A stretch of 64,000 bases of DNA from an uncultured Acetatifactor sp. (lineage in GTDB: Bacteria; Bacillota; Clostridia; Lachnospirales; Lachnospiraceae), in NCBI GenBank assembly GCA_947627535.1, contig CANQWM010000007.1:48523-112522 (forward strand). Direction: 5' to 3'. Below the pieces are notes generated by a model that was not told the origin of the DNA, searched no databases, and saw only the letters and a list, made by a program, of their open reading frames with translations. The first letter of the stretch is position 1, and every line of letters starts with the position of its first letter. The position numbers and the translations under genes are program-made. Positions 1 to 64,000 of this stretch are shown here, piece after piece.

Positions 1-944
1 TCTCCCGATATGTGACCGTCGTTGATACAGACGACCTTTGTCTTTTTCCCCGACAATACCTTTGCGAAATCCTCATTGTGGTCTGAAATTTCATAATAAC
101 GGAAGCTCTTCTGCAGATTACAGGGCGCGAAATTTCCGGACAGCTTCTGCCATTCCCGGAACAGATACGGCGTTACGTCCCGGTCGCTGCGGAACCGGTT
201 GGCGGACATTTCCGTAAGCAGGTCTCCTTCCTTTTCCCAAAGCTCCTCAAAGGTCGCCTTGCAGAAAGGCGAGGGGCCGTGTACCGTATAAAACCCCGTA
301 TAAAGAGGAAAGGCAAGCTCCAGCAGATTATAAAAGAAATACAGGGGCGGATACCCCAGCTTAAAGTACATGCCCGGCTGGCTCCTTACATTTTTCCTCT
401 TGTCAAAATATTTACAGAGCACAAGGCTGTTATTCAGGTACAGGTGCGACATCACCGGATTCTTCGGGTTCGCCACCACTGGCTGAAACGCCAGCATATC
501 GCAGGGCTTCCCGTCCCGGAAAAAATACGCCGGCTCCACAGGCCCTACCAGATGAATATCATCGTTAAAATAGACGAACCGCTCCGAAAGCTCCGGAAGC
601 TTATGCAGATAGATTTCCAGCACATTGCTGTTATAGGTAGGCAGAAATTTCTTCGGAATATACTCCTCATGCCGGACAATATGGAGCTTCGGATGCTCCG
701 TGTCAAGCCACTCCGGCAGATGCCCCCAGGTGACCAGATGTACTCTTCTTACCCAGGGTGCAAACCGTTCCACCCCCCGGAACCAGTAGCGGAACAGACC
801 CCAGTCCCGATAACGTTCGCTACTGTCGTCAACATTGCTACTGTCATCAACATTGCCGCTGCCGTCATACTGCGCCTTCTGGGCCCGCCAGGCAGGATCG
901 GAGCCGTCTACCCATGTCACCACGAAATCAATCTCTTCTCTCAT
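1..944 (-). CDS. Stealth-family capsular polysaccharide phosphotransferase, C-terminus beyond window
   Basis: The first 314 codons are present and the gene runs off the left edge. The N-terminus reads IDFVVTWVDGSDPAW, the Stealth conserved region 1. Around residues 95-125 there is RFVYFNDDIHLVGPV, which matches conserved region 2 (the FNDD motif). Proteins of this family transfer hexose-1-phosphate from a nucleotide sugar to a growing polysaccharide, making phosphodiester-linked capsule or wall polymers, and act in the cytoplasm or at the membrane. The ATG at 944 is preceded by GGAGG 11 nt upstream, which fixes the start. A short low-complexity stretch at residues 27-40 (NVDDSSNVDDSS) is a small direct repeat. 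The gene is divergent from the DUF4874/DUF4832 gene at 1056 and close to the Pel-like operon, so it is probably part of the same surface-polysaccharide region. The product it modifies cannot be read from sequence. Confidence 0.88.
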   Translation of the reverse strand, partial: MREEIDFVVTWVDGSDPAWRAQKAQYDGSGNVDDSSNVDDSSERYRDWGLFRYWFRGVERFAPWVRRVHLVTWGHLPEWLDTEHPKLHIVRHEEYIPKKFLPTYNSNVLEIYLHKLPELSERFVYFNDDIHLVGPVEPAYFFRDGKPCDMLAFQPVVANPKNPVMSHLYLNNSLVLCKYFDKRKNVRSQPGMYFKLGYPPLYFFYNLLELAFPLYTGFYTVHGPSPFCKATFEELWEKEGDLLTEMSANRFRSDRDVTPYLFREWQKLSGNFAPCNLQKSFRYYEISDHNEDFAKVLSGKKTKVVCINDGHISG

Positions 945-996
945 ACCGCTTTTTGCCTCCAAATAAAAACAGGATAACCCCTGGGATATAACAGGA

Positions 997-1025
997 TAGC
1001 AATTTCCTCTGCTCCATGATATAAT
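997..1025 (+). promoter_or_regulatory. Probable promoter for the 1056 gene
   Basis: A perfect -10 TATAAT lies at 1020-1025, with a weak -35 (TAGCAA, 997-1002) at 17 bp. It is 30 nt before the ATG at 1056. An AGAGGAA ribosome site sits between. The 111-bp divergent gap also carries a direct repeat ACAGGATA (969-976 and 991-998), of unknown role. Confidence 0.45.
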
Positions 1026-1055
1026 ACAAACATCACCCATTCAAGAGGAAATCCC

Positions 1056-2543
1056 ATGAAAAAAATAATCCGTAAAATTTTTATCCTTTTGCCCGTACTG
1101 CTCTGCATTGTTCTTGCAGGCGCCCTGTACATGACCAAACTGTATCATAACTACCGGCCCCTGTCCTACCGGCCGGCCGTCTGCCGGGAGACCAGCGCTC
1201 CCCTTGACAATCCCTTTCGGGGCTTTCATCATATGTATGGCTTTACGCTCTCAGAAGACGCTCCGGAGGATACCGTAAAACGCGCAAGACAGTACATTGA
1301 TTCCGGCAGTCTTCCTCTGATGCTGGTACAGATCAACCTGAAAAATTACGCGGACACAGACTTAAGCGGTAACGCCCTGGAACAGCTCGACGGAATCCTG
1401 AGGGAAATTCAGGATTCCAAACGTCAGGTAATCCTCCGGTTTCTCTATGACTGGGACGGAAAAGCGCTGGAAACAGAACCCGGCAGCATCGAGCAGATCA
1501 TGCGCCATATGGACCAGGTCGGCAGCGTAGTAAACCGTTACGCCGACGCCGTGTTTCTTCTGCAGAGCACCTTCACAGGAAACTGCGGGGAGATGACCCA
1601 GACCAAATTCGGTTCCCACGAAAACAACCGGCTGTTAATGAGCCATCTGGCGCTGGCCACGGATCCCTCCATCTATCTTGCAGTACGTACTCCTTCCCAC
1701 CTGCGCGGTGTGACCCAGACCAGGAATCCCGTGTCAGCAGAGACGGCCCATGACGGCTCCCTCGGTTCAAGACTGGGGCTTTTCAACGATGGGATGCTGG
1801 GATCCGTCTATGATCTCGGCACCTACGACGACACACCGAATGCGGACACCCTCGCTCCGGAGGATAAGGGAACGCGCGAGGAAGAGCTTGCCTTCCAGGA
1901 CCGGATCTGTCAGTTTGTGCCAAACGGCGGGGAGGCGGTAATCGACAATCCCTACAGCGATCTTGAAAACGCGCTGCCGGATCTGGCCAAAATGCATATA
2001 ACCTATTTAAACTGTGACCACGATGCTGCCGTCCTGAATAAGTGGAAGAAAACCATTTACCACGGGGACGACTGCTTTGACGGTGTCAGCGGTTACGAGT
2101 ATGTGGCGGCCCACCTGGGTTACCGCTATCTTGTGACAGCCTCCGGCTTCTCATACGACGCGCTGGACAAAAATTCCGGCATTTTTACGCTGACCATCAA
2201 AAACACAGGATTTGCCCCTTCCTATCGGCTTTTCAACAGTTTTCTCTCCCTGGAAAATCTGGAAACGGGGCTGCAGCTCCTGCTGCCTCTGGATCTTGAC
2301 AATCGCACGGTCGGCGGAGGCTGCCAGACTGATTTTTCCTTCCCCCTGACGTTAGACGGCCTGCCGGAGGGCGCTTATCAGGTCTCCTTCTTTCTGTCCG
2401 ATCCCTACACGGGACAGCTTATCCAATTTGCAAACGAAAACACAGATCCGGCAGGCAGGACAATTCTGGGAACGCTGACAGTTATACCACCCTCCCGAGA
2501 AGGACTCCTTTCCCTCCTTCGGGAACGTTTGCAAAACAGATAG
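1056..2543 (+). CDS. Membrane-anchored DUF4874/DUF4832 protein
   Basis: 495 residues. Residues 1-27 form a basic start followed by one hydrophobic segment, a signal anchor without a lipobox, so the rest should face outside. Residues about 50-235 fit DUF4874 (NPFRGFHHMYGF near the start, then a TIM-barrel-like run of strands and helices). Residues about 270-440 fit DUF4832 (MHITYLNCDHD, then a predicted beta-sandwich). The biochemical role of the family is unknown; the layout resembles a glycoside-hydrolase-like barrel with a beta domain. It is a paralogue of the protein encoded at 2482-3768 on the other strand, and the two 3' ends overlap by 62 bp. The context of glycosyltransferases and Pel genes suggests a role in polysaccharide processing, which is inference. 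Confidence 0.8.
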   Translation: MKKIIRKIFILLPVLLCIVLAGALYMTKLYHNYRPLSYRPAVCRETSAPLDNPFRGFHHMYGFTLSEDAPEDTVKRARQYIDSGSLPLMLVQINLKNYADTDLSGNALEQLDGILREIQDSKRQVILRFLYDWDGKALETEPGSIEQIMRHMDQVGSVVNRYADAVFLLQSTFTGNCGEMTQTKFGSHENNRLLMSHLALATDPSIYLAVRTPSHLRGVTQTRNPVSAETAHDGSLGSRLGLFNDGMLGSVYDLGTYDDTPNADTLAPEDKGTREEELAFQDRICQFVPNGGEAVIDNPYSDLENALPDLAKMHITYLNCDHDAAVLNKWKKTIYHGDDCFDGVSGYEYVAAHLGYRYLVTASGFSYDALDKNSGIFTLTIKNTGFAPSYRLFNSFLSLENLETGLQLLLPLDLDNRTVGGGCQTDFSFPLTLDGLPEGAYQVSFFLSDPYTGQLIQFANENTDPAGRTILGTLTVIPPSREGLLSLLRERLQNR

Positions 2544-3768
2544 CCCGTCCGTCTCTTTTGCGTGCGGCATAAAGACGGAATTCCCCTTCCACGGAATCGG
2601 TGGTACAGGTTCCCGTCCTGATCTCGCCCGGCAGGATCCTGTCCAGTTCCAGCGCCAGATCCTTCCGGCAGGTTTGTCCCCGGCCATCTTCCCATTCCAG
2701 CCAGACCTCCGCCTGCTGGTAGCATGGCGCAAATCCTGTATTTTCCACGGCGATTTCCCACAGACACTGCGCCCCTGTCCCCCTTTTTCCTCCCGTATCT
2801 GTCATTTTTGCGCTCCTCACGCAGAACCGGTAGCCCAGATGACGCCCGATATAATCAAAGCCGTTTACACCGTTCCAGGGTCCTTTTTCTTCCCATGTCA
2901 TATGCTGCCACAATTCCAGAATCCTGCGGTCGTAAACACAGTTCAGATAGCTGATCCGCATTTTTTTCAACCGCTCCACCGTCCCGGCCAGAGACCGCTT
3001 TTCGGCCTGCCCCTCCTCGTACAGGGCCTCTCCCCCCTGAGGTGCCGTAACACAAAGCTTTTCTTCAAAATCCAGCTCCTCTTCCATCCTCCACGCCCTT
3101 CCCCAGCCGGCTTCGGCAGCCGTTTCCCGGCCAAAGGTTCCAAGATGCGTATCCGAACCAAATATCCCGTCGTCAAAAAGTCCCATCTTTATATACGAAT
3201 CCAATTTCCCGTCAGGATGCAGCATCCTCCAGTATACAGGTCTGCGGACTGCCAGAAAGGTACGCCCGCCGAGATATTTTCCCAACACATCCGCCAGACG
3301 CTCCAGCCGGTTTTCGGTGATGAACCGGGAACTGTGCATCTCTCCCCAGCTTCCCACCAGCAGCCCCTGATACACAAAGATATGCTCCGCATGCCGGGAA
3401 AGGACGGGCCCTAACTGCTCCAGATGCTCCACAACCTGAGACAGGGAATACGGCTCCCGTTCCTCGGCCCTGCCTTCCCTGTCGTAAGCAATCCTCAGGA
3501 TCACATCCCGTCCGTATTGTTCAAAACAGTCAAGAATATCATCTATATTGGAAAGACACGTTTTGTCCAAAGCACATTCCCTATAAGCCCCGATGTCGAT
3601 AAATGCCAGCGCAAGCGTATTTCCGTCCCCCAGGCACCACCTAAGCTCCTCCCGGGAAAAGTCCTTCTCCGCGGAGAACGTATGTATCTGATACCAGCCC
3701 CGTCCCGGATTTTTCAGTTCTTCAATACTCTCGCTAAGCCGTGCCTTTTTCAGTTTCCTTGTGTTCAT
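2482..3768 (-). CDS. DUF4874/DUF4832 protein without signal peptide
   Basis: 428 residues. It is a paralogue of the gene at 1056: NPGRGWYQIHTF at the N-terminus matches NPFRGFHHMYGF, and MRISYLNCVYD matches the DUF4832 signature. DUF4874 covers about residues 20-215 and DUF4832 about 250-420. No signal peptide or membrane segment is seen, so unlike its paralogue it should be cytoplasmic. The ATG at 3768 is chosen because GGGAG lies 7-8 nt upstream; a TTG 18 nt further up lacks such a site. It overlaps the upstream GT2 gene by 35 bp and is the last gene of the Pel-like operon. The function is unknown; an intracellular glycan-handling role is only inferred from context. Confidence 0.78.
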   Translation of the reverse strand: MNTRKLKKARLSESIEELKNPGRGWYQIHTFSAEKDFSREELRWCLGDGNTLALAFIDIGAYRECALDKTCLSNIDDILDCFEQYGRDVILRIAYDREGRAEEREPYSLSQVVEHLEQLGPVLSRHAEHIFVYQGLLVGSWGEMHSSRFITENRLERLADVLGKYLGGRTFLAVRRPVYWRMLHPDGKLDSYIKMGLFDDGIFGSDTHLGTFGRETAAEAGWGRAWRMEEELDFEEKLCVTAPQGGEALYEEGQAEKRSLAGTVERLKKMRISYLNCVYDRRILELWQHMTWEEKGPWNGVNGFDYIGRHLGYRFCVRSAKMTDTGGKRGTGAQCLWEIAVENTGFAPCYQQAEVWLEWEDGRGQTCRKDLALELDRILPGEIRTGTCTTDSVEGEFRLYAARKRDGRAICFANVPEGGKGVLLGRVV

Positions 3769-4531
3769 CTGCAGCTCCCACGTCAACCTTGTATAATTTG
3801 ATTCTTACCCACACCGCAACCATGGAAAACATCATACGAAACATATAAAGCACCGGTTTCAGGCCGGAATGCATACTCACGCCTTCCGTCCGGGCATGCA
3901 TCACAGCCGGCACTTCCTCCACCCGGAACCCCAAAAGCAGCATCTGCAGTATCATGTTCGCGTCCGGATACCTGTCGTCAAAATGGCTGTAGGTAGCGTA
4001 AAATGTAAAGGCGCGTCTGCTCAGTCCCTGCAGCCCCGTAGTGGGATCCATGATGCGTCTTCCGGTTCCCATGCGGATCAGCGTCCGAAAAAGCCGCACC
4101 GCAATTTTCTTCACTTTCCCTGTGGGAAACGGCGCGCTCCCCTCCACGAAACGGGAACCAAGAACGATGTCCGGCAAATGCCCTTCCGAATCCGGCGTCC
4201 GCATTTTTTCGTACAGCACCTTCACGTTACAGACGTCATGCTGGCCGTCCGCATCCATCTGAATGACATACTGATACCCTTTTTTTGCCGCGTATTTGTA
4301 TCCCAGCTGCAGTCCGCTGCCGTATCCAAGATTGAATACATGCGTGACTACCGTATGGCCCCTGCTCTGAACGATCTGACGTGTATTGTCCACAGATGCG
4401 TCATCCATGACGAGTATATCCGCAATTTCCGCAATTTCCGGCTTCTCCAGCTGGTCAAGCACTGCCGGGATGTTTTTTCCCTCGTTGTAAGCTGGAATGA
4501 TAATTAGTAATTCCTTTGGCTTTCCTTGCAT
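3734..4531 (-). CDS. Family 2 glycosyltransferase (dolichyl-phosphate-hexose synthase type)
   Basis: 265 residues with a GT-A fold. LIIIPAYNEGKNIPAVL is at the N-terminus, then DDASVDNT, the metal-binding region QMDADGQHD, and a C-terminal LGSRFVEGS...GLQGLSRRAF acceptor region. This pattern is typical of enzymes that move a sugar from a nucleotide sugar onto a lipid phosphate or lipid-linked acceptor at the inner membrane face. No clear transmembrane helices follow the catalytic domain. The ATG at 4531 follows GAGAGG by 5 nt, part of a recurring leader in this operon. It lies between the GT4 gene and the DUF4874/DUF4832 gene. GT2 enzymes of this class often neighbour DUF2304 proteins, and one is present two genes upstream. 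Confidence 0.9.
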   Translation of the reverse strand: MQGKPKELLIIIPAYNEGKNIPAVLDQLEKPEIAEIADILVMDDASVDNTRQIVQSRGHTVVTHVFNLGYGSGLQLGYKYAAKKGYQYVIQMDADGQHDVCNVKVLYEKMRTPDSEGHLPDIVLGSRFVEGSAPFPTGKVKKIAVRLFRTLIRMGTGRRIMDPTTGLQGLSRRAFTFYATYSHFDDRYPDANMILQMLLLGFRVEEVPAVMHARTEGVSMHSGLKPVLYMFRMMFSMVAVWVRIKLYKVDVGAADEHKETEKGTA

Positions 4532-4560
4532 ATTTCCCTCTCATTCTGCCGCAGTTACGG

Positions 4561-5763
4561 CTATACAACCAGATTCAGCAGCTTAGTGACCTCCCGCACG
4601 TCCGTCAGCTCTTTGACGGCCGCGGCCCGTCCAAAGGATTTCCGTTTTTCTTCATCATCCAGAAGATCCTTTACACATCGGAAGATTCCCTCCGGCGTCA
4701 TCTCGCACAGGATCCCGTCCTGCCCCTGCACAATCTGCTCCCGGTTGCCGCTGCAGTCTGACGCGATAATGGCGCAGCCCAGCGTCTGTGCCTCCTGAAT
4801 GGCAATGCTCTTTCCCTCAAAACGTGTGGCATGTACATAGAGATCCGCCTGCCGCATATAGGGATAGGGATTTTCAACCGCGCCTGGCAGGAAAAAATCC
4901 TGTTCCAGTCCAAGCTGCCGGATCCTTGCTTCCAGCTCCCCGCGTTTTTCGCCCTCCCCAAGAATATACCACCGCGCCTTAACGCCGCTGTCCTTCAGCA
5001 GCCGCATGGCCTCCACGGAAACCGTGAAATCCTTCTGACTGGTCAGCCTGCCTACAGTCAGTATCCGAAACCCATCAAAACAGTCTGTAAACCCCCCCGG
5101 CTGCCCTGCCTGTTCCCTGATTCTTTCCTGATCCAGCAGATTATGGAAAATTTCGGTCTTGCACCTGCATTCGGGATAAACTGTCAGAAAGCTCTCTCTC
5201 ACCTCATCGGAGACTGCAAAGATACGATCCATTTTCACATAGCAGTCACGGTCAAGGCTCCTGTTATACCCGGCCTGTACATAGTCCACATGGATGAACG
5301 CGGCTTTTTTGTCCGCGCTGACATAATCTGTCACATAGTAAGCGGCTCCTCCCTCCAGATAGGCTGCCGCAAGATCATAATGCTCCGAAAAGCGCTGGGC
5401 CCCCGCCGCCATGGCCCGCCAGAGAAGCTTATCCGGCCGCACACTTTTCCGTTTCAGCATTCCAAATAGCTGCCGGCACAGATAAGGCGCCATCCGGATC
5501 ACCGTTCCCCGGCTCAGCAATGTCCGAATCACATGCTTTTTCAGGTGTGCCTTCCCTTCCTTGCTCAACACGGAACTGTCGTCATAGTTTCGGTTCAGAA
5601 GGTTCACATATTCGGGAAGCCTGTGCACCATCTCTCCCTGTCCCATCAGCACAAAGAGATCTACCCGGTACTTTTCCGGATCGATATGGCGCAGCAGTTC
5701 CAGGAGAGCGGTTTCCGCCCCCGCATGTCCCAGGGTATTAATCACAATCAGAATCTTTTTCAT
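4561..5763 (-). CDS. GT4-type glycosyltransferase
   Basis: 400 residues with a GT-B fold. The N-terminus MKKILIVINTLGHAGAET is the Rossmann start typical of GT4. The C-terminal half has ILTVGRLTSQKDF and a donor-binding E-x7-E-like stretch FEGKSIAIQEAQTLGC. It should retain the anomeric configuration while transferring a hexose from a nucleotide sugar onto a polysaccharide or lipid acceptor in the cytoplasm. The ATG at 5763 is preferred because the protein then begins directly at the Rossmann strand; it overlaps the DUF2304 gene by 26 bp, implying translational coupling. It sits downstream of pelG and adds a second GT4 besides PelF to this operon. Confidence 0.9.
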   Translation of the reverse strand: MKKILIVINTLGHAGAETALLELLRHIDPEKYRVDLFVLMGQGEMVHRLPEYVNLLNRNYDDSSVLSKEGKAHLKKHVIRTLLSRGTVIRMAPYLCRQLFGMLKRKSVRPDKLLWRAMAAGAQRFSEHYDLAAAYLEGGAAYYVTDYVSADKKAAFIHVDYVQAGYNRSLDRDCYVKMDRIFAVSDEVRESFLTVYPECRCKTEIFHNLLDQERIREQAGQPGGFTDCFDGFRILTVGRLTSQKDFTVSVEAMRLLKDSGVKARWYILGEGEKRGELEARIRQLGLEQDFFLPGAVENPYPYMRQADLYVHATRFEGKSIAIQEAQTLGCAIIASDCSGNREQIVQGQDGILCEMTPEGIFRCVKDLLDDEEKRKSFGRAAAVKELTDVREVTKLLNLVV

Positions 5764-6157
5764 CTGCCCCACTCTTCCGTCCTTCTTCCACAATTTCCGT
5801 CAGCCGTTCCAACTGGTCCGCAAGCCGTTGGTTTTCCTGACTCAGCAGGGAAACCTGTATGGCAAGCTCCTGATTTTTTCGGGAAAGCTCCGACACCTTG
5901 GTGCTCATGAAATATGCCACATAGACCACGCAGAAGCCTACCATGATCACGAGCGCCAGGCCCATGGGACTGATGAAACTGCTCCACTGTGTAGGCCGCA
6001 GGACAATCCCCGCCGCCATCAGGATCAGTGCGATCAGACCCCAGGCAAGACAGAACGATTCTGTCATTTTCCTGTGCGCCAGGGAGTTAATCGTCACAAC
6101 CTCAATAAAGATTCCCGTTGCAATAATGATGATCTGTAAGATATTTCCCGGATTCAT
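5738..6157 (-). CDS. DUF2304 membrane protein with coiled-coil tail
   Basis: 139 residues. Three hydrophobic segments (about residues 7-25, 35-52 and 63-85) are followed by a strong coiled coil (about 88-128; VSELSRKNQELAIQ and QENQRLADQLERL). This is the DUF2304 layout: small membrane proteins encoded next to GT2 lipid-sugar transferases and thought to act with them. The ATG overlaps the pelG stop as ATGA, and AAGGGGA is upstream. The coiled coil suggests it oligomerises or docks a glycosyltransferase. Confidence 0.85.
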   Translation of the reverse strand: MNPGNILQIIIIATGIFIEVVTINSLAHRKMTESFCLAWGLIALILMAAGIVLRPTQWSSFISPMGLALVIMVGFCVVYVAYFMSTKVSELSRKNQELAIQVSLLSQENQRLADQLERLTEIVEEGRKSGADEKDSDCD

Positions 6158-7629
6158 TGTTTCTTCCCCTTTCCTTTCCCGGCCGTCACAGCATCCCGCT
6201 CATACACTCTGTTTGAGGGCCGGCCGCCATGCCCTCTCTTCATAATCGAACCGTTGCAGAAAATATGTACATCCAGATTCTTTTCCATGATCCGAAGCCG
6301 CCAGTATGCCATACACCATCCAACCGTGGAACCTGCCACCAGACCGATCCCGTACCAAACGGGAGTCAGATGCGTGGCAACAATACTTCCCAGAAAGGTT
6401 ACCAGACAGAAGGAAAGAGCCGTCACCGCCGACCCGGCAAGGTCGTTAAAATAATACAGGAATATGATGGCCGAATACATAATGAAAAGAATAAAGTACC
6501 CGGCTGCGAGGCAGGGATATATTTTCATGATCATACCGCCGAACCCTATCCGGGGAAGCAGGATGATAAAAACGAGAAACGCCACCACGGAAACAATAAA
6601 CTGGAGCCGCACCAGATTCATCAGTTCCTCTGAGAGCTGGCGGAACATTCTTCGCTTCGCCTTCTCGATATCCATCCCGGTCCCGCCGATCACAGCCTCG
6701 GAATATCGCTTGTAATATTCATGAAAGTGCATCTCCACCCGGGAGATAAAGATCACGGAGGCCGTTATATTGGTAAACATGGCCAGGCAGGTAGCCATAT
6801 CGTAGGCTGTCATACATACAAAGCTATGCGCAACCACCATGTGCATATCCGTACTCCAGAACACAAAATTATGAACATAAAGCCCCAGAATGTACAGAAA
6901 GTTCGTAATAACCAGCTGCCAATACCTTTTAAAATATTGCAGAACAGCGCTGTACCTTCCGCTGTTTTCCCGGAAATAACAGCGGATCTGAGCAAACTCC
7001 AGACTCCCGACCACCACGAACCCCACGTCAAGAGAAAAGAGCATGGAGGTGATCACGCCGACCCTGAGAATATATACCATAAACAGGGACAGCAATACGG
7101 TGACCAGCATCCCGATAAAGAAGAAAAAGGAGATCTTCCTGTAATCCTTGCAGATGGACAGATAGAGCATGGAATAAAATACCAGAACCAGCGCCACATA
7201 TCCGCAGAATCCCATAAACACATAAAAAATCCATACATGTCCCACAAAGTATTCCCAGAGACAGAAAGGAATCCCCAGAAGACAGCTCAGCACAATGTTC
7301 ATGATCACGCCCACATAAAAGCATGGCATGATATCATCGTACTGTTCCTCATAAATCACGTCGGACATGTATCTGGAAAGCACCGCGTTGAAAGGAGAAG
7401 TGGACAGCAGCGCAAAGATGAAAATGTAAAGTACCGTGCAGGAATACAGCTCTCTGTCCGCATAGCCTATCCTGGAATAACCCAGAACCTTTTCCATGAT
7501 CATGACCGCTATGATTACCAGAAACATAGGCGCTACCGTGACAACCATACTGTAGGCAAAGCCGTACAGGTGCGTCAGGATGCTGTTTTTGCTGTATATT
7601 CTGTTCAGTCTGACACCAATTCCCGCCAT
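6154..7629 (-). CDS. pelG: PelG-like exopolysaccharide export membrane protein
   Basis: 491 residues with about 12 transmembrane segments, in the PelG family (MOP/polysaccharide flippase-like). Recognisable family features are the N-terminal GIGVRLNRIYSKNSILTHL, the APMFLV segment and the RYMSDVIYEEQYDDIMPCF loop. PelG is the inner-membrane partner of the PelF synthase and is thought to move the polymer across the membrane together with PelD and PelE. The C-terminal ~28 residues form a basic cytoplasmic tail (KRGHGG...GKGKGKKQ). The ATG at 7629 has GAGAGG 4 nt upstream; an ATG at 7641 overlapping the pelF stop has no site. It follows pelF directly, as in other pel loci. Confidence 0.92.
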   Translation of the reverse strand: MAGIGVRLNRIYSKNSILTHLYGFAYSMVVTVAPMFLVIIAVMIMEKVLGYSRIGYADRELYSCTVLYIFIFALLSTSPFNAVLSRYMSDVIYEEQYDDIMPCFYVGVIMNIVLSCLLGIPFCLWEYFVGHVWIFYVFMGFCGYVALVLVFYSMLYLSICKDYRKISFFFFIGMLVTVLLSLFMVYILRVGVITSMLFSLDVGFVVVGSLEFAQIRCYFRENSGRYSAVLQYFKRYWQLVITNFLYILGLYVHNFVFWSTDMHMVVAHSFVCMTAYDMATCLAMFTNITASVIFISRVEMHFHEYYKRYSEAVIGGTGMDIEKAKRRMFRQLSEELMNLVRLQFIVSVVAFLVFIILLPRIGFGGMIMKIYPCLAAGYFILFIMYSAIIFLYYFNDLAGSAVTALSFCLVTFLGSIVATHLTPVWYGIGLVAGSTVGWCMAYWRLRIMEKNLDVHIFCNGSIMKRGHGGRPSNRVYERDAVTAGKGKGKKQ

Positions 7630-7637
7630 ATTACCTC

Positions 7638-9491
7638 TCATTCTGCCGCATGGACGGCTGACTGTTCCCTCTGTTCATCTGTGCACTCTTCCGTATCTGC
7701 GTCATCTAAATCGTATTCTCCACCATCCCACTTTTCGTCCTCATATCCCAATTCAAACTCCTCGTCTCCATATCCCAATTCAAACTCCTCATCTCCATAT
7801 CCCAGTTCAAACTCCTCATCCTCCCCATATCCCAGTTCAACCTCTTCTTCGTCCCACGACCGGCGCTCATACGGATCCTGTATCACACTTTCAGGCAGAT
7901 CGCCCCCGTCAAGCTCACCATCAAAATCGTCCCTGTTTTCCCCGGCCCACGTATCAATCCCGTCCGCCCAGGCCCACGTATCGATTCCATCCGTCTCGAT
8001 CAGGTCTTCCTCCGTATATCTGTAATCTTCCGACAGATCGGTTTCCAGTTCCGTTTCTTCCGGAGGAAGGAATTTCCCGTAGGTCCAGCCCACCTGTCCG
8101 TAAATCTCCCTGTAAGAATCGATCATCTGACGGATCTGATAACTGTTTGCGACCCTCTTATATCCGTTTTCCCCCATTTCCTGACGAAGGCGCGGCGACT
8201 TCCCCATTTCCACCATTGCGGCAGCCAGTTCCGCCGTATTCATGATATGGCACAAAATACCCGCTGTTCCATAATTGTCCTCACCGTAAATCAATTCCCT
8301 GCAGCAGCCCACATCTGTAGATATCACCGGTTTTCGGGCGGCGAAGCTCTCCAGGATCGTTAAAGGCTGTCCTTCGCTGATGCTTGTCAGTATGGTAAAA
8401 TCCATCCGGCCCAGGTATTCCGTCACATTGACCCGCCCCGTAAAGATCACATCCTCCACATTGAGCGCATCCACCAGGTCAAAACACTCTTTCGCATAAT
8501 CCTCATCTTCATCCGTAGGTCCCATGATCCACAGCTTCAGGTTATCCAGTTTTTCCTTTGCAAACGCGAAGGCCCGTATCATGGTCTTGACGTCTTTAAT
8601 CGGCGCCACCCGCAGCACTGCCCCGATATTGACGTACTTTTCATCTTCAGCTGTCTTTCCCGGCAGATTCTGAAACCGTTCCATATCAATGCCGTTAGGT
8701 GTGATCCGGATCTTCTGTTCCGGACACCCCAGACCGATCTGAAGCTCCCTGGCATGGGTGTAAAGGCAGGTTACGGCATCCGCCCGGGAATAGGCGAGCA
8801 TGGACATCTTCCGGAACTGGTCAATCCAGATATTTTTATAAATGCCCGCCACCCAGCCTGCCTTCAGAATCTCCTCCTCCCGCTCTCTCGTATAGATACC
8901 ATGCTCCGAAATCACCAGGGCGCTGCGGTAAAAATGCTTCGCCATGCTTCCCAGCACTCCGGCATATCCGGTAGCCACGCAGTGATAGATATCCGCCTTG
9001 GGAAGCGGTGTTTTCAAGATCAGAAACAATGGCAGGAAAATGGAACGCATCGTCCACAGGAAATCTGAAAAAACGATCTGAGGGTAACGGTATTTGTAAC
9101 ACTCCTGCACAATATGCAGGAAATCCGCTCCCATCAGCAAATCGTCAATGGAAAAGCTTTCCTTCTGGAACATGTCAAAAACCGTGTCCCAGTCCACATC
9201 CTGATTCAGAATAATGTTTCGCAGCGCCAGGTATTCACGCTTGTTTAACCTGGTACGATTTCCCTTTTTCTTTCCGCCCTCCCAGTCCAGATCGCTTAAG
9301 TAGGATTCATACACTGTTTTCACATTGGGCGGCAGTTCATAGGCGAACTTTCCTCTCATGGAACGGTCAGGGACCACAGCCAGAACACTGAAATCAACGT
9401 TCGGAAAAGACCGGATCATACTGTTTATCCATCCCGATACGCCGCCGACCACATAGGGATAGCAGCCTTCGGCGATAATGCATATCTCCAT
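7638..9491 (-). CDS. pelF: PelF-like GT4 exopolysaccharide synthase with acidic repeat tail
   Basis: 617 residues. Residues 1-~480 match PelF (DUF3492 N-terminus plus GT4): EGCYPYVVGGVSGW at the start, SEHGIYTREREEEI near 195, VLRVAPIKDVKTMIRA near 285, and the donor-site SEGQPLTILE. PelF polymerises the Pel backbone from UDP-GalNAc/GlcNAc-type donors in the cytoplasm. Residues ~490-617 are an acidic tail that ordinary PelF proteins (about 500 residues) lack, including four copies of a 9-residue unit (DEEFELGYG). AGGAGAGG is 4 nt before the ATG. The stop codon is embedded in the leader of pelG. Confidence 0.93.
   Translation of the reverse strand: MEICIIAEGCYPYVVGGVSGWINSMIRSFPNVDFSVLAVVPDRSMRGKFAYELPPNVKTVYESYLSDLDWEGGKKKGNRTRLNKREYLALRNIILNQDVDWDTVFDMFQKESFSIDDLLMGADFLHIVQECYKYRYPQIVFSDFLWTMRSIFLPLFLILKTPLPKADIYHCVATGYAGVLGSMAKHFYRSALVISEHGIYTREREEEILKAGWVAGIYKNIWIDQFRKMSMLAYSRADAVTCLYTHARELQIGLGCPEQKIRITPNGIDMERFQNLPGKTAEDEKYVNIGAVLRVAPIKDVKTMIRAFAFAKEKLDNLKLWIMGPTDEDEDYAKECFDLVDALNVEDVIFTGRVNVTEYLGRMDFTILTSISEGQPLTILESFAARKPVISTDVGCCRELIYGEDNYGTAGILCHIMNTAELAAAMVEMGKSPRLRQEMGENGYKRVANSYQIRQMIDSYREIYGQVGWTYGKFLPPEETELETDLSEDYRYTEEDLIETDGIDTWAWADGIDTWAGENRDDFDGELDGGDLPESVIQDPYERRSWDEEEVELGYGEDEEFELGYGDEEFELGYGDEEFELGYEDEKWDGGEYDLDDADTEECTDEQREQSAVHAAE
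7735..7850. repeat. 27-bp in-frame tandem repeat in pelF
   Basis: About four imperfect copies of a 27-bp unit encode E-L-G-Y-G-D-E-E-F in the PelF tail. Copies differ by single bases, and one has an extra GAG-type codon. Such repeats can change length by slippage without shifting frame. Confidence 0.85.
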
Positions 9492-9560
9492 ATTTCCTCT
9501 CCTGCTGCCGCAGACACCCTGCCTGCAGACGTATCTTTTGCCGTACAGCTCAACAATAAA

Positions 9561-11390
9561 CTAATCCGGTTCATAATTCAAGATACCCCGTTCTTTTTCC
9601 AGAGTAATTTCCACACTGTCGCTCAGTGCATGAACCAGATAGGCGTCCGTCTCCGCTTCCTGATACTCGCCGCCCGAAATATCGGCAATACGCTCCCCAT
9701 GCGTCCGCAGCAGGAACCATCCTTCGCCGGCATGAAACAATTTCAGCCGAATGATATCTCCTTCCCGCTCATCCTGATAACCCAGGTTCAGGAAAGAACG
9801 AATCCGGGCATCGCTCTCGGACAACGTTGTATTTTGAAATTCTGAAAAGGGCTTCCAATAGGTGTCCAGATTACTGACCATGTCTTCCGATGCGTTTTCC
9901 CACCTGTCCTCCTCGTCCTCAGGCCAGAGGATATTGTGCATATCCACCAGTGTATTGGAATATCCAAGAGCCGTTTCGTAACACTTCAGGCGCAGGTTAT
10001 CCGAATACTTATGTACCGGCGCCAGCGTCGTAATGCTCTGCAGGGTTACGTCGTCATTATAGTAGGATACCACCGGCACATTCTCCTGGGTCTCGCAGGC
10101 AATGGTTCTAACGTTTTTCAGGAAGGTCCGGTCTGACAGTTCGCGGCCCAGCCGTTCCAGATCCTGCTCCTCAGCAAACACTGCGCCGAAAAGATACGGT
10201 TCACCCGCCGAATTATAAAACGCGTCGTCGTTTTCCAGCTTATCCGCCAGGTCCGTGTCCGTGGCATGGGTCAGAGAAAGTCCCGCTTCGGCATTTGATT
10301 CTCTGAACTGCTGCAGATAAAAGGGAATCGTTTCCGCAACAGGCTCCACGCCGTCCGTATAGTCATATTGAGCCGCCATAAGACAGGTCAGACGGTACTG
10401 ACTCCGCAGCGCCATTCCGGAAAGGGCAGGCCAGAATACATTCTGTTGGATTCCCTTTGTGTCCCTGCTGTACAGTTCCTGCATCTTCGTATCGTTTTCT
10501 CCTGCAAAGTCCGGAAAATCTGCTATCAGAATATTCTGTGCGTTTATAATAGGATAAATCGCATAGGAATCCGCCTCATACATCATCGCATCCAGAATGC
10601 CGATCCCCTGCATGCTGTCCATATAATTTCCGTTTACAACAAACACGCTTGCCTGATGGTAGCCGTTTCTCCATATCAGCCCCGGAAAATACTCATTTTT
10701 CGCTTCGACATCCTTCAGAAGCTTATCCAGCTCCCCCACCATATAGGTCTTCGTTCCCCCGGCTGTAATATACCATGGGACGTTCAGCTCAAGGTCCTGT
10801 AATTTTTCCTGTTCCTCCGTCTCTGCCAGATACATGCTCTCCCCACCCAAAAGAAAACCGCTCAGCAGATGGATCCCCTCTACCTCTATATTGTCCTGCC
10901 GCACACTCTGAATGCCCAGAAGCTTCCGCAGTTCCCCGGAAGCTCTGATGACCTGCGGATCCGGCAGATTACAGAAAATCAGTGTGATTCCCAGTTCGGT
11001 AATCTCGTCAAAGGTCTCCATCGCGCCAGCCAGGTCAACCGCAGACGAGTCAACCAGGACAGCCTCAGGCAGGCTATCCCCGGAAACAGTGTAATCTTCC
11101 ACCCCGCCGCAGACCACCAGTCTCCTTTTCGTATATTCGCACCACTGAGAGACCACTGTTTCCACAGGACTGCCGCTTCCGGCAAAAAGCACGGCATAGC
11201 CGGCCTCCCCGCCGAACATATCGGAATCCTCCGCACGCCAGCGTCCGTCACCTGACAAAACCTCCCCGTCAAGATAAATATTTGTATTATAATTGCTCTG
11301 GCCTTCTCTCGCGACCTGTGAAAACTGAAACATGAAAAACATGACGGCCATCATCATCAGGATGCTGAAGAAGTTTCTCCGTGATACCAT
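9561..11390 (-). CDS. DUF2194 protein, PelA-deacetylase-like
   Basis: 609 residues. A basic start and one hydrophobic segment (residues 8-25) indicate a signal anchor, with the rest extracellular. The body fits DUF2194, the family found in Gram-positive pel loci and related to the deacetylase portion of PelA. Deacetylation gives Pel its positive charge. Residues about 50-190 look like a glutamine-amidotransferase-like alpha/beta fold (AVLFAGSG, ITLIFCNLPDPQV), followed by the deacetylase-like region (VFVVNGNYMDS, SLTHATDTDLADKLE). I did not identify a full catalytic Asp-His-His set with certainty. The ATG at 11390 has GAGAGG 4 nt upstream. It sits between the 845-residue membrane protein and pelF. 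Confidence 0.78.
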   Translation of the reverse strand: MVSRRNFFSILMMMAVMFFMFQFSQVAREGQSNYNTNIYLDGEVLSGDGRWRAEDSDMFGGEAGYAVLFAGSGSPVETVVSQWCEYTKRRLVVCGGVEDYTVSGDSLPEAVLVDSSAVDLAGAMETFDEITELGITLIFCNLPDPQVIRASGELRKLLGIQSVRQDNIEVEGIHLLSGFLLGGESMYLAETEEQEKLQDLELNVPWYITAGGTKTYMVGELDKLLKDVEAKNEYFPGLIWRNGYHQASVFVVNGNYMDSMQGIGILDAMMYEADSYAIYPIINAQNILIADFPDFAGENDTKMQELYSRDTKGIQQNVFWPALSGMALRSQYRLTCLMAAQYDYTDGVEPVAETIPFYLQQFRESNAEAGLSLTHATDTDLADKLENDDAFYNSAGEPYLFGAVFAEEQDLERLGRELSDRTFLKNVRTIACETQENVPVVSYYNDDVTLQSITTLAPVHKYSDNLRLKCYETALGYSNTLVDMHNILWPEDEEDRWENASEDMVSNLDTYWKPFSEFQNTTLSESDARIRSFLNLGYQDEREGDIIRLKLFHAGEGWFLLRTHGERIADISGGEYQEAETDAYLVHALSDSVEITLEKERGILNYEPD

Positions 11391-11398
11391 TTTCCCTC

Positions 11399-13936
11399 TC
11401 ATTCCGCCGTTTCCACAGCTCTATAGCCCCATGTGTTATACCCGTAATCCAACGCGAAATTATACAGACGGTTGGGATCCTGTTCCAGACGATAACAGAT
11501 GAAATTGTCTGTTTCCATATAAATATCCATTTCGTTCGGACAAAGCTGCCGGAATCTCTCTGCCCAGTAGTACATCCGCGACATGACAATCCAACGGTTC
11601 ATTCCCTGATATACGTTGATCCCGCTGCCCCGCGGCAGCATATAGGACGCCCCTTCCTCCGATATGGCCTGCCCGCTTCCGGCATAGGATACATTATAAT
11701 CTACAGGTATCTTCTCAATAAAAAAGTAGACTACCTGAGTAGGAATCCGGATCAGCGTGTCAGTGGGCGCCATCTCCATTTCCTGCAGAAAGGTGATGGT
11801 TTCATAGTGATATCCGTGATCCCATCCCATTCGCAGTTCATCATTGGCGGAGACGATCGTCCACGTAAAGTCCTTTTCGTTTTTAATAATATTTGTCAGA
11901 CAGACCACCGTCTCGTTCATTTCCTGGGCTCCGGTATGTCTTGGCTCCTTCAGGCATCCCGCGGTCACAGTATAATACAGAAAGCCTGCGACGCAGATTA
12001 GCGACAATCCGTTTAAAATTACCCTTCCGACCTTCCAGGCTTTCCCCCGCAGCGGGGAAAAAGGCAGATATAATACGGCGTCCAACGCAAAAGCCAGCGC
12101 CACCGGACAGGTATATGCGAAATAAATGCTTCCACGGTTACCGTCCATCAATGACGGCAGACCAAAGGTACTGGCGCTGAGCATCACACACATAAACAGC
12201 ATAGAAAGCCCCGTGGAGACCAGCATGGCTCCATAGCATACCTGCCGGGTCAGAATATAAAAGCCACCCATTCCGATCAGCCCCAGAAAGGAGATCATGA
12301 TCCAATGTACACCGTTTTGAAAGGGAAGGCTGAATACGTAATTTTGCAGCCTGTTTTCCATGGCACGCCATGCCCGGGTCACTTTTTCCCAAAAATTACC
12401 CCACTTCTCCCTCAGGCTCGGCGGCGGGGCGGACGGCACCGCCTGCTCCGCATAGGAATCCTGTGAGGGGATCGTCTCCGCAGTCCAGGCAGCAGATGAG
12501 TTTCCCTCCGGCAGTTCTCCTTCCGTCAGACCTTCTCCCGGAAGAAGTTCATTCCCGGTTCCTGCCGGTTCCGGTGTCTGCACCTCCTGCTGTTGCTGCG
12601 CGCTGCCTTTCCCTCCGAAAATGATATTCATTCCCCAGCCAAGAGAACCCTGAAGGGGCGTTCCACCCAGAAACGCGATCAGCATCGGCATAACCGCAAT
12701 GACTACACTGACCGTCACGGTGGATACCACCTTCCAGAAATATTTTTTCCTCAGAAACAGAAAAAAGTAACCGCAGGCCATGGCCGCACAGAAAATACCG
12801 GCAACCATCGTACCGTAAAAATGCACCGCCAGCGTCATGGAAAAGCTCATACAGAAACCTGCCAGTGCGAGACTGGCCGGGGAAAAGATATCTCTTTCCT
12901 TCTTTTTTCGTCTCTTCGCTTCTCTTTTTTCCTTCCTTGCCTGCTTCCTTGCTTCCTTTCCCTTTCCCTTTTCCTGCCCGGTTCTTCCGGTTTCTGTTTC
13001 CCCTTCCCGGCCCGCTTCGTTTACAGTCTCCGCTTTCAGTTCTTTCCTTCTCTCCTCGAAAAAAGCAAAGCCGAAATAGATTGCCGGCAGAATAAAGATA
13101 ATGCCGAACTCCTGAGGCAGCGTAGCGTAATACCTGGAATAGGTATGGCTTTTAAAATAGGTTCCCACCGCAAAGGCAAAGGTCCCTGCATAGGCCGAGT
13201 ACCTGGAACGACAGCACAGCCGGAGAACAGACAACAGCATCAGATGCAGCATCACATTCTGTACAAACGCAAAAATTCTCAGAAGTACAAAGGTTTCGAT
13301 TCCAAACACTGCATGAAGATAATAGATGACACAGTGGAAACCGTGGGGATACACTCCCGCCACAAAAATATCGTTGTCGCTCAAAGCGTTGATCCAGTAA
13401 TTATGCACCAGGAGATCCGACGCCTTATAGCCGTAATATTCCAGCAGGTTCGTCCCGTAAATATACCAGAGCCAGGCCAGCAGCAGCGCGATCAGCGTAC
13501 AGTCAAAAAAATGGTGTGACAGATAAAAGCCTGCCCAGCGGCAGAACCGGCACAGCAGCCCCCGCACCATGCCGCCGATTTTGTAGATACCCGTCCTGAT
13601 TCCCATCTGGCCGCCGGCCAGTCTGCGGAGCGATGTGGTAAAGTTTTGGAATTTTTCCTTTACGGGGATATGATTTACTTTTATCCGGATTATTATGGCA
13701 GGCAGGACCGTCCCCAGTATCAGCGTGACCGGATGCGATATCTTTAAAAGCTGCAGCAGGAAAACCAGATTCATGATGAAAAAGTTTCCGGTCATAAAGT
13801 ACAGCAGGAAGCGCTCCGGCGCCCTGTGACGACAGAGCTTTCTGCCGAATACAAATGCCGGCAGCCCCACCGTCACGGACAGGTAGGCGCAGGACATACC
13901 TGCCAGCTGACACAAAGTAAGTGTCGTCATCGACAT
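11399..13936 (-). CDS. Large polytopic membrane protein of the Pel-like operon, possibly GT-C fold
   Basis: 845 residues with about 12 hydrophobic segments. A long basic cytoplasmic insert (about residues 300-350, rich in K, R, E and G) and a Q/P/E/S-rich loop (about 455-520) interrupt the membrane domain. The last ~150 residues are soluble. The early motif YKASDLLVHNYWINALS followed by a loop and helices (YPHGFHCVIYYLHAVFG) resembles the first outer loop of GT-C glycosyltransferases, where an Asp is catalytic. I do not recognise a named family. AGGAGG lies 8 nt before the ATG at 13936. It is placed between the PelE-like and DUF2194 genes, a position with no equivalent in Pseudomonas pel, so it may elongate, modify or transport the polymer. 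Confidence 0.8.
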   Translation of the reverse strand: MSMTTLTLCQLAGMSCAYLSVTVGLPAFVFGRKLCRHRAPERFLLYFMTGNFFIMNLVFLLQLLKISHPVTLILGTVLPAIIIRIKVNHIPVKEKFQNFTTSLRRLAGGQMGIRTGIYKIGGMVRGLLCRFCRWAGFYLSHHFFDCTLIALLLAWLWYIYGTNLLEYYGYKASDLLVHNYWINALSDNDIFVAGVYPHGFHCVIYYLHAVFGIETFVLLRIFAFVQNVMLHLMLLSVLRLCCRSRYSAYAGTFAFAVGTYFKSHTYSRYYATLPQEFGIIFILPAIYFGFAFFEERRKELKAETVNEAGREGETETGRTGQEKGKGKEARKQARKEKREAKRRKKKERDIFSPASLALAGFCMSFSMTLAVHFYGTMVAGIFCAAMACGYFFLFLRKKYFWKVVSTVTVSVVIAVMPMLIAFLGGTPLQGSLGWGMNIIFGGKGSAQQQQEVQTPEPAGTGNELLPGEGLTEGELPEGNSSAAWTAETIPSQDSYAEQAVPSAPPPSLREKWGNFWEKVTRAWRAMENRLQNYVFSLPFQNGVHWIMISFLGLIGMGGFYILTRQVCYGAMLVSTGLSMLFMCVMLSASTFGLPSLMDGNRGSIYFAYTCPVALAFALDAVLYLPFSPLRGKAWKVGRVILNGLSLICVAGFLYYTVTAGCLKEPRHTGAQEMNETVVCLTNIIKNEKDFTWTIVSANDELRMGWDHGYHYETITFLQEMEMAPTDTLIRIPTQVVYFFIEKIPVDYNVSYAGSGQAISEEGASYMLPRGSGINVYQGMNRWIVMSRMYYWAERFRQLCPNEMDIYMETDNFICYRLEQDPNRLYNFALDYGYNTWGYRAVETAE

Positions 13937-13967
13937 GTTCTGCACCTCCTCTCCTGCCTTAAAAACT

Positions 13968-14879
13968 TTATAAAAATACCCTGATCAGTTCCAACGTCTC
14001 ACTGTCCAGTACCACCAAAGAATTTTTCAGCTCCTCCAGCACTTCAAAAAATCTTTTTTTCTGTCCGCTGTTAAAATAAAGCTTCAGCTGGCAGGAATAT
14101 GTGGCCAGAGAATTTGGGTACTGCGCCGCTGCCCTCTCGCACCATTTCTGGCAATCCTCGAAGTTTTCGATCTCCAGAAGCCGCAGGCTGACCGCCTCGT
14201 ACATCGCGCTTGTCATACGCCCCCTGTCCTTGATAAACAGGATCTCGCAGACCTGATCCATCATCTTTACGTAGTTTCTCTGTTCCATATCGGTAAACAC
14301 ATGCTGTGCCAGCACCTGATCCATATACTGCGCCAGCATCTCCGCGCAGCCCGCCTGATCGGTCCCTTCCCCTTCCGAAAGCACCATCTGATATTGCTTC
14401 TGCACATTCATCCGAAAATCGTTTAAGGCATCCTGCAGCACGGAAGCCGCATAGTGGGCCGTTTCGGTATCTTCACTGTTCAGGGCCAGCGCGATGGCCG
14501 CCAGGGACTTCTGGATATCTCCCCGTACCACGTCCATCATCATGGCCCGCAGGTTTTCCGTATCCGTGATCTCGATGGCTTCCTCCAGGGGGACAAGGTT
14601 GCGTTCGCTTTCCTCCGCATGGACATAGGTGCTCACCCGCTCCTTGCTGAATATGACATCCGCCAGATCAACGGGTCTCGAGAAAAATATTTTCAGTAAA
14701 ATAAAAGAAAGCAGGAAAAAACATGGTCCCACTACCGGACACAGGATCATGAGCAGAGTACGGTACAGAAAGCTTCTGCTTTTCTCTTTTTTCCGGAACA
14801 GATTCCACAGAAGATATATAAGCGCCACCAGCGTATTACAAATGAGAAGTATAATAAAACGGAACTCCTGTTCTGTCAT
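13968..14879 (-). CDS. PelE-like protein: two membrane helices plus TPR domain
   Basis: 303 residues. Two transmembrane helices (about 5-25 and 39-65) are followed by a cytoplasmic helical domain with TPR-like hairpins, e.g. MYEAVSLRLLEIENFEDCQKWCERA and LATYSCQLKLYFNSGQ. PelE in Pseudomonas has the same layout and forms the inner-membrane synthase complex with PelD, PelF and PelG. Primary sequence similarity to PelE is not obvious by eye, so the assignment rests on architecture and its place directly after the PelD-type gene. An upstream GGAAGGG lies near the ATG. Confidence 0.6.
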   Translation of the reverse strand: MTEQEFRFIILLICNTLVALIYLLWNLFRKKEKSRSFLYRTLLMILCPVVGPCFFLLSFILLKIFFSRPVDLADVIFSKERVSTYVHAEESERNLVPLEEAIEITDTENLRAMMMDVVRGDIQKSLAAIALALNSEDTETAHYAASVLQDALNDFRMNVQKQYQMVLSEGEGTDQAGCAEMLAQYMDQVLAQHVFTDMEQRNYVKMMDQVCEILFIKDRGRMTSAMYEAVSLRLLEIENFEDCQKWCERAAAQYPNSLATYSCQLKLYFNSGQKKRFFEVLEELKNSLVVLDSETLELIRVFL

Positions 14880-14926
14880 CCTGCAGCCAACCCTTCCTGA
14901 AGCCTGACGGCACCGAAGCGGAATCT

Positions 14927-17107
14927 CTATATTTCATCCACGATCCTGCTGTTATAGCCGGCCTCCGCAAAACGCTTTATTACATAATGGGCGTCCTCCC
15001 GCGCCGTATTGGGCAGCAGCGTATACAGCCCTCCGTCCTCCAGCATCCCTATATAGTCCGTCTGACGCAGTTTTCCTGACAGCTGCTTTCCCGCCTCCAG
15101 ATAAAGCGAAGGATCCGCCTCGATCTTCAGCACCGTACATTCCGTCAGCCCCTTTCCCTGCGCCTTCAGGTAAGCCTGCATCAGCCGTCCGAAAGCTTCA
15201 GACTCCAGCATACGTGTATCTTCCACATAACGCTGCGCTTCCAATACATTCAGATACCGGCTTGCGCGAAGGACCGCGTTCTGGATCAGGGCACTGATGA
15301 TCACAAGCTGATTGGCCTGGCCAAGTGTCATACTCTCCCAGGGAATTCCCCAGATCATCAGCAACATCTGCATTTGATCCTTATCATCAAAAATCGCGTT
15401 TGCCATCAACGGATATTTTTCGTCCAATTTGCGGTTGATAAATACCTTATGCTGGCACAGGGTTTCATAAAGTTCCCCCATCTGGGTATACTGGATGGAA
15501 TTCCCCAGCATTCTGGCTTTTTTGGACGTAAAAGAAAACAATCGCGCATATGCCCTGTTGGAGACGGTGTAGATGGCCACATCCTTGCTCTTGATCAGCT
15601 TTCCCAGCACTTCCGCGGCATAAAACAGCACTTCCTCCGGATTGTACTGGTCCAGCGCGGATGTGATGGTATAGATCTTTCCCACACTGTCGCTCTGGTT
15701 CACGATCTGAGTTTCCAATGCATCCTTCACCCGCACATTGCTGACATTGATATCCTGAATATCCCCCAGCTGCTGAGAAAGAAACGCTTTCTCCTCCACG
15801 CTTTCCTCACGCAGCTTTCTGATGGAATCCCTCATGTATCCTACTATCAGTCCCAATATGAACAGCTGCGTGATCCACACATAGGTATTGGCGTCCAGAA
15901 GGACATCAAATCCGGAGCGGTCGTACATCTGGCGGAAGCAGTAGCCCGCAACTGCAAGCACAGCGGAAAAGGTCGCCTGCTGCTGTCCATAAACAATAGC
16001 GAACAACAATACATACAGCAGATAAAAATCCAGATTGGCAAAATACCTGCTGCCGACAGCGCGGTTATTCATCATAAAGAACGGAATAAACGCCGCCATA
16101 TTCTCCAGGAAGGGCGCTACGGCGCGCAGGAACCATCCCGTTTTCTTCAGGATTCGCTGGAAAAGGGGCAGCTTTCCATCCTCCCCTGTCAGAAACGCAA
16201 AGCTGTTCTTTTTCATCTGGACAGCTATCTTCTTCACCGTATCCGCTACATTGCAGAAAAACGGGTTCCCAAATTCCGTATCATAAAGAAGATTGGACAG
16301 CACAACCCGCCTCCGGCCCTCCTGGGAAGCAGTGGAGACAATGCTGACATCCTCCCCCATCGCTTCCTGGACGATCTCCGCAAGCTGCTTCTGGGTGATC
16401 TCACTGGAAGAAGATATATTGTAAATTGCATGTTTGTGTTCCCTGCAGCATGCCGCCCGATAGACAAACTCCACCGCGTCATTTAAAAAAAGCAGAGAAA
16501 AAGCGGTATCTTCCTGATAGGTAACCGTCTTTTTCTCCAGCGCCTGAAGACACATTTCGCCGCAGATATCCGCCACATCCTTCCGGCAGCTGGGAATACT
16601 GTACAGATGATCCAGACGCAGCGTGATAATATCAAGATTTCTTGTGCGGCGGTAGCTCTCACACATTTCCTCTCCCTGTGCTAAAGCCATTCCCTTAAGC
16701 CCTTCGGGATTGGTCTCCGCCGTTTCCGGTATATTTTCCGGATAAAAGCCGCCGTAAACGGCATTGGAAGACAGGTAGATAAATCTGCCATGTTTCAGCA
16801 TGGCATAAGCCATCAGAAGGTTCATCAGACTGGAACTGAATTTAACCGACGCAGCCTCCTCGTTGTTCCACTGAAAATTAGAATCATGGGCGCCCAGAAA
16901 AACGGTGATATCCGGCTTCACGCTCTCAAAGATCTCATTCAGACAGCTGTTGTCATATGTAAAATTATAACGTTCAAATACCTTCTGGTAAGGTTGATTG
17001 CCAAACCTGTTTCCCGTGAGCAGATAAACCCTGTGCCCCTCCTTCTTAAACTTTATAATCAGATTATCAGCCAGGTTCCCGGCGCCGCCAATCAACAATA
17101 TGTTCAT
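14927..17107 (-). CDS. pelD: SDR-PelD fusion, c-di-GMP receptor of the Pel-like operon
   Basis: 726 residues. Residues 1-~300 are an extended SDR (epimerase-like) domain: GGAGNLADNL glycine-rich loop at 7-16 and YLSSNAVYGG at 111-120. The YxxxK catalytic pair is missing: the alignable positions are M140 and Q144. Residues ~355-425 hold the membrane helices. A short coiled coil and a GAF domain (~475-615) follow. The C-terminus is a degenerate GGDEF domain: an intact I-site RQTD at 681-684, then EDGGL at 690-694 where GGDEF should be. This is the PelD pattern: a catalytically dead diguanylate cyclase that binds c-di-GMP at the I-site and activates polymer synthesis. GAGAGG lies 5 nt before the ATG. 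It follows the PqqD-like gene by 25 bp. Confidence 0.87.
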   Translation of the reverse strand: MNILLIGGAGNLADNLIIKFKKEGHRVYLLTGNRFGNQPYQKVFERYNFTYDNSCLNEIFESVKPDITVFLGAHDSNFQWNNEEAASVKFSSSLMNLLMAYAMLKHGRFIYLSSNAVYGGFYPENIPETAETNPEGLKGMALAQGEEMCESYRRTRNLDIITLRLDHLYSIPSCRKDVADICGEMCLQALEKKTVTYQEDTAFSLLFLNDAVEFVYRAACCREHKHAIYNISSSSEITQKQLAEIVQEAMGEDVSIVSTASQEGRRRVVLSNLLYDTEFGNPFFCNVADTVKKIAVQMKKNSFAFLTGEDGKLPLFQRILKKTGWFLRAVAPFLENMAAFIPFFMMNNRAVGSRYFANLDFYLLYVLLFAIVYGQQQATFSAVLAVAGYCFRQMYDRSGFDVLLDANTYVWITQLFILGLIVGYMRDSIRKLREESVEEKAFLSQQLGDIQDINVSNVRVKDALETQIVNQSDSVGKIYTITSALDQYNPEEVLFYAAEVLGKLIKSKDVAIYTVSNRAYARLFSFTSKKARMLGNSIQYTQMGELYETLCQHKVFINRKLDEKYPLMANAIFDDKDQMQMLLMIWGIPWESMTLGQANQLVIISALIQNAVLRASRYLNVLEAQRYVEDTRMLESEAFGRLMQAYLKAQGKGLTECTVLKIEADPSLYLEAGKQLSGKLRQTDYIGMLEDGGLYTLLPNTAREDAHYVIKRFAEAGYNSRIVDEI

Positions 17108-17132
17108 ATGCCCTCTCCCCGGCTTTCACTGG

Positions 17133-17414
17133 TCAGCTTCCCTGTTCAGGCTTTCCCGCTTCCGTTTCCTCTATTCCAAATCCGGCCAGCTGTGCCCGGA
17201 ACTGCATTATATCCCGCTCCACAATTTCCCTGTCTGCCCCGTATTTCCGGCAAAGGGAATCCACGATCTTATCCCTGTCATATCCCTTTATCATCATGTT
17301 CCATATGTCCGCTCCCGTTTCGTTCATGGTAAGAGGCGCCTTATAGGGCATTCCCTCCTGCCAGGTGTCCAGGAGCCAGTACATACCTGCAGCATGACGC
17401 AGCTGATATCTCAT
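17133..17414 (-). CDS. PqqD-like (RRE-fold) protein heading the Pel-like operon
   Basis: 93 residues. MNETGADIWNMMIKG followed by two helices (DKIVDSLCRKYGADREIVERDIMQF) is the PqqD signature, a winged-helix RiPP recognition element that normally binds a precursor peptide for a radical-SAM or other modifying enzyme. No radical-SAM or precursor gene lies next to it. The ATG at 17414 has AAGGAAAG 8-9 nt upstream; a TTG 18 nt further up is less likely. As the first gene after the TATAAT promoter it may bind a peptide or protein tail in the Pel machinery, which is inference. Confidence 0.85.
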   Translation of the reverse strand: MRYQLRHAAGMYWLLDTWQEGMPYKAPLTMNETGADIWNMMIKGYDRDKIVDSLCRKYGADREIVERDIMQFRAQLAGFGIEETEAGKPEQGS

Positions 17415-17439
17415 CGCACCACTTTCCTTCAACCGTTTC

Positions 17440-17480
17440 TATCAGTATAAGAATTATACCACACTTTTCGGCATAAGAAA
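17440..17480 (-). promoter_or_regulatory. Promoter of the Pel-like operon
   Basis: On the minus strand a perfect -10 TATAAT occupies 17453-17458, about 40 nt before the ATG at 17414. The -35 (about 17476-17481) is poor, which fits a gene set that needs an activator. No gene on the same strand intervenes between this site and the terminator upstream. Confidence 0.55.
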
Positions 17481-17510
17481 AGCCCGAACGCAAACATTCG
17501 GACTTTCTTC
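17478..17510 (-). terminator. Rho-independent terminator of the lipoprotein operon
   Basis: A 12-bp stem (17479-17490 with 17495-17506; two G-U pairs on the minus strand) and a 4-nt loop are followed by TTTTCTT on the minus strand. It separates the operon ending at 17537 from the Pel-like operon. Confidence 0.75.
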
Positions 17511-17536
17511 TGACATATTTTGATCAGGTCCTTCCG

Positions 17537-19486
17537 TCACACATCCCCGGGCGGAACGGATCCCGGGACTTCACCTCGCTCTTCGCCCTGGATCTCACCC
17601 CGGGGCCCCCTGTCCTGGCCGCCGCTTGGGCGTTCCCTGCCGCCGGGGCCGCCAAAGCCCCCCGGCATTTCGCCGTCCATGCCGTTTTCTCCTGCCTGGG
17701 GGTCTCGGAATCTGCCCCTCATACCGCCGTTCATGCCGCCCATTCCGTTCCCGTAGATCAGCTCCTCCAGAACGATCTGAAGCTCCTGTCCGCCTGCCGA
17801 CAAGGTATAGGTCTGGCCCTGCACAAGCCCGGGACAGCTGACCAGCACGGAGGAAAAGGAGCGCTCCGGCGTAAAGTCCGCCAGCACATTCCCCTCCGCA
17901 TCCAGAAGCTGCACCGTATCCTGAGCCCTACATTCCGAAACGTTTGTCAGGATGGACCCCTGGGTGGAACCGTCCCCGAAATTCATCGCCATCTGGGCGC
18001 TTCCCACAGCCACCAGAACGCCGCCCGTAATGCGCCCCTGACCGTTGTAGTCAATGGCGCCGTTTGCGCCGTTCTCCGGCCCCGATACATAGGTTTCCCC
18101 GCCCGTGACCGTCAGATCTCCGTTGGAGTCGATCCCGTCGCCTGCCGCGTTGACGACAAGAACGCCGCCCGAGATAGTGATGGAACAATCCTCCGCGCCA
18201 AAGGCTTCCCTTCTGTCCATTCCGCCCGGTCCCTGGAGGCCGCTGCCGTCGTTTCCTCCCGCGGCGTTCAGGCCGTCGTCGGAAGCGGTTATCCGGATCT
18301 CGCCGCCCGAGATCACAACGTCATTTCCCTCTATTCCCTCGTAACTGTCCGTGACAGCGACGCTTCCGCCCGCCATCGTCACCGTTTTGTCGGAGTGGAT
18401 TCCGTCGTCCCCTGAGACAAGTTCAAGCGCACCCCCTGTGACGGCAAGGTCCCCGCCCCCGTGAAGGGCGTCATCCAGCGCATCCACAAGGATACTGCCG
18501 CCGTTGATGCGCATTCCCTCGCCCGCTTTCAATCCCTTCGCGCTGACAATGCTGCCGTCATCGTCTGTGGCGGCGTTTCCCCCGTTTCCTCCCCCTGCGA
18601 GGATACTGAAATCTCCCCCGTCTATCTGCAGGCAGTCACCGGCGCTGATCCCGTCGCCGCCGCAGACAAGGGAAAGCAGACCTCCCCGGACATAGACGAA
18701 ACCTTTCCCGGTCTCGTCACTGTTTTCCGAGTGTATTCCGTCCTTTCCGGATGTGATATCAAGCTGTCCGTCGGCAATGCGGACGCTGTCCTTGCCTTCC
18801 AGCCCATGTCCGGCGGCATTTACGGTAAGTGTTCCCCCCGCGATGACAAGATCGTCCTTGGCCGCGATACCGTGTCCTTCGGCCGCCTCAATCTGAAGGT
18901 TTCCCGTCCCGTTTACGGTCAGATCGCACCTGGAAAAAATAACACCGTCAATATTGCTTCCGTCCGCCGTCGTATCACTTGTCCCGGAAAGGCTGTTCTG
19001 TGAGCCTTCCGCCAGCGTGACAAACAGCTTGTCGGCTTCCTTCGCATAGATGGCCGCGCCTGTTTTGTTTGAAATTTCAGCTCCGTCCAGCACCAGACAA
19101 ACCTTGTCCGTATCCGCGGCCTCTACCGCGACCATGCCTTCCAGGTTTCCGGACAGGATATAAACCCCCGCCGCTGTAATTGTAACGACACCGTCGGAGA
19201 CGATCACGGACGGATCACTGCCAGAGGCCGTACTGCCTTCCAGCGTGACCAGGACAGCCGACGAAGCGTCATACTCCCCCTCCAGATCTCTCTCCGTAAA
19301 CATTTCCTCCGGATCCAGCGGATTCTCCAAGACGGCAGCCGCCTGATCCGAAGATGCGTCCACGTTCTCCCATTCTGCGGCGGAGACATTCGCAGGCTCT
19401 TCCTTCCCGCCGCACCCGGTCAGGGAAAAAGCCGTCAGTCCCGCCAGAAGCAACGCACATAACCGAAACCATGTTTTCCTCTTCAT
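17537..19486 (-). CDS. Lipoprotein with Cthe_2159-type carbohydrate-binding beta-helix
   Basis: 649 residues. A signal peptide ends in the lipobox LTGC, with Cys25 as the lipidation site. Residues ~75-560 are a right-handed parallel beta-helix with repeating motifs such as GGDGISAGDCLQIDGG, SGDDGIHSDKTVTMAGG and ASDDGLNAAGG. These match the Cthe_2159 domain, a calcium- and polygalacturonate-binding cellulosome-era family. The last ~75 residues are Gly/Pro/Arg/Glu-rich and probably disordered. AAAGG and GAGG precede the ATG at 19486. It is the last gene of an operon with VTC and DUF4956 genes, a common grouping that usually also includes a CotH-like kinase, which is absent here. A terminator follows. 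Confidence 0.88.
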   Translation of the reverse strand: MKRKTWFRLCALLLAGLTAFSLTGCGGKEEPANVSAAEWENVDASSDQAAAVLENPLDPEEMFTERDLEGEYDASSAVLVTLEGSTASGSDPSVIVSDGVVTITAAGVYILSGNLEGMVAVEAADTDKVCLVLDGAEISNKTGAAIYAKEADKLFVTLAEGSQNSLSGTSDTTADGSNIDGVIFSRCDLTVNGTGNLQIEAAEGHGIAAKDDLVIAGGTLTVNAAGHGLEGKDSVRIADGQLDITSGKDGIHSENSDETGKGFVYVRGGLLSLVCGGDGISAGDCLQIDGGDFSILAGGGNGGNAATDDDGSIVSAKGLKAGEGMRINGGSILVDALDDALHGGGDLAVTGGALELVSGDDGIHSDKTVTMAGGSVAVTDSYEGIEGNDVVISGGEIRITASDDGLNAAGGNDGSGLQGPGGMDRREAFGAEDCSITISGGVLVVNAAGDGIDSNGDLTVTGGETYVSGPENGANGAIDYNGQGRITGGVLVAVGSAQMAMNFGDGSTQGSILTNVSECRAQDTVQLLDAEGNVLADFTPERSFSSVLVSCPGLVQGQTYTLSAGGQELQIVLEELIYGNGMGGMNGGMRGRFRDPQAGENGMDGEMPGGFGGPGGRERPSGGQDRGPRGEIQGEERGEVPGSVPPGDV

Positions 19487-19534
19487 CTTCCTCACCTTTC
19501 CATCCAGCCATTTTCCAGCCGGTCCCCAGTTTTC

Positions 19535-20236
19535 CTAAAGCTCACAGGCAGCGGTCTCCTTTTGGCAGACCGATATTTCCAGATTCCCGTTTCTGCAGCG
19601 CAGCTTGTCGATCAGCTCTTTCTCCGCTCTGTCGTCCTTCAGTACGATATTGTATGTCAGTTTAAAAAGGCTTCCCATATTCACCGTCTTTACCTGTTCC
19701 AGATTGTGGGTCCGCGTATACTCCTTCAGCACATCGTCAAACACGCCGCTGTAATCCAGATCTTCCGGGATCGTAATGTGAAGCACCCGGTAAAGGGCCT
19801 CATGTTTTCCGATCCCAAAATCAAAGCAGTTGTAAACCACCGTCACGCCGCCAAGCACCAGCGCGAAAAGCGCCGCATAGCCCAGATATCCCATTCCGGC
19901 GATCAGTCCCGTGCACATGGCAAGAAAAATGGCGCAGATTTCCCTGGCCGTGCCGGGCACGGAACGAAAGCGTACCAGACTGAAGGTTCCTGCCACCGCC
20001 ACCCCGGTGCCGACGCTGCCGTTCACCATCAGGATCACCACGCAGACCACCGCGGGCAGAACCGCCAGCGTCAGCAGAAAGCTTTTCGTACAGCGGTTTT
20101 TCACGGTATAGGCCCCCGCCAGTAAAAATCCCACCGCCAGAGATACCGCCAGGCACAGCAGGAACCGGTCTACAGAGACAGCGGCCGCGGCCTGGGCGTC
20201 CGTGTCAAAAATCCCTCGAAATATCTTGTCAAGCAT
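19535..20236 (-). CDS. DUF4956 membrane protein
   Basis: 233 residues. Four hydrophobic segments (about 25-48, 55-75, 85-100 and 112-145) contain the family-typical SVGTGVAVAGTFSLVRFRSVPGTA stretch. They are followed by a soluble C-terminal ferredoxin-like domain (about 155-230). The molecular role is unknown. DUF4956 genes almost always sit next to VTC-domain genes, so the two probably act together at the membrane. The ATG at 20236 has GGAGG 9 nt upstream and overlaps the VTC gene by 8 bp. Confidence 0.88.
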   Translation of the reverse strand: MLDKIFRGIFDTDAQAAAAVSVDRFLLCLAVSLAVGFLLAGAYTVKNRCTKSFLLTLAVLPAVVCVVILMVNGSVGTGVAVAGTFSLVRFRSVPGTAREICAIFLAMCTGLIAGMGYLGYAALFALVLGGVTVVYNCFDFGIGKHEALYRVLHITIPEDLDYSGVFDDVLKEYTRTHNLEQVKTVNMGSLFKLTYNIVLKDDRAEKELIDKLRCRNGNLEISVCQKETAACEL

Positions 20237-20945
20237 ATGCTTTTTCCTCCTTTTTATCCCTCTCAAGCATGGCCAGATAAGCGTTCCCATACTTGGAAAA
20301 CGAAGTCTTCCGGATCCTCTGACTGGTCAAGACATCCACCATCCAGAGCGGGATTCCCCCGGCTGTCTTAAGCTCCATCAGCGTCTGTCCCGGTTTCAGG
20401 ATCCTTTCGCCGTAAACCCCGGCTGCCAGAGAAAGATCCGTTGTCCTCCAGAGAATATTTTCATCAAACGTCACACGAAATTCACTGTTCTTTTCAAAAA
20501 ACGCTTCCCTCTCGCTGGAGAGAAACACTCTGGGCGCCAGAGTCCCGTAATACCCGCGGAAATAATCAATCTCATCCGTGATCTGGCAGGGCGTGGGCGC
20601 AGGGATCCTTCCCCCCAGATAATCCGCCGCATCCTTCTGGCAGACAGCCGTGCGGCGCTTATAAACAACCGAATGGTACTTTCTTTTCAGTTCTATGTAC
20701 ACGCTGTCGCCGGGCCCGGCAGCGCGGTAGCTTCGAACCCGCAGCTTTTCCTTGTAGACCGGCCTCTCCAGGGACCTTCTGATCAAGAGATAGGTTTCCG
20801 TGTCGTAATAAATGCTGCGAATGGTGCTGCGCCCGTAACTGTCCGGCTCCATATGGGATTCCATGGCCGCCATGACCGCTTCCTTCTGCGCCCTGTCAAG
20901 CAGATACTTGATCTCATAGCGCTCAAAAACCGTAGGAGATGCCAT
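20229..20945 (-). CDS. VTC-domain protein (polyphosphate polymerase family)
   Basis: 238 residues. FERYEIKYLL at the N-terminus and the basic tunnel strands (RRSLERPVYKEKLRVRSY, YIELKRKYHSVVYKRR) are VTC/triphosphate-tunnel-like features. The eukaryotic VTC4 domain makes polyphosphate from ATP; for bacterial members next to DUF4956 the product is not established. The ATG at 20945 follows GGAGG by 8 nt. The leader contains a strong hairpin. The gene is first in an operon with DUF4956 and the Cthe_2159-type lipoprotein. Confidence 0.88.
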   Translation of the reverse strand: MASPTVFERYEIKYLLDRAQKEAVMAAMESHMEPDSYGRSTIRSIYYDTETYLLIRRSLERPVYKEKLRVRSYRAAGPGDSVYIELKRKYHSVVYKRRTAVCQKDAADYLGGRIPAPTPCQITDEIDYFRGYYGTLAPRVFLSSEREAFFEKNSEFRVTFDENILWRTTDLSLAAGVYGERILKPGQTLMELKTAGGIPLWMVDVLTSQRIRKTSFSKYGNAYLAMLERDKKEEKAYA

Positions 20946-20972
20946 ATCCGATCCTCCTGTTGTTTTATATTC

Positions 20973-20993
20973 CGGCCGGGTATTTCCCGGCCG
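20973..20993. promoter_or_regulatory. GC-rich hairpin in the leader of the VTC operon
   Basis: A perfect 8-bp inverted repeat (CGGCCGGG / CCCGGCCG) with a 5-nt loop lies 28 nt before the VTC start. A possible -10 (GATAAT on the minus strand, near 21010) is just upstream, so the hairpin would be in the 5' leader. There is no U-run directly after it. Confidence 0.5.
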
Positions 20994-21115
20994 CACTGCT
21001 TTGATGGAATTATCTTATCAGACAAACCTAAATCGAACCTTAAGAAAAGTGTGAAGAAACTGTGATTTTTCCATTGCCCCGAAAACGCCCGGGACAGACC
21101 CCCGGACGAAACAAA

Positions 21116-21898
21116 TTACCGGTAGATATCCTGAGACTGCTGTTCGTTTCTCTTTCGCATTGCCGTGGTCAGGATAAACAGGGAAAGTCCAAAATTAATG
21201 ACCCAGAAAAAGGGAATATACACCGGCAGGAAGGATACCACCGCCTTGATGAGCAGGGGCAGAGTACGGCTGTAGACTCCGAGGATATAAATCTGGCCGA
21301 AGGTAAGCTCACAGCGCAGATAAGAGGCTATGGCCATCCCTGCCAGCGCCAGGATAAGAACGCCAAAGAAAAACAGCGCCGTTGTCCAGACATAGAGAAA
21401 GAGCATGAATATTGCATACAGCAGATACAGCAGCGGGACAAATTTTGCCAGATCGCTCCTGTCCAGTTCCAGGTTCAGATCGGTATAATAGGATCCCATG
21501 ATCTCGTCACCGCTCTTGAGAATAAACTTCTCCGAATCAAGAATGACAACACTGCTGTAATCCGAAAGAAGGTCTTCCAGCTCATTCATATCCCGAAAAT
21601 AAAAATCGTTTTCCGTGTCAATGCGCAGATAGACCCCGCCCTGTTCCATCTCCACGGTATCGTCCACCCACAGTCTGCCGTCCTTCAATTCAAAATCGGG
21701 CACCCGCTCCCAGAACCCCTTTGACGATCCGAAAAAACCGCCGAACTGAATCATGGAAGGAAGCAGCCACACCGCAGCAAAATAGATCAGCATCACAAGC
21801 ATTCCGTAACAGAATATCCGGCTCTTTTTATTGTTTAGAAAACGGCTGTAGCCGCCAAAATCGTGGAGCGATAACGCCATCTCACTGAACAGATTCAT
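21116..21898 (-). CDS. DUF1189 membrane protein
   Basis: 260 residues. One N-terminal helix (about 30-50) is followed by an outer domain of about 100 residues (FELKDGRLWVDDTVEME, a DUF1189 hallmark) and four to five further helices (about 150-245). The family is widespread in Firmicutes, with a proposed link to maltodextrin or membrane-protein homeostasis that is not firm. It is divergent from the two-component system at 22130, so they may share control. The start ATG at 21898 follows GGGAGG. Confidence 0.85.
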   Translation of the reverse strand: MNLFSEMALSLHDFGGYSRFLNNKKSRIFCYGMLVMLIYFAAVWLLPSMIQFGGFFGSSKGFWERVPDFELKDGRLWVDDTVEMEQGGVYLRIDTENDFYFRDMNELEDLLSDYSSVVILDSEKFILKSGDEIMGSYYTDLNLELDRSDLAKFVPLLYLLYAIFMLFLYVWTTALFFFGVLILALAGMAIASYLRCELTFGQIYILGVYSRTLPLLIKAVVSFLPVYIPFFWVINFGLSLFILTTAMRKRNEQQSQDIYR

Positions 21899-22064
21899 AA
21901 ATACCTCCCGTCCGGCGTCCAGCCCTTCGTTTTCGTCTTCCGCCGTATCATCATAATACTATATTTTCTGTCCCTTTTCAAGCGTCAGCTGCGGAATGTT
22001 CTATTTCACCGATTCGGAATGTCCTATTTTTAGGCTGTTCAGACAGAAAGCCGGGAAGACCTGT

Positions 22065-22093
22065 TTGCGCTGTTTGCCGTATTGTGTTATGAT
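22065..22093 (+). promoter_or_regulatory. Promoter of the two-component operon
   Basis: -35 TTGCGC at 22065-22070, a 17-bp spacer and -10 TATGAT at 22088-22093. The ATG of the response regulator is 37 nt downstream. Confidence 0.55.
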
Positions 22094-22129
22094 AAAGACA
22101 ATATTTCGGAACAGGGAGGAAACGAAGCC

Positions 22130-22801
22130 ATGAAGCTTTTGATCGCGGATGACGACAGAGACATCGCCAGGGCCCTGACCGTCTTGTTTGAACGAAGCCA
22201 TTACAGCACGGACACGGTTTTTAACGGCAGCGACGCCTATGATTATGCCGCCGGCGGAGATTACGACGGGCTGATCCTGGACATCATGATGCCCGGGATG
22301 GACGGTCTGGAGGTCCTGAAGAAGCTCCGCGCAGACGGTGTCTCCACCCCCGTGCTGCTCCTGACTGCCAGAAGCGAAGTGGAAGACCGGGTAAACGGCC
22401 TGGACGCTGGGGCGGACGACTATCTCCCCAAACCTTTTGCCGCCAGCGAGCTGCTGGCCAGAGTGAGGGCCATGCTCCGCAGGAGGGACCAGTATCACGG
22501 AAATGTTCTGGAATACCAGGGACTTACGCTGAACCTGTCCACATACGAACTGGGTTTTGCAGGGGAAAGCCTGCGGCTCATGGGCAGGGAATTCCAGGTG
22601 ATGGAGCTTTTAATGCAGGCTCCCGGAAGCGTCATCTCCACGGAGCAGTTCATGGACCGCATCTGGGGCTGGGAGGCGGAGGCGGATGTCAGCGTTGTCT
22701 GGGTCAACCTTTCCAACCTCAGGAAAAAAATCGAAAAGCTGAACGCCCCCGTAGGAATCAGAGCCGTCAGAGGTGTCGGATACTGTCTGGAAAAAACATA
22801 A
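22130..22801 (+). CDS. OmpR-family response regulator
   Basis: 223 residues. The receiver domain (1-~118) has the acidic triad DDD at 7-9, phosphoacceptor Asp51 in LILDIMMPGMDG, and Lys in YLPKPF. The C-terminal winged-helix domain (~128-222) ends in RAVRGVGYCLE. It should bind DNA as a dimer when phosphorylated by the kinase encoded 18 bp downstream. The ATG at 22130 follows GGGAGG. Likely targets are the divergent DUF1189 gene and the VTC operon, judged only from position. Confidence 0.95.
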   Translation: MKLLIADDDRDIARALTVLFERSHYSTDTVFNGSDAYDYAAGGDYDGLILDIMMPGMDGLEVLKKLRADGVSTPVLLLTARSEVEDRVNGLDAGADDYLPKPFAASELLARVRAMLRRRDQYHGNVLEYQGLTLNLSTYELGFAGESLRLMGREFQVMELLMQAPGSVISTEQFMDRIWGWEAEADVSVVWVNLSNLRKKIEKLNAPVGIRAVRGVGYCLEKT

Positions 22802-22819
22802 AAAGGAGAAACCCCTGCC

Positions 22820-24160
22820 ATGATACCCAAACTTCGCAGAAAATTTATCTCTGTCACAGCGGCCGCCCTGTTTGCCGTGATCCTGCTTGTGACAGGATCC
22901 ATAAACGGTATCTTTATCATTCAGAACACCAGGCTGCTCTCCTCCCATCTTGACATGCTGATGGAAAACGATGAAAACGCGCCCGGGACTCATTTTCAGG
23001 ACGGCGGGCTGCCGGCAGAGACCGGGGAAGAAAACAGCCTTCCGCCCCAACAGCCGCCCCAGGACTTTCCGGGCAGGCGGGGGCCGGCAGAGGGATTCAG
23101 CCTTCTTCCCCGGTTTGAAAACCGTCTCCGTATGCGCGCGGACGGCTGTGTGGTCCTGCTTGATTCACAGGGCGGCATCGCTGATATCCGCCAGGACGCC
23201 GCCCAGAATTATTCCGCCGAGGACCTTGAGGAGATCGTGTCCAATATTCTGGACAGCGGGGATAAGGACGGATGGTACAGCTGCTACAGATACCGCGTGA
23301 CAGACAGGACGGACCCGGCCGGTGTTCCCATGACCCTGATCGGCATTGTAAATGCCTCCTCCACGCTGTATTCCATCCTTACCATGCTATGGGTGTCCGT
23401 CCTCATCGGCATCGCCGGATTTCTTGTGGTGCTCCTTATCATTGTCTTTGCTTCCGGCCGGGCCATCCGCCCTATCGCGGAAAGCTACGCCCGGCAGAAA
23501 CAGTTCGTGACGGACGCCGGCCATGAGCTGAAGACACCGCTTACGGTGATCTCCGCGGATAACGCACTGGCGCGGATGACATACGGGGACTGCGAATGGT
23601 TTGACGGCATCGACAGACAGGTAGGCAAGATGAACGGACTGGTGAGGGATCTGATCACCCTGGCAAAAATGGACGAGGAACAGGCGCCCGCGTTTGCAGC
23701 ATGCAGCTTAAGCGACATCGTTTATGACACTGCCCGTTCCTTTGAAAACCTGATCCGCTCAGAAACAAAGGTGCTGACCCTGGACATTGCAGACGGCATT
23801 ACCTGTTTCGGCGACGAAGCCAGACTGCGCCAGCTTGTTTCCGTTCTTATGGATAACGCGGTAAAATATTGTGATGAAAAAGGAAAGATCGCCGTGCATC
23901 TCACGGCAGGCAGAACAATCCGCCTTCAGATCATAAACGACTGCAGAAACCCTGAAGGCTTTGATCCGGAAAAGGTTTTTGAACGGTTCTACCGGGGGGA
24001 CAGAGCCCGGACCCCTGACGGCAGTTACGGGCTCGGGCTCTCTATCGCAAAGTCCATTGTGGAGCTTCACAAAGGCTCCATCAGTGCCAGGACAGCCGAT
24101 CACGGCAGGATACTGTTTGAGGTAAATCTGCCCCTCTACTCATTCCCGTCCCAGCAATAA
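22820..24160 (+). CDS. Membrane sensor histidine kinase
   Basis: 446 residues. TM1 at about 12-34, an outer domain ~35-185 with a Pro/Gln/Gly-rich stretch (~55-90), and TM2 at about 188-212. The HisKA box is DAGHELKTPLTV with His235, and the HATPase domain has DNAVKY and GLGLSIAKSIVELH. It pairs with the response regulator just upstream. The extracellular signal is unknown. AAAGGAG precedes the ATG at 22820. Its last 25 bp overlap the 3' end of the convergent PurF-like gene. Confidence 0.95.
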   Translation: MIPKLRRKFISVTAAALFAVILLVTGSINGIFIIQNTRLLSSHLDMLMENDENAPGTHFQDGGLPAETGEENSLPPQQPPQDFPGRRGPAEGFSLLPRFENRLRMRADGCVVLLDSQGGIADIRQDAAQNYSAEDLEEIVSNILDSGDKDGWYSCYRYRVTDRTDPAGVPMTLIGIVNASSTLYSILTMLWVSVLIGIAGFLVVLLIIVFASGRAIRPIAESYARQKQFVTDAGHELKTPLTVISADNALARMTYGDCEWFDGIDRQVGKMNGLVRDLITLAKMDEEQAPAFAACSLSDIVYDTARSFENLIRSETKVLTLDIADGITCFGDEARLRQLVSVLMDNAVKYCDEKGKIAVHLTAGRTIRLQIINDCRNPEGFDPEKVFERFYRGDRARTPDGSYGLGLSIAKSIVELHKGSISARTADHGRILFEVNLPLYSFPSQQ

Positions 24161-25542
24161 GTACAAAGCCTGTCTCTGGGTATCCCCACAGAAGCGATCA
24201 TGTCATCCAGCCTGTTGTACCGCAGCGTGGTGAAATTCAGCTGGCGTCCGATCCGTTCTACCATCTCCGCATACTGGGGCGTGTCCGGATCCACATAATA
24301 TTTCAGGTCGATCTCTCTGTCCTCCTGCTCCATCTGGCTGAGGACCCGTCTCGCGATCAGATCCATTTCCGAGGAGGAGCGCGAGAAATTCAGATATTTA
24401 CAGCCAAACAAAAGAGGCGGACAGGCCGGACGGATATGTACTTCCTTCGCGCCGCTCTGATACAGAAATTCCGTGGTTTCCCGAAGCTGCGTGCCCCGGA
24501 CGATGGAATCGTCGATGAGAAGCAGGCTTTTGTTCTGGATCAGCTCCTGCACCGGGATCAGTTTCATCCTTGCGATCAGGTTTCTCTGAGTCTGGATGGT
24601 CGGCATAAAGGATCTGGGCCAGGTAGGCGTATACTTGATAAAAGGTCTGGAAAACGGGATCCCGGACCGGTTTGCGTAACCGATGGCATGGGCTGTGCCG
24701 GAGTCCGGCACGCCTGCAACGATATCAGGACGGACATTGTCCCGCTCCGCCAGCAGCGCGCCGCAGTTATAGCGCATCTGCTCCACACTGATCCCTTCAT
24801 AGGAGGAAGAGGGATACCCATAATACACCCAGAGGAACGTACAGATCTTCATGTCTTTCCCAGGCGCGGCCAGAGTTTTTACTCCCTCTGGCGTCACCAC
24901 GACGATCTCTCCCGGTCCAAGCTCCCTCTCTTCCACATACCCCAGGTTCAGATAGGCAAAGCTCTCAAAGGATACGCAGTAGGCCCCTTCTTTCTTTCCG
25001 ATCACAACAGGCGTCCTGCCCAGTCTGTCCCTGGCGGCATAAATCCCCTTCGGCGTCATCAAAAGGATCGTCATAGAGCCGTCGATGACCTCCTGGGCAT
25101 GACGGATTCCGTCCACCAGGTTCTCTTCCTGATTGACGATAGAAGCAACCAGCTCGGTAGCGTTGATGTCTCCGCCGCTCATCTCCAGAAAATGGGAGTG
25201 TCCTCTGACAAAAAGATCCTCGATCAGCTGATCCGTGTTGTTGATCTTGCCTACCGTGGTGATGGCATAGGTCCCATGGTGGGAACGGACCATCAGCGGC
25301 TGGGGCTCATAATCGGAGATACAGCCAATCCCGAGACTGCCGTGCATCTCGTTCAGATCCTTGTCAAACTTTGTGCGGAAGGGAGCGTTCTCAATGTTGT
25401 GAATCGCCCTGTCAAATCCGGAATCCTTGCTGTAAACGGCCATTCCGGCACGTCTCGTCCCAAGATGGGAATGATAATCCGTTCCGAAAAACAGGTCAAA
25501 AACACAGTCCTCCTTCGCCGCCACTCCAAAAAAACCACCCAT
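24136..25542 (-). CDS. PurF paralogue with inactivated glutaminase domain
   Basis: 468 residues, same two-domain layout as PurF. The phosphoribosyltransferase half keeps the PRPP motif LLLIDDSIVRGTQL and the four Fe-S cysteine positions (KICTF, GCKYL, LCTYC). The Ntn glutaminase half is broken: the catalytic N-terminal Cys of CGVFG is Gly (MGGFFG), the RYST substrate-arginine region is replaced by CISDYEPQ, and the NG of HNGNL becomes VG. It therefore should not use glutamine, and may use ammonia, serve as a regulatory partner of the true PurF, or have another substrate. The ATG at 25542 follows GGAG by 6 nt; a TTG upstream lacks support. It is 30 bp after purB in one operon. Confidence 0.9.
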   Translation of the reverse strand: MGGFFGVAAKEDCVFDLFFGTDYHSHLGTRRAGMAVYSKDSGFDRAIHNIENAPFRTKFDKDLNEMHGSLGIGCISDYEPQPLMVRSHHGTYAITTVGKINNTDQLIEDLFVRGHSHFLEMSGGDINATELVASIVNQEENLVDGIRHAQEVIDGSMTILLMTPKGIYAARDRLGRTPVVIGKKEGAYCVSFESFAYLNLGYVEERELGPGEIVVVTPEGVKTLAAPGKDMKICTFLWVYYGYPSSSYEGISVEQMRYNCGALLAERDNVRPDIVAGVPDSGTAHAIGYANRSGIPFSRPFIKYTPTWPRSFMPTIQTQRNLIARMKLIPVQELIQNKSLLLIDDSIVRGTQLRETTEFLYQSGAKEVHIRPACPPLLFGCKYLNFSRSSSEMDLIARRVLSQMEQEDREIDLKYYVDPDTPQYAEMVERIGRQLNFTTLRYNRLDDMIASVGIPRDRLCTYCWDGNE

Positions 25543-25572
25543 ATCTGTCTCCAAGCCTTTCCCGCGTGTCTG

Positions 25573-27033
25573 TCACACGTTAATCTCTGTCTGCAGTCCC
25601 AGCAGTTCTTTATTTTTCTCAAGCAGCGGCCGGATCACGCGGCCAAGGAACGCCTCCACCTGTTCCTTGGAACGCCCTGTATACCGCTCCGGCTCCATTG
25701 CTTTCTTCAGCTCCTCCAGCGTCATGTTGAAGGCGGGATCCGCCGCGATCAGTTCCAGCAGATTATTTTCCTTTCCCTCCACCTTCACGTTCCGTCCCGC
25801 TTCCATGGAAAGCTCCCGGATGCGCTCATGCAGCTCCTGACGGTTTCCGCCGTTCTTTACGGCGTCCATCATGATATTTTCCGTTGCCATAAAAGGCAGT
25901 TCGCTTCTTAAATGCTTTTCGATCACCTTCGGATAGACCACCAGCCCGTCCACCACATTCAGGCACAGATCCAGTATGCCGTCCACGGCAAGGAAAGCCT
26001 CGGGAATGGAAAGACGCTTGTTCGCGGAATCATCCAGCGTCCTCTCAAACCACTGAGCTGCGGAAGTGATGGCGGGATTCAGCGCATCTATCATGACATA
26101 CCTGGACAGGGAAGCGATCCGCTCGCTTCTCATGGGATTTCTCTTGTACGCCATGGCGGAAGAGCCGATCTGGCTTTTTTCAAAGGGTTCTTCCACTTCC
26201 TTTAAATGCTGCAGAAGGCGGATATCGTTGCTCATCTTATGGGCGGAAGCCGCAATGCCCGCCAGCACATTTGCCACCCTGGTATCCACCTTTCTGGAAT
26301 AAGTCTGGCCCGAAACGGGACAGCATTCCGCAAACCCCATCTTCTCCGCGATCATGGGATCGATCTTATCCACAGTTTCCTGGTCGCCGCAAAAAAGCTC
26401 CAGAAAAGACGCCTGGGTGCCGGTGGTTCCCTTGGATCCAAGCAGCTTCATGGTGGAAAGCACATACTCCAGATCCTCCAGATCCATGGAAAATTCCTGC
26501 AGCCAGAGCGCCGCGCGCTTTCCCACCGTGGTGGGCTGGGCAGGCTGGAAGTGGGTGAAGGCCAGCGTGGGCTGGGCCTTATACCTTTCCGCAAAATCCG
26601 CCAGCTTTGCGATAACGTTCACCAGCTTCTTCTTCACCAGCCTCAGCGCTTCTGTCATCACGATGATGTCCGTGTTATCCCCCACATAACAGGAGGTGGC
26701 GCCCAGATGGATAATTCCTGCGGCTTTCGGACACTGCTGCCCGTAGGCATAGACATGGCTCATCACATCATGGCGCACTTCCTTTTCCCGTGCCCTCGCC
26801 ACATCGTAATTGATATCTTCGGCATGCGCTTTCAGTTCTTCGATCTGTTCGTCCGTGATAACAGGGACACCGTTCTGGGAAAGGCCCAGTTCCTTTTCCG
26901 TTTCAGCCAGAGCGATCCAGAGTCTGCGCCAGGTGCGGAATTTCATGTCCGGTGAAAAAATGTACTGCATCTCCCTGCTGGCGTAGCGCTCGGAAAGAGG
27001 GCTCTGGTATCTGTCAGTGCTGTCTGTACGCAT
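25573..27033 (-). CDS. purB: Adenylosuccinate lyase
   Basis: 486 residues of the fumarase/aspartase superfamily. The signature SSAMAYKRNPMRSE (about residue 285) carries the flexible catalytic-serine loop. HLGATSCYVGDNTD and THFQPAQPTTVGKR supply the active-site histidines. It splits SAICAR to AICAR and adenylosuccinate to AMP, both with release of fumarate. The ATG at 27033 has AAGGAG 9 nt upstream; a TTG at 27063 would add ten residues without support. It lies between the two PurF genes. Confidence 0.97.
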   Translation of the reverse strand: MRTDSTDRYQSPLSERYASREMQYIFSPDMKFRTWRRLWIALAETEKELGLSQNGVPVITDEQIEELKAHAEDINYDVARAREKEVRHDVMSHVYAYGQQCPKAAGIIHLGATSCYVGDNTDIIVMTEALRLVKKKLVNVIAKLADFAERYKAQPTLAFTHFQPAQPTTVGKRAALWLQEFSMDLEDLEYVLSTMKLLGSKGTTGTQASFLELFCGDQETVDKIDPMIAEKMGFAECCPVSGQTYSRKVDTRVANVLAGIAASAHKMSNDIRLLQHLKEVEEPFEKSQIGSSAMAYKRNPMRSERIASLSRYVMIDALNPAITSAAQWFERTLDDSANKRLSIPEAFLAVDGILDLCLNVVDGLVVYPKVIEKHLRSELPFMATENIMMDAVKNGGNRQELHERIRELSMEAGRNVKVEGKENNLLELIAADPAFNMTLEELKKAMEPERYTGRSKEQVEAFLGRVIRPLLEKNKELLGLQTEINV

Positions 27034-27063
27034 TAAAATTGTCTCCTTCTTCCATTTCTCCAA

Positions 27064-28512
27064 CTATTTTTCAAACTCGCCTCTGATATCTTCTGAGGGC
27101 GGCTCCATCGGATACTTTCCTGTAAAGCATCCGGTGCAGATACGCCTGTCTCCCATGATCTCCTGCAGGCGCTCCAGCTTAAGGTAAGCCAGGCTGTCCG
27201 TTCCGATCATCCCGCAGATTTCCGGCACATCACGGTTATAAGCGATAAGCTGTTCCCTCGCCGGTACATCCGTCCCGAAATAACAGGGCCAGAGGAAGGG
27301 CGGGGAGCTGACGCGCATGTGCACTTCCTTCGCGCCGGCCTGCCGGAGCATCCTGACGATCCGGTCGGAGGTTGTCCCCCGGACAATGGAATCGTCGATC
27401 ATGATGATCCGCTTTCCCTCCACCGCTTCCCGAATCGGGTTCAGCTTAACCTGCACGCTGTTCTCCCGGCTCTTCTGCTTCGGCTTTATGAAGGTCCGGC
27501 CCACATAGGCGTTCTTTACGAACGCGGTTCCATAAGGGATCCCGGACTGAAGGGAATACCCCAGGGCGGCACAGTTCCCGGACTCCGGCACTCCCACCAC
27601 AAGATCCGCCTCCACAGGAGAATCCATGGCAAGATATTTCCCCGCCATGATCCGGAAATGGTACACGCTCACATCGTCCAGGATGCTGTCCGGACGGGCG
27701 AAATAAATGTACTCGAAAACGCAGCGGGCGTGTTCCGCTTCGGGAATGGCATGGCTCATAAAGGACTCCAGCCCCTTTTCCGGCGAGATCGTCACGATCT
27801 CCCCCGGCCGGACGTCACGCACAAACTCTGCTCCGATGGTGTCCAGGGCACAGCTCTCGCTGGCCAGGAGCCAGGTATTGTCCCGCTTTCCGATGCACAG
27901 CGGCCGGAAGCCGTAAGGATCCCTGGCGCCGATGAGCTTCCGGGGCGACATGATCACTAGGGAATAGGCCCCCTTGATCTTTTTCATGGCCCTTCCCACA
28001 GCCTCTTCCACGGTTTTGGAATTCAGACGTTCTCTTGCGATATGATAGGCGATGACCTCCGAGTCGATGGTGGTCTGGAAGATAGCGCCCGTGTACTCCA
28101 GCTCCCGCCGCAGCTGCGGCGCGTTGATCAGATTCCCGTTATGAGCCAGCCCCAGCGTTCCCTTGACATAGTTGAGCACCAGCGGCTGGGCGTTTTCCCG
28201 GGTGGAACTCCCGGCTGTGGAATAGCGGACATGCCCCACGCCGATATCACCCTTCAGCTTTTCCAGATGCTCCGGGGTAAACGCTTCATTTACCAGCCCC
28301 ATCTCCCTTGCGGAGAGGACCTTCCCCTTTGGCCCGGCGGTGTCGCTGACGGCAATGCCGCAGCTTTCCTGCCCCCGATGCTGAAGTGCCAGGAGGCCGT
28401 AATAAATGGTGGCGGCCACGTCTCCGCCTCCAAAATCATAGGCCCCGAATACGCCGCATTCTTCCCGCGGCTTGTCATTGTCCTGTATCTGAATAGAAAT
28501 CTCTTCGGCCAC
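27064..28512 (-). CDS. purF: Amidophosphoribosyltransferase
   Basis: 482 residues. It catalyses the first committed step of purine synthesis, PRPP plus glutamine to phosphoribosylamine. The catalytic Cys19 in EECGVFGAYD is exposed after propeptide removal. GHVRYSTAGSS and HNGNL complete the glutaminase site. IIMIDDSIVRGTTSDRI binds PRPP. Cysteines at RCVFE, WPCYF and ICTGC match the Fe-S ligands of the Bacillus enzyme. Translation begins at GTG (28512), with GGAGAGG 8 nt upstream. It ends 30 bp before the purB ATG. Confidence 0.97.
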   Translation of the reverse strand: MAEEISIQIQDNDKPREECGVFGAYDFGGGDVAATIYYGLLALQHRGQESCGIAVSDTAGPKGKVLSAREMGLVNEAFTPEHLEKLKGDIGVGHVRYSTAGSSTRENAQPLVLNYVKGTLGLAHNGNLINAPQLRRELEYTGAIFQTTIDSEVIAYHIARERLNSKTVEEAVGRAMKKIKGAYSLVIMSPRKLIGARDPYGFRPLCIGKRDNTWLLASESCALDTIGAEFVRDVRPGEIVTISPEKGLESFMSHAIPEAEHARCVFEYIYFARPDSILDDVSVYHFRIMAGKYLAMDSPVEADLVVGVPESGNCAALGYSLQSGIPYGTAFVKNAYVGRTFIKPKQKSRENSVQVKLNPIREAVEGKRIIMIDDSIVRGTTSDRIVRMLRQAGAKEVHMRVSSPPFLWPCYFGTDVPAREQLIAYNRDVPEICGMIGTDSLAYLKLERLQEIMGDRRICTGCFTGKYPMEPPSEDIRGEFEK

Positions 28513-28661
28513 TTTTCTTACCTCTCCACTCTAAACCTGGAATTTAAGGCAAAGCGCATACTGTCCGCATTAGACCCGCAAGGGCGCAGGATCCCTGCGG
28601 ACCCGGCGCCTCTGCCAGAAAACGTTATGTAAAAACAACAATAATAAGCAATCCCCATCTG

Positions 28662-29366
28662 TCACAGGCCGAGACGTTTAAACACCTCGTTGTAAGCTTC
28701 CTCCACGTTTCCGAGATCCCGGCGGAACCGGTCCTTGTCCAGCTTCTCGTTGGTGTTGACATCCCAAAGCCTGCAGGTGTCGGGCGAAGTTTCATCCGCG
28801 AGAATGATCTGTCCATGGTAACGGCCAAACTCGATCTTAAAGTCGATCAGCCGGATACCTGCCTGAAGGAAATACGCCTTCAGGACATCATTCACGCGAA
28901 AGGCGTACTTTTTGATGGTCTCGATCTCTTCCCAGGTGGCAAGATTCAGCGCTCTGGCAAAAGAATCATTGATCAGAGGATCGCCCAGCTCGTCGTTTTT
29001 ATAGGAAAATTCGATGGTAGGCTCGGCAAACGGCGTCCCCTCGGGAACGCCCAGTCTCTTGGAGAAGCTTCCCGCCGCCACGTTTCGTATGATCACTTCC
29101 AGCGGAACGATCTCAACGCGCTTAACCGCGGTCTCTCTGTCGCTGAGCTCCTTTATGAAATGGGTGGGGACCCCTTCCTTTTCCAGAAGCTGAAAGACAT
29201 GGTTTGTCATCTTGTTGTTGATGACGCCCTTTCCCACAATGGTTCCTTTTTTCACGCCGTTAAACGCTGTGGCGTCATCCTTGTAATCCACGATCAGGAC
29301 ATCGGGATCATCTGTCAGGAATACTTTTTTTGCTTTGCCCTCATAGAGCTGTTCCATTTTTTTCAT
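28662..29366 (-). CDS. purC: SAICAR synthetase
   Basis: 234 residues. [30 protein letters not shown] at the N-terminus is typical, as are the motifs [12 protein letters not shown] and [11 protein letters not shown]. It joins CAIR and aspartate using ATP. GGGAGG lies 6 nt before the ATG. It is the first gene of the purine cluster, 150 bp ahead of purF. No clear terminator or promoter is seen in that gap, so the genes are probably cotranscribed. Confidence 0.97.
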
Positions 29367-29397
29367 CGTAAACCTCCCTGCTGCAACTGTTTTTCAG

Positions 29398-29413
29398 GAG
29401 CCGTCTTCGGCTC
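29398..29413. promoter_or_regulatory. Hairpin in purC leader
   Basis: A perfect 6-bp stem with a 4-nt loop (GAGCCG...CGGCTC), followed on the minus strand by a short A-rich stretch rather than a U-run. It lies in the ~110-nt leader between the purC promoter and start. No purine-riboswitch core was recognised here. Confidence 0.4.
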
Positions 29414-29484
29414 AGGTTCCGGCGCAGCGCAAAACTTTTCCTTTTGCCTGCGGATCTGCTTTGGACTTCCGTTTCCATGGTGAC

Positions 29485-29513
29485 ATTATAGCCTACCGAA
29501 ACGCAGAAATCAA
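29485..29513 (-). promoter_or_regulatory. Promoter of the purine cluster
   Basis: On the minus strand -35 TTGATT (29508-29513), a 17-bp spacer and a perfect -10 TATAAT (29485-29490). It sits about 120 nt before the purC ATG, leaving a long leader. Confidence 0.8.
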
Positions 29514-29535
29514 TAGGCATTGTGCCCGGAGCGGG

Positions 29536-30696
29536 TCAGGCATCCTCATAGCGGTCCGCCATCGCCAGAATTTCCGCGGCATATTCCGGAAACCGTTTTA
29601 CAAGATCCATGATCTCCTTCCGGGACTGGCCCGCCAGTTCATTGTTGTAATCTATCTGTTTGCGGAGAGCCTGGCGTCTCAGGACCAGTTCATGGCGTAC
29701 CTCCACCATCTCCCTTTTGTCAAGCAGCGCTTCCGGCCGGTTTACCCACCTGTCCGGATCGGCGATATGGTAGTTTGACATTCTCGCCTGCAGCTGATTC
29801 CGGTAATAATCCAGCTTTGCTTCCGCCTCCGCGTATTCTTTCCGCTCCTCCTTCTCCTGAAGATACTGGTTCCAAAGCTTTTCAAGCTGACCGGCCCCGT
29901 CGGTATTATACTTCATACAAAGGTATTCCTGAAGGTTTTTGTTATTTACATACCGGATCTTCACCTTGTTCTGAAGCAGGATCAGCCGGTTCACAGCCCG
30001 TTCCACGCGGCGCTTTTCCCGCTCCGCATCCGTGTATTTTATCAGAAGAACGACGATGGCGGTCACAGCCGCGAGCCCGGATATGCCGTATCCCAGCCAG
30101 ACCTCCATGTGAAACAAAAACTGCAGCACCAAAAGCATGATCACACAGGCTGACAGCGCGGTGAGAAAGATCGCCGCCATCCCCCGGAGATTGTTCAGCA
30201 TTCCCGTCAGTTCCGCACGCCTGTAGCCGTAGGCGCTGCGCTCCCTGTCCAGCCGTTTCATGTCCTGCCGGATCAGCTCTCCGTAACGCTCGCATTCCTT
30301 CAGCTTTTCTATTCCCTCCTGAACATCCGCCTCCTGCCGGCGCAGCCGGTAATAATCCGAATCCGGCATACGGTCCTTTTTGTCATGATACCGTTTCCGC
30401 TCATGGTCAAGCGCCGCCACCCGCCCCGCCATAACGTTCAGCGCTTCCCTCTCTTCCTCCGGCAGCGCCTCGATCTCTTCAATGTCCGTAAGATAGGATG
30501 TGACCAGCGTGTATTCGCCGCTCAGCAGCCCAATTTCCCTGGCAGCCTCCGCCGCCCTCTCCAGACAATCCTCCACATACTGCCTTCGCTGCTCCCCGTC
30601 CGAAAAGTCAACGTTCTCCGCATCCGCGTTCTCCCACTCCGGATCAAGGCTTTCTTCCCCGCCGGCCCTTCTGAAAAGTCTCATCCAAAATCCCAT
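29536..30696 (-). CDS. Coiled-coil membrane protein of the DUF5716/DUF5717 cassette
   Basis: 386 residues, family not recognised. Residues ~30-170 are highly charged helix with coiled-coil character. Two adjacent transmembrane segments (~173-193 and ~198-220) follow, then a second long charged helical region (~222-380; YLQEKEERKEYAEAEAKL). The layout places both long coiled coils on the same side. The ATG at 30696 has AGGAG exactly 8 nt upstream; the ATG at 30702 is only 2 nt from that site. It is the last gene of the cassette. Confidence 0.8.
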   Translation of the reverse strand: MGFWMRLFRRAGGEESLDPEWENADAENVDFSDGEQRRQYVEDCLERAAEAAREIGLLSGEYTLVTSYLTDIEEIEALPEEEREALNVMAGRVAALDHERKRYHDKKDRMPDSDYYRLRRQEADVQEGIEKLKECERYGELIRQDMKRLDRERSAYGYRRAELTGMLNNLRGMAAIFLTALSACVIMLLVLQFLFHMEVWLGYGISGLAAVTAIVVLLIKYTDAEREKRRVERAVNRLILLQNKVKIRYVNNKNLQEYLCMKYNTDGAGQLEKLWNQYLQEKEERKEYAEAEAKLDYYRNQLQARMSNYHIADPDRWVNRPEALLDKREMVEVRHELVLRRQALRKQIDYNNELAGQSRKEIMDLVKRFPEYAAEILAMADRYEDA

Positions 30697-30710
30697 CCAC
30701 ATTACTCCTG

Positions 30711-31565
30711 TCAGTTGCTGACGCTGTTTCGGTAACCGTCCTTCAGCGCCTGAATCAGCCGGTCGCCCTCCTCGTAATAGCTCTGCCGGTCAGCTCCCCC
30801 GCGCCGTGCGCGGCGGCTGTTCAAGAGCAGGTACTCCGGCTGCTGCTCCCACTCTCCCAGGATCTGCTCCAATTCCTTCTCCAGTTCCAGCGTATATCCG
30901 TAATTTTCCGTCCTCTCTGCGGCAAAGGCCACATAATCTTCCTCTGACAGCGTCATTCTCATAGCCGCCAGATAATCCCGGTAACAGTCAGGATCTCCAT
31001 CCGTCTCAAAGGCTTCCAGAAAACACTGCGCCGCCCGGTCATAAAGCATCAGCCCCGTCAGGGCCACCCCTTTGTTATGCAGGATGGACGACAGGCAGGC
31101 AGCCGCCGGCAGGGGTTCCCCCTCCCTTTCCATCTCGTGCCACCTGGCAGTCAGGTTGTCATATTCCCTGACCGCGGAAAGATACTTTTTCTTTTTCACC
31201 AGATAATCCACCTGGCTCTTTTTCTTTTCGATACGGCTTAAGCCCGCGCCCTGCCTGAGAACCTGTTCCACCTCCGCCGATTCCTCCGGCGTATAAAATC
31301 CGGTATAATCCAAAATGAGTCTGACAAAAGCGCTCAGCGACCCCTGCCTGTGCACCAGCGGGTGCAGGGCCCTCGCCAGCTCCCTCAGGCCGCACTCCTG
31401 CTCGATCCAGTGGAGAAGCCCGTCGTTCATGAGGGATGTATCCAGCAGGAAGGCATTTTCCTTCAGGCAATAGCACAGCTCCTCCATGCAGTATGCATTC
31501 ATCTCAAGTCCCGGGATACAATATGGCGTTTTCGCATAATTGCCCACGCATATGCTGACGCGCAT
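30711..31565 (-). CDS. TPR-like helical protein of the DUF5716/DUF5717 cassette
   Basis: 284 residues, family not named with confidence. The N-terminus MRVSICVGNYAKTPYCI is followed by cysteine-bearing helices (CMEELCYCLKEN), and the middle resembles TPR hairpins (YLSAVREYDNLTARWHEM, NKGVALTGLMLYDRAAQCF). The C-terminus is charged and basic. No membrane segment is seen. It begins 74 bp after the DUF5716 gene and runs into the coiled-coil membrane protein gene, so it should be coexpressed with both. Confidence 0.8.
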   Translation of the reverse strand: MRVSICVGNYAKTPYCIPGLEMNAYCMEELCYCLKENAFLLDTSLMNDGLLHWIEQECGLRELARALHPLVHRQGSLSAFVRLILDYTGFYTPEESAEVEQVLRQGAGLSRIEKKKSQVDYLVKKKKYLSAVREYDNLTARWHEMEREGEPLPAAACLSSILHNKGVALTGLMLYDRAAQCFLEAFETDGDPDCYRDYLAAMRMTLSEEDYVAFAAERTENYGYTLELEKELEQILGEWEQQPEYLLLNSRRARRGGADRQSYYEEGDRLIQALKDGYRNSVSN

Positions 31566-31639
31566 TACCGCCGCCTCCTTCCGCCTCTGCGGCGCCGCCT
31601 GCCCTCAGGGTCTTACAAGGTGCAGCCGGCCCGCACTTT

Positions 31640-32926
31640 TTATGTCTGGTACAATTCCAGCCGCTCCTGCCATACGCGCCTGGAGGAAGAGCGGAACTCC
31701 CCAAAGCCAAGGTCCTGCACCTCCATCACCAGCAGATTTTCCGCCTCCAGATAGAAATGCGCCCGCAGCCTCGCGATATTTCCCGGAAAATCCTCCAGGA
31801 CGATTCTGGCTTCCTTCCCGCTCTTTCCCGTAAACGGTGTCACGATCAGCGACAGCTCGCTGCCGTCCCGAATGTAAAACTCCACGGTGTCATCCGCCTC
31901 ATACCAGTTCACTCCCGCATCCAGCAGCGCATAGTATGACTCCTCCCCCTGACGCAGGACCTGCATACCGATATTTGCCTTCAGCTTGTCGCGCCCCAGG
32001 AATACATGTTCCTTCCCGGTCTGGCTCTGGCTCAGGCGCTCCTGCATACCGCAGCAGGCGCCCTTGCTGAACAGATTGTTTCCCTGAAATACCCTGCGGC
32101 CCTTGCAGAGAAAGCGCAGGGATTCCTTCATCCACTCCTGTTCAAAGCCGTCTCCGATCAGATATACGCTCTCCACCTGAGGCTGCATGGCGTTCTCCGC
32201 GATCCGCAGCAGCGCCGCGTCCAGCTCCTCCATGCGCTTCTTTCTGGCCGTCTCCTCCTCCGGAAGCGGCTCCCATGCGTAAAAAGGATGCAGCCTTTCG
32301 TTAATAAAGACCACCACAGGCGTCGTCTTCCGGTTACATTCCAGACAGGATACCCGCACACAGCTGCTGCGGTAATCAAACAGCATGGAGCGGTTAGTCC
32401 AAAGCTCCTCCGGCTGCTTCAGCATATAGTTGTAATAGCTTTCCGCGTGACTCTGGACCGCGATTCGGTCTGTTTTAAGATGCACCGCCGCGATCATGGC
32501 TTTTATCACTTCCAGCACCCTGCTGTCCACCATCTCGCAGGTAATCATCATTGCGCCGATCCGCTCCGAGGATGCCGCCTGGTTCAGCAGGCCCAGGCTC
32601 CTTCTGAAAAACAGCGCCAGCAGCGCCACCGGGTCGAAGCTCTCTCCCTCGATCAGGACCTGTTCCCCATCCAGCGCCTGCCCCAAAAGGTTATCCACCA
32701 GGATTCCCTGCTTCTCCCGGGCGTAACGCAGGGCGTCCCTGCCATAGTACCATTGGTTTACCCCGGCGCGCTTACAGAGAACGGCGGGGATGTTGAAACT
32801 CTGGGCCCCTGCCACCTGTGACAGCGTCTCCACCTCGCCGGTTTCGGAAAAAGCGTAACTGATCTGGCAGAATTCATTTCCCAGATCATATCCGAGTATT
32901 AATCTGTCGTTGTTAAATAAGCCCAT
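31640..32926 (-). CDS. DUF5716 protein, actin/Hsp70-like ATPase fold
   Basis: 428 residues. The N-terminal LILGYDLGNEFCQISY has the shape of a phosphate-1 loop of the actin/Hsp70 fold. VYLIGDGFEQEWM near residue 265 resembles the adenosine motif of that fold. A long C-terminal beta-rich extension (~330-428) follows. Function is unknown. By analogy it could be a nucleotide-dependent scaffold that works with the large DUF5717 protein upstream. It lies 32 bp after that gene. Confidence 0.85.
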   Translation of the reverse strand: MGLFNNDRLILGYDLGNEFCQISYAFSETGEVETLSQVAGAQSFNIPAVLCKRAGVNQWYYGRDALRYAREKQGILVDNLLGQALDGEQVLIEGESFDPVALLALFFRRSLGLLNQAASSERIGAMMITCEMVDSRVLEVIKAMIAAVHLKTDRIAVQSHAESYYNYMLKQPEELWTNRSMLFDYRSSCVRVSCLECNRKTTPVVVFINERLHPFYAWEPLPEEETARKKRMEELDAALLRIAENAMQPQVESVYLIGDGFEQEWMKESLRFLCKGRRVFQGNNLFSKGACCGMQERLSQSQTGKEHVFLGRDKLKANIGMQVLRQGEESYYALLDAGVNWYEADDTVEFYIRDGSELSLIVTPFTGKSGKEARIVLEDFPGNIARLRAHFYLEAENLLVMEVQDLGFGEFRSSSRRVWQERLELYQT

Positions 32927-32957
32927 CCCGCCTTCTCCCTGCCGGTATGCCGGCCCG

Positions 32958-35900
32958 CTATTTCAGTCTGAACAGCCGTCCGTTCAGATAATCCTTCCTG
33001 TAATACTCTTCCAGCAGATTATCCATGGTATCCATGTCCTCCATGGTTCTGCTTATGACAATATCGTTCACCAGCCGGTATCGGCTGTCCCCCTCCTCGC
33101 CATGGGTATCGTGCATCTGAATGGTTCCGCTCTCCGTCAGCTGGGAATCCCCTTCCCGTTCCTCCGTGATATAATACTGCAGGCTCTCGCCGAAAAAGAG
33201 GATAAATTCCTTAAAGCAGACCCCTCCATACACTTCGCGCATGTACTCCGAGATATAGTCGTCGGAGCCGCCGTCTTCCCGCGTGATCACATAGTGGATA
33301 CACGCCCTGCTGCCCGGCGCCGCCTTATACTCGATCACCGTCTTGTCCGCAAGCTCCTGCTGTACCCATGACAGAGCCTTAAACTCCCGGAAGCACTTTA
33401 AATGTATGCCCTCCGCCATCAGTTCGCGCAGGAAATCCTCCACGGTCGAAACGGCATCCTTCTGCAGCTCATCCGGATTTTCCGCATAATACCGAAGCAG
33501 CGCCAGCCTGCACACCCTCTGTACGGGTTCCCCCCGAAGATACATATGCCGGATCTCCCGGAACACATCGCTGTCCGTGACGCGCTCCCGCACGAAATAA
33601 TCAAAGGCGCACTGGGACAGAAAAGCTTCCTCCACCTCCGGTTTTGCACCCTGGGACACATAATAATGGAATATCTCCATCTTTTCTCCCACAAACGCAC
33701 CGGAGTAGAGCATCTGGATCAGGATCGCTTCGCTGAGACGATAACAATCCACGCCAAAATCCCTGGCCGCCTTCCAGATGTCCCGCATATGCTTTGTCAT
33801 GCCCCGATAGTACCGGCAAAGATATTCCAGCACAATACCGTCGTACTTCTGCCTGTTGAAAACATACACGGCTGCCGCCGTTAATACAGGATCCTCCACC
33901 ATATTTGCCCGTTCCATCATAGGCCCGATCAGCCTTACCAGCACCTTGGCGTCAACGAAATACGGGCCGTACCTGTCAAGCAGCGGCCGGGCCAGCTCAT
34001 AGCACCCGCGCAGCGTCATGTAACGGACCACATCGTTCCTGTCCGCCGCAGTCAGATCCTCCGCCGGAATCCTGGACAGATATTCGTCCAGGGAGCGCAT
34101 GTCATCCGTCTCATAATAGTAACGAAGGATCCGCAGATACAGATCCCGACGGACATAAGGCTGGGCGCAGCCGCTGTCCAGCACCCGGAGCATACGCTGA
34201 ACGCTTTCCTGTGAAACTTCCTCTTCTTCCCGTTCATTCTCGCAAAGATAAATATCCAGCGCCGCGCTCTGTTTCAGATACGGTGTCAAAAGCCGTATGT
34301 ATTTTCCCGGCAGCATAAGCTTTTCCAACGTATACTCCACGGTCCGGACAAACCGGTTCTTCCATGCGTCCTCAAACACGATGGTATAATCGTTCCCGTA
34401 AAGGGCCACCCACGTCTCACCGCCGCTTAACGTATACTCCGCAGGATACAGATTTCCCCGCTGGTAGACATATACCTTCCGGAGTCTGGTATCTTCCACC
34501 CGGATCAAATGGGCAAAGAGCAGCCTGGAGAGCGGCCCGCAGGTCTCCCCGTCGATCATTCCCGGCTCCAGAAACCGGGTGTAAAGATCAGCCAGCGGCC
34601 GGTTAATGCGCTCCTTCCGGATCTGCTCCAGGACAAACTGTTCTATTCGCGGCCGGTAGACATCGTAAATCTCCCCCAGCTTATCCGCGCGCTGCACTAT
34701 ATAATCATAGAGAAAGGCGCTGTGCTCATAGTCCAGATTGTTCTGATAGGAAAAATACATCAGCACCGTCTTCGGCAGCTCCTGAACCACGCCAAGATCC
34801 AGTGACGCCATAAAATATTCAAACAGGTTCGTGATCCGCAGCTTCGCGTTCACGCCCGCCTTATACCATTCAAAATACTTTTTGTCCGTCCTGCTTCCCT
34901 TGATCAGGAGCGTACAGATCTCCTGCAGGATCCGCACATCGCTTTTCCCCTCGTACAGTTTCACAAGGATCCTGTACAGCACGGGATAAAACTCCCTGAC
35001 CTTACCCGTCAGGTATAAGAGCTGCTCCACCGTCTCCGGCTTCAGGATATCCTGCCTTGCGCCATACCAGAGCGCCTGCAGCTCAAAGGGCTCCAGCTTC
35101 CGCAGGAGAGCGGGATTGCCGTTTATCATGCTGACCGCTTCAAAATACAGGAGCGGACTCCTGCACCCGTTCCCGAACTGCCGCTCCAGAAAAGCCCATC
35201 TGCTCTGGGCGGATTTCTGATAGTCCTGAGAGAGGAAAAGAAGAAGCCACGCCGTGCGCCAGTCCGAAGTATCCCTGCGGTAGATCTGCTCCACCTCCGC
35301 ACTCACCCGGTCCACATATTTCCCGTCCCTGTGGATCAGCGTGGTCAGATACAGGTAATACGCCGTAAGGGCGCCGTCCCCTTCCCCGTGTTCCAGCAGC
35401 TCTGAAACATGATCCAGAATCCATCCCGCTTCATTGAACCGCTCTTCCGTGATCAGCATCTGGGCCTGAAACAGTCTCGCCGCCGCGTCGTTTTCGTTTC
35501 TGGCGGCAAGACGCTCCACCAGCGCCCCCGACTCCTTCAGCCACGCCGCCGTCCCGGTCTTCTTCATCCGGAACGCAAGAAAAGCCTCCACAAGCTGCGC
35601 CATGATCTTTTTCCGGCTCCGCTCCGGCCTGACGGCTGCGGCTCCCCCGTTTTTTACCGTCACCAAAACGGTCAGCGTCACATAGCAATTATAGAGGCAG
35701 ACCTCCCCGAAATGGGTCCCTCTTTCACAGAGATTCCCGTCGATAAACACGGGCAGCCTGCAGTAATTTCCAAGGAAATCGTCGTCTGTCAGGACCTCCT
35801 TCTCCGTAAACAGGAAATCCCCCCGGCACTCGATAAAGAGCTTCGTAAATCCCCAGCCGTTCCGGATGACTGTCAATTCACGCTCCGCCACGCCGCCGGC

Positions 35901-36527
35901 ATCGAACCCGGCGCCCCGTTCCAGAACAAGCTCTTTTTCCTCCAGCAGAAAATCAACCTTCTGTTTCTTATTGACCTGGACCAGAAATTCTTCCACGCTC
36001 TGCTCCATGCCCTCATAAACAGAAAGCGCCCTGTAGTCGTCCGCAAACTGAATATCGCGGCCCGAAAAGACGCCGGAAAACTCCGGCGAATAATAAAGCT
36101 TCACCGCCTCCTGCCAGCTGCTCTTGGCCAGGTTGGCAAAATGAAACAGGTTCCGGATCGCCCCCACGGAGGATTCCACCGTCCTGTATTCCACAGTGGC
36201 CACAAAGGGGATATAATATTCCCCCCGGTTGCTCACGATGAAAAAACTGCCCTTTACTACATCGCCTTCCTCAAGCTCCTCACCGTGAAAACAAAAGAAG
36301 ATTTCTTCCCTCTCTCCCACAAATTCCCTGGTCAGGCATTCCATCCGAAGATCCGACGACATCACCGTTCCCGCAGCGTAGGCGCCTTCGGACGCATAGA
36401 CAAAAAAGGATCCCTCGTACCTTTCTCCCCGGCAGAGGGAAATTTCTATTTTTGAGCAGGAAAAATCAAGAGAACCGTTGGCATAGTCAAAGTTTCCCTC
36501 CAGGATCTGGTTTATGATCGTCTGCAT
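32958..36527 (-). CDS. DUF5717 giant protein
   Basis: 1189 residues. The first ~300 residues are beta-rich (LDFSCSKIEISLCRGERYEGSFFVYAS), the next ~450 are helical hairpins resembling TPR or other alpha-solenoid repeats (e.g. AARLFQAQMLITEERFNEAGW), and a mixed region (~700-800; YNDYTIVF-type strands) precedes another helical stretch. No signal peptide or transmembrane helix is seen. The family is common in Lachnospiraceae and uncharacterised. AGGTGAG lies 5 nt before the ATG at 36527. No promoter was recognised in the 144 bp after the ABC permease gene. Confidence 0.85.
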   Translation of the reverse strand: MQTIINQILEGNFDYANGSLDFSCSKIEISLCRGERYEGSFFVYASEGAYAAGTVMSSDLRMECLTREFVGEREEIFFCFHGEELEEGDVVKGSFFIVSNRGEYYIPFVATVEYRTVESSVGAIRNLFHFANLAKSSWQEAVKLYYSPEFSGVFSGRDIQFADDYRALSVYEGMEQSVEEFLVQVNKKQKVDFLLEEKELVLERGAGFDAGGVAERELTVIRNGWGFTKLFIECRGDFLFTEKEVLTDDDFLGNYCRLPVFIDGNLCERGTHFGEVCLYNCYVTLTVLVTVKNGGAAAVRPERSRKKIMAQLVEAFLAFRMKKTGTAAWLKESGALVERLAARNENDAAARLFQAQMLITEERFNEAGWILDHVSELLEHGEGDGALTAYYLYLTTLIHRDGKYVDRVSAEVEQIYRRDTSDWRTAWLLLFLSQDYQKSAQSRWAFLERQFGNGCRSPLLYFEAVSMINGNPALLRKLEPFELQALWYGARQDILKPETVEQLLYLTGKVREFYPVLYRILVKLYEGKSDVRILQEICTLLIKGSRTDKKYFEWYKAGVNAKLRITNLFEYFMASLDLGVVQELPKTVLMYFSYQNNLDYEHSAFLYDYIVQRADKLGEIYDVYRPRIEQFVLEQIRKERINRPLADLYTRFLEPGMIDGETCGPLSRLLFAHLIRVEDTRLRKVYVYQRGNLYPAEYTLSGGETWVALYGNDYTIVFEDAWKNRFVRTVEYTLEKLMLPGKYIRLLTPYLKQSAALDIYLCENEREEEEVSQESVQRMLRVLDSGCAQPYVRRDLYLRILRYYYETDDMRSLDEYLSRIPAEDLTAADRNDVVRYMTLRGCYELARPLLDRYGPYFVDAKVLVRLIGPMMERANMVEDPVLTAAAVYVFNRQKYDGIVLEYLCRYYRGMTKHMRDIWKAARDFGVDCYRLSEAILIQMLYSGAFVGEKMEIFHYYVSQGAKPEVEEAFLSQCAFDYFVRERVTDSDVFREIRHMYLRGEPVQRVCRLALLRYYAENPDELQKDAVSTVEDFLRELMAEGIHLKCFREFKALSWVQQELADKTVIEYKAAPGSRACIHYVITREDGGSDDYISEYMREVYGGVCFKEFILFFGESLQYYITEEREGDSQLTESGTIQMHDTHGEEGDSRYRLVNDIVISRTMEDMDTMDNLLEEYYRKDYLNGRLFRLK

Positions 36528-36671
36528 TCCCACTCACCTGCTTTTCCTTTCGATTCTTCCTGTTTCCGGCCCGCCCCCCAAAGCGCTTTCCCCGGAACCC
36601 TTCCCAAAATTTCTTCTATTTTTCCGCCGCCTTTTTCCCGTAAAATGGCCGCCCCGTTTTGCCGGCGCATC

Positions 36672-37532
36672 TTATTCCAGATTGAGCCTTCTTGAGATCA
36701 CATGGCAGGAGACCGCGTAGCATCCCACGGCAAGAAACACGTCGATAACAATCGAAATAAGGAGGCTGGAATTCAGATATCCAAAAATGTCACCGTTCCT
36801 GCCAATCGCCGCCACCGCGTAACAGACTCCTCTCGACAGAGAGGTCAGGATCCACCTTGCGATCATGATCCCCACATAGCACACCACAGCCATCAGCACC
36901 CGGTTCTTCGCAAAAAGCTGTCCAAGCGAAATCGCGCCGAACAGGATGAGCAGGCTGGAGGGGACGCCCAGGATCAGGCTGAAGCAAAAGAGCGCCATCC
37001 AGGAAGCCCCGTTAAAAGACAGCTCCCCAAACACCGTCCTCAGCTCTTTTGACACCTCCGCCCAAAAATCCCTCATATGTCCCAGGAGCCAGAAGACGCT
37101 TTCCCCGGAAAAGGCGGATATCATGGCCAGAAAGAACACCGTCACGGAAATTATCATGGCAATATAGATCAGGTAAACCCAGATGGAACCCATGGCGACC
37201 TTGCTGAACACGATCTGGTGCCCCTGCACAGGCAGCGTATGGAGCAGATATCCCTCGCTTTTGTATGTGCTCCTGTAAAAGTGCACCATCAGATAGAGAA
37301 AGGCCGCGTAAAACGCACCAACCAGAAGAAGAATGTACAACAAAATGGCCAGTACGCTCACAACATTCACCAGCGTTTCGCCGGCGCTCCCGCTTCCGCC
37401 CAGTATGTTCTTCCACATGGGCGCCTGAAAGATCAGCGCCCCCAGAAGGGTCGTGCCCCCGATGGCCGCCAGAAGCAGCAGACACACGCGGCAGGTGCTT
37501 TTCCATTCATATTTGAACAGTTTTCCTAGCAT
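36672..37532 (-). CDS. ABC transporter permease (six-helix, YtrC/ABC-2 type)
   Basis: 286 residues with six hydrophobic segments: about 17-37, 58-85, 115-140, 185-205, 212-232 and 255-275. MLGKLFKYEWKSTCR is the typical amphipathic start of this permease group, and SEGYLLHTLPVQ is a conserved loop for contact with the ATPase. The substrate is unknown; relatives export peptides or act in antibiotic stress. It overlaps the ATPase gene by 7 bp. The usual GntR repressor of such operons was not found nearby. Confidence 0.9.
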   Translation of the reverse strand: MLGKLFKYEWKSTCRVCLLLLAAIGGTTLLGALIFQAPMWKNILGGSGSAGETLVNVVSVLAILLYILLLVGAFYAAFLYLMVHFYRSTYKSEGYLLHTLPVQGHQIVFSKVAMGSIWVYLIYIAMIISVTVFFLAMISAFSGESVFWLLGHMRDFWAEVSKELRTVFGELSFNGASWMALFCFSLILGVPSSLLILFGAISLGQLFAKNRVLMAVVCYVGIMIARWILTSLSRGVCYAVAAIGRNGDIFGYLNSSLLISIVIDVFLAVGCYAVSCHVISRRLNLE

Positions 37533-38227
37533 GCAAACACCTCCCTGAAATATGCGTCAACGCTTTTCCCGTGCTGGCTGCGGATATTGTCCGCGGATGT
37601 ATAAAGCAGAAACCGTCCATCCCGCATAAAGATCACCTCGTCCAGGACCTGTTCAATATCACTGATCAGATGGGTGGAGATGAGAACCGAAGCCCCGGGA
37701 TTGTAGTTGTTCAGGATCGTCCGCAGGATATAATCCCTCGCCGCGGGATCCACGCCCGCAATTGGCTCGTCAAGCACATACAGATCCGCGTTCCGGCTCA
37801 TCACCAGAATCAGCTGCACCTTTTCCTTCGTCCCCTTGGACAACGTCCGCATCCTGGCGGACGGGTCGATGTTTAAGCCGCTCAGCAGGGCGTTTGCCTT
37901 TTCTGTGGAAAAATCTTCGTAAAAGTCGGAGAAATATTTCAGAACATCCCGGATCTTCTGATTCCCGGACAGATAGGTCCGGTCCGGCAGGTACGACACA
38001 TGCGCCTTCGTAAGCGGTCCCACCGGCTGCCCGTTGATCCTTATGCTTCCCCTGCCGGGAGTCAAAAGACCGTTCAGCATTTTGATCAGCGTGGTCTTTC
38101 CGCTGCCGTTGGGCCCGAGAAGCCCGATGATCCTGCCTCTGGGAAGCGTCAGCGTGATGTCGTTCACCGCAATGTGATTTGCATCATAGGCTTTTGTCAG
38201 CCCCGTAATCTCAACCAGTTCGCTCAT
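37526..38227 (-). CDS. ABC transporter ATP-binding protein
   Basis: 233 residues. Walker A LLGPNGSGKTTLIKML, signature-like TLSKGTKEKVQL (a non-canonical LSKGT instead of LSGGQ, common in the YtrB/BcrA groups), Walker B LYVLDEPIAGVDP, and the switch His in STHLI. The ATG at 38227 is chosen because the family starts at MSELVEITGLTKAY. It is the first gene of the minus-strand run that continues into DUF5717, and is divergent from the gene at 38414. Confidence 0.92.
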   Translation of the reverse strand: MSELVEITGLTKAYDANHIAVNDITLTLPRGRIIGLLGPNGSGKTTLIKMLNGLLTPGRGSIRINGQPVGPLTKAHVSYLPDRTYLSGNQKIRDVLKYFSDFYEDFSTEKANALLSGLNIDPSARMRTLSKGTKEKVQLILVMSRNADLYVLDEPIAGVDPAARDYILRTILNNYNPGASVLISTHLISDIEQVLDEVIFMRDGRFLLYTSADNIRSQHGKSVDAYFREVFAC

Positions 38228-38413
38228 AGGTTTCTCTTTCTCCTGATCCTTTCCCCGATTCCCCATTCAAACCCTGCGCAAAAGCCTTTGGCCGGCTCTG
38301 TCACATTACTGCGCCGGCTGCATATACTGACTGTAACAAAGCCCGGCGCCGCTTTGTCCGTTTTCTGCGCTGCGCGGGCATGCCGCCTGTACGCGGCAGA
38401 TTGAGAGGTATCT

Positions 38414-39721
38414 ATGCCAGACAACGAACTTGCAGCAGCACAGGAGACCAGTCCTTCCGACAACTCCAGCCCTTCCGTCAGCTCCGGCTCTTCCAGCGGT
38501 TCCATCAAGATCAGCGTGGTGTCGTCCCTGGGACTGCTCCCCATCGAAGGCGCTTCCGTCTCCGTCTCCTACACCGGGGATCCGGGCGAGCCGCTGACAG
38601 TGCTTACCACCGACAGCTCCGGCCAGACGCCGACGGTAGAACTGCCGGCTCCACCTGTAGAACTGTCTCTGGAACCGGAAAACACCGAACAGCCTTACTC
38701 GGAATACAACATTGAAGTGAGAGCGGAGGGATATGACCCCGTTCTCGTATCCGGCTCGGAAATCCTTGCGGGCCGTCTCTCCCTGCAGCCGATCCGCATG
38801 AATCCGTCGGAAGGCCCCGACGGCGACTCGGACCGGATTGTCGTAATTCCTGCCCACACGCTGTTTGGAGACTATCCCGCCAAAATTCCGGAAGAGGAAA
38901 TCAAGCCCTTGACGGAGTCCGGCGAGATCGTTTTAAGCCGGGTGGTGATCCCGGAATACATTATCGTCCACGACGGCGTCCCCAGCGATCCCACAGCGCC
39001 CAATTACTGGGTGCGCTACAGAGATTACATCAAGAACGTCGCCTCCTGCGAGATCTATTCCACCTGGCCGGAGTCCGCGATCTACGCAAATGTTCTGGCG
39101 ATCATGTCCTTTACCTTAAACCGGGTATATACGGAATGGTATCGGAACCAGGGATACGATTTTACCATTACCTCCTCCACCGCCTACGACCAGAAGTGGA
39201 TCTACGGAAGAAATATTTATGAGAACATCGACTACCTGGTGGATACCGTATTTGCCAGCTATCTGTCAAGGCCGGGGGTGCAGCAGCCCATCTTTACCTC
39301 CTACTGCGACGGCCAGCGGGTGACCTGCAGCGGGCTGAGCCAGTGGGGCTCCAAATATCTGGGCGATCAGGGCTACACCGCCATCGAGATCCTCCGGTAT
39401 TATTACGGCAGCGACATGTATATCAACACTGCCACCGCCATCTCCGGCGTTCCCTCCTCCTATCCCGGATACGCCCTGAACATCGGCGCCTCCGGCGACA
39501 AGGTCCGCCAGCTGCAGAACCAGCTGAACCGCATCGCGCGGAACTTCCCCGCCGTTCCCACCGTCACCCCGGACGGGATCTACGGTCCCGCCACGGCGGA
39601 AGCCGTCCGCGTCTTTCAGGGCATCTTTGATCTGCCCCAAACCGGCGTCACGGATTACGCCACCTGGTACGAAATCTCGGAGATCTTCGTGGGCGTCTCA
39701 CGGATCGCGGAACCGGGCTGA
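38414..39721 (+). CDS. SpoIID/peptidoglycan-binding-like protein
   Basis: 435 residues. Residues 1-40 are Ser-rich and disordered, without an obvious signal peptide. Residues ~45-130 look like a small beta domain (SIKISVVSSLGLLPIEGASVSVSY, then AEGYDPVLVSG). Residues ~190-350 resemble a SpoIID-type domain (YANVLAIMSFTLNRVYTEWY, CSGLSQWGSKYLGDQGYTAIEILRYYYG). Residues ~355-430 are a PG_binding_1 domain (GASGDKVRQLQNQLNRI, DGIYGPATAEAVRVFQ). It probably acts on cell wall or spore cortex. GAGAGG lies 5 nt before the ATG, in a leader that resembles those of the Pel-like operon. Confidence 0.82.
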   Translation: MPDNELAAAQETSPSDNSSPSVSSGSSSGSIKISVVSSLGLLPIEGASVSVSYTGDPGEPLTVLTTDSSGQTPTVELPAPPVELSLEPENTEQPYSEYNIEVRAEGYDPVLVSGSEILAGRLSLQPIRMNPSEGPDGDSDRIVVIPAHTLFGDYPAKIPEEEIKPLTESGEIVLSRVVIPEYIIVHDGVPSDPTAPNYWVRYRDYIKNVASCEIYSTWPESAIYANVLAIMSFTLNRVYTEWYRNQGYDFTITSSTAYDQKWIYGRNIYENIDYLVDTVFASYLSRPGVQQPIFTSYCDGQRVTCSGLSQWGSKYLGDQGYTAIEILRYYYGSDMYINTATAISGVPSSYPGYALNIGASGDKVRQLQNQLNRIARNFPAVPTVTPDGIYGPATAEAVRVFQGIFDLPQTGVTDYATWYEISEIFVGVSRIAEPG

Positions 39722-39733
39722 CCGCGGGGATCC

Positions 39734-40708
39734 TCAAAGCGCGTTCTTCTTGATAAAGTCGATCAGTTCATCCACCTGCGCAAAGGCAAGACCCACAACG
39801 GTATCCGCCGCGCCATAGTAGATCGCGATCCTGCCGGTCGCCGCGTCCGTAAGGGTCGCGCAGGGGAAGGTCACGTTCGGCACGTCTCCCACACATTCAT
39901 AGAGCGCTGTGGGATGGAAAATATAAGGCTTGCAGCGGTATTTCACCTTCCAGGGCTCGTTCTCGTCCAGAATGGCCGCGCCCATGGAATAGATCATGCC
40001 GTTGCAGGTAGTTCCCACGCCGTGGAAGATCAGGAGCCATCCCTCCGTGGTGAGAATGGGGATCGGGCCTGCGCCCACCTTGGTCCAGGCCCAGCCCTGC
40101 GCCTGCATCACATAGCGGTGATACCCCCAGTGCTCCATGTCGGGGCTCTGGCTTAAGAACATGTCACCGAAGGGCGTATGCCCGTTGTCGCTGGGCCTTG
40201 AGAGCATCATAAACTTCCCGCCGATCTTTTTGGGGAACATGACGCCGTTTCGGTTGAAAGGCAGAAAGGCGTTTTCCAGCTGATAAAATTTCTGGAAATC
40301 AAAGGAATACGCTACGCCGATGGTGGGCCCGTGGAAGGAATTGCACCAGGTCACATAATACCGGTCCTCGATCCAGCAGACTCTCGGATCATACCCACAT
40401 GCCACGCCGCACTGTTTCTCATTTTTGTCGTAAAGGGGCAGAGGATCCGGCTCAATGTCCCAGTGAATGGCATCGTCGCTCTTTCCAAGAAACAGATGCT
40501 GTTCCATCGCGGTGTTGTCGCTTCTGAAGATGCCTACAAAAGCACCGTCTTTCGCCACCACGGCGGAATTGAAAATGCTGTTGGAGCCGGGGATCTGGTC
40601 CCGCTCCACAATTGGGTTCTGGCTGTAACGCCATACAATGTCACAGCAGCCCGCAGGTCTGTCCTCCCAGGGAATGTTGGGTAAATTGTCTCCGATAATC
40701 GTCGCCAT
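39734..40708 (-). CDS. GH130 beta-mannoside phosphorylase
   Basis: 324 residues forming a five-bladed propeller. Asp107 in [17 protein letters not shown] aligns with the catalytic Asp of GH130. [19 protein letters not shown] and [18 protein letters not shown] are typical. These enzymes split beta-mannosides with phosphate, releasing mannose-1-phosphate. The subfamily and exact substrate are uncertain. GAGGAGG precedes the ATG. It has its own promoter and ends 12 bp from the convergent gene at 38414. Confidence 0.9.
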
Positions 40709-40781
40709 AAGTAATCCTCCTCTTTTCCTGCCCTTTTCCGTTATGCCAGGCGCCGTTTTGCCCGGCTTTTTTATACAGAAA

Positions 40782-40810
40782 AATATACCATATTACTGGA
40801 AAAAGGTCAA
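40782..40810 (-). promoter_or_regulatory. Promoter of the GH130 gene
   Basis: On the minus strand -35 TTGACC (40805-40810), a 17-bp spacer and -10 TATATT (40782-40787). The leader then contains a GC-rich imperfect hairpin at about 40745-40766. Confidence 0.75.
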
Positions 40811-40846
40811 GATGGTCTCCCGGATGATTCCTTCCCCGCCGCGTTC

Positions 40847-42832
40847 TCAGGCGTAATACTGCGCCTGGGCATGCCAGAGCTCATAATACTTTCCCTTCTC
40901 ATCCGCCAGCAGCTCTTCGTGGGTGCCAATTTGTACGATCCCGCCCCTGTCAAAGACTGCGATCCGGTCGCAGAACCGGCAGGAGGACAGCCGGTGGCTG
41001 ATGTAAATGGCGGTCTTGTCCCCCACGATCCTGTCAAATCCCGAATAGATCTCCGCTTCAGCCACGGGATCCAGGGCCGCCGTGGGCTCGTCAAGGATGA
41101 TAAAGGGAGCATCCCGGTACAGCGCCCTTGCCAGAGCAATTTTCTGCGCCTCTCCCCCGGAGATGTTGACGCCGTCCTCGTCAAAGTTTTTGTAGAGGGG
41201 CGTATCCAGCTTTTTCGGCATCCGCTCATACCGCTCCCCAAACCCTGCCTCCACAAGGAGCCGCTCCGCCTTTTCGCCGTCCCAGGTTCCCGCACAGGCG
41301 ACGTTGCTTCCCAGGGACATTGCCAGCAGATGATAATCCTGAAACACTATCGAAAAAACATCAAGATACTGACGATAATTATATTTACGGATGTTGAAGT
41401 CGTTCATCACGATCTCCCCTTCCGCGGGATCGTACAGACGACACAGCAGCTTAATGAAGGTAGTCTTTCCGCTGCCGTTCATGCCCACCACGGCAAGGCG
41501 TTCTCCCACCTTGATTTTCAGATTGATATTTTTCAGCGCGTAAGCTTCGCTTCCGGCATAGCGAAAGCTGACATTCCGAAACTCGATATCGTATCTTTTG
41601 TCGCTGCGCTTTTCCACCGCAAGGCTCCCCTGATACATATCGTTTGGAATGTCAAAATACTCCAGGTAGTTTGCGAGGAACCTTTCGTTGCCCTTTATGC
41701 TTCCCACATAGGATATAATACTCTGCAGATTATTAAGGAGCATCCCGAGATATCCCACATACTTGATCACGCTTCCCACAGGGAACGCTCCAAGCGTACA
41801 GTAATAGCACACGATCAGGTAAGTACATGCCTGTGACAGAATTGAAGCCGCAGACACGGGCATGGAAACCCAAAAATCCATCATTGCCGCCTTGGAAAAA
41901 GCCTCAAGATGCTTCCGGCTGACTCTCCTCAACAGATCGGTAATAATCTGCTGCTGCCGATAGATACGGTTATCCATTCCGTTTGTCTGACATCCCATGG
42001 AAATTTTATTCTCCTCAAGCATCATTGCGCCGATCCCGTCCCAGTATGCCGCGCTTTTCCCGCTGTATACGGACCGAATCAGGACACTGAGCGCACTAAA
42101 CCCGAGCATGGCCGCAAAAAGAAGCAGACTTAAAGGCCGGAACGAAACGGCCGCCATCTGCGATACCATCTCCCCAAGGAGCGCCACGCTAAACAGCAGG
42201 CTGATGACGCCGGACATAATTCTAAGCACAAACTGTCTCATATATTCCACGCCATAGCCGTTTATATAGGAATTTTCCGTTATACTGCGCCGAAGTGTGC
42301 GGATGTCCGGATTTTCCATCTTGTCATAGTCCAGAGACAGTGTCTTTTTGTAAAGTCTCAGTTTTTCCTCATTGTTCAGGACTTCCAGCGCCTTCTCCAC
42401 GCGGTTTCCAAGAAACGCCTGCAGGCTCTGAATCAGAAGGCTTCCAAACAACGTCGTCCCCACAAGGAAGTACAGCTCCCTTCTCTCCCCGCCTTCGGCG
42501 AGCGCAGTCACGATCTGAGCGGACATCCAGAGCGTGAAATAAGGCATAGCCTCCCTGAACAGCGTCTCCAGAAAACACAGCGGAAAATATGCGGGATTGT
42601 AAGAGTGATATTGCCTGAGCGCCCTGAGGGTGACATTTTCCCTGCGGCTTTCTCTCCCTGTTTTTTTCTGGTCTTCCCCGGTTTTTATTCGTTTCTCTCC
42701 CGCTTTTACCCGCTTTCCTTCCCCGGTTTTTTCCTGTTTTTCTTCTCGTGCTTTTGCCCGTTTCCCTTTTCCGGTTTCTATTTGTTCTTCTCCGGTTTTC
42801 TCCGGAAATCCCCCCGGCTTTTTTCTAAGCAT
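40847..42832 (-). CDS. ABC exporter half-transporter with charged N-terminal repeat tail
   Basis: 661 residues. Residues ~8-65 are a K/E/G/R-rich low-complexity tail built from imperfect KTGE units. The membrane domain covers ~75-400 with six helices. The ATPase has Walker A VGMNGSGKTTFIKLL, signature ISGGEAQ and Walker B FIILDEPTAALDP. It probably pairs with the half-transporter encoded just upstream. The ATG at 42832 follows GGGAGGG by 9 nt and overlaps that gene by 8 bp. The cargo is unknown. Confidence 0.92.
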   Translation of the reverse strand: MLRKKPGGFPEKTGEEQIETGKGKRAKAREEKQEKTGEGKRVKAGEKRIKTGEDQKKTGRESRRENVTLRALRQYHSYNPAYFPLCFLETLFREAMPYFTLWMSAQIVTALAEGGERRELYFLVGTTLFGSLLIQSLQAFLGNRVEKALEVLNNEEKLRLYKKTLSLDYDKMENPDIRTLRRSITENSYINGYGVEYMRQFVLRIMSGVISLLFSVALLGEMVSQMAAVSFRPLSLLLFAAMLGFSALSVLIRSVYSGKSAAYWDGIGAMMLEENKISMGCQTNGMDNRIYRQQQIITDLLRRVSRKHLEAFSKAAMMDFWVSMPVSAASILSQACTYLIVCYYCTLGAFPVGSVIKYVGYLGMLLNNLQSIISYVGSIKGNERFLANYLEYFDIPNDMYQGSLAVEKRSDKRYDIEFRNVSFRYAGSEAYALKNINLKIKVGERLAVVGMNGSGKTTFIKLLCRLYDPAEGEIVMNDFNIRKYNYRQYLDVFSIVFQDYHLLAMSLGSNVACAGTWDGEKAERLLVEAGFGERYERMPKKLDTPLYKNFDEDGVNISGGEAQKIALARALYRDAPFIILDEPTAALDPVAEAEIYSGFDRIVGDKTAIYISHRLSSCRFCDRIAVFDRGGIVQIGTHEELLADEKGKYYELWHAQAQYYA

Positions 42833-44660
42833 GATTTTCGCCCTCCCTGTAATACCTGCTCTGGATTTCAAACAGTTCCGCGTATCGCCCGTTCTTTTTC
42901 ATCAGTTCCTCATGAGTGCCGGTTTCCGCAATGCCGCCGTCCTCCAGCAGGACAATCCGGTCGCAGAACCTGGTTGAGGCGAATCGGTGGGAAATATAGA
43001 CGGAGGTCTTTCCCCCGGTCAGAGAACGGTACTTTTGGTACAGGTTGTTTTCCGCTATGGGGTCAAGCGCTGCGGTGGGCTCGTCCAGGATCAAAATGGG
43101 TCCGTCCTTGTAAATAGCCCGGGCAAGCACAAGCTTCTGGAGCTCGCCGCCGGAAAAGTCCATCCCGTCGTCATAGATCCCTTTTCCAAGATGGGTATCC
43201 ATTCCGGCAGGGAGCGTTTTTACTTTTTCATAGATCCCTGCCGCCTCCATGGCCGACACCGCCGCTTCCCTTGCCATGGGCCGCTTCAGATCAACGCCGG
43301 CCACAAACTCAAAGACCGTGAAGGCCACAATGCGGATCTCCTGAAAAACTGCCGAGATCAGGGAATAATACTCCTCAATGTTGTATTTTTCGATGCTTGT
43401 ACCGCCCACCAGAATCTCCCCCTTCGTCGGAGCGTACAGGCCGCAGATCAGCTTGATCAGCGTGGTCTTTCCCGCGCCGTTTAAGCCCACCAGCGCAAGA
43501 CTTTCTCCCGGGCGGATCGTAAGATTTATACCTTTTAAGGTGTAATCCTGTGCGCCGTCATAACGATACCATACATCCTTCAGTTCGATTGAGACCGGCG
43601 CCGTCGGCAGAGGGCATCCCGCGCCGTGGTTGAATCGGTACGGATAGGCGTAAAAATCCCGGTAATAAGCGATCTTGTCAGCCCTGGTCCGCAGGATTGC
43701 CATATCCTTTATCATCCCCTGCAGCGACGACGCGATGCTTCCCGTCAGCCCGAAATAGAAAACAAATTCTCCCACTGTCATCCCGCCCTTTAACAGAAGC
43801 CCAATCAGGATCAGATAAGCTGCGCCGTTTTGAAAAAAGCTCATGAGGGCAGACAAAAGGGAAGCCCAGAATCCCCGCAGCCTGCACCGGGCGTTCCATA
43901 TACGGAGCCCTGCCTGATAATCCCGCATCATACTTTCAAGCCAGCCTTCCATTCCGTAAAGCTTTATGTCCTTTGCCGCCGGAAAATCCTCGGAGAGCCC
44001 CTGCAGATAATCCCTTTTCCGGATATCCTTCTCCCAGCGGTGCTTGTTTTTTTCATAATACGCAGGCTGCCAGCGGGTGGTAAAATAAGTCAGGACGGAG
44101 GTCGCAGCCAGCACCGGAAAGATTAACGGGTGCAGCGTGGCAATAAGGGCGCCATACGTGAGCATACCGCTCAGGTGCAAAAGCCCCTGAGACAGATCCT
44201 GCCAGCAAAACTCAAGGGCGCAGTTTCCGCCGCCCGCATCACCCCAGGCATATCCTGAAATTCTGCAGAAATCCTGCTTTTCCGTATTTTCATAATCCAT
44301 CCGGTAGTCTCCGGCCTCACTCATATCCGTCTGGTGTACGCCCGTGGCATAATACCTTCTCCCCTCACATTTCCGATTCAAAAAAAAGCCGAACTGCACG
44401 AGGAAAAAATCCGCCGCCAAAAACAGCGCCGTCACCGCCACAAGCTGCGCAAAGGAGGAACCCGCGCCGATCCGGTCGATCAACTCCTTGGAAAACAGTG
44501 AATTTACCAGCGGACTTACCACCGCTACAGGGATTCCCGCAAACAAAAGGAACTGATATTTTTTATCCAGCCGCCACTGCTTCCTCAGAGCCCAGGAAAA
44601 ACAACTGACGACGGAATAACCGCGCCCTGTTTTTTCTTTTTCTGTTTTCCCTCCGCTCAT
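42825..44660 (-). CDS. ABC exporter half-transporter
   Basis: 611 residues. Six transmembrane helices span about 35-330, and the ATPase domain has Walker A VGLNGAGKTTLIKLI, signature FSGGELQ and Walker B LILDEPTAALDP. Together with the 40847-42832 product it should form a heterodimeric exporter. Similar pairs export peptides, lipids or drugs. A GHKL kinase/LytTR regulator pair lies just upstream on the same strand, separated by a terminator. Confidence 0.93.
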   Translation of the reverse strand: MSGGKTEKEKTGRGYSVVSCFSWALRKQWRLDKKYQFLLFAGIPVAVVSPLVNSLFSKELIDRIGAGSSFAQLVAVTALFLAADFFLVQFGFFLNRKCEGRRYYATGVHQTDMSEAGDYRMDYENTEKQDFCRISGYAWGDAGGGNCALEFCWQDLSQGLLHLSGMLTYGALIATLHPLIFPVLAATSVLTYFTTRWQPAYYEKNKHRWEKDIRKRDYLQGLSEDFPAAKDIKLYGMEGWLESMMRDYQAGLRIWNARCRLRGFWASLLSALMSFFQNGAAYLILIGLLLKGGMTVGEFVFYFGLTGSIASSLQGMIKDMAILRTRADKIAYYRDFYAYPYRFNHGAGCPLPTAPVSIELKDVWYRYDGAQDYTLKGINLTIRPGESLALVGLNGAGKTTLIKLICGLYAPTKGEILVGGTSIEKYNIEEYYSLISAVFQEIRIVAFTVFEFVAGVDLKRPMAREAAVSAMEAAGIYEKVKTLPAGMDTHLGKGIYDDGMDFSGGELQKLVLARAIYKDGPILILDEPTAALDPIAENNLYQKYRSLTGGKTSVYISHRFASTRFCDRIVLLEDGGIAETGTHEELMKKNGRYAELFEIQSRYYREGENHA

Positions 44661-44783
44661 TTTTCCTGTCCTCCCGATCCGCTCTCTCCGTGTTTTTCAG
44701 GCGGCGCCCTGTTTCCTGCGCCGCCATCCCGTATCTTTCCGAATGTCTCGCGCCGCCATCCCTCTACCCTTCCGATGAATGGA

Positions 44784-44789
44784 AGTATA
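44784..44789 (-). promoter_or_regulatory. Possible -10 of the ABC exporter operon
   Basis: TATACT on the minus strand, 124 nt before the 44660 start. The -35 region falls within the terminator stem and is poor. Confidence 0.35.
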
Positions 44790-44799
44790 CCACACCAAA

Positions 44800-44855
44800 A
44801 TATAAAAAAGTGCAGTCTGATATCAAATGTCGAAAATTTGATGTCAGCTGCACTT
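44800..44855 (-). terminator. Rho-independent terminator after the GHKL gene
   Basis: A long stem: 44808-44828 pairs with 44836-44855 (about 19 pairs, one bulge). It is followed on the minus strand by TTTTTTATATTTT. The stem is unusually long for a terminator, so a second role as an operator cannot be excluded. Confidence 0.82.
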
Positions 44856-44888
44856 ATAAACCATATTTCACATCAAAGAACTGTCTTT

Positions 44889-45539
44889 TTACAATGACTG
44901 CGGGAGCAGCACCTCCGTGGAAAAAGCCTCATCCTCGGAAGCTCTCGTAAGATACCCCCCGTATTTTTTTACAACGGCGTCCGCACGGGCTATTCCAAGG
45001 CCATGCCCTTCTCCCTTTGTGGAACGGAAAGTACGCTTCTTTCTCCCGCCGGCCGTATTCGTCAGCGACAGATACAGATAATTTCCTTTCATTTCCATAT
45101 AGATCCGGATCAGCCGTCTCTCAGGCGGAAGCTCCATACAGGCGTCAATGGCGTTATCCAGCAGATTGCCGATCAGGACGCACAGATCCAGCTCCGATAT
45201 GGACAGGGCGACCGGTACCTTTGCATCCGCCTTTACCTGAATCTGTTTCCCGGCCGCCACGGAAAGCTTGCTGTTCAAAATGGCGTCCGCCATCTTATTC
45301 CCCGTCCTGACCACCGTTTCCACGTTGGTCAGATCATCATCCAGCATGTCCAGATACCGCTCGATCTCTTCATATTCGCCGCAGGCCGCGTGTACCTTCA
45401 TGGTCTGGATATGGTGTCTGTAATCGTGCCGCCAGCCCCTCATTTTGCTGTACATATTCTCTACTTCTGCGTAATATTTCTGCAAAAGCTCTCTTTCAAA
45501 GGACGCGACTCTTTTTTCTATCAGCCTGTCAAACAGCAT
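44889..45539 (-). CDS. Soluble GHKL sensor kinase (AgrC-like catalytic part)
   Basis: 216 residues, only the kinase core. An N-terminal helix carries RHDYRHHIQTM, where His38 matches the phosphoacceptor of AgrC-type kinases. The HATPase domain has the N-box NLLDNAIDACME and the G-box GHGLGIARADAVVKKYGG. There is no membrane or sensor domain, unlike typical AgrC proteins (about 400-450 residues). It may be cytoplasmic or work with a separate sensor. GGAGGG precedes the ATG at 45539. It lies 31 bp after the LytTR regulator. Confidence 0.88.
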   Translation of the reverse strand: MLFDRLIEKRVASFERELLQKYYAEVENMYSKMRGWRHDYRHHIQTMKVHAACGEYEEIERYLDMLDDDLTNVETVVRTGNKMADAILNSKLSVAAGKQIQVKADAKVPVALSISELDLCVLIGNLLDNAIDACMELPPERRLIRIYMEMKGNYLYLSLTNTAGGRKKRTFRSTKGEGHGLGIARADAVVKKYGGYLTRASEDEAFSTEVLLPQSL

Positions 45540-45570
45540 TGCACCCTCCTGCACATTTCCTCAATTTCTC

Positions 45571-46272
45571 CTACAGATACCGGATCAGCGCCCCGTGTAC
45601 CGCGTTATAGGATCCCCTGCTGACAGGAAGCTGCGCCCCGTCCGCCATGGTTACAGTCGTGCGCGTGACCTTTTTCACATATTTTAACCCCACCAGATAA
45701 GAACGGTGGATCCGGAAAAAGGTGTCATCCAGCTGCAGCGCAAGCTTGGCCAGCGCCATCCGCGCCCGGTAGCTGCCCTGCAGCGTGTGGACAATGACAT
45801 AAACATTTTCCGACTCCGCATACAGAATATCGGACAGCGGCACCTTGATCCCGCCGTCGGCGGTGGCAAGCAGCACCGTCCGCTGGCGGTAAGCCAGATT
45901 CTCCGCCGCCCTGTCCAGCACCTCCGCCAGCTTTTGTTCATCCACCGGCTTGAGCAGATAATGAAGAGCGGAAACGTCAAAGCCGTCGCTGAAATACTCA
46001 TAATACCCTGTGATAAAAATGATCTGTACCGCCAGGCTGTCGCGCCTTACCCTTTTCGCCAGCTCAATCCCGTTCATCCCCGGCATCTCCACATCCAGCA
46101 GCAGAATGTCGAAGTCCTTTTCCTCCCCGTAATCAAAGAAAAAGGATTCTGCGTCCCCGTACTGCCTGATCTGTGCCAGATGGCTGCGGCCTTTTGCCCA
46201 GTCCGCGGCCAGCCTGACAAGATACGTCCTCTGGGCTGCCTCGTCGTCACATACCGCTATCTTCAGCTTCAT
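45571..46272 (-). CDS. LytTR-family response regulator
   Basis: 233 residues. The receiver domain has CDDE at 8-11 and phosphoacceptor Asp60 in ILLLDVEMPGMNG. The LytTR DNA-binding domain (~128-230) has YAESENVYVIVHT and FFRIHRSYLVGLKYVKK. It pairs with the GHKL kinase downstream. The ATG at 46272 lies inside the pepF 3' end (26-bp overlap), so it is probably translated from the pepF transcript. Confidence 0.95.
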   Translation of the reverse strand: MKLKIAVCDDEAAQRTYLVRLAADWAKGRSHLAQIRQYGDAESFFFDYGEEKDFDILLLDVEMPGMNGIELAKRVRRDSLAVQIIFITGYYEYFSDGFDVSALHYLLKPVDEQKLAEVLDRAAENLAYRQRTVLLATADGGIKVPLSDILYAESENVYVIVHTLQGSYRARMALAKLALQLDDTFFRIHRSYLVGLKYVKKVTRTTVTMADGAQLPVSRGSYNAVHGALIRYL

Positions 46273-48070
46273 GATCCACCAGCGCTTCCATCTCGTCCAG
46301 GATCTCGCCGAAGGCCTGCATGGCCCGCTCGATGGGTTCCGGCGTCTCAAGGTTCACCCCCGCGATCTTCAAAAGCTCCACCGGCGCCATGCTGCAGCCG
46401 CCGGACAGAAATTTCTTATACCGCTCTACCGCGGGGGCGCCCTCGCTCAGGATGCTTTTGGCAATGGCCACGGAAGCGGAAAAGGCGGTGGCGTACTGAT
46501 ACACATAGAAATTATAATAAAAATGAGGGACCCTGGCCCACTCAAAGGCGATCTGCTCATCGGAGACCATGTCCGGCCCGTAATATTTCCGGTTCAGTTC
46601 CAGATACATCTGATTCAGGTTTCCGGCGTTCAGGCTCTCCCCGCTCTCGCACAGGGCGTTGCTTTTCATCTCAAACTCCGCAAACTGGGTCTGGCGGAAC
46701 ACCGTTCCCTTAAAGCTGTCCAGATAATGGTTCAAAAGGTACGCCCTCTCCCTTTTCTCCGTCGTGTTCTTCAGCAGATATTCCATCAGCAGAATCTCGT
46801 TGGTGGTGGACGCCACCTCCGCCACAAAGATCTTGTAATTCGCGTAGATGTAAGGCTGGTTTTCGTTGGAATAACAGCTGTGCAGGGCATGTCCCATCTC
46901 ATGGGCCAGGGTAAACATGCTGTCCAGCGAACCGGTATAATTTAACAGGACATAAGGATGGACGCCGTAAGCGCCGGCGGAGTACGCCCCGCTTCGCTTG
47001 CCCTGATTCTCGTACACATCGATCCAGCGGTTTTCAAATCCCTCCTTCAGCTTTGCAAGATAATCCTCCCCCAGGGGCGCCAGCGCCTTCAGAACAGTCT
47101 CCTTTGCCTCCCCGTAGGGAATCTTCTTTGCCGCGTCCGGTATCATGGGCGTATAGATATCGTACATGTGCAGCTCGTCCAGCCCGAGACATCTCTTCCG
47201 CAGGCTCACATAGCGGTGGAGCTTGTCCAGGTTCCGGCCCACCGTCTCCACCAGATTATGATAGACCGCCGGGGACACATCGTTGGCCGTCACCGCCGCC
47301 TCCAGCGTATTCCGGTATTTTCTGGCCCTGGCGTAGAAGATCTGCATCTTCACCTGGCCGTTGTACAGGCTGGCCAGCGTATTGACATACTGCTGATACA
47401 CGGAGTACAGCTTCTCAAAACTCTCCCTGCGCACTCTCCTGTCGGCGCTTTCCATCAGCGTACCGTACCGCCCGTGGGTGATCCGGATGGTCTCGCCCTT
47501 TTCATCCTCCACCTCCGGAAAGAGAAAATCCGCGTTGTTGATCACGGAAAAGGTATCCGAAGCCGTATTGCTCATCTCCGTGGCCTGGGCCAGAAGCTTT
47601 TCCATCTCTGCCGAAAGGCAGTGCTCCTTCAGGCGGCAGATCTCCCTGATCTGCCCGCGGTACAGCTCAAGTCCCGGATCCTCCTGGTAAAAGCGTTCCA
47701 ACTTCCCGTCGTCGATGCCGATGATCTCCGGCTCCATGTAAGCGACGAGACTGGCGGCCTGGGCGTAAATATTCGCAGCCTTTGCGCTCATGGCCTGATG
47801 TTCGCTGTTATTCTGGTCCTGATCGAAAAGCCTCTCCGCATAGTTGTAGGCCAGATCCAGTTTTTCACCCATCCCGGCGATCTTTTCAAGCACCTTCCGC
47901 AGATTCCCGGCGCTGTCACCAAGATGCCCCTCCATGCCGGCGATCTCCTCCGCCAGCTCCATGACCTTTTTCAGGTCCTCCTCCCACTCCTTTGCGGAAG
48001 GATACATATCCTCCAGCTTCCAGGTATCCTCCCTGGGCGCTTCTTCCCTTTTTGGCAGCTCTTTTGCCAT
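46247..48070 (-). CDS. pepF: Oligoendopeptidase F
   Basis: 607 residues, M3 family zinc metallopeptidase. The HEXXH motif is in LAHEMGHALHSCYS (about residue 390), and the third ligand lies in the downstream EVASTTNE segment. It cleaves short peptides in the cytoplasm. The ATG at 48070 has AAGGAG 11 nt upstream, and the protein then has family-typical length; an open frame further upstream has no site. It is divergent from uxuA. Confidence 0.96.
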   Translation of the reverse strand: MAKELPKREEAPREDTWKLEDMYPSAKEWEEDLKKVMELAEEIAGMEGHLGDSAGNLRKVLEKIAGMGEKLDLAYNYAERLFDQDQNNSEHQAMSAKAANIYAQAASLVAYMEPEIIGIDDGKLERFYQEDPGLELYRGQIREICRLKEHCLSAEMEKLLAQATEMSNTASDTFSVINNADFLFPEVEDEKGETIRITHGRYGTLMESADRRVRRESFEKLYSVYQQYVNTLASLYNGQVKMQIFYARARKYRNTLEAAVTANDVSPAVYHNLVETVGRNLDKLHRYVSLRKRCLGLDELHMYDIYTPMIPDAAKKIPYGEAKETVLKALAPLGEDYLAKLKEGFENRWIDVYENQGKRSGAYSAGAYGVHPYVLLNYTGSLDSMFTLAHEMGHALHSCYSNENQPYIYANYKIFVAEVASTTNEILLMEYLLKNTTEKRERAYLLNHYLDSFKGTVFRQTQFAEFEMKSNALCESGESLNAGNLNQMYLELNRKYYGPDMVSDEQIAFEWARVPHFYYNFYVYQYATAFSASVAIAKSILSEGAPAVERYKKFLSGGCSMAPVELLKIAGVNLETPEPIERAMQAFGEILDEMEALVDHEAEDSGM

Positions 48071-48145
48071 GTTTATTCGCTCCTTTCTCTTACCGTCTTT
48101 CCAAAATCTCATCCGGCCCCTTTTCGTACCGGGCATTCTATGGTT

Positions 48146-48174
48146 ATCATACACGATTTTCTCAAAAACCGCAA
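48146..48174 (-). promoter_or_regulatory. Promoter of pepF
   Basis: On the minus strand -35 TTGCGG (48169-48174), a 17-bp spacer and -10 TATGAT (48146-48151), about 76 nt before the pepF ATG. Confidence 0.6.
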
Positions 48175-48192
48175 CAAAAAACCTGCCGGGTC

Positions 48193-48221
48193 TTGTTTTG
48201 TATTTCGATCCCTTATATAAT
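48193..48221 (+). promoter_or_regulatory. Promoter of uxuA
   Basis: -35 TTGTTT (48193-48198), a 17-bp spacer and perfect -10 TATAAT (48216-48221). It lies 64 nt before the ATG and only 19 bp from the divergent pepF promoter. Confidence 0.78.
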
Positions 48222-48284
48222 AGAGGTGACGAGCCTGTATACGCTGAAGGACAGCGTAAGGCGGCAGAAACGGAGGTAACCCCT

Positions 48285-49358
48285 ATGCAGATGACTCTGC
48301 GCTGGTACGGCAGCAAATATGATACCGTAACATTAAAACAGATCCGCCAGATTCCCGGCGTCACCGGCGTGATCTCCACTCTCTACGGCACCGCTCCCGG
48401 CGAGGTCTGGAAGACGGAAGAAATTCTTGCCCTGAAAAAAGAGATCGAGGACGCGGGCCTTAAACTGGCCGGCATTGAAAGCGTCAATATCCACGACGCC
48501 ATCAAGGTCGGGACACCCGACAGGGACCTTTACATCGACAACTATATCACCACGCTGGAGCGTCTCGGTCAGGCCGGGATCCACATGGTATGCTACAACT
48601 TCATGCCCGTGTTCGACTGGACCAGGACCGAGCTTGCCAGAGTGCGCCCCGACGGCTCCACCGTGCTGGCCTACACCCAGGAGGCCGTGGACGCCTTAAA
48701 TCCGGAGGATATGTTCGCCTCCATCAGCGGCGACGCCAACGGCGCCATCCTGCCGGGCTGGGAACCCGAGCGCATGGCCCACATCAAGGAGCTCTTTGAG
48801 CTGTATCGGGATGTGGACGACGAAAAGCTTTTCGCCAACCTGAAATATTTTCTGGAGCGCATTATGCCCGTCTGTGACAAATATGACATCAATATGGCGA
48901 TCCATCCCGACGATCCCGCCTGGAGCGTGTTCGGTCTTCCCCGGATCATCATCAACAAGCAGAATATCCTGCGGATGATGAAGATGGTGGACAATCCGCA
49001 CAACGGCGTCACCTTCTGCTCCGGCTCCTACGGCACAAATCTGGAAAACGATCTTCCCGACATGATCCGCTCCCTGAAGGGCCGCATCCACTTTGCCCAT
49101 GTGCGCAACCTGAAATTCAACTCTCCCACGGACTTTGAGGAATCCGCGCATCTGTCCAGCGACGGCACCTTCGATATGTACGAGATCATGCTTGCGCTGT
49201 ACGATATCGGCTTCACAGGCCCCATCCGTCCCGACCACGGGCGCATGATCTGGGACGAGGTGGCAATGCCCGGCTACGGCCTTTACGACAGGGCTCTGGG
49301 CGCCACCTACTTAAACGGGCTCTGGGAAGCTATCGAAAAGCAGCACAAAAAAGGCTAA
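48285..49358 (+). CDS. uxuA: Mannonate dehydratase
   Basis: 357 residues, a TIM-barrel enzyme of the UxuA family. MTLRWYGSKYDTVTLKQIRQIPG is the usual N-terminus. Metal-site residues lie in MAIHPDDPAWSVFGLPRI, FCSGSYG, HFAHVRN and RPDHGR. It converts D-mannonate to 2-keto-3-deoxygluconate in glucuronate use. GGAGG is 8 nt before the ATG. The reductase gene follows at 86 bp, so the two form an operon. Confidence 0.96.
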   Translation: MQMTLRWYGSKYDTVTLKQIRQIPGVTGVISTLYGTAPGEVWKTEEILALKKEIEDAGLKLAGIESVNIHDAIKVGTPDRDLYIDNYITTLERLGQAGIHMVCYNFMPVFDWTRTELARVRPDGSTVLAYTQEAVDALNPEDMFASISGDANGAILPGWEPERMAHIKELFELYRDVDDEKLFANLKYFLERIMPVCDKYDINMAIHPDDPAWSVFGLPRIIINKQNILRMMKMVDNPHNGVTFCSGSYGTNLENDLPDMIRSLKGRIHFAHVRNLKFNSPTDFEESAHLSSDGTFDMYEIMLALYDIGFTGPIRPDHGRMIWDEVAMPGYGLYDRALGATYLNGLWEAIEKQHKKG

Positions 49359-49443
49359 AGTGCCGATAAACCGTCAGATCCGCGTCCGCGCCGCATCCGC
49401 AGGATCTGTCCGGAAAATAAGCGGCGCAGAAACGAGGAAGATT

Positions 49444-51060
49444 ATGAAACTGACAAGAGCCGGTCTGGAAGCCGGCCGGACCGCCTTTGAGGCGGCCGGT
49501 TACCAGCTTCCCACCTTCGACTATGAAAAGGTGCGCGCCAATACTCTGGCGCGGCCCGTATGGATCCATTTCGGCGCAGGCAACATTTTCAAAGCGTTTC
49601 AGGCCAACGTCCTGCAGCGTCTTTTGAACCGCGGGGTCATGGACACAGGCCTGATCGCCGCGGAAGGGTACGATTACGAGATCATCGAAAAGAGCAGCCG
49701 CCCCCACGACAATCTGACGGTCCTGGCCACGCTCAAGGCCGATAACACCGTGGAAAAGACCGTTGTGGGAAGCATTATGGAGTCCCTTATATTGGACAGT
49801 TCTAACAAGGCGGAATATACACGGCTGAAGGAAATCTTTGCCTGCCCTTCCCTCCAGATGGCAAGCTTTACCATCACGGAAAAGGGCTATGCGGTGACAG
49901 ACGCCAGGGGCGCGACGCTGCCCGCCGTGGCGGCGGATTTTGCAAAGGGGCCGGAAGCGCCCAACAGCTATCTGGGGAAGCTGGTTTCCCTGCTGTATCA
50001 CAGATTCCTGCAGGGAAAACTTCCCATCGCCATGGTCAGCATGGATAACTGTTCCCACAACGGCGACAAGCTGAAGGCCGCCGTCCTTGCCTTTGCGGAA
50101 GCGTGGTGCGGCCGCGGGCTGGCTGACGCAGCCTTCCTTAACTATGTGAAGGATCCGGAAAAGGTTTCCTTCCCCTGGAGCATGATCGATAAGATCACGC
50201 CCCGGCCCGACGCCAGAGTGGAGGCTATGCTGGCCGCGGACGGCATGGAAGAGCTGGAGCCGGTGATCACCTCCAAACATACATACATTGCGCCCTTTGT
50301 AAACGCCGAAGAGTGCGAATATCTCGTGATCGAGGACGCTTTCCCCAACGGAAGGCCCCCTCTGGAACAGGGCGGGATCATCTTTACAGACCGGGAAACC
50401 GTGGACAAGGTGGAAAAGATGAAGGTCTGCACCTGCCTGAATCCCCTGCACACCGCGCTGGCCGTCTTTGGCTGCCTTCTCGGTTATGAACTGATCTCCG
50501 CGGAGATGAAGGATCCCCAGCTTAAGAAGCTGGTGGAGCTCATTGGGTACAAAGAAGGGCTTCCCGTTGTAGTGGATCCCGGCATTCTGAATCCGAAGGA
50601 ATTTATCGATCAGGTGGTGAATGTCCGCATCCCCAATCCTTTTATGCCCGATACGCCCCAGAGAATCGCGACCGACACCTCCCAGAAGCTTGCGATCCGG
50701 TTCGGCGAGACCATCAAGGCTTACGAAAAAGATCCCGGGCTGAACGTGGAGGATCTCAAGATGATCCCGCTGGTATTCGCGGGATGGCTCAGGTATCTGA
50801 TGGCGGTGGACGACGAGGGAAAGACCTTCACGCCAAGCCCCGATCCCCTGCTGGAGGAAGCGCGCGCCTACGTCGCAGGGTATACGCTCGACAGTTCCGA
50901 AAAGGATCTGTCCCGCCTCGACCCGCTTCTGAAAAATGAAAAAGTGTTCGGCGTGGATCTGACCGCAGTGGGACTGGACAGCCTGGTAAAAAGCTACTTT
51001 GGGGAGCTGTCCGCAGGCGCAGGCGCCGTCAGGGCAACGCTGGAAAAATATGTAAAGTAA
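49444..51060 (+). CDS. uxuB: Mannitol dehydrogenase family protein, probable fructuronate reductase
   Basis: 538 residues. The NAD-binding Rossmann loop is in WIHFGAGNIFKAFQ, and the catalytic-domain signature is MVSMDNCSHNGDKL (about residue 200), close to the Lys-x4-N-x2-H pattern of polyol dehydrogenases. With uxuA upstream the likely reaction is fructuronate to mannonate. The ATG at 49444 follows GAGGA by 6 nt. A terminator follows. Confidence 0.88.
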   Translation: MKLTRAGLEAGRTAFEAAGYQLPTFDYEKVRANTLARPVWIHFGAGNIFKAFQANVLQRLLNRGVMDTGLIAAEGYDYEIIEKSSRPHDNLTVLATLKADNTVEKTVVGSIMESLILDSSNKAEYTRLKEIFACPSLQMASFTITEKGYAVTDARGATLPAVAADFAKGPEAPNSYLGKLVSLLYHRFLQGKLPIAMVSMDNCSHNGDKLKAAVLAFAEAWCGRGLADAAFLNYVKDPEKVSFPWSMIDKITPRPDARVEAMLAADGMEELEPVITSKHTYIAPFVNAEECEYLVIEDAFPNGRPPLEQGGIIFTDRETVDKVEKMKVCTCLNPLHTALAVFGCLLGYELISAEMKDPQLKKLVELIGYKEGLPVVVDPGILNPKEFIDQVVNVRIPNPFMPDTPQRIATDTSQKLAIRFGETIKAYEKDPGLNVEDLKMIPLVFAGWLRYLMAVDDEGKTFTPSPDPLLEEARAYVAGYTLDSSEKDLSRLDPLLKNEKVFGVDLTAVGLDSLVKSYFGELSAGAGAVRATLEKYVK

Positions 51061-51152
51061 AGGAAAAGGCCAAAAGACCATAGACATGCCGGAAACGACA
51101 GACGATCCCAGGACGGCAGACACGCCGGGAATATTAAACCATTAAAAAAGTC

Positions 51153-51205
51153 AAAAAGCCGGGCCGCGAAAGTGTCAGCGCACATCGCGGTCCGGCTTTC
51201 TTCCT
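51153..51205. terminator. Bidirectional terminator between uxuB and the small gene
   Basis: The stem 51155-51168 (AAAGCCGGGCCGCG) pairs with 51186-51199 (one G-U) around a 17-nt loop. A/T runs flank both sides, so it can serve both convergent genes. Confidence 0.85.
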
Positions 51206-51217
51206 GTAATTTTTTAA

Positions 51218-51439
51218 TCAGAGCAGTTTCTTGATAGAGTCCACAACGCCGGACGCCTTCTCGTCAAGATTGATCTTCGCCTTCACACCGTCTACGATCT
51301 TCTTCAGCTCCTCGTCGGGCATGGCCTTCCCAAGAGCCTGTTCCACGGTCTTGATAGGATCCTGCATGAATTTCTCCCTCAGGTCCTTGTTCTTTGTGAT
51401 CTTCTCTACCTCCGCGGCAAGCTGTTGTTCAATATTCAT
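51218..51439 (-). CDS. Small NHLP/Nif11-leader-like protein
   Basis: 73 residues, helical and charged. NKDLREKFMQDPIKTVEQALG followed by MPDEELKKIVDGVKAKI resembles the leader part of Nif11/nitrile-hydratase-type RiPP precursors (FREKL-DP-ALxxxLG pattern). There is no Gly-Gly site and no cysteine-rich core, so it is not a normal precursor. It could be a small free-standing protein of unrelated use. AAGGAG lies 10 nt before the ATG. Its neighbours are htpG upstream and, across a terminator, uxuB. Confidence 0.75.
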   Translation of the reverse strand: MNIEQQLAAEVEKITKNKDLREKFMQDPIKTVEQALGKAMPDEELKKIVDGVKAKINLDEKASGVVDSIKKLL

Positions 51440-51554
51440 CTTGCGCCACTCCTTTCCCTGTTTTTCTGTCTTCTGTTTTCGGTTTCTGTGTCTCGTCCGC
51501 CGGTTTCCGGTTTCTGTTTTTGCGTTCCCCGGTTTCCTCTGTATTTTACCGGTT

Positions 51555-53738
51555 TCAGGCGTTATTTGTCAACAGCAGCATGATCTCGTTGCTTCTGGCA
51601 ATGAACTTCGTCATCGCCTCCGGCGACAGGGGCGCATGCTGTACCTTTGCAAGATCGTAGAGCTGTTCGCAGATCATCTCCACGTTTTTGCCGTCCTGAT
51701 GCTCCACCACATACTGCACAAGGGGATGGCCGGCGTTCAGAATCAGAGTCTCTCCCTCGCCGCCGTAACCGCCCATATCCATACCGGGCATGGAATACAT
51801 CTTCATCATATCCTGCATGCGTCTGGTCTCTTCGGACAGGGTGAGGACGGAGGAAATCTTCTTGTTTTTCAGCTTTTCCACCTTGATGGTAACCTTATCG
51901 TTTTTCAGCGCTTTTTTCATGATCTTTGTGATCGCTTCCGCCTGTTCCTCGAACTCCTTCTCCGCCTTCTTGGACGTCTTTGACTTCAAGGCTTCCGTCA
52001 CATCGGCGTCGATCCGCTGGAACCGGATGCCCTCGTTCTTGGATTCCAGCTGGGAGATAAAGGGCTGGTCAATGTTATGGGTCAAAATCACGGCGTCCAT
52101 CTTCGCAGCCTTAAACATATTGATATACTGGCTCTGCTGCCGTTCGTCGGTGACATAATAAATGATCTTTTCCTTCTTTTCGTCGGCGTTCTCTGTCTCC
52201 GAGGCTTCGGTCTCTTCCGCCCCGGCGTCCTCCGCCGCAGCGTCTCCGGATTCCGGCGCCGTATCCTTCCCATCGGAGACGATCTCGGCTTCCACCTTGT
52301 TCCCCGACTCGTCTACCGCTTCCCCGGCGGCCTTCCCGTCCGCGTCCTCTCCGTTCTCTTCATCCTGCGGCTTGATCTCCAGACACTCGGGCAGGGTCAG
52401 ATACTTACCGTCCAGATTTTTAAACAAGATATAATCGTTCATCCGCTCGCAGAATTTGTCGTCCTTCAGGCAGCCGAATTTGATGAACGGGCTGATGTCA
52501 TCCCAGTATTTATCATACTCTTCCTTGTCGGTCTTGCACATACCGGAAAGCTTGTCCGCCACCTTCTTGGTGATATGCTCTGAAATCTTCTTCACAAAAC
52601 CGTCGTTCTGCAGCGCGCTTCTGGACACGTTCAGGGGCAGGTCCGGGCAGTCGATAACGCCCTTTAAGAGCATCAGGAACTCCGGGATAACCTCCTTGAT
52701 ATTGTCGGCGATAAACACCTGATTGTTATACAGCTTGATGGTTCCTTCGATGGACTCGTACTCCATGTTGATCTTGGGGAAGTACAGGATTCCCTTCAGA
52801 TTAAAGGGATAATCCATGTTCAGGTGGATCCAGAACAGCGGCTCCTTGTAATCCTGGAACACCTTTCTGTAAAATTCAAGATATTCTTCCCGTGTGCAGT
52901 TGTTCGGATGTTTCGTCCAGAGGGGTTCCGTCTCATTAAGAAGCTCCGGCCGCTTCCGGATCTTAAGCTTCACAGGTTCGGCCTTTTCGGTCTCCGATTG
53001 ATCCGAGGACGCCTCGCCCTCCTTCTTTTCCTCGGGCTTGATCTCTTCGATCACAACATCATCGTCCCGCTTTTCATCCTCCCGGATGGTCTGGGTCTCC
53101 TGCGTATTCTTCTTTGACAGATAAATCTCCGTCGGCATAAAGGAGCAATATTTTTTGATGACCTCTCTGGCCTTGTACTCGTTGCAGAACTCCAGACAAT
53201 CTTCATTCAGGAACAGCGTGATGGTGGTTCCCACTTCCGTCCTGTCACCCTCTTCCATGGAGAACTCTGTGCCGCCGTCACATTCCCAGTGGACGGGTTT
53301 TGCGTCCGCTTTATAGGACAACGTATCAATATGCACTTCATCCGCCACCATGAATGCAGAATAAAAGCCCAGTCCGAAATGACCGATGATCTGATCCGCA
53401 TTGCTCTTGTCCTTGTACTTCTCGATGAAATCCGCGGCGCCGGAGAACGCGATCTGGTTAATGTACTCCTCCACCTCGTCGGCCGTCATGCCGAGCCCGT
53501 TATCGGTAAAAGTTATAGTCTTGTCCTCGGGGCTCACCTCAACGCTTACCCTCGCCTTAAACCCTTCCGGAAGAGAATACTCCCCCATCATGTCCAGCTT
53601 CTTTAATTTCGTCACCGCGTCGCATCCGTTGGAGATCAGCTCCCTGTAAAAAATGTCGTGGTCGGAATAGAGCCATTTCTTGATAATCGGGAAAATATTT
53701 TCACTGTTAATGGATAAATTTCCTGTTCTTGCTGCCAT
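51555..53738 (-). CDS. htpG: Chaperone HtpG (Hsp90) with extra acidic insertion
   Basis: 727 residues against about 625 in E. coli. The N-terminal ATP site has YRELISNGCDA, DNGLGM and GHFGLGFYSAFMV. A charged linker spans ~216-257. A second acidic, Ala-rich insertion spans ~457-523 within the middle/C-terminal boundary, where usual HtpG has little. The dimerisation domain ends the protein. It refolds stress-damaged proteins. The ATG at 53738 has a GGAGAGATAAG leader. A perfect CIRCE lies upstream, implying HrcA control. Confidence 0.96.
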   Translation of the reverse strand: MAARTGNLSINSENIFPIIKKWLYSDHDIFYRELISNGCDAVTKLKKLDMMGEYSLPEGFKARVSVEVSPEDKTITFTDNGLGMTADEVEEYINQIAFSGAADFIEKYKDKSNADQIIGHFGLGFYSAFMVADEVHIDTLSYKADAKPVHWECDGGTEFSMEEGDRTEVGTTITLFLNEDCLEFCNEYKAREVIKKYCSFMPTEIYLSKKNTQETQTIREDEKRDDDVVIEEIKPEEKKEGEASSDQSETEKAEPVKLKIRKRPELLNETEPLWTKHPNNCTREEYLEFYRKVFQDYKEPLFWIHLNMDYPFNLKGILYFPKINMEYESIEGTIKLYNNQVFIADNIKEVIPEFLMLLKGVIDCPDLPLNVSRSALQNDGFVKKISEHITKKVADKLSGMCKTDKEEYDKYWDDISPFIKFGCLKDDKFCERMNDYILFKNLDGKYLTLPECLEIKPQDEENGEDADGKAAGEAVDESGNKVEAEIVSDGKDTAPESGDAAAEDAGAEETEASETENADEKKEKIIYYVTDERQQSQYINMFKAAKMDAVILTHNIDQPFISQLESKNEGIRFQRIDADVTEALKSKTSKKAEKEFEEQAEAITKIMKKALKNDKVTIKVEKLKNKKISSVLTLSEETRRMQDMMKMYSMPGMDMGGYGGEGETLILNAGHPLVQYVVEHQDGKNVEMICEQLYDLAKVQHAPLSPEAMTKFIARSNEIMLLLTNNA

Positions 53739-53801
53739 TTTCTTATCTCTCCTTTTCGTGTCTGATCCGGGCCAGCACCCTGCATGTCCCGGCTGATATC
53801 T

Positions 53802-53830
53802 AGTTTATTCCCGTCAAATGCAAAAGTCAA
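53802..53830 (-). promoter_or_regulatory. Promoter of htpG
   Basis: On the minus strand -35 TTGACT (53825-53830), a 17-bp spacer and -10 TAAACT (53802-53807). The CIRCE element lies 7 bp upstream of the -35. Confidence 0.7.
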
Positions 53831-53837
53831 TATAAAA

Positions 53838-53864
53838 TTAGCACTCGCCAGAAACGAGTGCTAA
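53838..53864. promoter_or_regulatory. CIRCE operator (HrcA binding site)
   Basis: TTAGCACTC, 9-nt spacer, GAGTGCTAA: an exact match to the CIRCE consensus. It places htpG in the HrcA regulon. Confidence 0.95.
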
Positions 53865-53923
53865 TAGTTCTTCACAATTCCAGTATTTACAGTGCTTTGC
53901 GGCTTTCTAAAATTTTTGTAAAC

Positions 53924-55003
53924 TTATTTCTGTTCTTCCTGCTGCACCTGCTTTTCATATATGTCAAAAAAAGACGCAGTGGTCACCTGACTGTCCTGAA
54001 GGAAGCCCACCTGTTCCCACAGCTCTTCGTTCAGCTCCCTGTCCAGCTTTTCCACAAAAGCGTCATACTCCTGGCCGAAAACCTCCCTGCGGCGCTCTTC
54101 CAAAATCTGAAGCTTGTTCGCATCCGTCTGCTCTCTGTCAAAAGTGTTGATGCATTTGATGATATGATAACCGCTCTGAGTCTCTACCACCTGGCTGATC
54201 TCGTCCGTCTCCAGCGCGAAAGCCGCGGCCTCAAAAGCCTCATCCATCTCTCCTTTTCCAAAGGAATAGGTAACCGTAGGATCCTCGCTGTAGCGGGAAG
54301 CAAGATCCAAAAAGCTGGTTTCCCCCGACACCGCCTGCTCACGGATGGCGCAGGCACGCTCATAGACGTTTTTCTTCAGCTCGTCCGTATAGGTCACCCG
54401 GTTCCCCGTACCGTCGTTCACATAGGTCCGCAGCAGGATATGCTGCACCGTAATGGTCCTTGCCTCATCATCGCTGATCTCCGGGTTGACGTCCTGGATA
54501 ATGTACTGATACACTTTCCCGGCCATGGCATATTCTCTGTACATCTGAGCCACCATATCCTCGCTGGCCCCAAGCAGCTCCGCCTCCGTTTCACTCAGCG
54601 ACTGAAAATATTCCTGCGCAGCCCGATTTATCTGCTCCTGCTCCGTGTCCGTCAGCCGGATTCCCTTTTCCTCCGCCAGAAGATACATGGTCTTAACCCG
54701 GGCCAGCTTAGCCAGCACCGTATCCTTTACATTCTGTTCCAGAGTTATGCCGTCCAGGGATATCGTCCAAACCTCCGGCCCATACACATTTTCATACTGG
54801 TTCTGTGTATTTGTCAGATAGACCATGAACTCCGGCAGGGTGCAGACAGCATCGTCGATTCGGAACAGCTCGTCCTTTCCGAAGCCTGTGGTAAATACCA
54901 CCCTTGCCCTGCTGCACGCGGTAAGCACCAAAAAACATACTGCCAATACAAACGCAGAACCGCACCATTTTCTCTTCCGGGTTATCCTTTTCTCACAGTT
55001 CAT
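53924..55003 (-). CDS. PrsA-like lipoprotein foldase (peptidyl-prolyl isomerase)
   Basis: 359 residues. The lipobox VLTAC has Cys30 as the lipidation site. A SurA/PrsA-type helical domain spans ~45-180, then a parvulin-like domain (~185-300: TVQHILLRTY, FLDLASRYSEDPTV, SGYHIIKC). It should fold secreted proteins on the outer face of the membrane. The parvulin domain has a longer insert (VNDGTGNRVTYTDE) than usual. The ATG at 55003 is chosen because the signal peptide starts there; the longer open frame upstream lacks a site. Confidence 0.9.
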   Translation of the reverse strand: MNCEKRITRKRKWCGSAFVLAVCFLVLTACSRARVVFTTGFGKDELFRIDDAVCTLPEFMVYLTNTQNQYENVYGPEVWTISLDGITLEQNVKDTVLAKLARVKTMYLLAEEKGIRLTDTEQEQINRAAQEYFQSLSETEAELLGASEDMVAQMYREYAMAGKVYQYIIQDVNPEISDDEARTITVQHILLRTYVNDGTGNRVTYTDELKKNVYERACAIREQAVSGETSFLDLASRYSEDPTVTYSFGKGEMDEAFEAAAFALETDEISQVVETQSGYHIIKCINTFDREQTDANKLQILEERRREVFGQEYDAFVEKLDRELNEELWEQVGFLQDSQVTTASFFDIYEKQVQQEEQK

Positions 55004-55206
55004 GCTCCATAATCCCTTCCGTCCTCCCAGGGAGCCTTCCCGATACCGCCGCCGGCCCTGTTTTGCCTCACCGGACCCGCACCGGTCTTCGCCGTGCCAC
55101 CTTCCATTCCAACACACCGCTGCAGAAAGCTTTCTGTCATGTCCAGTATAGCACATAGCGCCAAAAAGAAAAATGAAATTTTTAAGGTTTCCACGGTTAT
55201 ATCCGT

Positions 55207-55494
55207 TCAGAACATACCGGCTTTTTTCCTGAAGCTTTCAATATTTTCCGCCCTGGCGGCGATCAAAAGCCAGCGGTCCAGCGTCTCCGGGTCCTGCTCC
55301 TGCAGGATCCTCCGCCGGAGAAAATCAGGCACGGTTCCTGCCTCCGACAACAGGCGCAGAACACTTTCTGCTTTTCCCTCCGCCTTTCCTTCCTCTCTTC
55401 CTTCCGCCCGCACATAATCTTCCCGGGCATTCCTGTCGCGGATCTCCTTCAGCTTTGCCTCATGCATCATCCGCAGCGTCTTTTTGAGACTCAT
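55207..55494 (-). CDS. Possible intragenic RpnS-like C-terminal protein (95 aa)
   Basis: An in-frame ATG at codon 200 of the Rpn gene is preceded by AGAGG with exactly 8 nt between. The product would be the 95-residue helical C-terminus. In E. coli Rpn systems such an internally translated C-terminal protein blocks the toxic full-length nuclease. Here it is inference from sequence only. Confidence 0.4.
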   Translation of the reverse strand: MSLKKTLRMMHEAKLKEIRDRNAREDYVRAEGREEGKAEGKAESVLRLLSEAGTVPDFLRRRILQEQDPETLDRWLLIAARAENIESFRKKAGMF

Positions 55495-56091
55495 AACCCT
55501 GACCTCTTTGATTGCCTCCAATATCCCCGGATTTTTCGTTCCCGCCTCCAGCATATCCAATTCCTCCTCCGTCTCCGCATTAAACAACCGGATCCATTCG
55601 TCCACCCGGTCCGCACCGTTCAGCGTCTTGGTCAGTTCAATCACATGTATCTCCATCCTGTCCGAAAACGCCTGTCCGGCCCCGTCCTGCAGACGATACA
55701 CCTTATGATACTCTGGCCGGCTGTCCAGCTTAAAGCCAAGAATGTTGATACAGATGCATTTTTTCAGCTTATCGTATTTCTGCCCTGTCAACAGCCCATC
55801 CGCAAACATCTTTGACCAGTAGAACAGGCTGCGCCTGTCCCAGTAAGCCATCATCTCAATTTGCAGTTCAACGTTCACCCTGCTGTCGCCGTTCAACTCC
55901 ATGACTACATCCAAGATACCCTGCTTTTGTTTCCAGTACTGCTTCCACAGCCAGGTGTCAGTCAAACGCACCGAACGGATCTCTTCCGGCAGAATCCCCA
56001 GTACATCGCTGATGAAACGCCGACGCACCTCCTCATTGCGGAACAGATACTTAAAACTGAAGTCGTACTTTAATGAAATGATCTTTCCCAT
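55207..56091 (-). CDS. Rpn/PD-(D/E)XK family nuclease (PDDEXK_2)
   Basis: 294 residues. The nuclease core is at 8-~110 with Asp61 (GILDVVMELNG) and the ELQ motif Glu75-x-Gln77 (NVELQIEM). YDFSFKYLF at the start is the family hallmark. The C-terminal ~95 residues are helical, with a charged EGREEGKAEGKAE stretch. AGGAGG lies 3 nt before the ATG at 56091. It is the most divergent of five Rpn-type genes in the next 8 kb. An in-frame ATG at 55494 has its own ribosome site (see separate entry). Confidence 0.9.
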   Translation of the reverse strand: MGKIISLKYDFSFKYLFRNEEVRRRFISDVLGILPEEIRSVRLTDTWLWKQYWKQKQGILDVVMELNGDSRVNVELQIEMMAYWDRRSLFYWSKMFADGLLTGQKYDKLKKCICINILGFKLDSRPEYHKVYRLQDGAGQAFSDRMEIHVIELTKTLNGADRVDEWIRLFNAETEEELDMLEAGTKNPGILEAIKEVRVMSLKKTLRMMHEAKLKEIRDRNAREDYVRAEGREEGKAEGKAESVLRLLSEAGTVPDFLRRRILQEQDPETLDRWLLIAARAENIESFRKKAGMF

Positions 56092-56838
56092 TCTCCTCCT
56101 GTTTTGCAGGAAAAATAACAGGATGCCTTCGAATCCTGAAACTCCTGCTTTTAAATTGTAAAGTGGTTTTAAAAGCATAAATTTCAGAATCATAAGACAA
56201 AAGAATTTGTTTTACAAAAATAGAATAAGTATGCTTTGCGTAAATAATAACATGGAATGTTGGGAAATGCAAGAAAAACTTTTTAGAGGCAGCTCTGAAA
56301 GGTAAAATCCAAAAAAGCAAGCGATTGCAGAAATGGAACTTATGAATGTGAATAACTTCCTAATTTTTACAAAAAACTCAAAATCGGGAAATTTTGAGGT
56401 GTCCGGGCAGGCTATAATAGAATTTACCTTTCAAAACTGGACATAGAAAAATTTTGCTTTACATTCTGTTCTGCCTGTGTTATTATCAGTCTGTCTTATT
56501 CATGGCCCTATGGGCCGTCAGGTTTACGGTTTAGGCACTTCGCCGGATCTTCCAAAACAGGGAATGTTGTTTCATAAATGGGCAGTTTACCATGAAGGGC
56601 AAAATGTCTATGGCATGGATTGCATTCAGGCAGCTGTGACGTTTACGATAGTTTTAACATTTGCGTTCTATATTTACATTTAAAATTTGTGACTTTGTGA
56701 CGTTCTAAGCACCAGAAGTGTCTTTCAAACCATCCTAAAAGCATATTTCAAGATCAGTACAAAATTCATTCAGAATCAAGCCGAGATAAAATTTTACAAA
56801 GAAAGCAAAGATCTGCTTTACCGGAGGAAAAACAGCTT
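56092..56838. other. 747-bp AT-rich intergenic region of the Rpn island
   Basis: Contains a perfect -10 TATAAT at 56413-56418 and a block (56456-56560) clearly homologous to the leader of the third Rpn copy (60081-60182). A second block (56743-56838) resembles the leader of the 61903 copy (61769-61902). A 68-codon open frame (56477-56683) spans the first block but has no ribosome site or family, so it is not called. Confidence 0.6.
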
Positions 56839-57924
56839 ATGCAGAAAAACAACTTACAGCAGTACTTTCCCATGATCCGCACCCGCAAGGAACTCTTGCG
56901 GGAAATTGGCGCCAATCCCTCTCTTAAAACTCTGTTCAACACCCTGAAACCGGAACGTCAGCAGGAATTTCTAAACTTCTGCAGCGGCGTCAAGGGCGTC
57001 CGTCTTCTCTATGACTCTTTTTTTAAGGCAGTCATGGATCCCGACCGGGATCCCTCTCGGCTGAGCAACTTCCTCTCGCTTCTCCTGCAGCGGGAGGTCA
57101 CCGTCGTCTCCGTCCTCTCCAACGAAGGACAGATTATGCCGGACACGTTAGTCGTCATGGATCTCATCGTACGCCTGGAAGACGGCAGCATCACCACCGT
57201 GGAGGTCCAGCGTTACGGCTACGCCTTCCCCGGCCAGCGGGCCGCCTGCTATTCCGCGGATATGCTGCTTCGGCAGTACAAGCAGAAGCGGGATCAGGCC
57301 TCCGCCAACGGGACGCGCATGAACTACCGGAGCCTGCGCCCCGTCTATACCATCGTCCTGTACGAATTCAGCCCCGCAGAGTTCCACGCTTATCCTGGGG
57401 ATTATGTCCATCGTTTTCATCAGGTTTCCAATACGGGATTAGAGATGGACCTATTGGAGGAATATATCTTTGTTCCCCTTGACATCTTAAAGGAAATCGT
57501 CCAAAATAATGGTATCAGAAACCAATTGGAAGCCTGGCTGGCATTTTTCTGCATGGATGAACCGGAGTGGGTCCTGAAATTGTCAGAAAACTATCCCATG
57601 TTCCGAAAGATGTATGAGGAAGTCTATGAGATGTGCCGGAATCTGGAAGGAGTGATGCAGATGTATTCCAAAGAACTGAGGGAATTGGACAGCAACACGG
57701 TACAGTACATGATCGACCAAATGCAGGAGGACCTCAACAGGAAGGACGCTGAACTCAGCCAAAAAGATACCCAGCTCAGTCAAAAAGATAAAAAGATCCG
57801 GGATCAAGCCGCAAAGCTCCACCAGAAGGATACCCAACTCAGCCAGCAGGAAAACCTGATTGATGAATTACAGAACCAGATTCAGGAAATGAAAAAACTT
57901 CTGGTCGAAAATCCGAATCTTTAA
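56839..57924 (+). CDS. Rpn-type PD-(D/E)XK nuclease, copy A
   Basis: 361 residues. The core (~55-235) has FFKAVMDPDRDPSRLSNF, Asp108 (VVMDLIVRLEDG) and Glu122-V-Gln124 (TVEVQRYG). The C-terminal ~75 residues form a coiled coil of seven heptads with L-S-Q-K-D consensus. Members of this group act as DNases that promote recombination or limit phage. GGAGG lies 10 nt before the ATG. Apart from the C-terminal tail it is almost identical to copies B (60203) and C (61903). An internal start lies at 57661. Confidence 0.9.
   Translation: MQKNNLQQYFPMIRTRKELLREIGANPSLKTLFNTLKPERQQEFLNFCSGVKGVRLLYDSFFKAVMDPDRDPSRLSNFLSLLLQREVTVVSVLSNEGQIMPDTLVVMDLIVRLEDGSITTVEVQRYGYAFPGQRAACYSADMLLRQYKQKRDQASANGTRMNYRSLRPVYTIVLYEFSPAEFHAYPGDYVHRFHQVSNTGLEMDLLEEYIFVPLDILKEIVQNNGIRNQLEAWLAFFCMDEPEWVLKLSENYPMFRKMYEEVYEMCRNLEGVMQMYSKELRELDSNTVQYMIDQMQEDLNRKDAELSQKDTQLSQKDKKIRDQAAKLHQKDTQLSQQENLIDELQNQIQEMKKLLVENPNL
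57661..57924 (+). CDS. Possible intragenic RpnS-like coiled-coil protein, copy A (87 aa)
   Basis: An in-frame ATG at codon 275 is preceded by AAGGAG (57647-57652) with 8 nt between. The product MYSKELRELDS... is all coiled coil with seven heptads. The same arrangement is kept in copies B and C. Confidence 0.45.
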   Translation: MYSKELRELDSNTVQYMIDQMQEDLNRKDAELSQKDTQLSQKDKKIRDQAAKLHQKDTQLSQQENLIDELQNQIQEMKKLLVENPNL

Positions 57925-58367
57925 ATATGGACTGAAACCGTGAAATCAGATCAGAACACTTTTGATAAACACATCGTCAAAGACGATTAGCGCCTGTTGA
58001 CTGTCTTTTGTTTCAAGTGTTACCAATGCAGACATTCTTCCCTCACGGGGCGTTTCCGCATCCCGTCTGTATTCCTGTGTTTTCTGCCGCCAGTTCTGCT
58101 GCCTTTCCTTACAAAGGTCATGCTTTAGAATGAAAGAACACCCTGTCTCCATGGATAACACCATTATTGACACACATGCGACTTGTTTCTTTAAACTCTG
58201 ATGAAATCCTTAAGAATTCCTGACCGCTTGATTATATTGTCTGTATTTTACCAGTACTTACAGATTATCTCCAAAGACCTGCACTGGCAACCATCTATTT
58301 TCGCAGCCCGTTATGCCATCCTGGCTTCTTCCCGGCGCTGCTCCCATCTTCCAAAGGAGCTTTTCTC
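57925..58367. other. 443-bp intergenic region
   Basis: No gene, terminator or promoter is clear. A 75-codon open frame on the minus strand (57946-58173) has no ribosome site or family and may be a remnant. Confidence 0.5.
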
Positions 58368-59246
58368 ATGGACAACAAATCTCTTTATCTTTCTTCCGTC
58401 TCCTTGGACATCCTGGCCAATTCCCAGGGTCCCCTTCCTGTCCCCATGACAAACGATTACCTCTTTCGCGCCCTGATGCAGCGCAACAACAAGGTCCTGC
58501 GCGCCCTCATCTGCTCCCTACTGCACCTTGACGTCGACGATGTGACATCCGTCGTCATCTCCAATCCCGTCGAGCTGGGCGAGGATATGGACGACAAAAC
58601 CTGCATCCTTGACATCAAGGTCTGTCTCAACGGACATACCGTCATCAATCTGGAGATGCAGGTGGTCAACGAGGGGAACTGGCCCGAGCGTTCCCTCTGT
58701 TACCTGTGCCGCGCCTTTGACAATTTAAACCGCAGCCAAAACTATGAGGATATCCGTTCCGCCATCCAGATCGGATTGCTGAACTTTACGCTGTTTCCGG
58801 ACAGCCCGGAGTTCTTTGCCAATTACTACATGGAAAATATTAAAAATCATAAAATATATAGTGACAAACTTCGTCTGTCTGTGTTAGACTTAACTCAGAT
58901 CCATTCCGCCACCGAAGAGGACCGCGGCTACGGACTTGACCGCTGGGCTGCTTTTTTCAGGGCCGCTACATGGGAGGAATTGAAAATGCTTGCAAAAACC
59001 GATCTCAATCTACAGGAAGCCGTTGTCACAGTGCGCCAGCTGACGCAGGACGAAAAGATCCGTCAGATGTGCGAAGCCCGGGAGGACTATTACCGCCGTA
59101 CCGCCGGGCGGGAGGCGCTTCTTCAGAAGACCACTCTGGAACGGGATCAGGCCGTTGCGGAGCGGGATCAAGTCGTCGTTGAACGGGACCAGCTCTTACA
59201 GCTTTTGAAATTGCACGGGATAGATATCAACGAAAAGAGCACTTAA
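58368..59246 (+). CDS. Rpn-type PD-(D/E)XK nuclease, second family
   Basis: 292 residues. The core has MTNDYLFRALMQ near 27, Asp82 (LDIKVCLNG) and Glu96-M-Gln98 (NLEMQVVNEG). The C-terminus has heptads of the E-R-D-Q type (~260-280). AAAGGAG lies 9 nt before the ATG. It differs clearly from copies A-C. An internal start at 58986 has a strong site. A 108-bp decayed copy of its coding part lies at 61343-61450. Confidence 0.9.
   Translation: MDNKSLYLSSVSLDILANSQGPLPVPMTNDYLFRALMQRNNKVLRALICSLLHLDVDDVTSVVISNPVELGEDMDDKTCILDIKVCLNGHTVINLEMQVVNEGNWPERSLCYLCRAFDNLNRSQNYEDIRSAIQIGLLNFTLFPDSPEFFANYYMENIKNHKIYSDKLRLSVLDLTQIHSATEEDRGYGLDRWAAFFRAATWEELKMLAKTDLNLQEAVVTVRQLTQDEKIRQMCEAREDYYRRTAGREALLQKTTLERDQAVAERDQVVVERDQLLQLLKLHGIDINEKST
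58986..59246 (+). CDS. Possible intragenic RpnS-like protein, second family (86 aa)
   Basis: An in-frame ATG at codon 207 is preceded by GGGAGG (58972-58977) with 8 nt between. The product starts MLAKTDLNLQEAV and ends in E-R-D-Q heptads. Confidence 0.45.
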   Translation: MLAKTDLNLQEAVVTVRQLTQDEKIRQMCEAREDYYRRTAGREALLQKTTLERDQAVAERDQVVVERDQLLQLLKLHGIDINEKST

Positions 59247-59539
59247 ATCTGCATACTTACTACCAAATTTGATATGCAGAAACAGGTACATTGATTTTCC
59301 CCCCCGGTTTTCTGACCAGCGGCACCTTCTTCGTACCACATCAAGACGTTTAAGAGCAGCACAAACCCGTCAGGCTCATGTAAAAAGATCTTGATCCGGT
59401 CACAGCGTTTGCCACAGAAAATAATGGAACATCCATCCGGTTCCGTCTTCAAATGGTTCAACACGATCGCACACAGGCCGTCAATGGACTTGCGCATGAC
59501 CGCAGGCAAGCGCCGGACGCTGGCGGCATCTTCAATCAT
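59243..59539 (-). pseudogene. tnpB: IS66 tnpB (Orf2) remnant
   Basis: 98 residues. VMRKSIDGLCAIVLNHLK, SIIFCGKRCDRIKIFLHEPDGF and LLLN match IS66 TnpB proteins (about 115 residues); the N-terminus is diverged and the C-terminus runs into foreign sequence. A GGAGG ribosome site lies 5 nt before the ATG at 59539. Upstream on the same strand a short open stretch could be the end of tnpA. The transposase tnpC is absent, so the element is dead. Confidence 0.78.
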
Positions 59540-59580
59540 GTGTCACCTCCTGCAGAATCTCAATCAGCAAAGCGCCGGAT

Positions 59581-60000
59581 AAACTGTCGCGATCCACGAA
59601 CCTGTTCAAACTATTTTTATCTGATGTAGGGCTGCTGGCGTCGATGTATATAAACGGCATACAGATAAAAATTTTGAATCACAAAAAGGATATAAACTAC
59701 GGCACGGTGTATGAAAATGCGGTGGCTCAGGAACTTAGGGCACACGGATTTGAGCTGTATTACTTCAACAGTCGCAAGCAGGGAGAGCTTGATTTTTTAA
59801 TTGAGCGGAACGGCGAGATCCTGCCAATAGAAATAAAATCCGGCAAAAATTACACAAGGCACGCCGCACTTACGTCTGTTATGGCAAACCCGAATTATGC
59901 GGTCCCGGAGGCGTATGTCTTCCAGAATGACAACGTTCGGCAAAATAACATATTACCCGATTTATATCCTTATGTTTTTGGAAAAAGACAGGCTGAATGA
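59581..60000 (+). pseudogene. C-terminal remnant of an AAA_14/DUF4143 ATPase
   Basis: The open frame reads NLFKLFLSDVGLLASMY, then YGTVYENAVAQELRAHG, YYFNSRKQGELDFLIERNG and LPIEIKSGKNY, the DUF4143 domain that ends bacterial AAA_14 ATPases of about 400 residues. The ATPase half is missing: homology starts near 59581, at the IS66 remnant. The internal ATG at 59644 is not a real start. Confidence 0.85.
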
Positions 60001-60202
60001 GAAGATGATTTACAAGCTTGACCTTAATGCTTTGAAATGAAAAAAATAATTTATTATCTTGTTAAATTTTTAAAGTTTTGGTTTACATTCTGTTTTTTTG
60101 TATATTATCAACCTGTCTTATTCATGTCCCTGCGGGGCGTCAGATTTAAGCTTTGCGGCGTTTCGCCGTACCTTCCAAAACAAGCCAAAGGAAAAACAAC
60201 TT

Positions 60203-61330
60203 ATGAAGAAAAACAACTTACAGCAGTACTTTCCCATGATCCGCACCCGCAAGGAACTCTTGCGGGAAATTGGCGCCAATCCCTCTCTTAAAACTCAGTT
60301 CAACACCCTGAAACCGGAACGTCAGCAGGAATTTCTGAACTTCTGCAGCGGCGTCAAGGGCGTCCGTCTTCTCTACGACTCTTTTTTTAAGGCAGTCATG
60401 GATCCCGACCGGGATCCCTCCCGGCTGAGTGACTTCCTCTCGCTTCTCCTGCAGCGGAAGGTCACCGTCGTCTCCGTCCTCTCCAACGAAGGACAGATTA
60501 TGCCGGACACGTTAGTCGTCATGGATCTCATCGTACGCCTGGAAGACGGCAGCATCACCACCGTGGAGGTCCAGCGTTACGGCTACGCCTTCCCCGGCCA
60601 GCGGGCCGCCTGCTATTCCGCGGATATGCTGCTTCGGCAGTACAAGCAGAAGCGGGATCAGGCCTCCGCCAACGGGACGCGCATGAACTACCGGAGCCTG
60701 CGCCCCGTCTATACCATCGTCCTGTACGAATTCAGCCCCGCAGAGTTCCACGCTTATCCTGGGGATTATGTCCATCGTTTTCATCAGGTTTCCAATACGG
60801 GATTAGAGATGGACCTATTGGAGGAATATATCTTTGTTCCCCTTGACATCTTAAAGGAAATCGTCCAAAATAATGGTATCAGAAACCAATTGGAAGCCTG
60901 GCTGGCATTTTTCTGCATGGATGAACCGGAGTGGGTCCTGAAGTTGTCAGAAAACTATCCCATGTTCCGAAAGATGTATGAGGAAGTCTATGAGATGTGC
61001 CGGAATCTGGAAGGAGTGATGCAGATGTATTCCAAAGAACTGAGGGAATTAGACAGCAACACGGTACAGTACATGATCGACCAGATGCAGGAGGACCTCA
61101 ACAGGAAAGACGCTGAACTTAGCCAGAAGGATGTACAGCTCAATCAGCAGCATGTCCAGCTCAGCCAGAAAGATACTCAACTCAGTCAGAAAGATAAAAT
61201 GATCCGAGATCAAGCCGCAAAGCTCAACCAGAAGAATACCCAACTCAGCCAGCAGGAAAATCTGATTGCTGAATTACAGAACCAGATTCAGGAAATGAAA
61301 AAACTTCTGGCCGAGAATCCGAAGCTTTAA
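60203..61330 (+). CDS. Rpn-type PD-(D/E)XK nuclease, copy B
   Basis: 375 residues, nearly identical to copies A and C over the first ~300 residues. The nuclease residues are Asp108 and Glu122-V-Gln124. The coiled-coil tail has nine heptads, two more than copy A, including QLNQQHV. The ATG at 60203 is preceded by AAAGG at a long 13-nt distance; the open frame continues upstream to 60098 without a better site. An internal start is at 61025. Confidence 0.9.
   Translation: MKKNNLQQYFPMIRTRKELLREIGANPSLKTQFNTLKPERQQEFLNFCSGVKGVRLLYDSFFKAVMDPDRDPSRLSDFLSLLLQRKVTVVSVLSNEGQIMPDTLVVMDLIVRLEDGSITTVEVQRYGYAFPGQRAACYSADMLLRQYKQKRDQASANGTRMNYRSLRPVYTIVLYEFSPAEFHAYPGDYVHRFHQVSNTGLEMDLLEEYIFVPLDILKEIVQNNGIRNQLEAWLAFFCMDEPEWVLKLSENYPMFRKMYEEVYEMCRNLEGVMQMYSKELRELDSNTVQYMIDQMQEDLNRKDAELSQKDVQLNQQHVQLSQKDTQLSQKDKMIRDQAAKLNQKNTQLSQQENLIAELQNQIQEMKKLLAENPKL
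61025..61330 (+). CDS. Possible intragenic RpnS-like coiled-coil protein, copy B (101 aa)
   Basis: An in-frame ATG at codon 275 is preceded by AAGGAG (61011-61016) with 8 nt between. It has nine heptads. Confidence 0.45.
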   Translation: MYSKELRELDSNTVQYMIDQMQEDLNRKDAELSQKDVQLNQQHVQLSQKDTQLSQKDKMIRDQAAKLNQKNTQLSQQENLIAELQNQIQEMKKLLAENPKL

Positions 61331-61342
61331 AAATAGCTTTTA

Positions 61343-61450
61343 TTAAACTTATCTCAGATTCATTCCGCCAATGAAGAACACCGCAGCTACAGTCTTGACC
61401 GCTGGGTCTCCCTTTCAAAGCCGCTACATGGGAGAAATTAAAATGCTTGC
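61343..61450 (+). pseudogene. Decayed fragment of the second Rpn family
   Basis: About 108 bp matching 58886-58990 of the gene at 58368, with scattered changes and frame loss. It encodes remains of the ATEEDRGYGLDRW region. It directly follows copy B. The rest of 61331-61902 holds no gene; its last ~130 bp (61769-61902) is the conserved leader of copy C. Confidence 0.75.
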
Positions 61451-61902
61451 CACAGATATCGGAAAATAACAAATTGTTGTTCCCGTGTGCCGACTGATAA
61501 GATGCTCGTTCGCTATCAAGATCAGATTTTATTGTCTTCCTCTCTCCGTATCCCTGTCCTTCTCTTTATTTTGCTGTCTGTTCCCATTCTGAAACTTACG
61601 TTCCAAGTTCTTTCGTATGTTCCAAGTTCTTCCATTGCAGCTGATTACCTCCGCCTACATTAACTCGGATCTCAGCCTAAAACTGAAATTGTTGTCATTT
61701 AACCACTCCCTGCCGATGCTGTCGCACTCCGTCTGCAAGATCTTTATCTCCCTCAGACGATCAAAAAGCATATTTTAAGCTCAACTCAGAACCCATTCAG
61801 CAACAAATTGAACAAGGAAAGCTATGGCCAGGTGCCTGACAGGCTGTCTCTCCGTTTATCAGACATCTGAACGCCGCAAATTCACCGGAGGAAAAACAAC
61901 CT

Positions 61903-63009
61903 ATGCAGAAAAACAACTTACAGCAGTACTTTCCCATGATCCGCACCCGCAACGAACTTTTGCGGGAAATTGGCGCCAGTCCCTCTCTTAAAACTCTGTT
62001 CAACACCCTGAAACCGGAACGTCAGCAGGAATTTCTGAACTTCTGCAGCGGCGTCAAGGGCGTTCGTCTTCTCTACGACTCTTTTTTTAAGGCAGTCATG
62101 GATCCCGACCGGGATCCCTCTCGGCTGAGCAACTTTCTCTCGCTTCTCCTGCAGCGGGAGGTCACCGTCGTCTCCGTCCTCTCCAACGAAGGACAGATTA
62201 TGCCGGACACGTTAGTCGTCATGGATCTCATCGTACGCCTGGAAGACGGCAGCATCACCACCGTGGAGGTCCAGCGTTACGGCTACGCCTTCCCCGGCCA
62301 GCGGGCCGCCTGCTATTCCGCGGATATGCTGCTTCGGCAGTACAAGCAGAAGCGGGATCAGGCCTCCGCCAACGGGACGCGCATGAACTACCGGAGCCTG
62401 CGCCCCGTCTATACCATCGTCCTGTACGAATTCAGCCCCGCAGAGTTCCACGCTTATCCTGGGGATTATGTCCATCGTTTTCATCAGGTTTCCAATACGG
62501 GATTAGAGATGGACCTATTGGAGGAATATATCTTTGTTCCCCTTGACATCTTAAAGGAAATCGTCCAAAATAATGGTATCAGAAACCAATTGGAAGCCTG
62601 GCTGGCATTTTTCTGCATGGATGAACCGGAGTGGGTCCTGAAGTTGTCAGAAAACTATCCCATGTTCCGAACAATGTATGAAGAAATCTATGAGATGTGC
62701 CGGAATCTGGAAGGAGTGATGCAGATGTATTCCAAAGAACTGAGGGAATTGGACAGCAACACGGTACAGTACATGATCGACCAAATGCAGGAGGACCTCA
62801 ACAGGAAGGACGCTGAACTCAGCCAAAAAGATACCCAGCTCAACCAGCAGTATGTCCTACTCAGCCATAAAGATAACCAGCTCAGTCAGAAAGACGCTCA
62901 ACTCAGCCAGAAGGACGCCCAGCTCAGCCAGAAGGAAAATCTAATCGCGGAATTACAGAACCAGATTCAGGAAATGAAAAAACTTTTGGCCGAAAATCCG
63001 GATCTTTAA
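61903..63009 (+). CDS. Rpn-type PD-(D/E)XK nuclease, copy C
   Basis: 368 residues, nearly identical to copies A and B to about residue 300 (a few substitutions such as R-T-M-Y-E-E-I near 260). Asp108 and Glu122-V-Gln124 are kept. The tail has eight heptads, with QLSQKDA repeated. GGAGG lies 10 nt before the ATG. A decayed second 3' end follows at 63012. An internal start is at 62725. Confidence 0.9.
   Translation: MQKNNLQQYFPMIRTRNELLREIGASPSLKTLFNTLKPERQQEFLNFCSGVKGVRLLYDSFFKAVMDPDRDPSRLSNFLSLLLQREVTVVSVLSNEGQIMPDTLVVMDLIVRLEDGSITTVEVQRYGYAFPGQRAACYSADMLLRQYKQKRDQASANGTRMNYRSLRPVYTIVLYEFSPAEFHAYPGDYVHRFHQVSNTGLEMDLLEEYIFVPLDILKEIVQNNGIRNQLEAWLAFFCMDEPEWVLKLSENYPMFRTMYEEIYEMCRNLEGVMQMYSKELRELDSNTVQYMIDQMQEDLNRKDAELSQKDTQLNQQYVLLSHKDNQLSQKDAQLSQKDAQLSQKENLIAELQNQIQEMKKLLAENPDL
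62725..63009 (+). CDS. Possible intragenic RpnS-like coiled-coil protein, copy C (94 aa)
   Basis: An in-frame ATG at codon 275 is preceded by AAGGAG (62711-62716) with 8 nt between. It has eight heptads. Confidence 0.45.
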   Translation: MYSKELRELDSNTVQYMIDQMQEDLNRKDAELSQKDTQLNQQYVLLSHKDNQLSQKDAQLSQKDAQLSQKENLIAELQNQIQEMKKLLAENPDL

Positions 63010-63011
63010 AG

Positions 63012-63294
63012 ATGAACCGGAGTGGGTCCTGAAGTTGTCAGAAAACTATCCCGCGTTTCTAACGATGTATGAATAAATCTATGAGATGTGCAGGGATCTG
63101 GGAGTGATGCGGATGTATTCCAAAGAACTGAGAGAATTGGACAGCAACACGGTACAGTACATGATCGACCAAATAAATGCAGGAGGACCTTAACAGGAAT
63201 GACGCCCAACTCAGCCAGCAGGAAAATCTGATCGCTGAATTACAGAACCAGATTCAGGAAATGAAAAAACTTTTGGTCGAAGATCCGGATCTTG
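63012..63294 (+). pseudogene. Decayed 3' fragment of a fourth Rpn copy
   Basis: It repeats the last ~370 bp of copies A-C with an in-frame stop at TGAATAAAT, small indels and a deletion of most heptad units. It ends in the conserved ENLIAELQNQIQEMKKLL tail. It is probably left by recombination between copies. Confidence 0.88.
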
Positions 63295-63299
63295 GCTCT

Positions 63300-63420
63300 C
63301 TAAATTTTTGAGGGGTTCCTTTGGATTTTGAGGGGTTTCCCCTCTTTTTCCTGTAGCCCTTCCCCATTTGGAGGGGGCACCCTTAAGCTTCTCGCTTTTG
63401 AGGGGATTCCCCTGCATCCC
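63300..63420. repeat. Three copies of a TTTTGAGGGG motif
   Basis: TTTTGAGGGG followed by (A/T)TTCC occurs near 63305, 63326 and 63398. The middle copy is also the left arm of a terminator hairpin. The role of the others is unknown. Confidence 0.6.
63330..63349 (+). terminator. Rho-independent terminator of the Rpn island
   Basis: GAGGGG-TTT-CCCCTC followed by TTTTT. It would stop plus-strand transcripts leaving copy C and its remnant. Confidence 0.75.
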
Positions 63421-63453
63421 CTCGATTCCTTAAAGCCCTTCTGCTTCTGGAGT

Positions 63454-63478
63454 GGTTTTGTGCATTCTGCATAAAACC
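63454..63478. repeat. Imperfect inverted repeat
   Basis: An 11-bp stem with one mismatch around TTC. No U-run follows, so its role is unclear. The stretch 63479-63734 shows nothing else. Confidence 0.4.
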
Positions 63479-63734
63479 CCTTTCATATCCCTGCTTTCGC
63501 TTTCCGGTTCTTCTTTTATTTTTGCCAATGAAAATTATACTCTAAGGACAGAAATTTAAAAAAAGGTCATTATGCCCTGGAAAGGAGATTCGCCCTGCCG
63601 CAAACCGTATCACTGCCTCCCGCCCTCAGGAACAACCAGCTGAAAAGATCCGGACACAGACAGAAAATTTCTCTGTTCTGTAAAAAACAGAAATATGCCT
63701 TCTGATAGCTTTCTATTACGTGCTGCAAAGTTTG

Positions 63735-63995
63735 TCAGATAATAGCTGCACCGATTGCCGAAAAATATCTGTTTGCCGGGGCAGCAGTAACCGTTTTCCC
63801 AAGTGCAAGACTCATAAAAGCTGCCACTCCCTTTATGATCGAAAAGCCTCCCGATAAAAGTATACTGTCCCCTGTTACTTTATCCAAAAGCGGAACTGCC
63901 TTCTTAAATATCTGCCAGATTACTTGAATATTACGGTGCGGCGGAGCCGCCTGTCCGGCGTGGCGAGAGCCACCTGTCCGGACTGACGGAGCCAC
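63735..63995 (-). pseudogene. C-terminal fragment of a BadF/BcrA/BcrD-type ATPase
   Basis: The end of the frame, DSILLSGGFSIIKGVAAFMS...TAAPANRYFSAIGAA, matches the last domain of the BadF/BadG/BcrA/BcrD family (2-hydroxyacyl-CoA dehydratase activators). The usual N-terminal ATPase half is absent, and the first ~25 codons fall in a tandem repeat without coding character. It is therefore a truncated remnant, unless an upstream part joins it beyond the window. Confidence 0.55.
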
Positions 63996-64000
63996 CTTGT
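63932..64000. repeat. Short tandem repeat at right edge
   Basis: Three imperfect units of about 22 bp, each with GGAGCC(A/G)CC and TGTCCGG, run to the end of the window. The array probably continues beyond it. Confidence 0.6.

What the first reader, a model, noticed from the sequence alone, without database searches (positions are those of the whole stretch)
55207..63009. All five Rpn nuclease genes carry an in-frame internal start with an identical 8-nt Shine-Dalgarno spacing
In each intact gene an ATG at codon 200-275 is preceded by AGAGG, GGGAGG or AAGGAG with exactly 8 nt between: ATG at 55494 (minus), 57661, 58986, 61025 and 62725. Each would make a C-terminal protein of 86-101 residues, mostly coiled coil. 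Copies A-C are near-identical and so are not independent, but the gene at 55207 and the one at 58368 belong to clearly different lineages and keep the arrangement. In E. coli Rpn loci the C-terminus is translated alone as RpnS and inhibits the toxic RpnL, giving a phage-defence toxin-antitoxin in one gene. I am not aware of this being described for Clostridial Rpn arrays.
Basis: partly seen in the sequence, partly recalled or inferred. Interest (0 to 1): 0.85.

Follow-up and report, generated by a model that had tools for sequence, protein, structure and literature searches.

The report
Antitoxin genes hidden inside nuclease genes
All five nuclease genes in this stretch of a bacterium whose closest named relatives are Lachnospiraceae contain a second ribosome-binding site and start codon, and four of them also contain a promoter-like signal, which together are predicted to make the protein's tail on its own as a likely antidote; the arrangement is known from E. 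coli, but here most tails carry seven-residue repeats whose number differs between copies.

Summary
The five internal ATGs exist as described. In the window alone they are not beyond chance: synonymous shuffles give such a site in the second half of these genes with probability 0.40-0.94. Across the family the signal is strong: 100 of 109 canonical ATGs at one column (46 expected) and 26 of 26 A-type ATGs at another (9 expected) have a Shine-Dalgarno sequence; held-out genes agree, 35 of 38. For gene 55207 the conserved start is 55554, not 55494. The D (58368) and A (56839, 60200, 61903) lineages also carry a promoter-like -35/-10 upstream, whose codons head the list of synonymously constrained columns; held-out genes show it in 28 of 38. 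Tail repeats have period 7 in D and A, period 4 in 55207's lineage; A-type pairs with nucleases at least 90% identical differ in tail length only by whole heptads, 17 of 17. Zhong et al. 2023 already showed RpnL/RpnS in E. coli and an RpnS from a C. difficile gene, so this is a new variant of a known kind. Expression and antitoxin activity were not tested.

The parts
55207..56193 (-). Rpn-type nuclease gene, tetrad-repeat lineage ('g'); likely true start at 56091 (codon 35 of the ORF, after AGGAGG)
   Evidence: PF12784 E 2.8e-41; TIGR01784; codon 35 ATG after AGGAGG
55207..55554 (-). predicted internal small protein of the 55207 gene, 115 aa, from ATG 55554
   Evidence: column of D codon 207, SD in 100 of 109 ATG against 46.4 expected; coordinates
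55563..55568 (-). internal Shine-Dalgarno AGGAGG, 8 nt before ATG 55554
56839..57924 (+). Rpn-like nuclease gene A (heptad-repeat 'A' lineage), 361 aa
   Evidence: PF12784 E 1.3e-15
57479..57507 (+). promoter-like TTGACA-N17-CAAAAT inside gene A
57647..57652 (+). internal Shine-Dalgarno AAGGAG of gene A
57661..57924 (+). predicted internal small protein of gene A, 87 aa, heptad repeats
58368..59246 (+). Rpn-type nuclease gene D (heptad-repeat 'D' lineage), 292 aa
   Evidence: PF12784 E 3.1e-34; TIGR01784
58861..58890 (+). promoter-like GTGACA-N18-TAGACT preceded by TGTGT (looks like an extended -10) inside gene D
58973..58977 (+). internal Shine-Dalgarno GGAGG of gene D
58986..59246 (+). predicted internal small protein of gene D, 86 aa
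60200..61330 (+). Rpn-like nuclease gene B (A lineage), 376 aa
   Evidence: PF12784 E 1.4e-15
60843..60871 (+). promoter-like TTGACA-N17-CAAAAT inside gene B
61011..61016 (+). internal Shine-Dalgarno AAGGAG of gene B
61025..61330 (+). predicted internal small protein of gene B, 101 aa
61903..63009 (+). Rpn-like nuclease gene C (A lineage), 368 aa
   Evidence: PF12784 E 8.2e-15
62543..62571 (+). promoter-like TTGACA-N17-CAAAAT inside gene C
62711..62716 (+). internal Shine-Dalgarno AAGGAG of gene C
62725..63009 (+). predicted internal small protein of gene C, 94 aa

Best explanation
Each of the five nuclease genes contains, ahead of its C-terminal tail, a second in-frame ribosome-binding site and start codon and, in four of the five, a promoter-like element, from which the tail is predicted to be made separately and to block the full nuclease as its likely antitoxin. 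Shown by sequence: the SD-ATG unit, its position, its selection at synonymous sites across relatives, the promoter-like element in two of three lineages, and the periodic repeats. Inferred: transcription and translation from it, binding of the small tail to the tail of the full protein through a coiled coil, inhibition of the nuclease, release on phage infection, and specificity set by heptad number so that neighbouring copies do not neutralise each other.
For: Synonymous shuffle: canonical column 100 of 109 ATG with SD against 46.4+-4.4 (61 of 67 against 28.0 at <65% identity); A-type column 26 of 26 against 9.4+-2.4 (17 of 17 against 6.5). Apart from what appears to be the genuine N-terminal start column of the g lineage (26 of 30 against 12.0), no other ATG column tested is comparably enriched. 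Canonical Glu codons at the site followed by G: GAG 140, GAA 8, against 664:779 elsewhere (Fisher 3e-34). A-type residues before the start change (PKELI, PEELI, PRRLI, LEGVM) while an AGGAG-like SD stays. SD and ATG co-vary (both 107, SD only 6, ATG only 10, neither 11, 2 gaps; p 7e-7). Codon scan that knows nothing of promoters: the top 8 of 291 D-type columns are four in the extended -10, two in the -35, the SD Glu and one codon just downstream of the -10; in A-type the top of 347 is the CTT of TTGACA, 19 of 19 against 3.2. Held-out genes: SD-ATG 19 of 20 D and 16 of 18 A (10.2 and 7.1 expected); promoter pattern 11 of 20 and 17 of 18 (0.11 and 1.58 expected). Repeat periods and heptad steps. 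Of 20 stop-bounded C-terminal-only ORFs, 17 keep an in-frame SD-ATG. E. coli precedent with internal start, internal transcription start, antitoxin and repeat-set specificity, and an RpnS from a C. difficile gene.
Against: No expression data for this organism. The three A-lineage genes are near-identical, so the window holds three independent cases, not five. The promoter-like signal is absent in the g lineage (z between -3.3 and +1.6) and the pattern is missing in 9 of 20 held-out D genes, 7 of them paralogues of one genome that keep TAGACT but not the -35. Co-loss of promoter and SD is weak (D p 0.047, A p 0.23). In 23 of 136 canonical and 4 of 32 A-type genes no SD of >=5 nt was found within 3 codons of the site, and in the class-wide sample only 10 of 19 genes had it there. 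The A-type tail is predicted as one 71-residue helix, unlike the three-helix RpnAS. The predicted A structure has only weak fold matches (best EcoO109I, E 6.5e-3, none at E<=0.001). The scans correct for relatedness only by identity cut-offs.
Confidence: 0.74

Rival explanations
1. The SD-like codons are a by-product of a conserved Glu-rich protein motif (WEELK-M, EEELD-M, PKELI-M) and no internal protein is made.
For: Within the window alone shuffled codons give such a site with probability 0.40-0.94.
Against: Synonymous choice is far from neutral at the two conserved columns and at their Glu codons (Fisher). In A-type the residues vary while the nucleotides stay. Among genes with the same W-E motif, those with Met use GAG (57 of 57) while those without use GAA in 3 of 5.
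Confidence: 0.07
2. The internal SD serves as a pause site that helps the nuclease domain fold before the coiled coil is made, not as a start.
For: It sits near the end of the nuclease domain, before the repeats.
Against: A start codon is kept at the right distance: ATG within 2 codons in 32 of 32 A-type genes, and SD co-varies with ATG in canonical genes. A promoter-like element upstream is not expected for pausing. C-terminal-only ORFs keep the SD-ATG in 17 of 20.
Confidence: 0.06
3. The small protein is made but is a structural subunit or activator of the nuclease (like Cas11d from cas10d) rather than an antitoxin.
For: Another gene-within-gene makes a complex subunit (Cas11d, introduction of PMC10327210). 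Nothing here tests inhibition.
Against: E. coli RpnA, RpnB and RpnP2 are inhibited by their own small proteins. Tail-only copies exist, which suits an antitoxin at least as well as a subunit.
Confidence: 0.13

Closest known systems
E. coli RpnA-E and RpnP2, RpnL/RpnS toxin-antitoxin (Zhong et al. 2023, PMC10327210)
   Same: PD-(D/E)XK-type nuclease gene whose C-terminus has its own RBS and start and is translated alone; internal transcription start; repeats of variable number in the tail; gene arrays; separate tail-only copies
   Different: Here the start lies further from the C-terminus: tails of 86-115 aa in the window against 49-60 aa in rpnA, B, C and E (Met244 of RpnA is from the paper, the others I placed by the same SD-ATG). 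Heptad repeats in two of three lineages; A-type tail predicted as one long helix; -35/-10 motif shared within a lineage. Whether the E. coli proteins match PF12784 was not tested.
C. difficile rpn gene tested in the same paper
   Same: Clostridial gene; RpnS seen when cloned in E. coli and eliminated by RBS/start mutations
   Different: The text read here gives neither the gene nor the site, so homology of that site with either position here is unknown
Cas10d/Cas11d from one gene (named in the introduction of PMC10327210)
   Same: smaller protein from an internal start of a larger gene
   Different: It is a complex subunit, not an inhibitor

Membership tests
RpnL/RpnS gene-within-gene toxin-antitoxin | PD-(D/E)XK nuclease domain with intact catalytic residues | tested here: met
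   PF12784 in all five; D and ExQ invariant in alignments A1 and A2 (D82/E96/Q98 of D; D108/E122/Q124 of A). TIGR01784 hits the 55207 and 58368 genes but not A-C at E<=0.001. That these residues are the catalytic ones is recalled.
RpnL/RpnS gene-within-gene toxin-antitoxin | conserved internal SD and start codon in the C-terminal part | tested here: met
RpnL/RpnS gene-within-gene toxin-antitoxin | internal transcription start upstream of the small ORF | tested here: inconclusive
   promoter-like element under synonymous constraint in A and D lineages, none found in g; no transcript data
RpnL/RpnS gene-within-gene toxin-antitoxin | repeats of variable number in the tail, of four residues | tested here: inconclusive
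   period 4 in the g lineage, period 7 in D and A; copy number varies
RpnL/RpnS gene-within-gene toxin-antitoxin | compact three-helix RpnS fold (7TH0) | tested here: not met
   for A only: predicted helices 269-284 and 287-357. The g and D full-length proteins found no related PDB chain by sequence (best E 0.87 and 0.61); their folds were not predicted.
RpnL/RpnS gene-within-gene toxin-antitoxin | toxicity of the full protein and inhibition by the small one | not testable with these tools
   needs expression
RpnL/RpnS gene-within-gene toxin-antitoxin | phage defence | not testable with these tools
   PADLOC scan of g, A and D gave nothing for g and D and two weak coiled-coil matches for A

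The most novel reading that the evidence does not exclude
Two Rpn lineages have each acquired, at different places, a complete hidden antitoxin gene (promoter, ribosome-binding site and start) inside the nuclease gene. The antitoxin is a coiled coil whose heptad number is a private recognition code, so that near-identical nucleases in one array (tails of 87, 94 and 101 residues here, 108 and 115 elsewhere in the genome) are mutually insulated toxin-antitoxin pairs.
Probability: 0.4. Interest if true: 0.76.

Novelty: new variant of a known kind. Interest (0 to 1): 0.63.

Why it matters
It shows from sequence alone, by synonymous-site selection and a held-out test, that the gene-within-gene arrangement is the usual state of this nuclease family in the genus sampled (95 of 109 genus genes together with 3 of 3 window genes at <85% identity), where such genes are commonly annotated as transposases. 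It gives exact coordinates for the predicted hidden promoters and starts, so the idea is directly testable. The heptad variant turns the four-residue repeats of E. coli Rpn into a more general principle: tail length in whole structural units as a possible self-recognition code. That would explain how a genome can keep several near-identical toxins at once.

Tried and rejected
Chance or protein motif only: rejected at the family level, although the window alone does not exclude it. Pausing instead of initiation: disfavoured. Promoter in the g lineage: looked for, not found. Phage origin: the D and A proteins were each sought in viral contigs by close-relative patterns and no relative was found. 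Clean co-loss of promoter and SD: tested, weak. Heptad steps in less similar pairs: the rule fades (A 17 of 17 at >=90% nuclease identity, 28 of 56 at 80%, 36 of 104 at 70%; D 9 of 16, 17 of 42, 39 of 201; g multiples of 4: 9 of 15, 17 of 38, 36 of 95); the pairs share genes and are not independent. That the five A-lineage tails of this genome all differ in length could be luck; I did not test it against a null. Fold search gave only weak PD-(D/E)XK hits. Hybridisation energies printed for column 232 are meaningless (too little sequence upstream) and are ignored. Dropped before the counts: ORFs not bounded by stops on both sides, shorter than 235 aa, with N in the DNA or below 50 bits (254 profile-matched ORFs gave 195 gene records, some of one gene fetched twice, plus the 5 of the window; 168 remained at <85% identity). 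Papers: in five searches of this library (listings with starts of abstracts) PMC10327210 was the only paper on Rpn internal starts; its supplements could not be read.
Full report
What is there. The window lies in a 2.85-Mb assembly (G000) that has 12 PF12784 matches. The best named match of its 58368 protein is a locus of an uncultured Acetatifactor sp. (89% identity), and 40 of the 57 named loci bear Lachnospiraceae in the title. The five genes carry the PDDEXK_2 domain. They form three lineages, called here g (55207, minus), D (58368) and A (56839, 60200, 61903, also called A, B and C). NCBI's Rpn model TIGR01784 hits g and D but not the A lineage at E<=0.001. The D and E-x-Q residues are invariant in the alignments.

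The observation. All five internal ATGs are in frame and 8 nt behind an SD-like word. Taken alone this is not surprising: shuffling synonymous codons within each gene gives an SD-ATG in its second half with probability 0.94 (g), 0.55 (A), 0.58 (D), 0.57 (B) and 0.40 (C). The spacing is quantised by the reading frame: 5, 8 and 11 nt in 7, 50 and 7 of 64 canonical sites.

The family test. I collected homologues from 101 genomes of the genus, own genome included (A-type), 196 of the class and 57 named loci, and fetched stretches; only part of the listed matches was fetched. Of 200 gene records, 168 remain at <85% identity: 136 canonical (mostly g and D) and 32 A-type. Scanning every alignment column with at least 8 ATGs, the canonical column of D codon 207 has an SD of >=5 nt in 100 of 109 ATGs against 46.4+-4.4 in shuffles, and the A-type column of codon 275 in 26 of 26 against 9.4+-2.4. 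A column near the N-terminus, apparently the true start of the g lineage, gives 26 of 30 against 12.0. The result holds at <65% identity (61 of 67 against 28.0; 17 of 17 against 6.5). Allowing 3 codons either way and ATG/GTG/TTG, 113 of 136 canonical and 28 of 32 A-type genes have the unit: window 2 of 2 and 1 of 1, genus 68 of 78 and 27 of 31, named 33 of 37, class 10 of 19. Canonical Glu codons at the site that are followed by G are GAG in 140 of 148, against 664 of 1443 elsewhere (p 3e-34). The smaller A-type count is 11 of 13 against 137 of 264 (p 0.02).

Two positions. In the joint alignment the canonical site and the A site are different columns (645 and 678). In A the residues before the start vary (PKELI, PEELI, PRRLI, LEGVM) while an AGGAG-like word stays. 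That the two sites arose separately is inferred.

Initiation rather than pausing. In canonical genes SD and ATG occur together (107 both, 6 SD only, 10 ATG only, 11 neither, 2 gaps; p 7e-7). Among genes with the W-E motif, GAG goes with ATG in 57 of 59 and GAA with no ATG in 3 of 3. All 32 A-type genes have an ATG within 2 codons.

A hidden promoter. In the stretch 200-100 nt upstream of the start, sigma-70-like scores exceed synonymous shuffles in D (z 7.2) and A (z 7.1) but not in g. In 19 of 19 A-type genes (<65% identity) the best site sits at the same column, with a -35 of the form TTGA[CT][AG] and, 17 nt on, a -10 ending in AAT in 17 of 19; it mostly ends 147-168 nt before the start. In 33 of 43 D-type genes the best site is at one column, [ACG]TGACA-N18-TA[GA]..T; its -10 ends 95 nt before the start in nearly all of these and is preceded by GTG, a codon used in 39 of 42 genes. 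A scan that knows nothing of promoters ranks these codons first. In D the eight most constrained of 291 columns are four in the extended -10, two in the -35, the SD Glu and one codon just downstream of the -10. In A the first of 347 is the Leu codon of TTGACA, CTT in 19 of 19 against 3.2 expected; SD codons and the Asn codon of the -10 (third base T in 19 of 19 against 10.0) are also among the top eight. In the window the elements lie at 57479-57507, 60843-60871, 62543-62571 and 58861-58890. The A pattern occurs four times on the plus strand of the 64-kb window and never on the minus; three are the elements named, and the fourth (58717) lies in gene D. The D pattern, with looser spacing, occurs twice on the plus strand: the element named and 58167, upstream of gene D.

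Held-out test. Patterns derived from the earlier genes were applied to 38 further genes from 40 of 42 newly fetched loci (the two tail-fragment loci left out), none 95% or more identical to a used gene. SD-ATG: 19 of 20 D and 16 of 18 A (10.2 and 7.1 expected). Promoter pattern: 11 of 20 D and 17 of 18 A (0.11 and 1.58 expected). Of the nine D misses, seven are paralogues of one genome that keep TAGACT and most of the extension but lack the -35. Loss of promoter and loss of SD go together only weakly (both / promoter only / SD only / neither: D 65/5/16/5, p 0.047; A 42/5/1/1, p 0.23).

The tails. Lag autocorrelation shows period 4 in g and period 7 in D and A. The A-lineage tails of this genome are 87, 94, 101, 108 (a tail-only ORF on another contig) and 115 residues, and that of a close relative in genome G096 is 66: all equal to 3 modulo 7. 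The nuclease parts of A, B and C are 98.2-99.0% identical in DNA without a gap; their tails are 88-94% identical, with 21 or 42 gap columns. For A-type pairs with nucleases at least 90% identical, 17 of 17 length differences are multiples of 7 (1 further pair is equal). D gives 9 of 16; g gives 9 of 15 multiples of 4 and 1 of 15 of 7. The AlphaFold model of A (28 sequences, mean pLDDT 83) ends in a 71-residue helix, 287-357, with Met275 in the preceding helix.

Tail-only copies. In the 31 loci examined I count by hand 20 stop-bounded ORFs that match only the C-terminal side; 17 keep an in-frame SD-ATG. The misses are L084, L257 and a second piece of the broken L243 copy that begins after the site. 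At least two of the 17 (L107, L243) are cut short by a stop soon after the start. Fragments at contig ends are left out. Of ten A-type fragment loci looked at, seven also keep the promoter pattern; of two D-type, one does. I drew no conclusion from the scarcity of N-terminal-only fragments, because the listings are capped and many lie at contig ends. Zhong et al. describe separate rpnS genes downstream of E. coli rpnE and rpnC.

Mechanism. In E. coli, RpnAS is a dimer in crystals, joined through its long first helix, where the repeats are inserted in other RpnS proteins; RpnAS binds RpnAL and blocks its DNA cleavage; one extra repeat in RpnC abolishes recognition; RpnP2 protects against T-even phages; internal transcription starts exist. 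The simplest model here is the same, with a coiled coil of matching heptad number between tail and full protein. All steps after the gene anatomy are inferred.

Novelty. The principle is published, including a C. difficile example, so this is not a new kind. I found no report of heptad tails or of conserved internal promoter motifs in the library searched.

Noticed in passing
61331-61417: Remnant of a D-type gene (D residues 169-197, with a stop) between B and C, so the array looks like a repeated A-type plus D-type unit.
   Followed up: partly
63005-63293: Broken A-type tail fragment directly downstream of gene C, with an in-frame stop; reminiscent of ypaA behind E. coli rpnE.
   Followed up: partly
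59243-59539 and 59644-60000: IS66 TnpB-like fragment (minus) and a DUF4143 fragment inside the array, signs of mobile-element traffic.
   Followed up: no
56092-56193: The first 34 codons of the 55207 ORF are probably not translated: codon 35 ATG follows AGGAGG and starts the conserved part.
   Followed up: no
L086 (G000:C1), minus strand ORF: Tail-only A-type ORF in the same genome, 108-residue tail, keeps AAGGAG and ATG but not the promoter pattern.
   Followed up: partly
canonical alignment, codon 61 of 55207 / codon 48 of 58368: Strong preference for a third-base C, mostly ATC (z 6.5 in g, 4.7 in D), in the N-terminal part of the nuclease domain, without an explanation.
   Followed up: no
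L172 (G138:C20): A distant class-level Rpn gene has a perfect TTGACA-N17-TATAAT about 100 nt before the homologous position.
   Followed up: no
G085 genome, loci L127, L129, L270-L277: Ten D-type paralogues in one genome with tails of 82-141 residues, several in heptad steps within what look like subfamilies (82, 96, 110, 117; 134, 141).
   Followed up: partly
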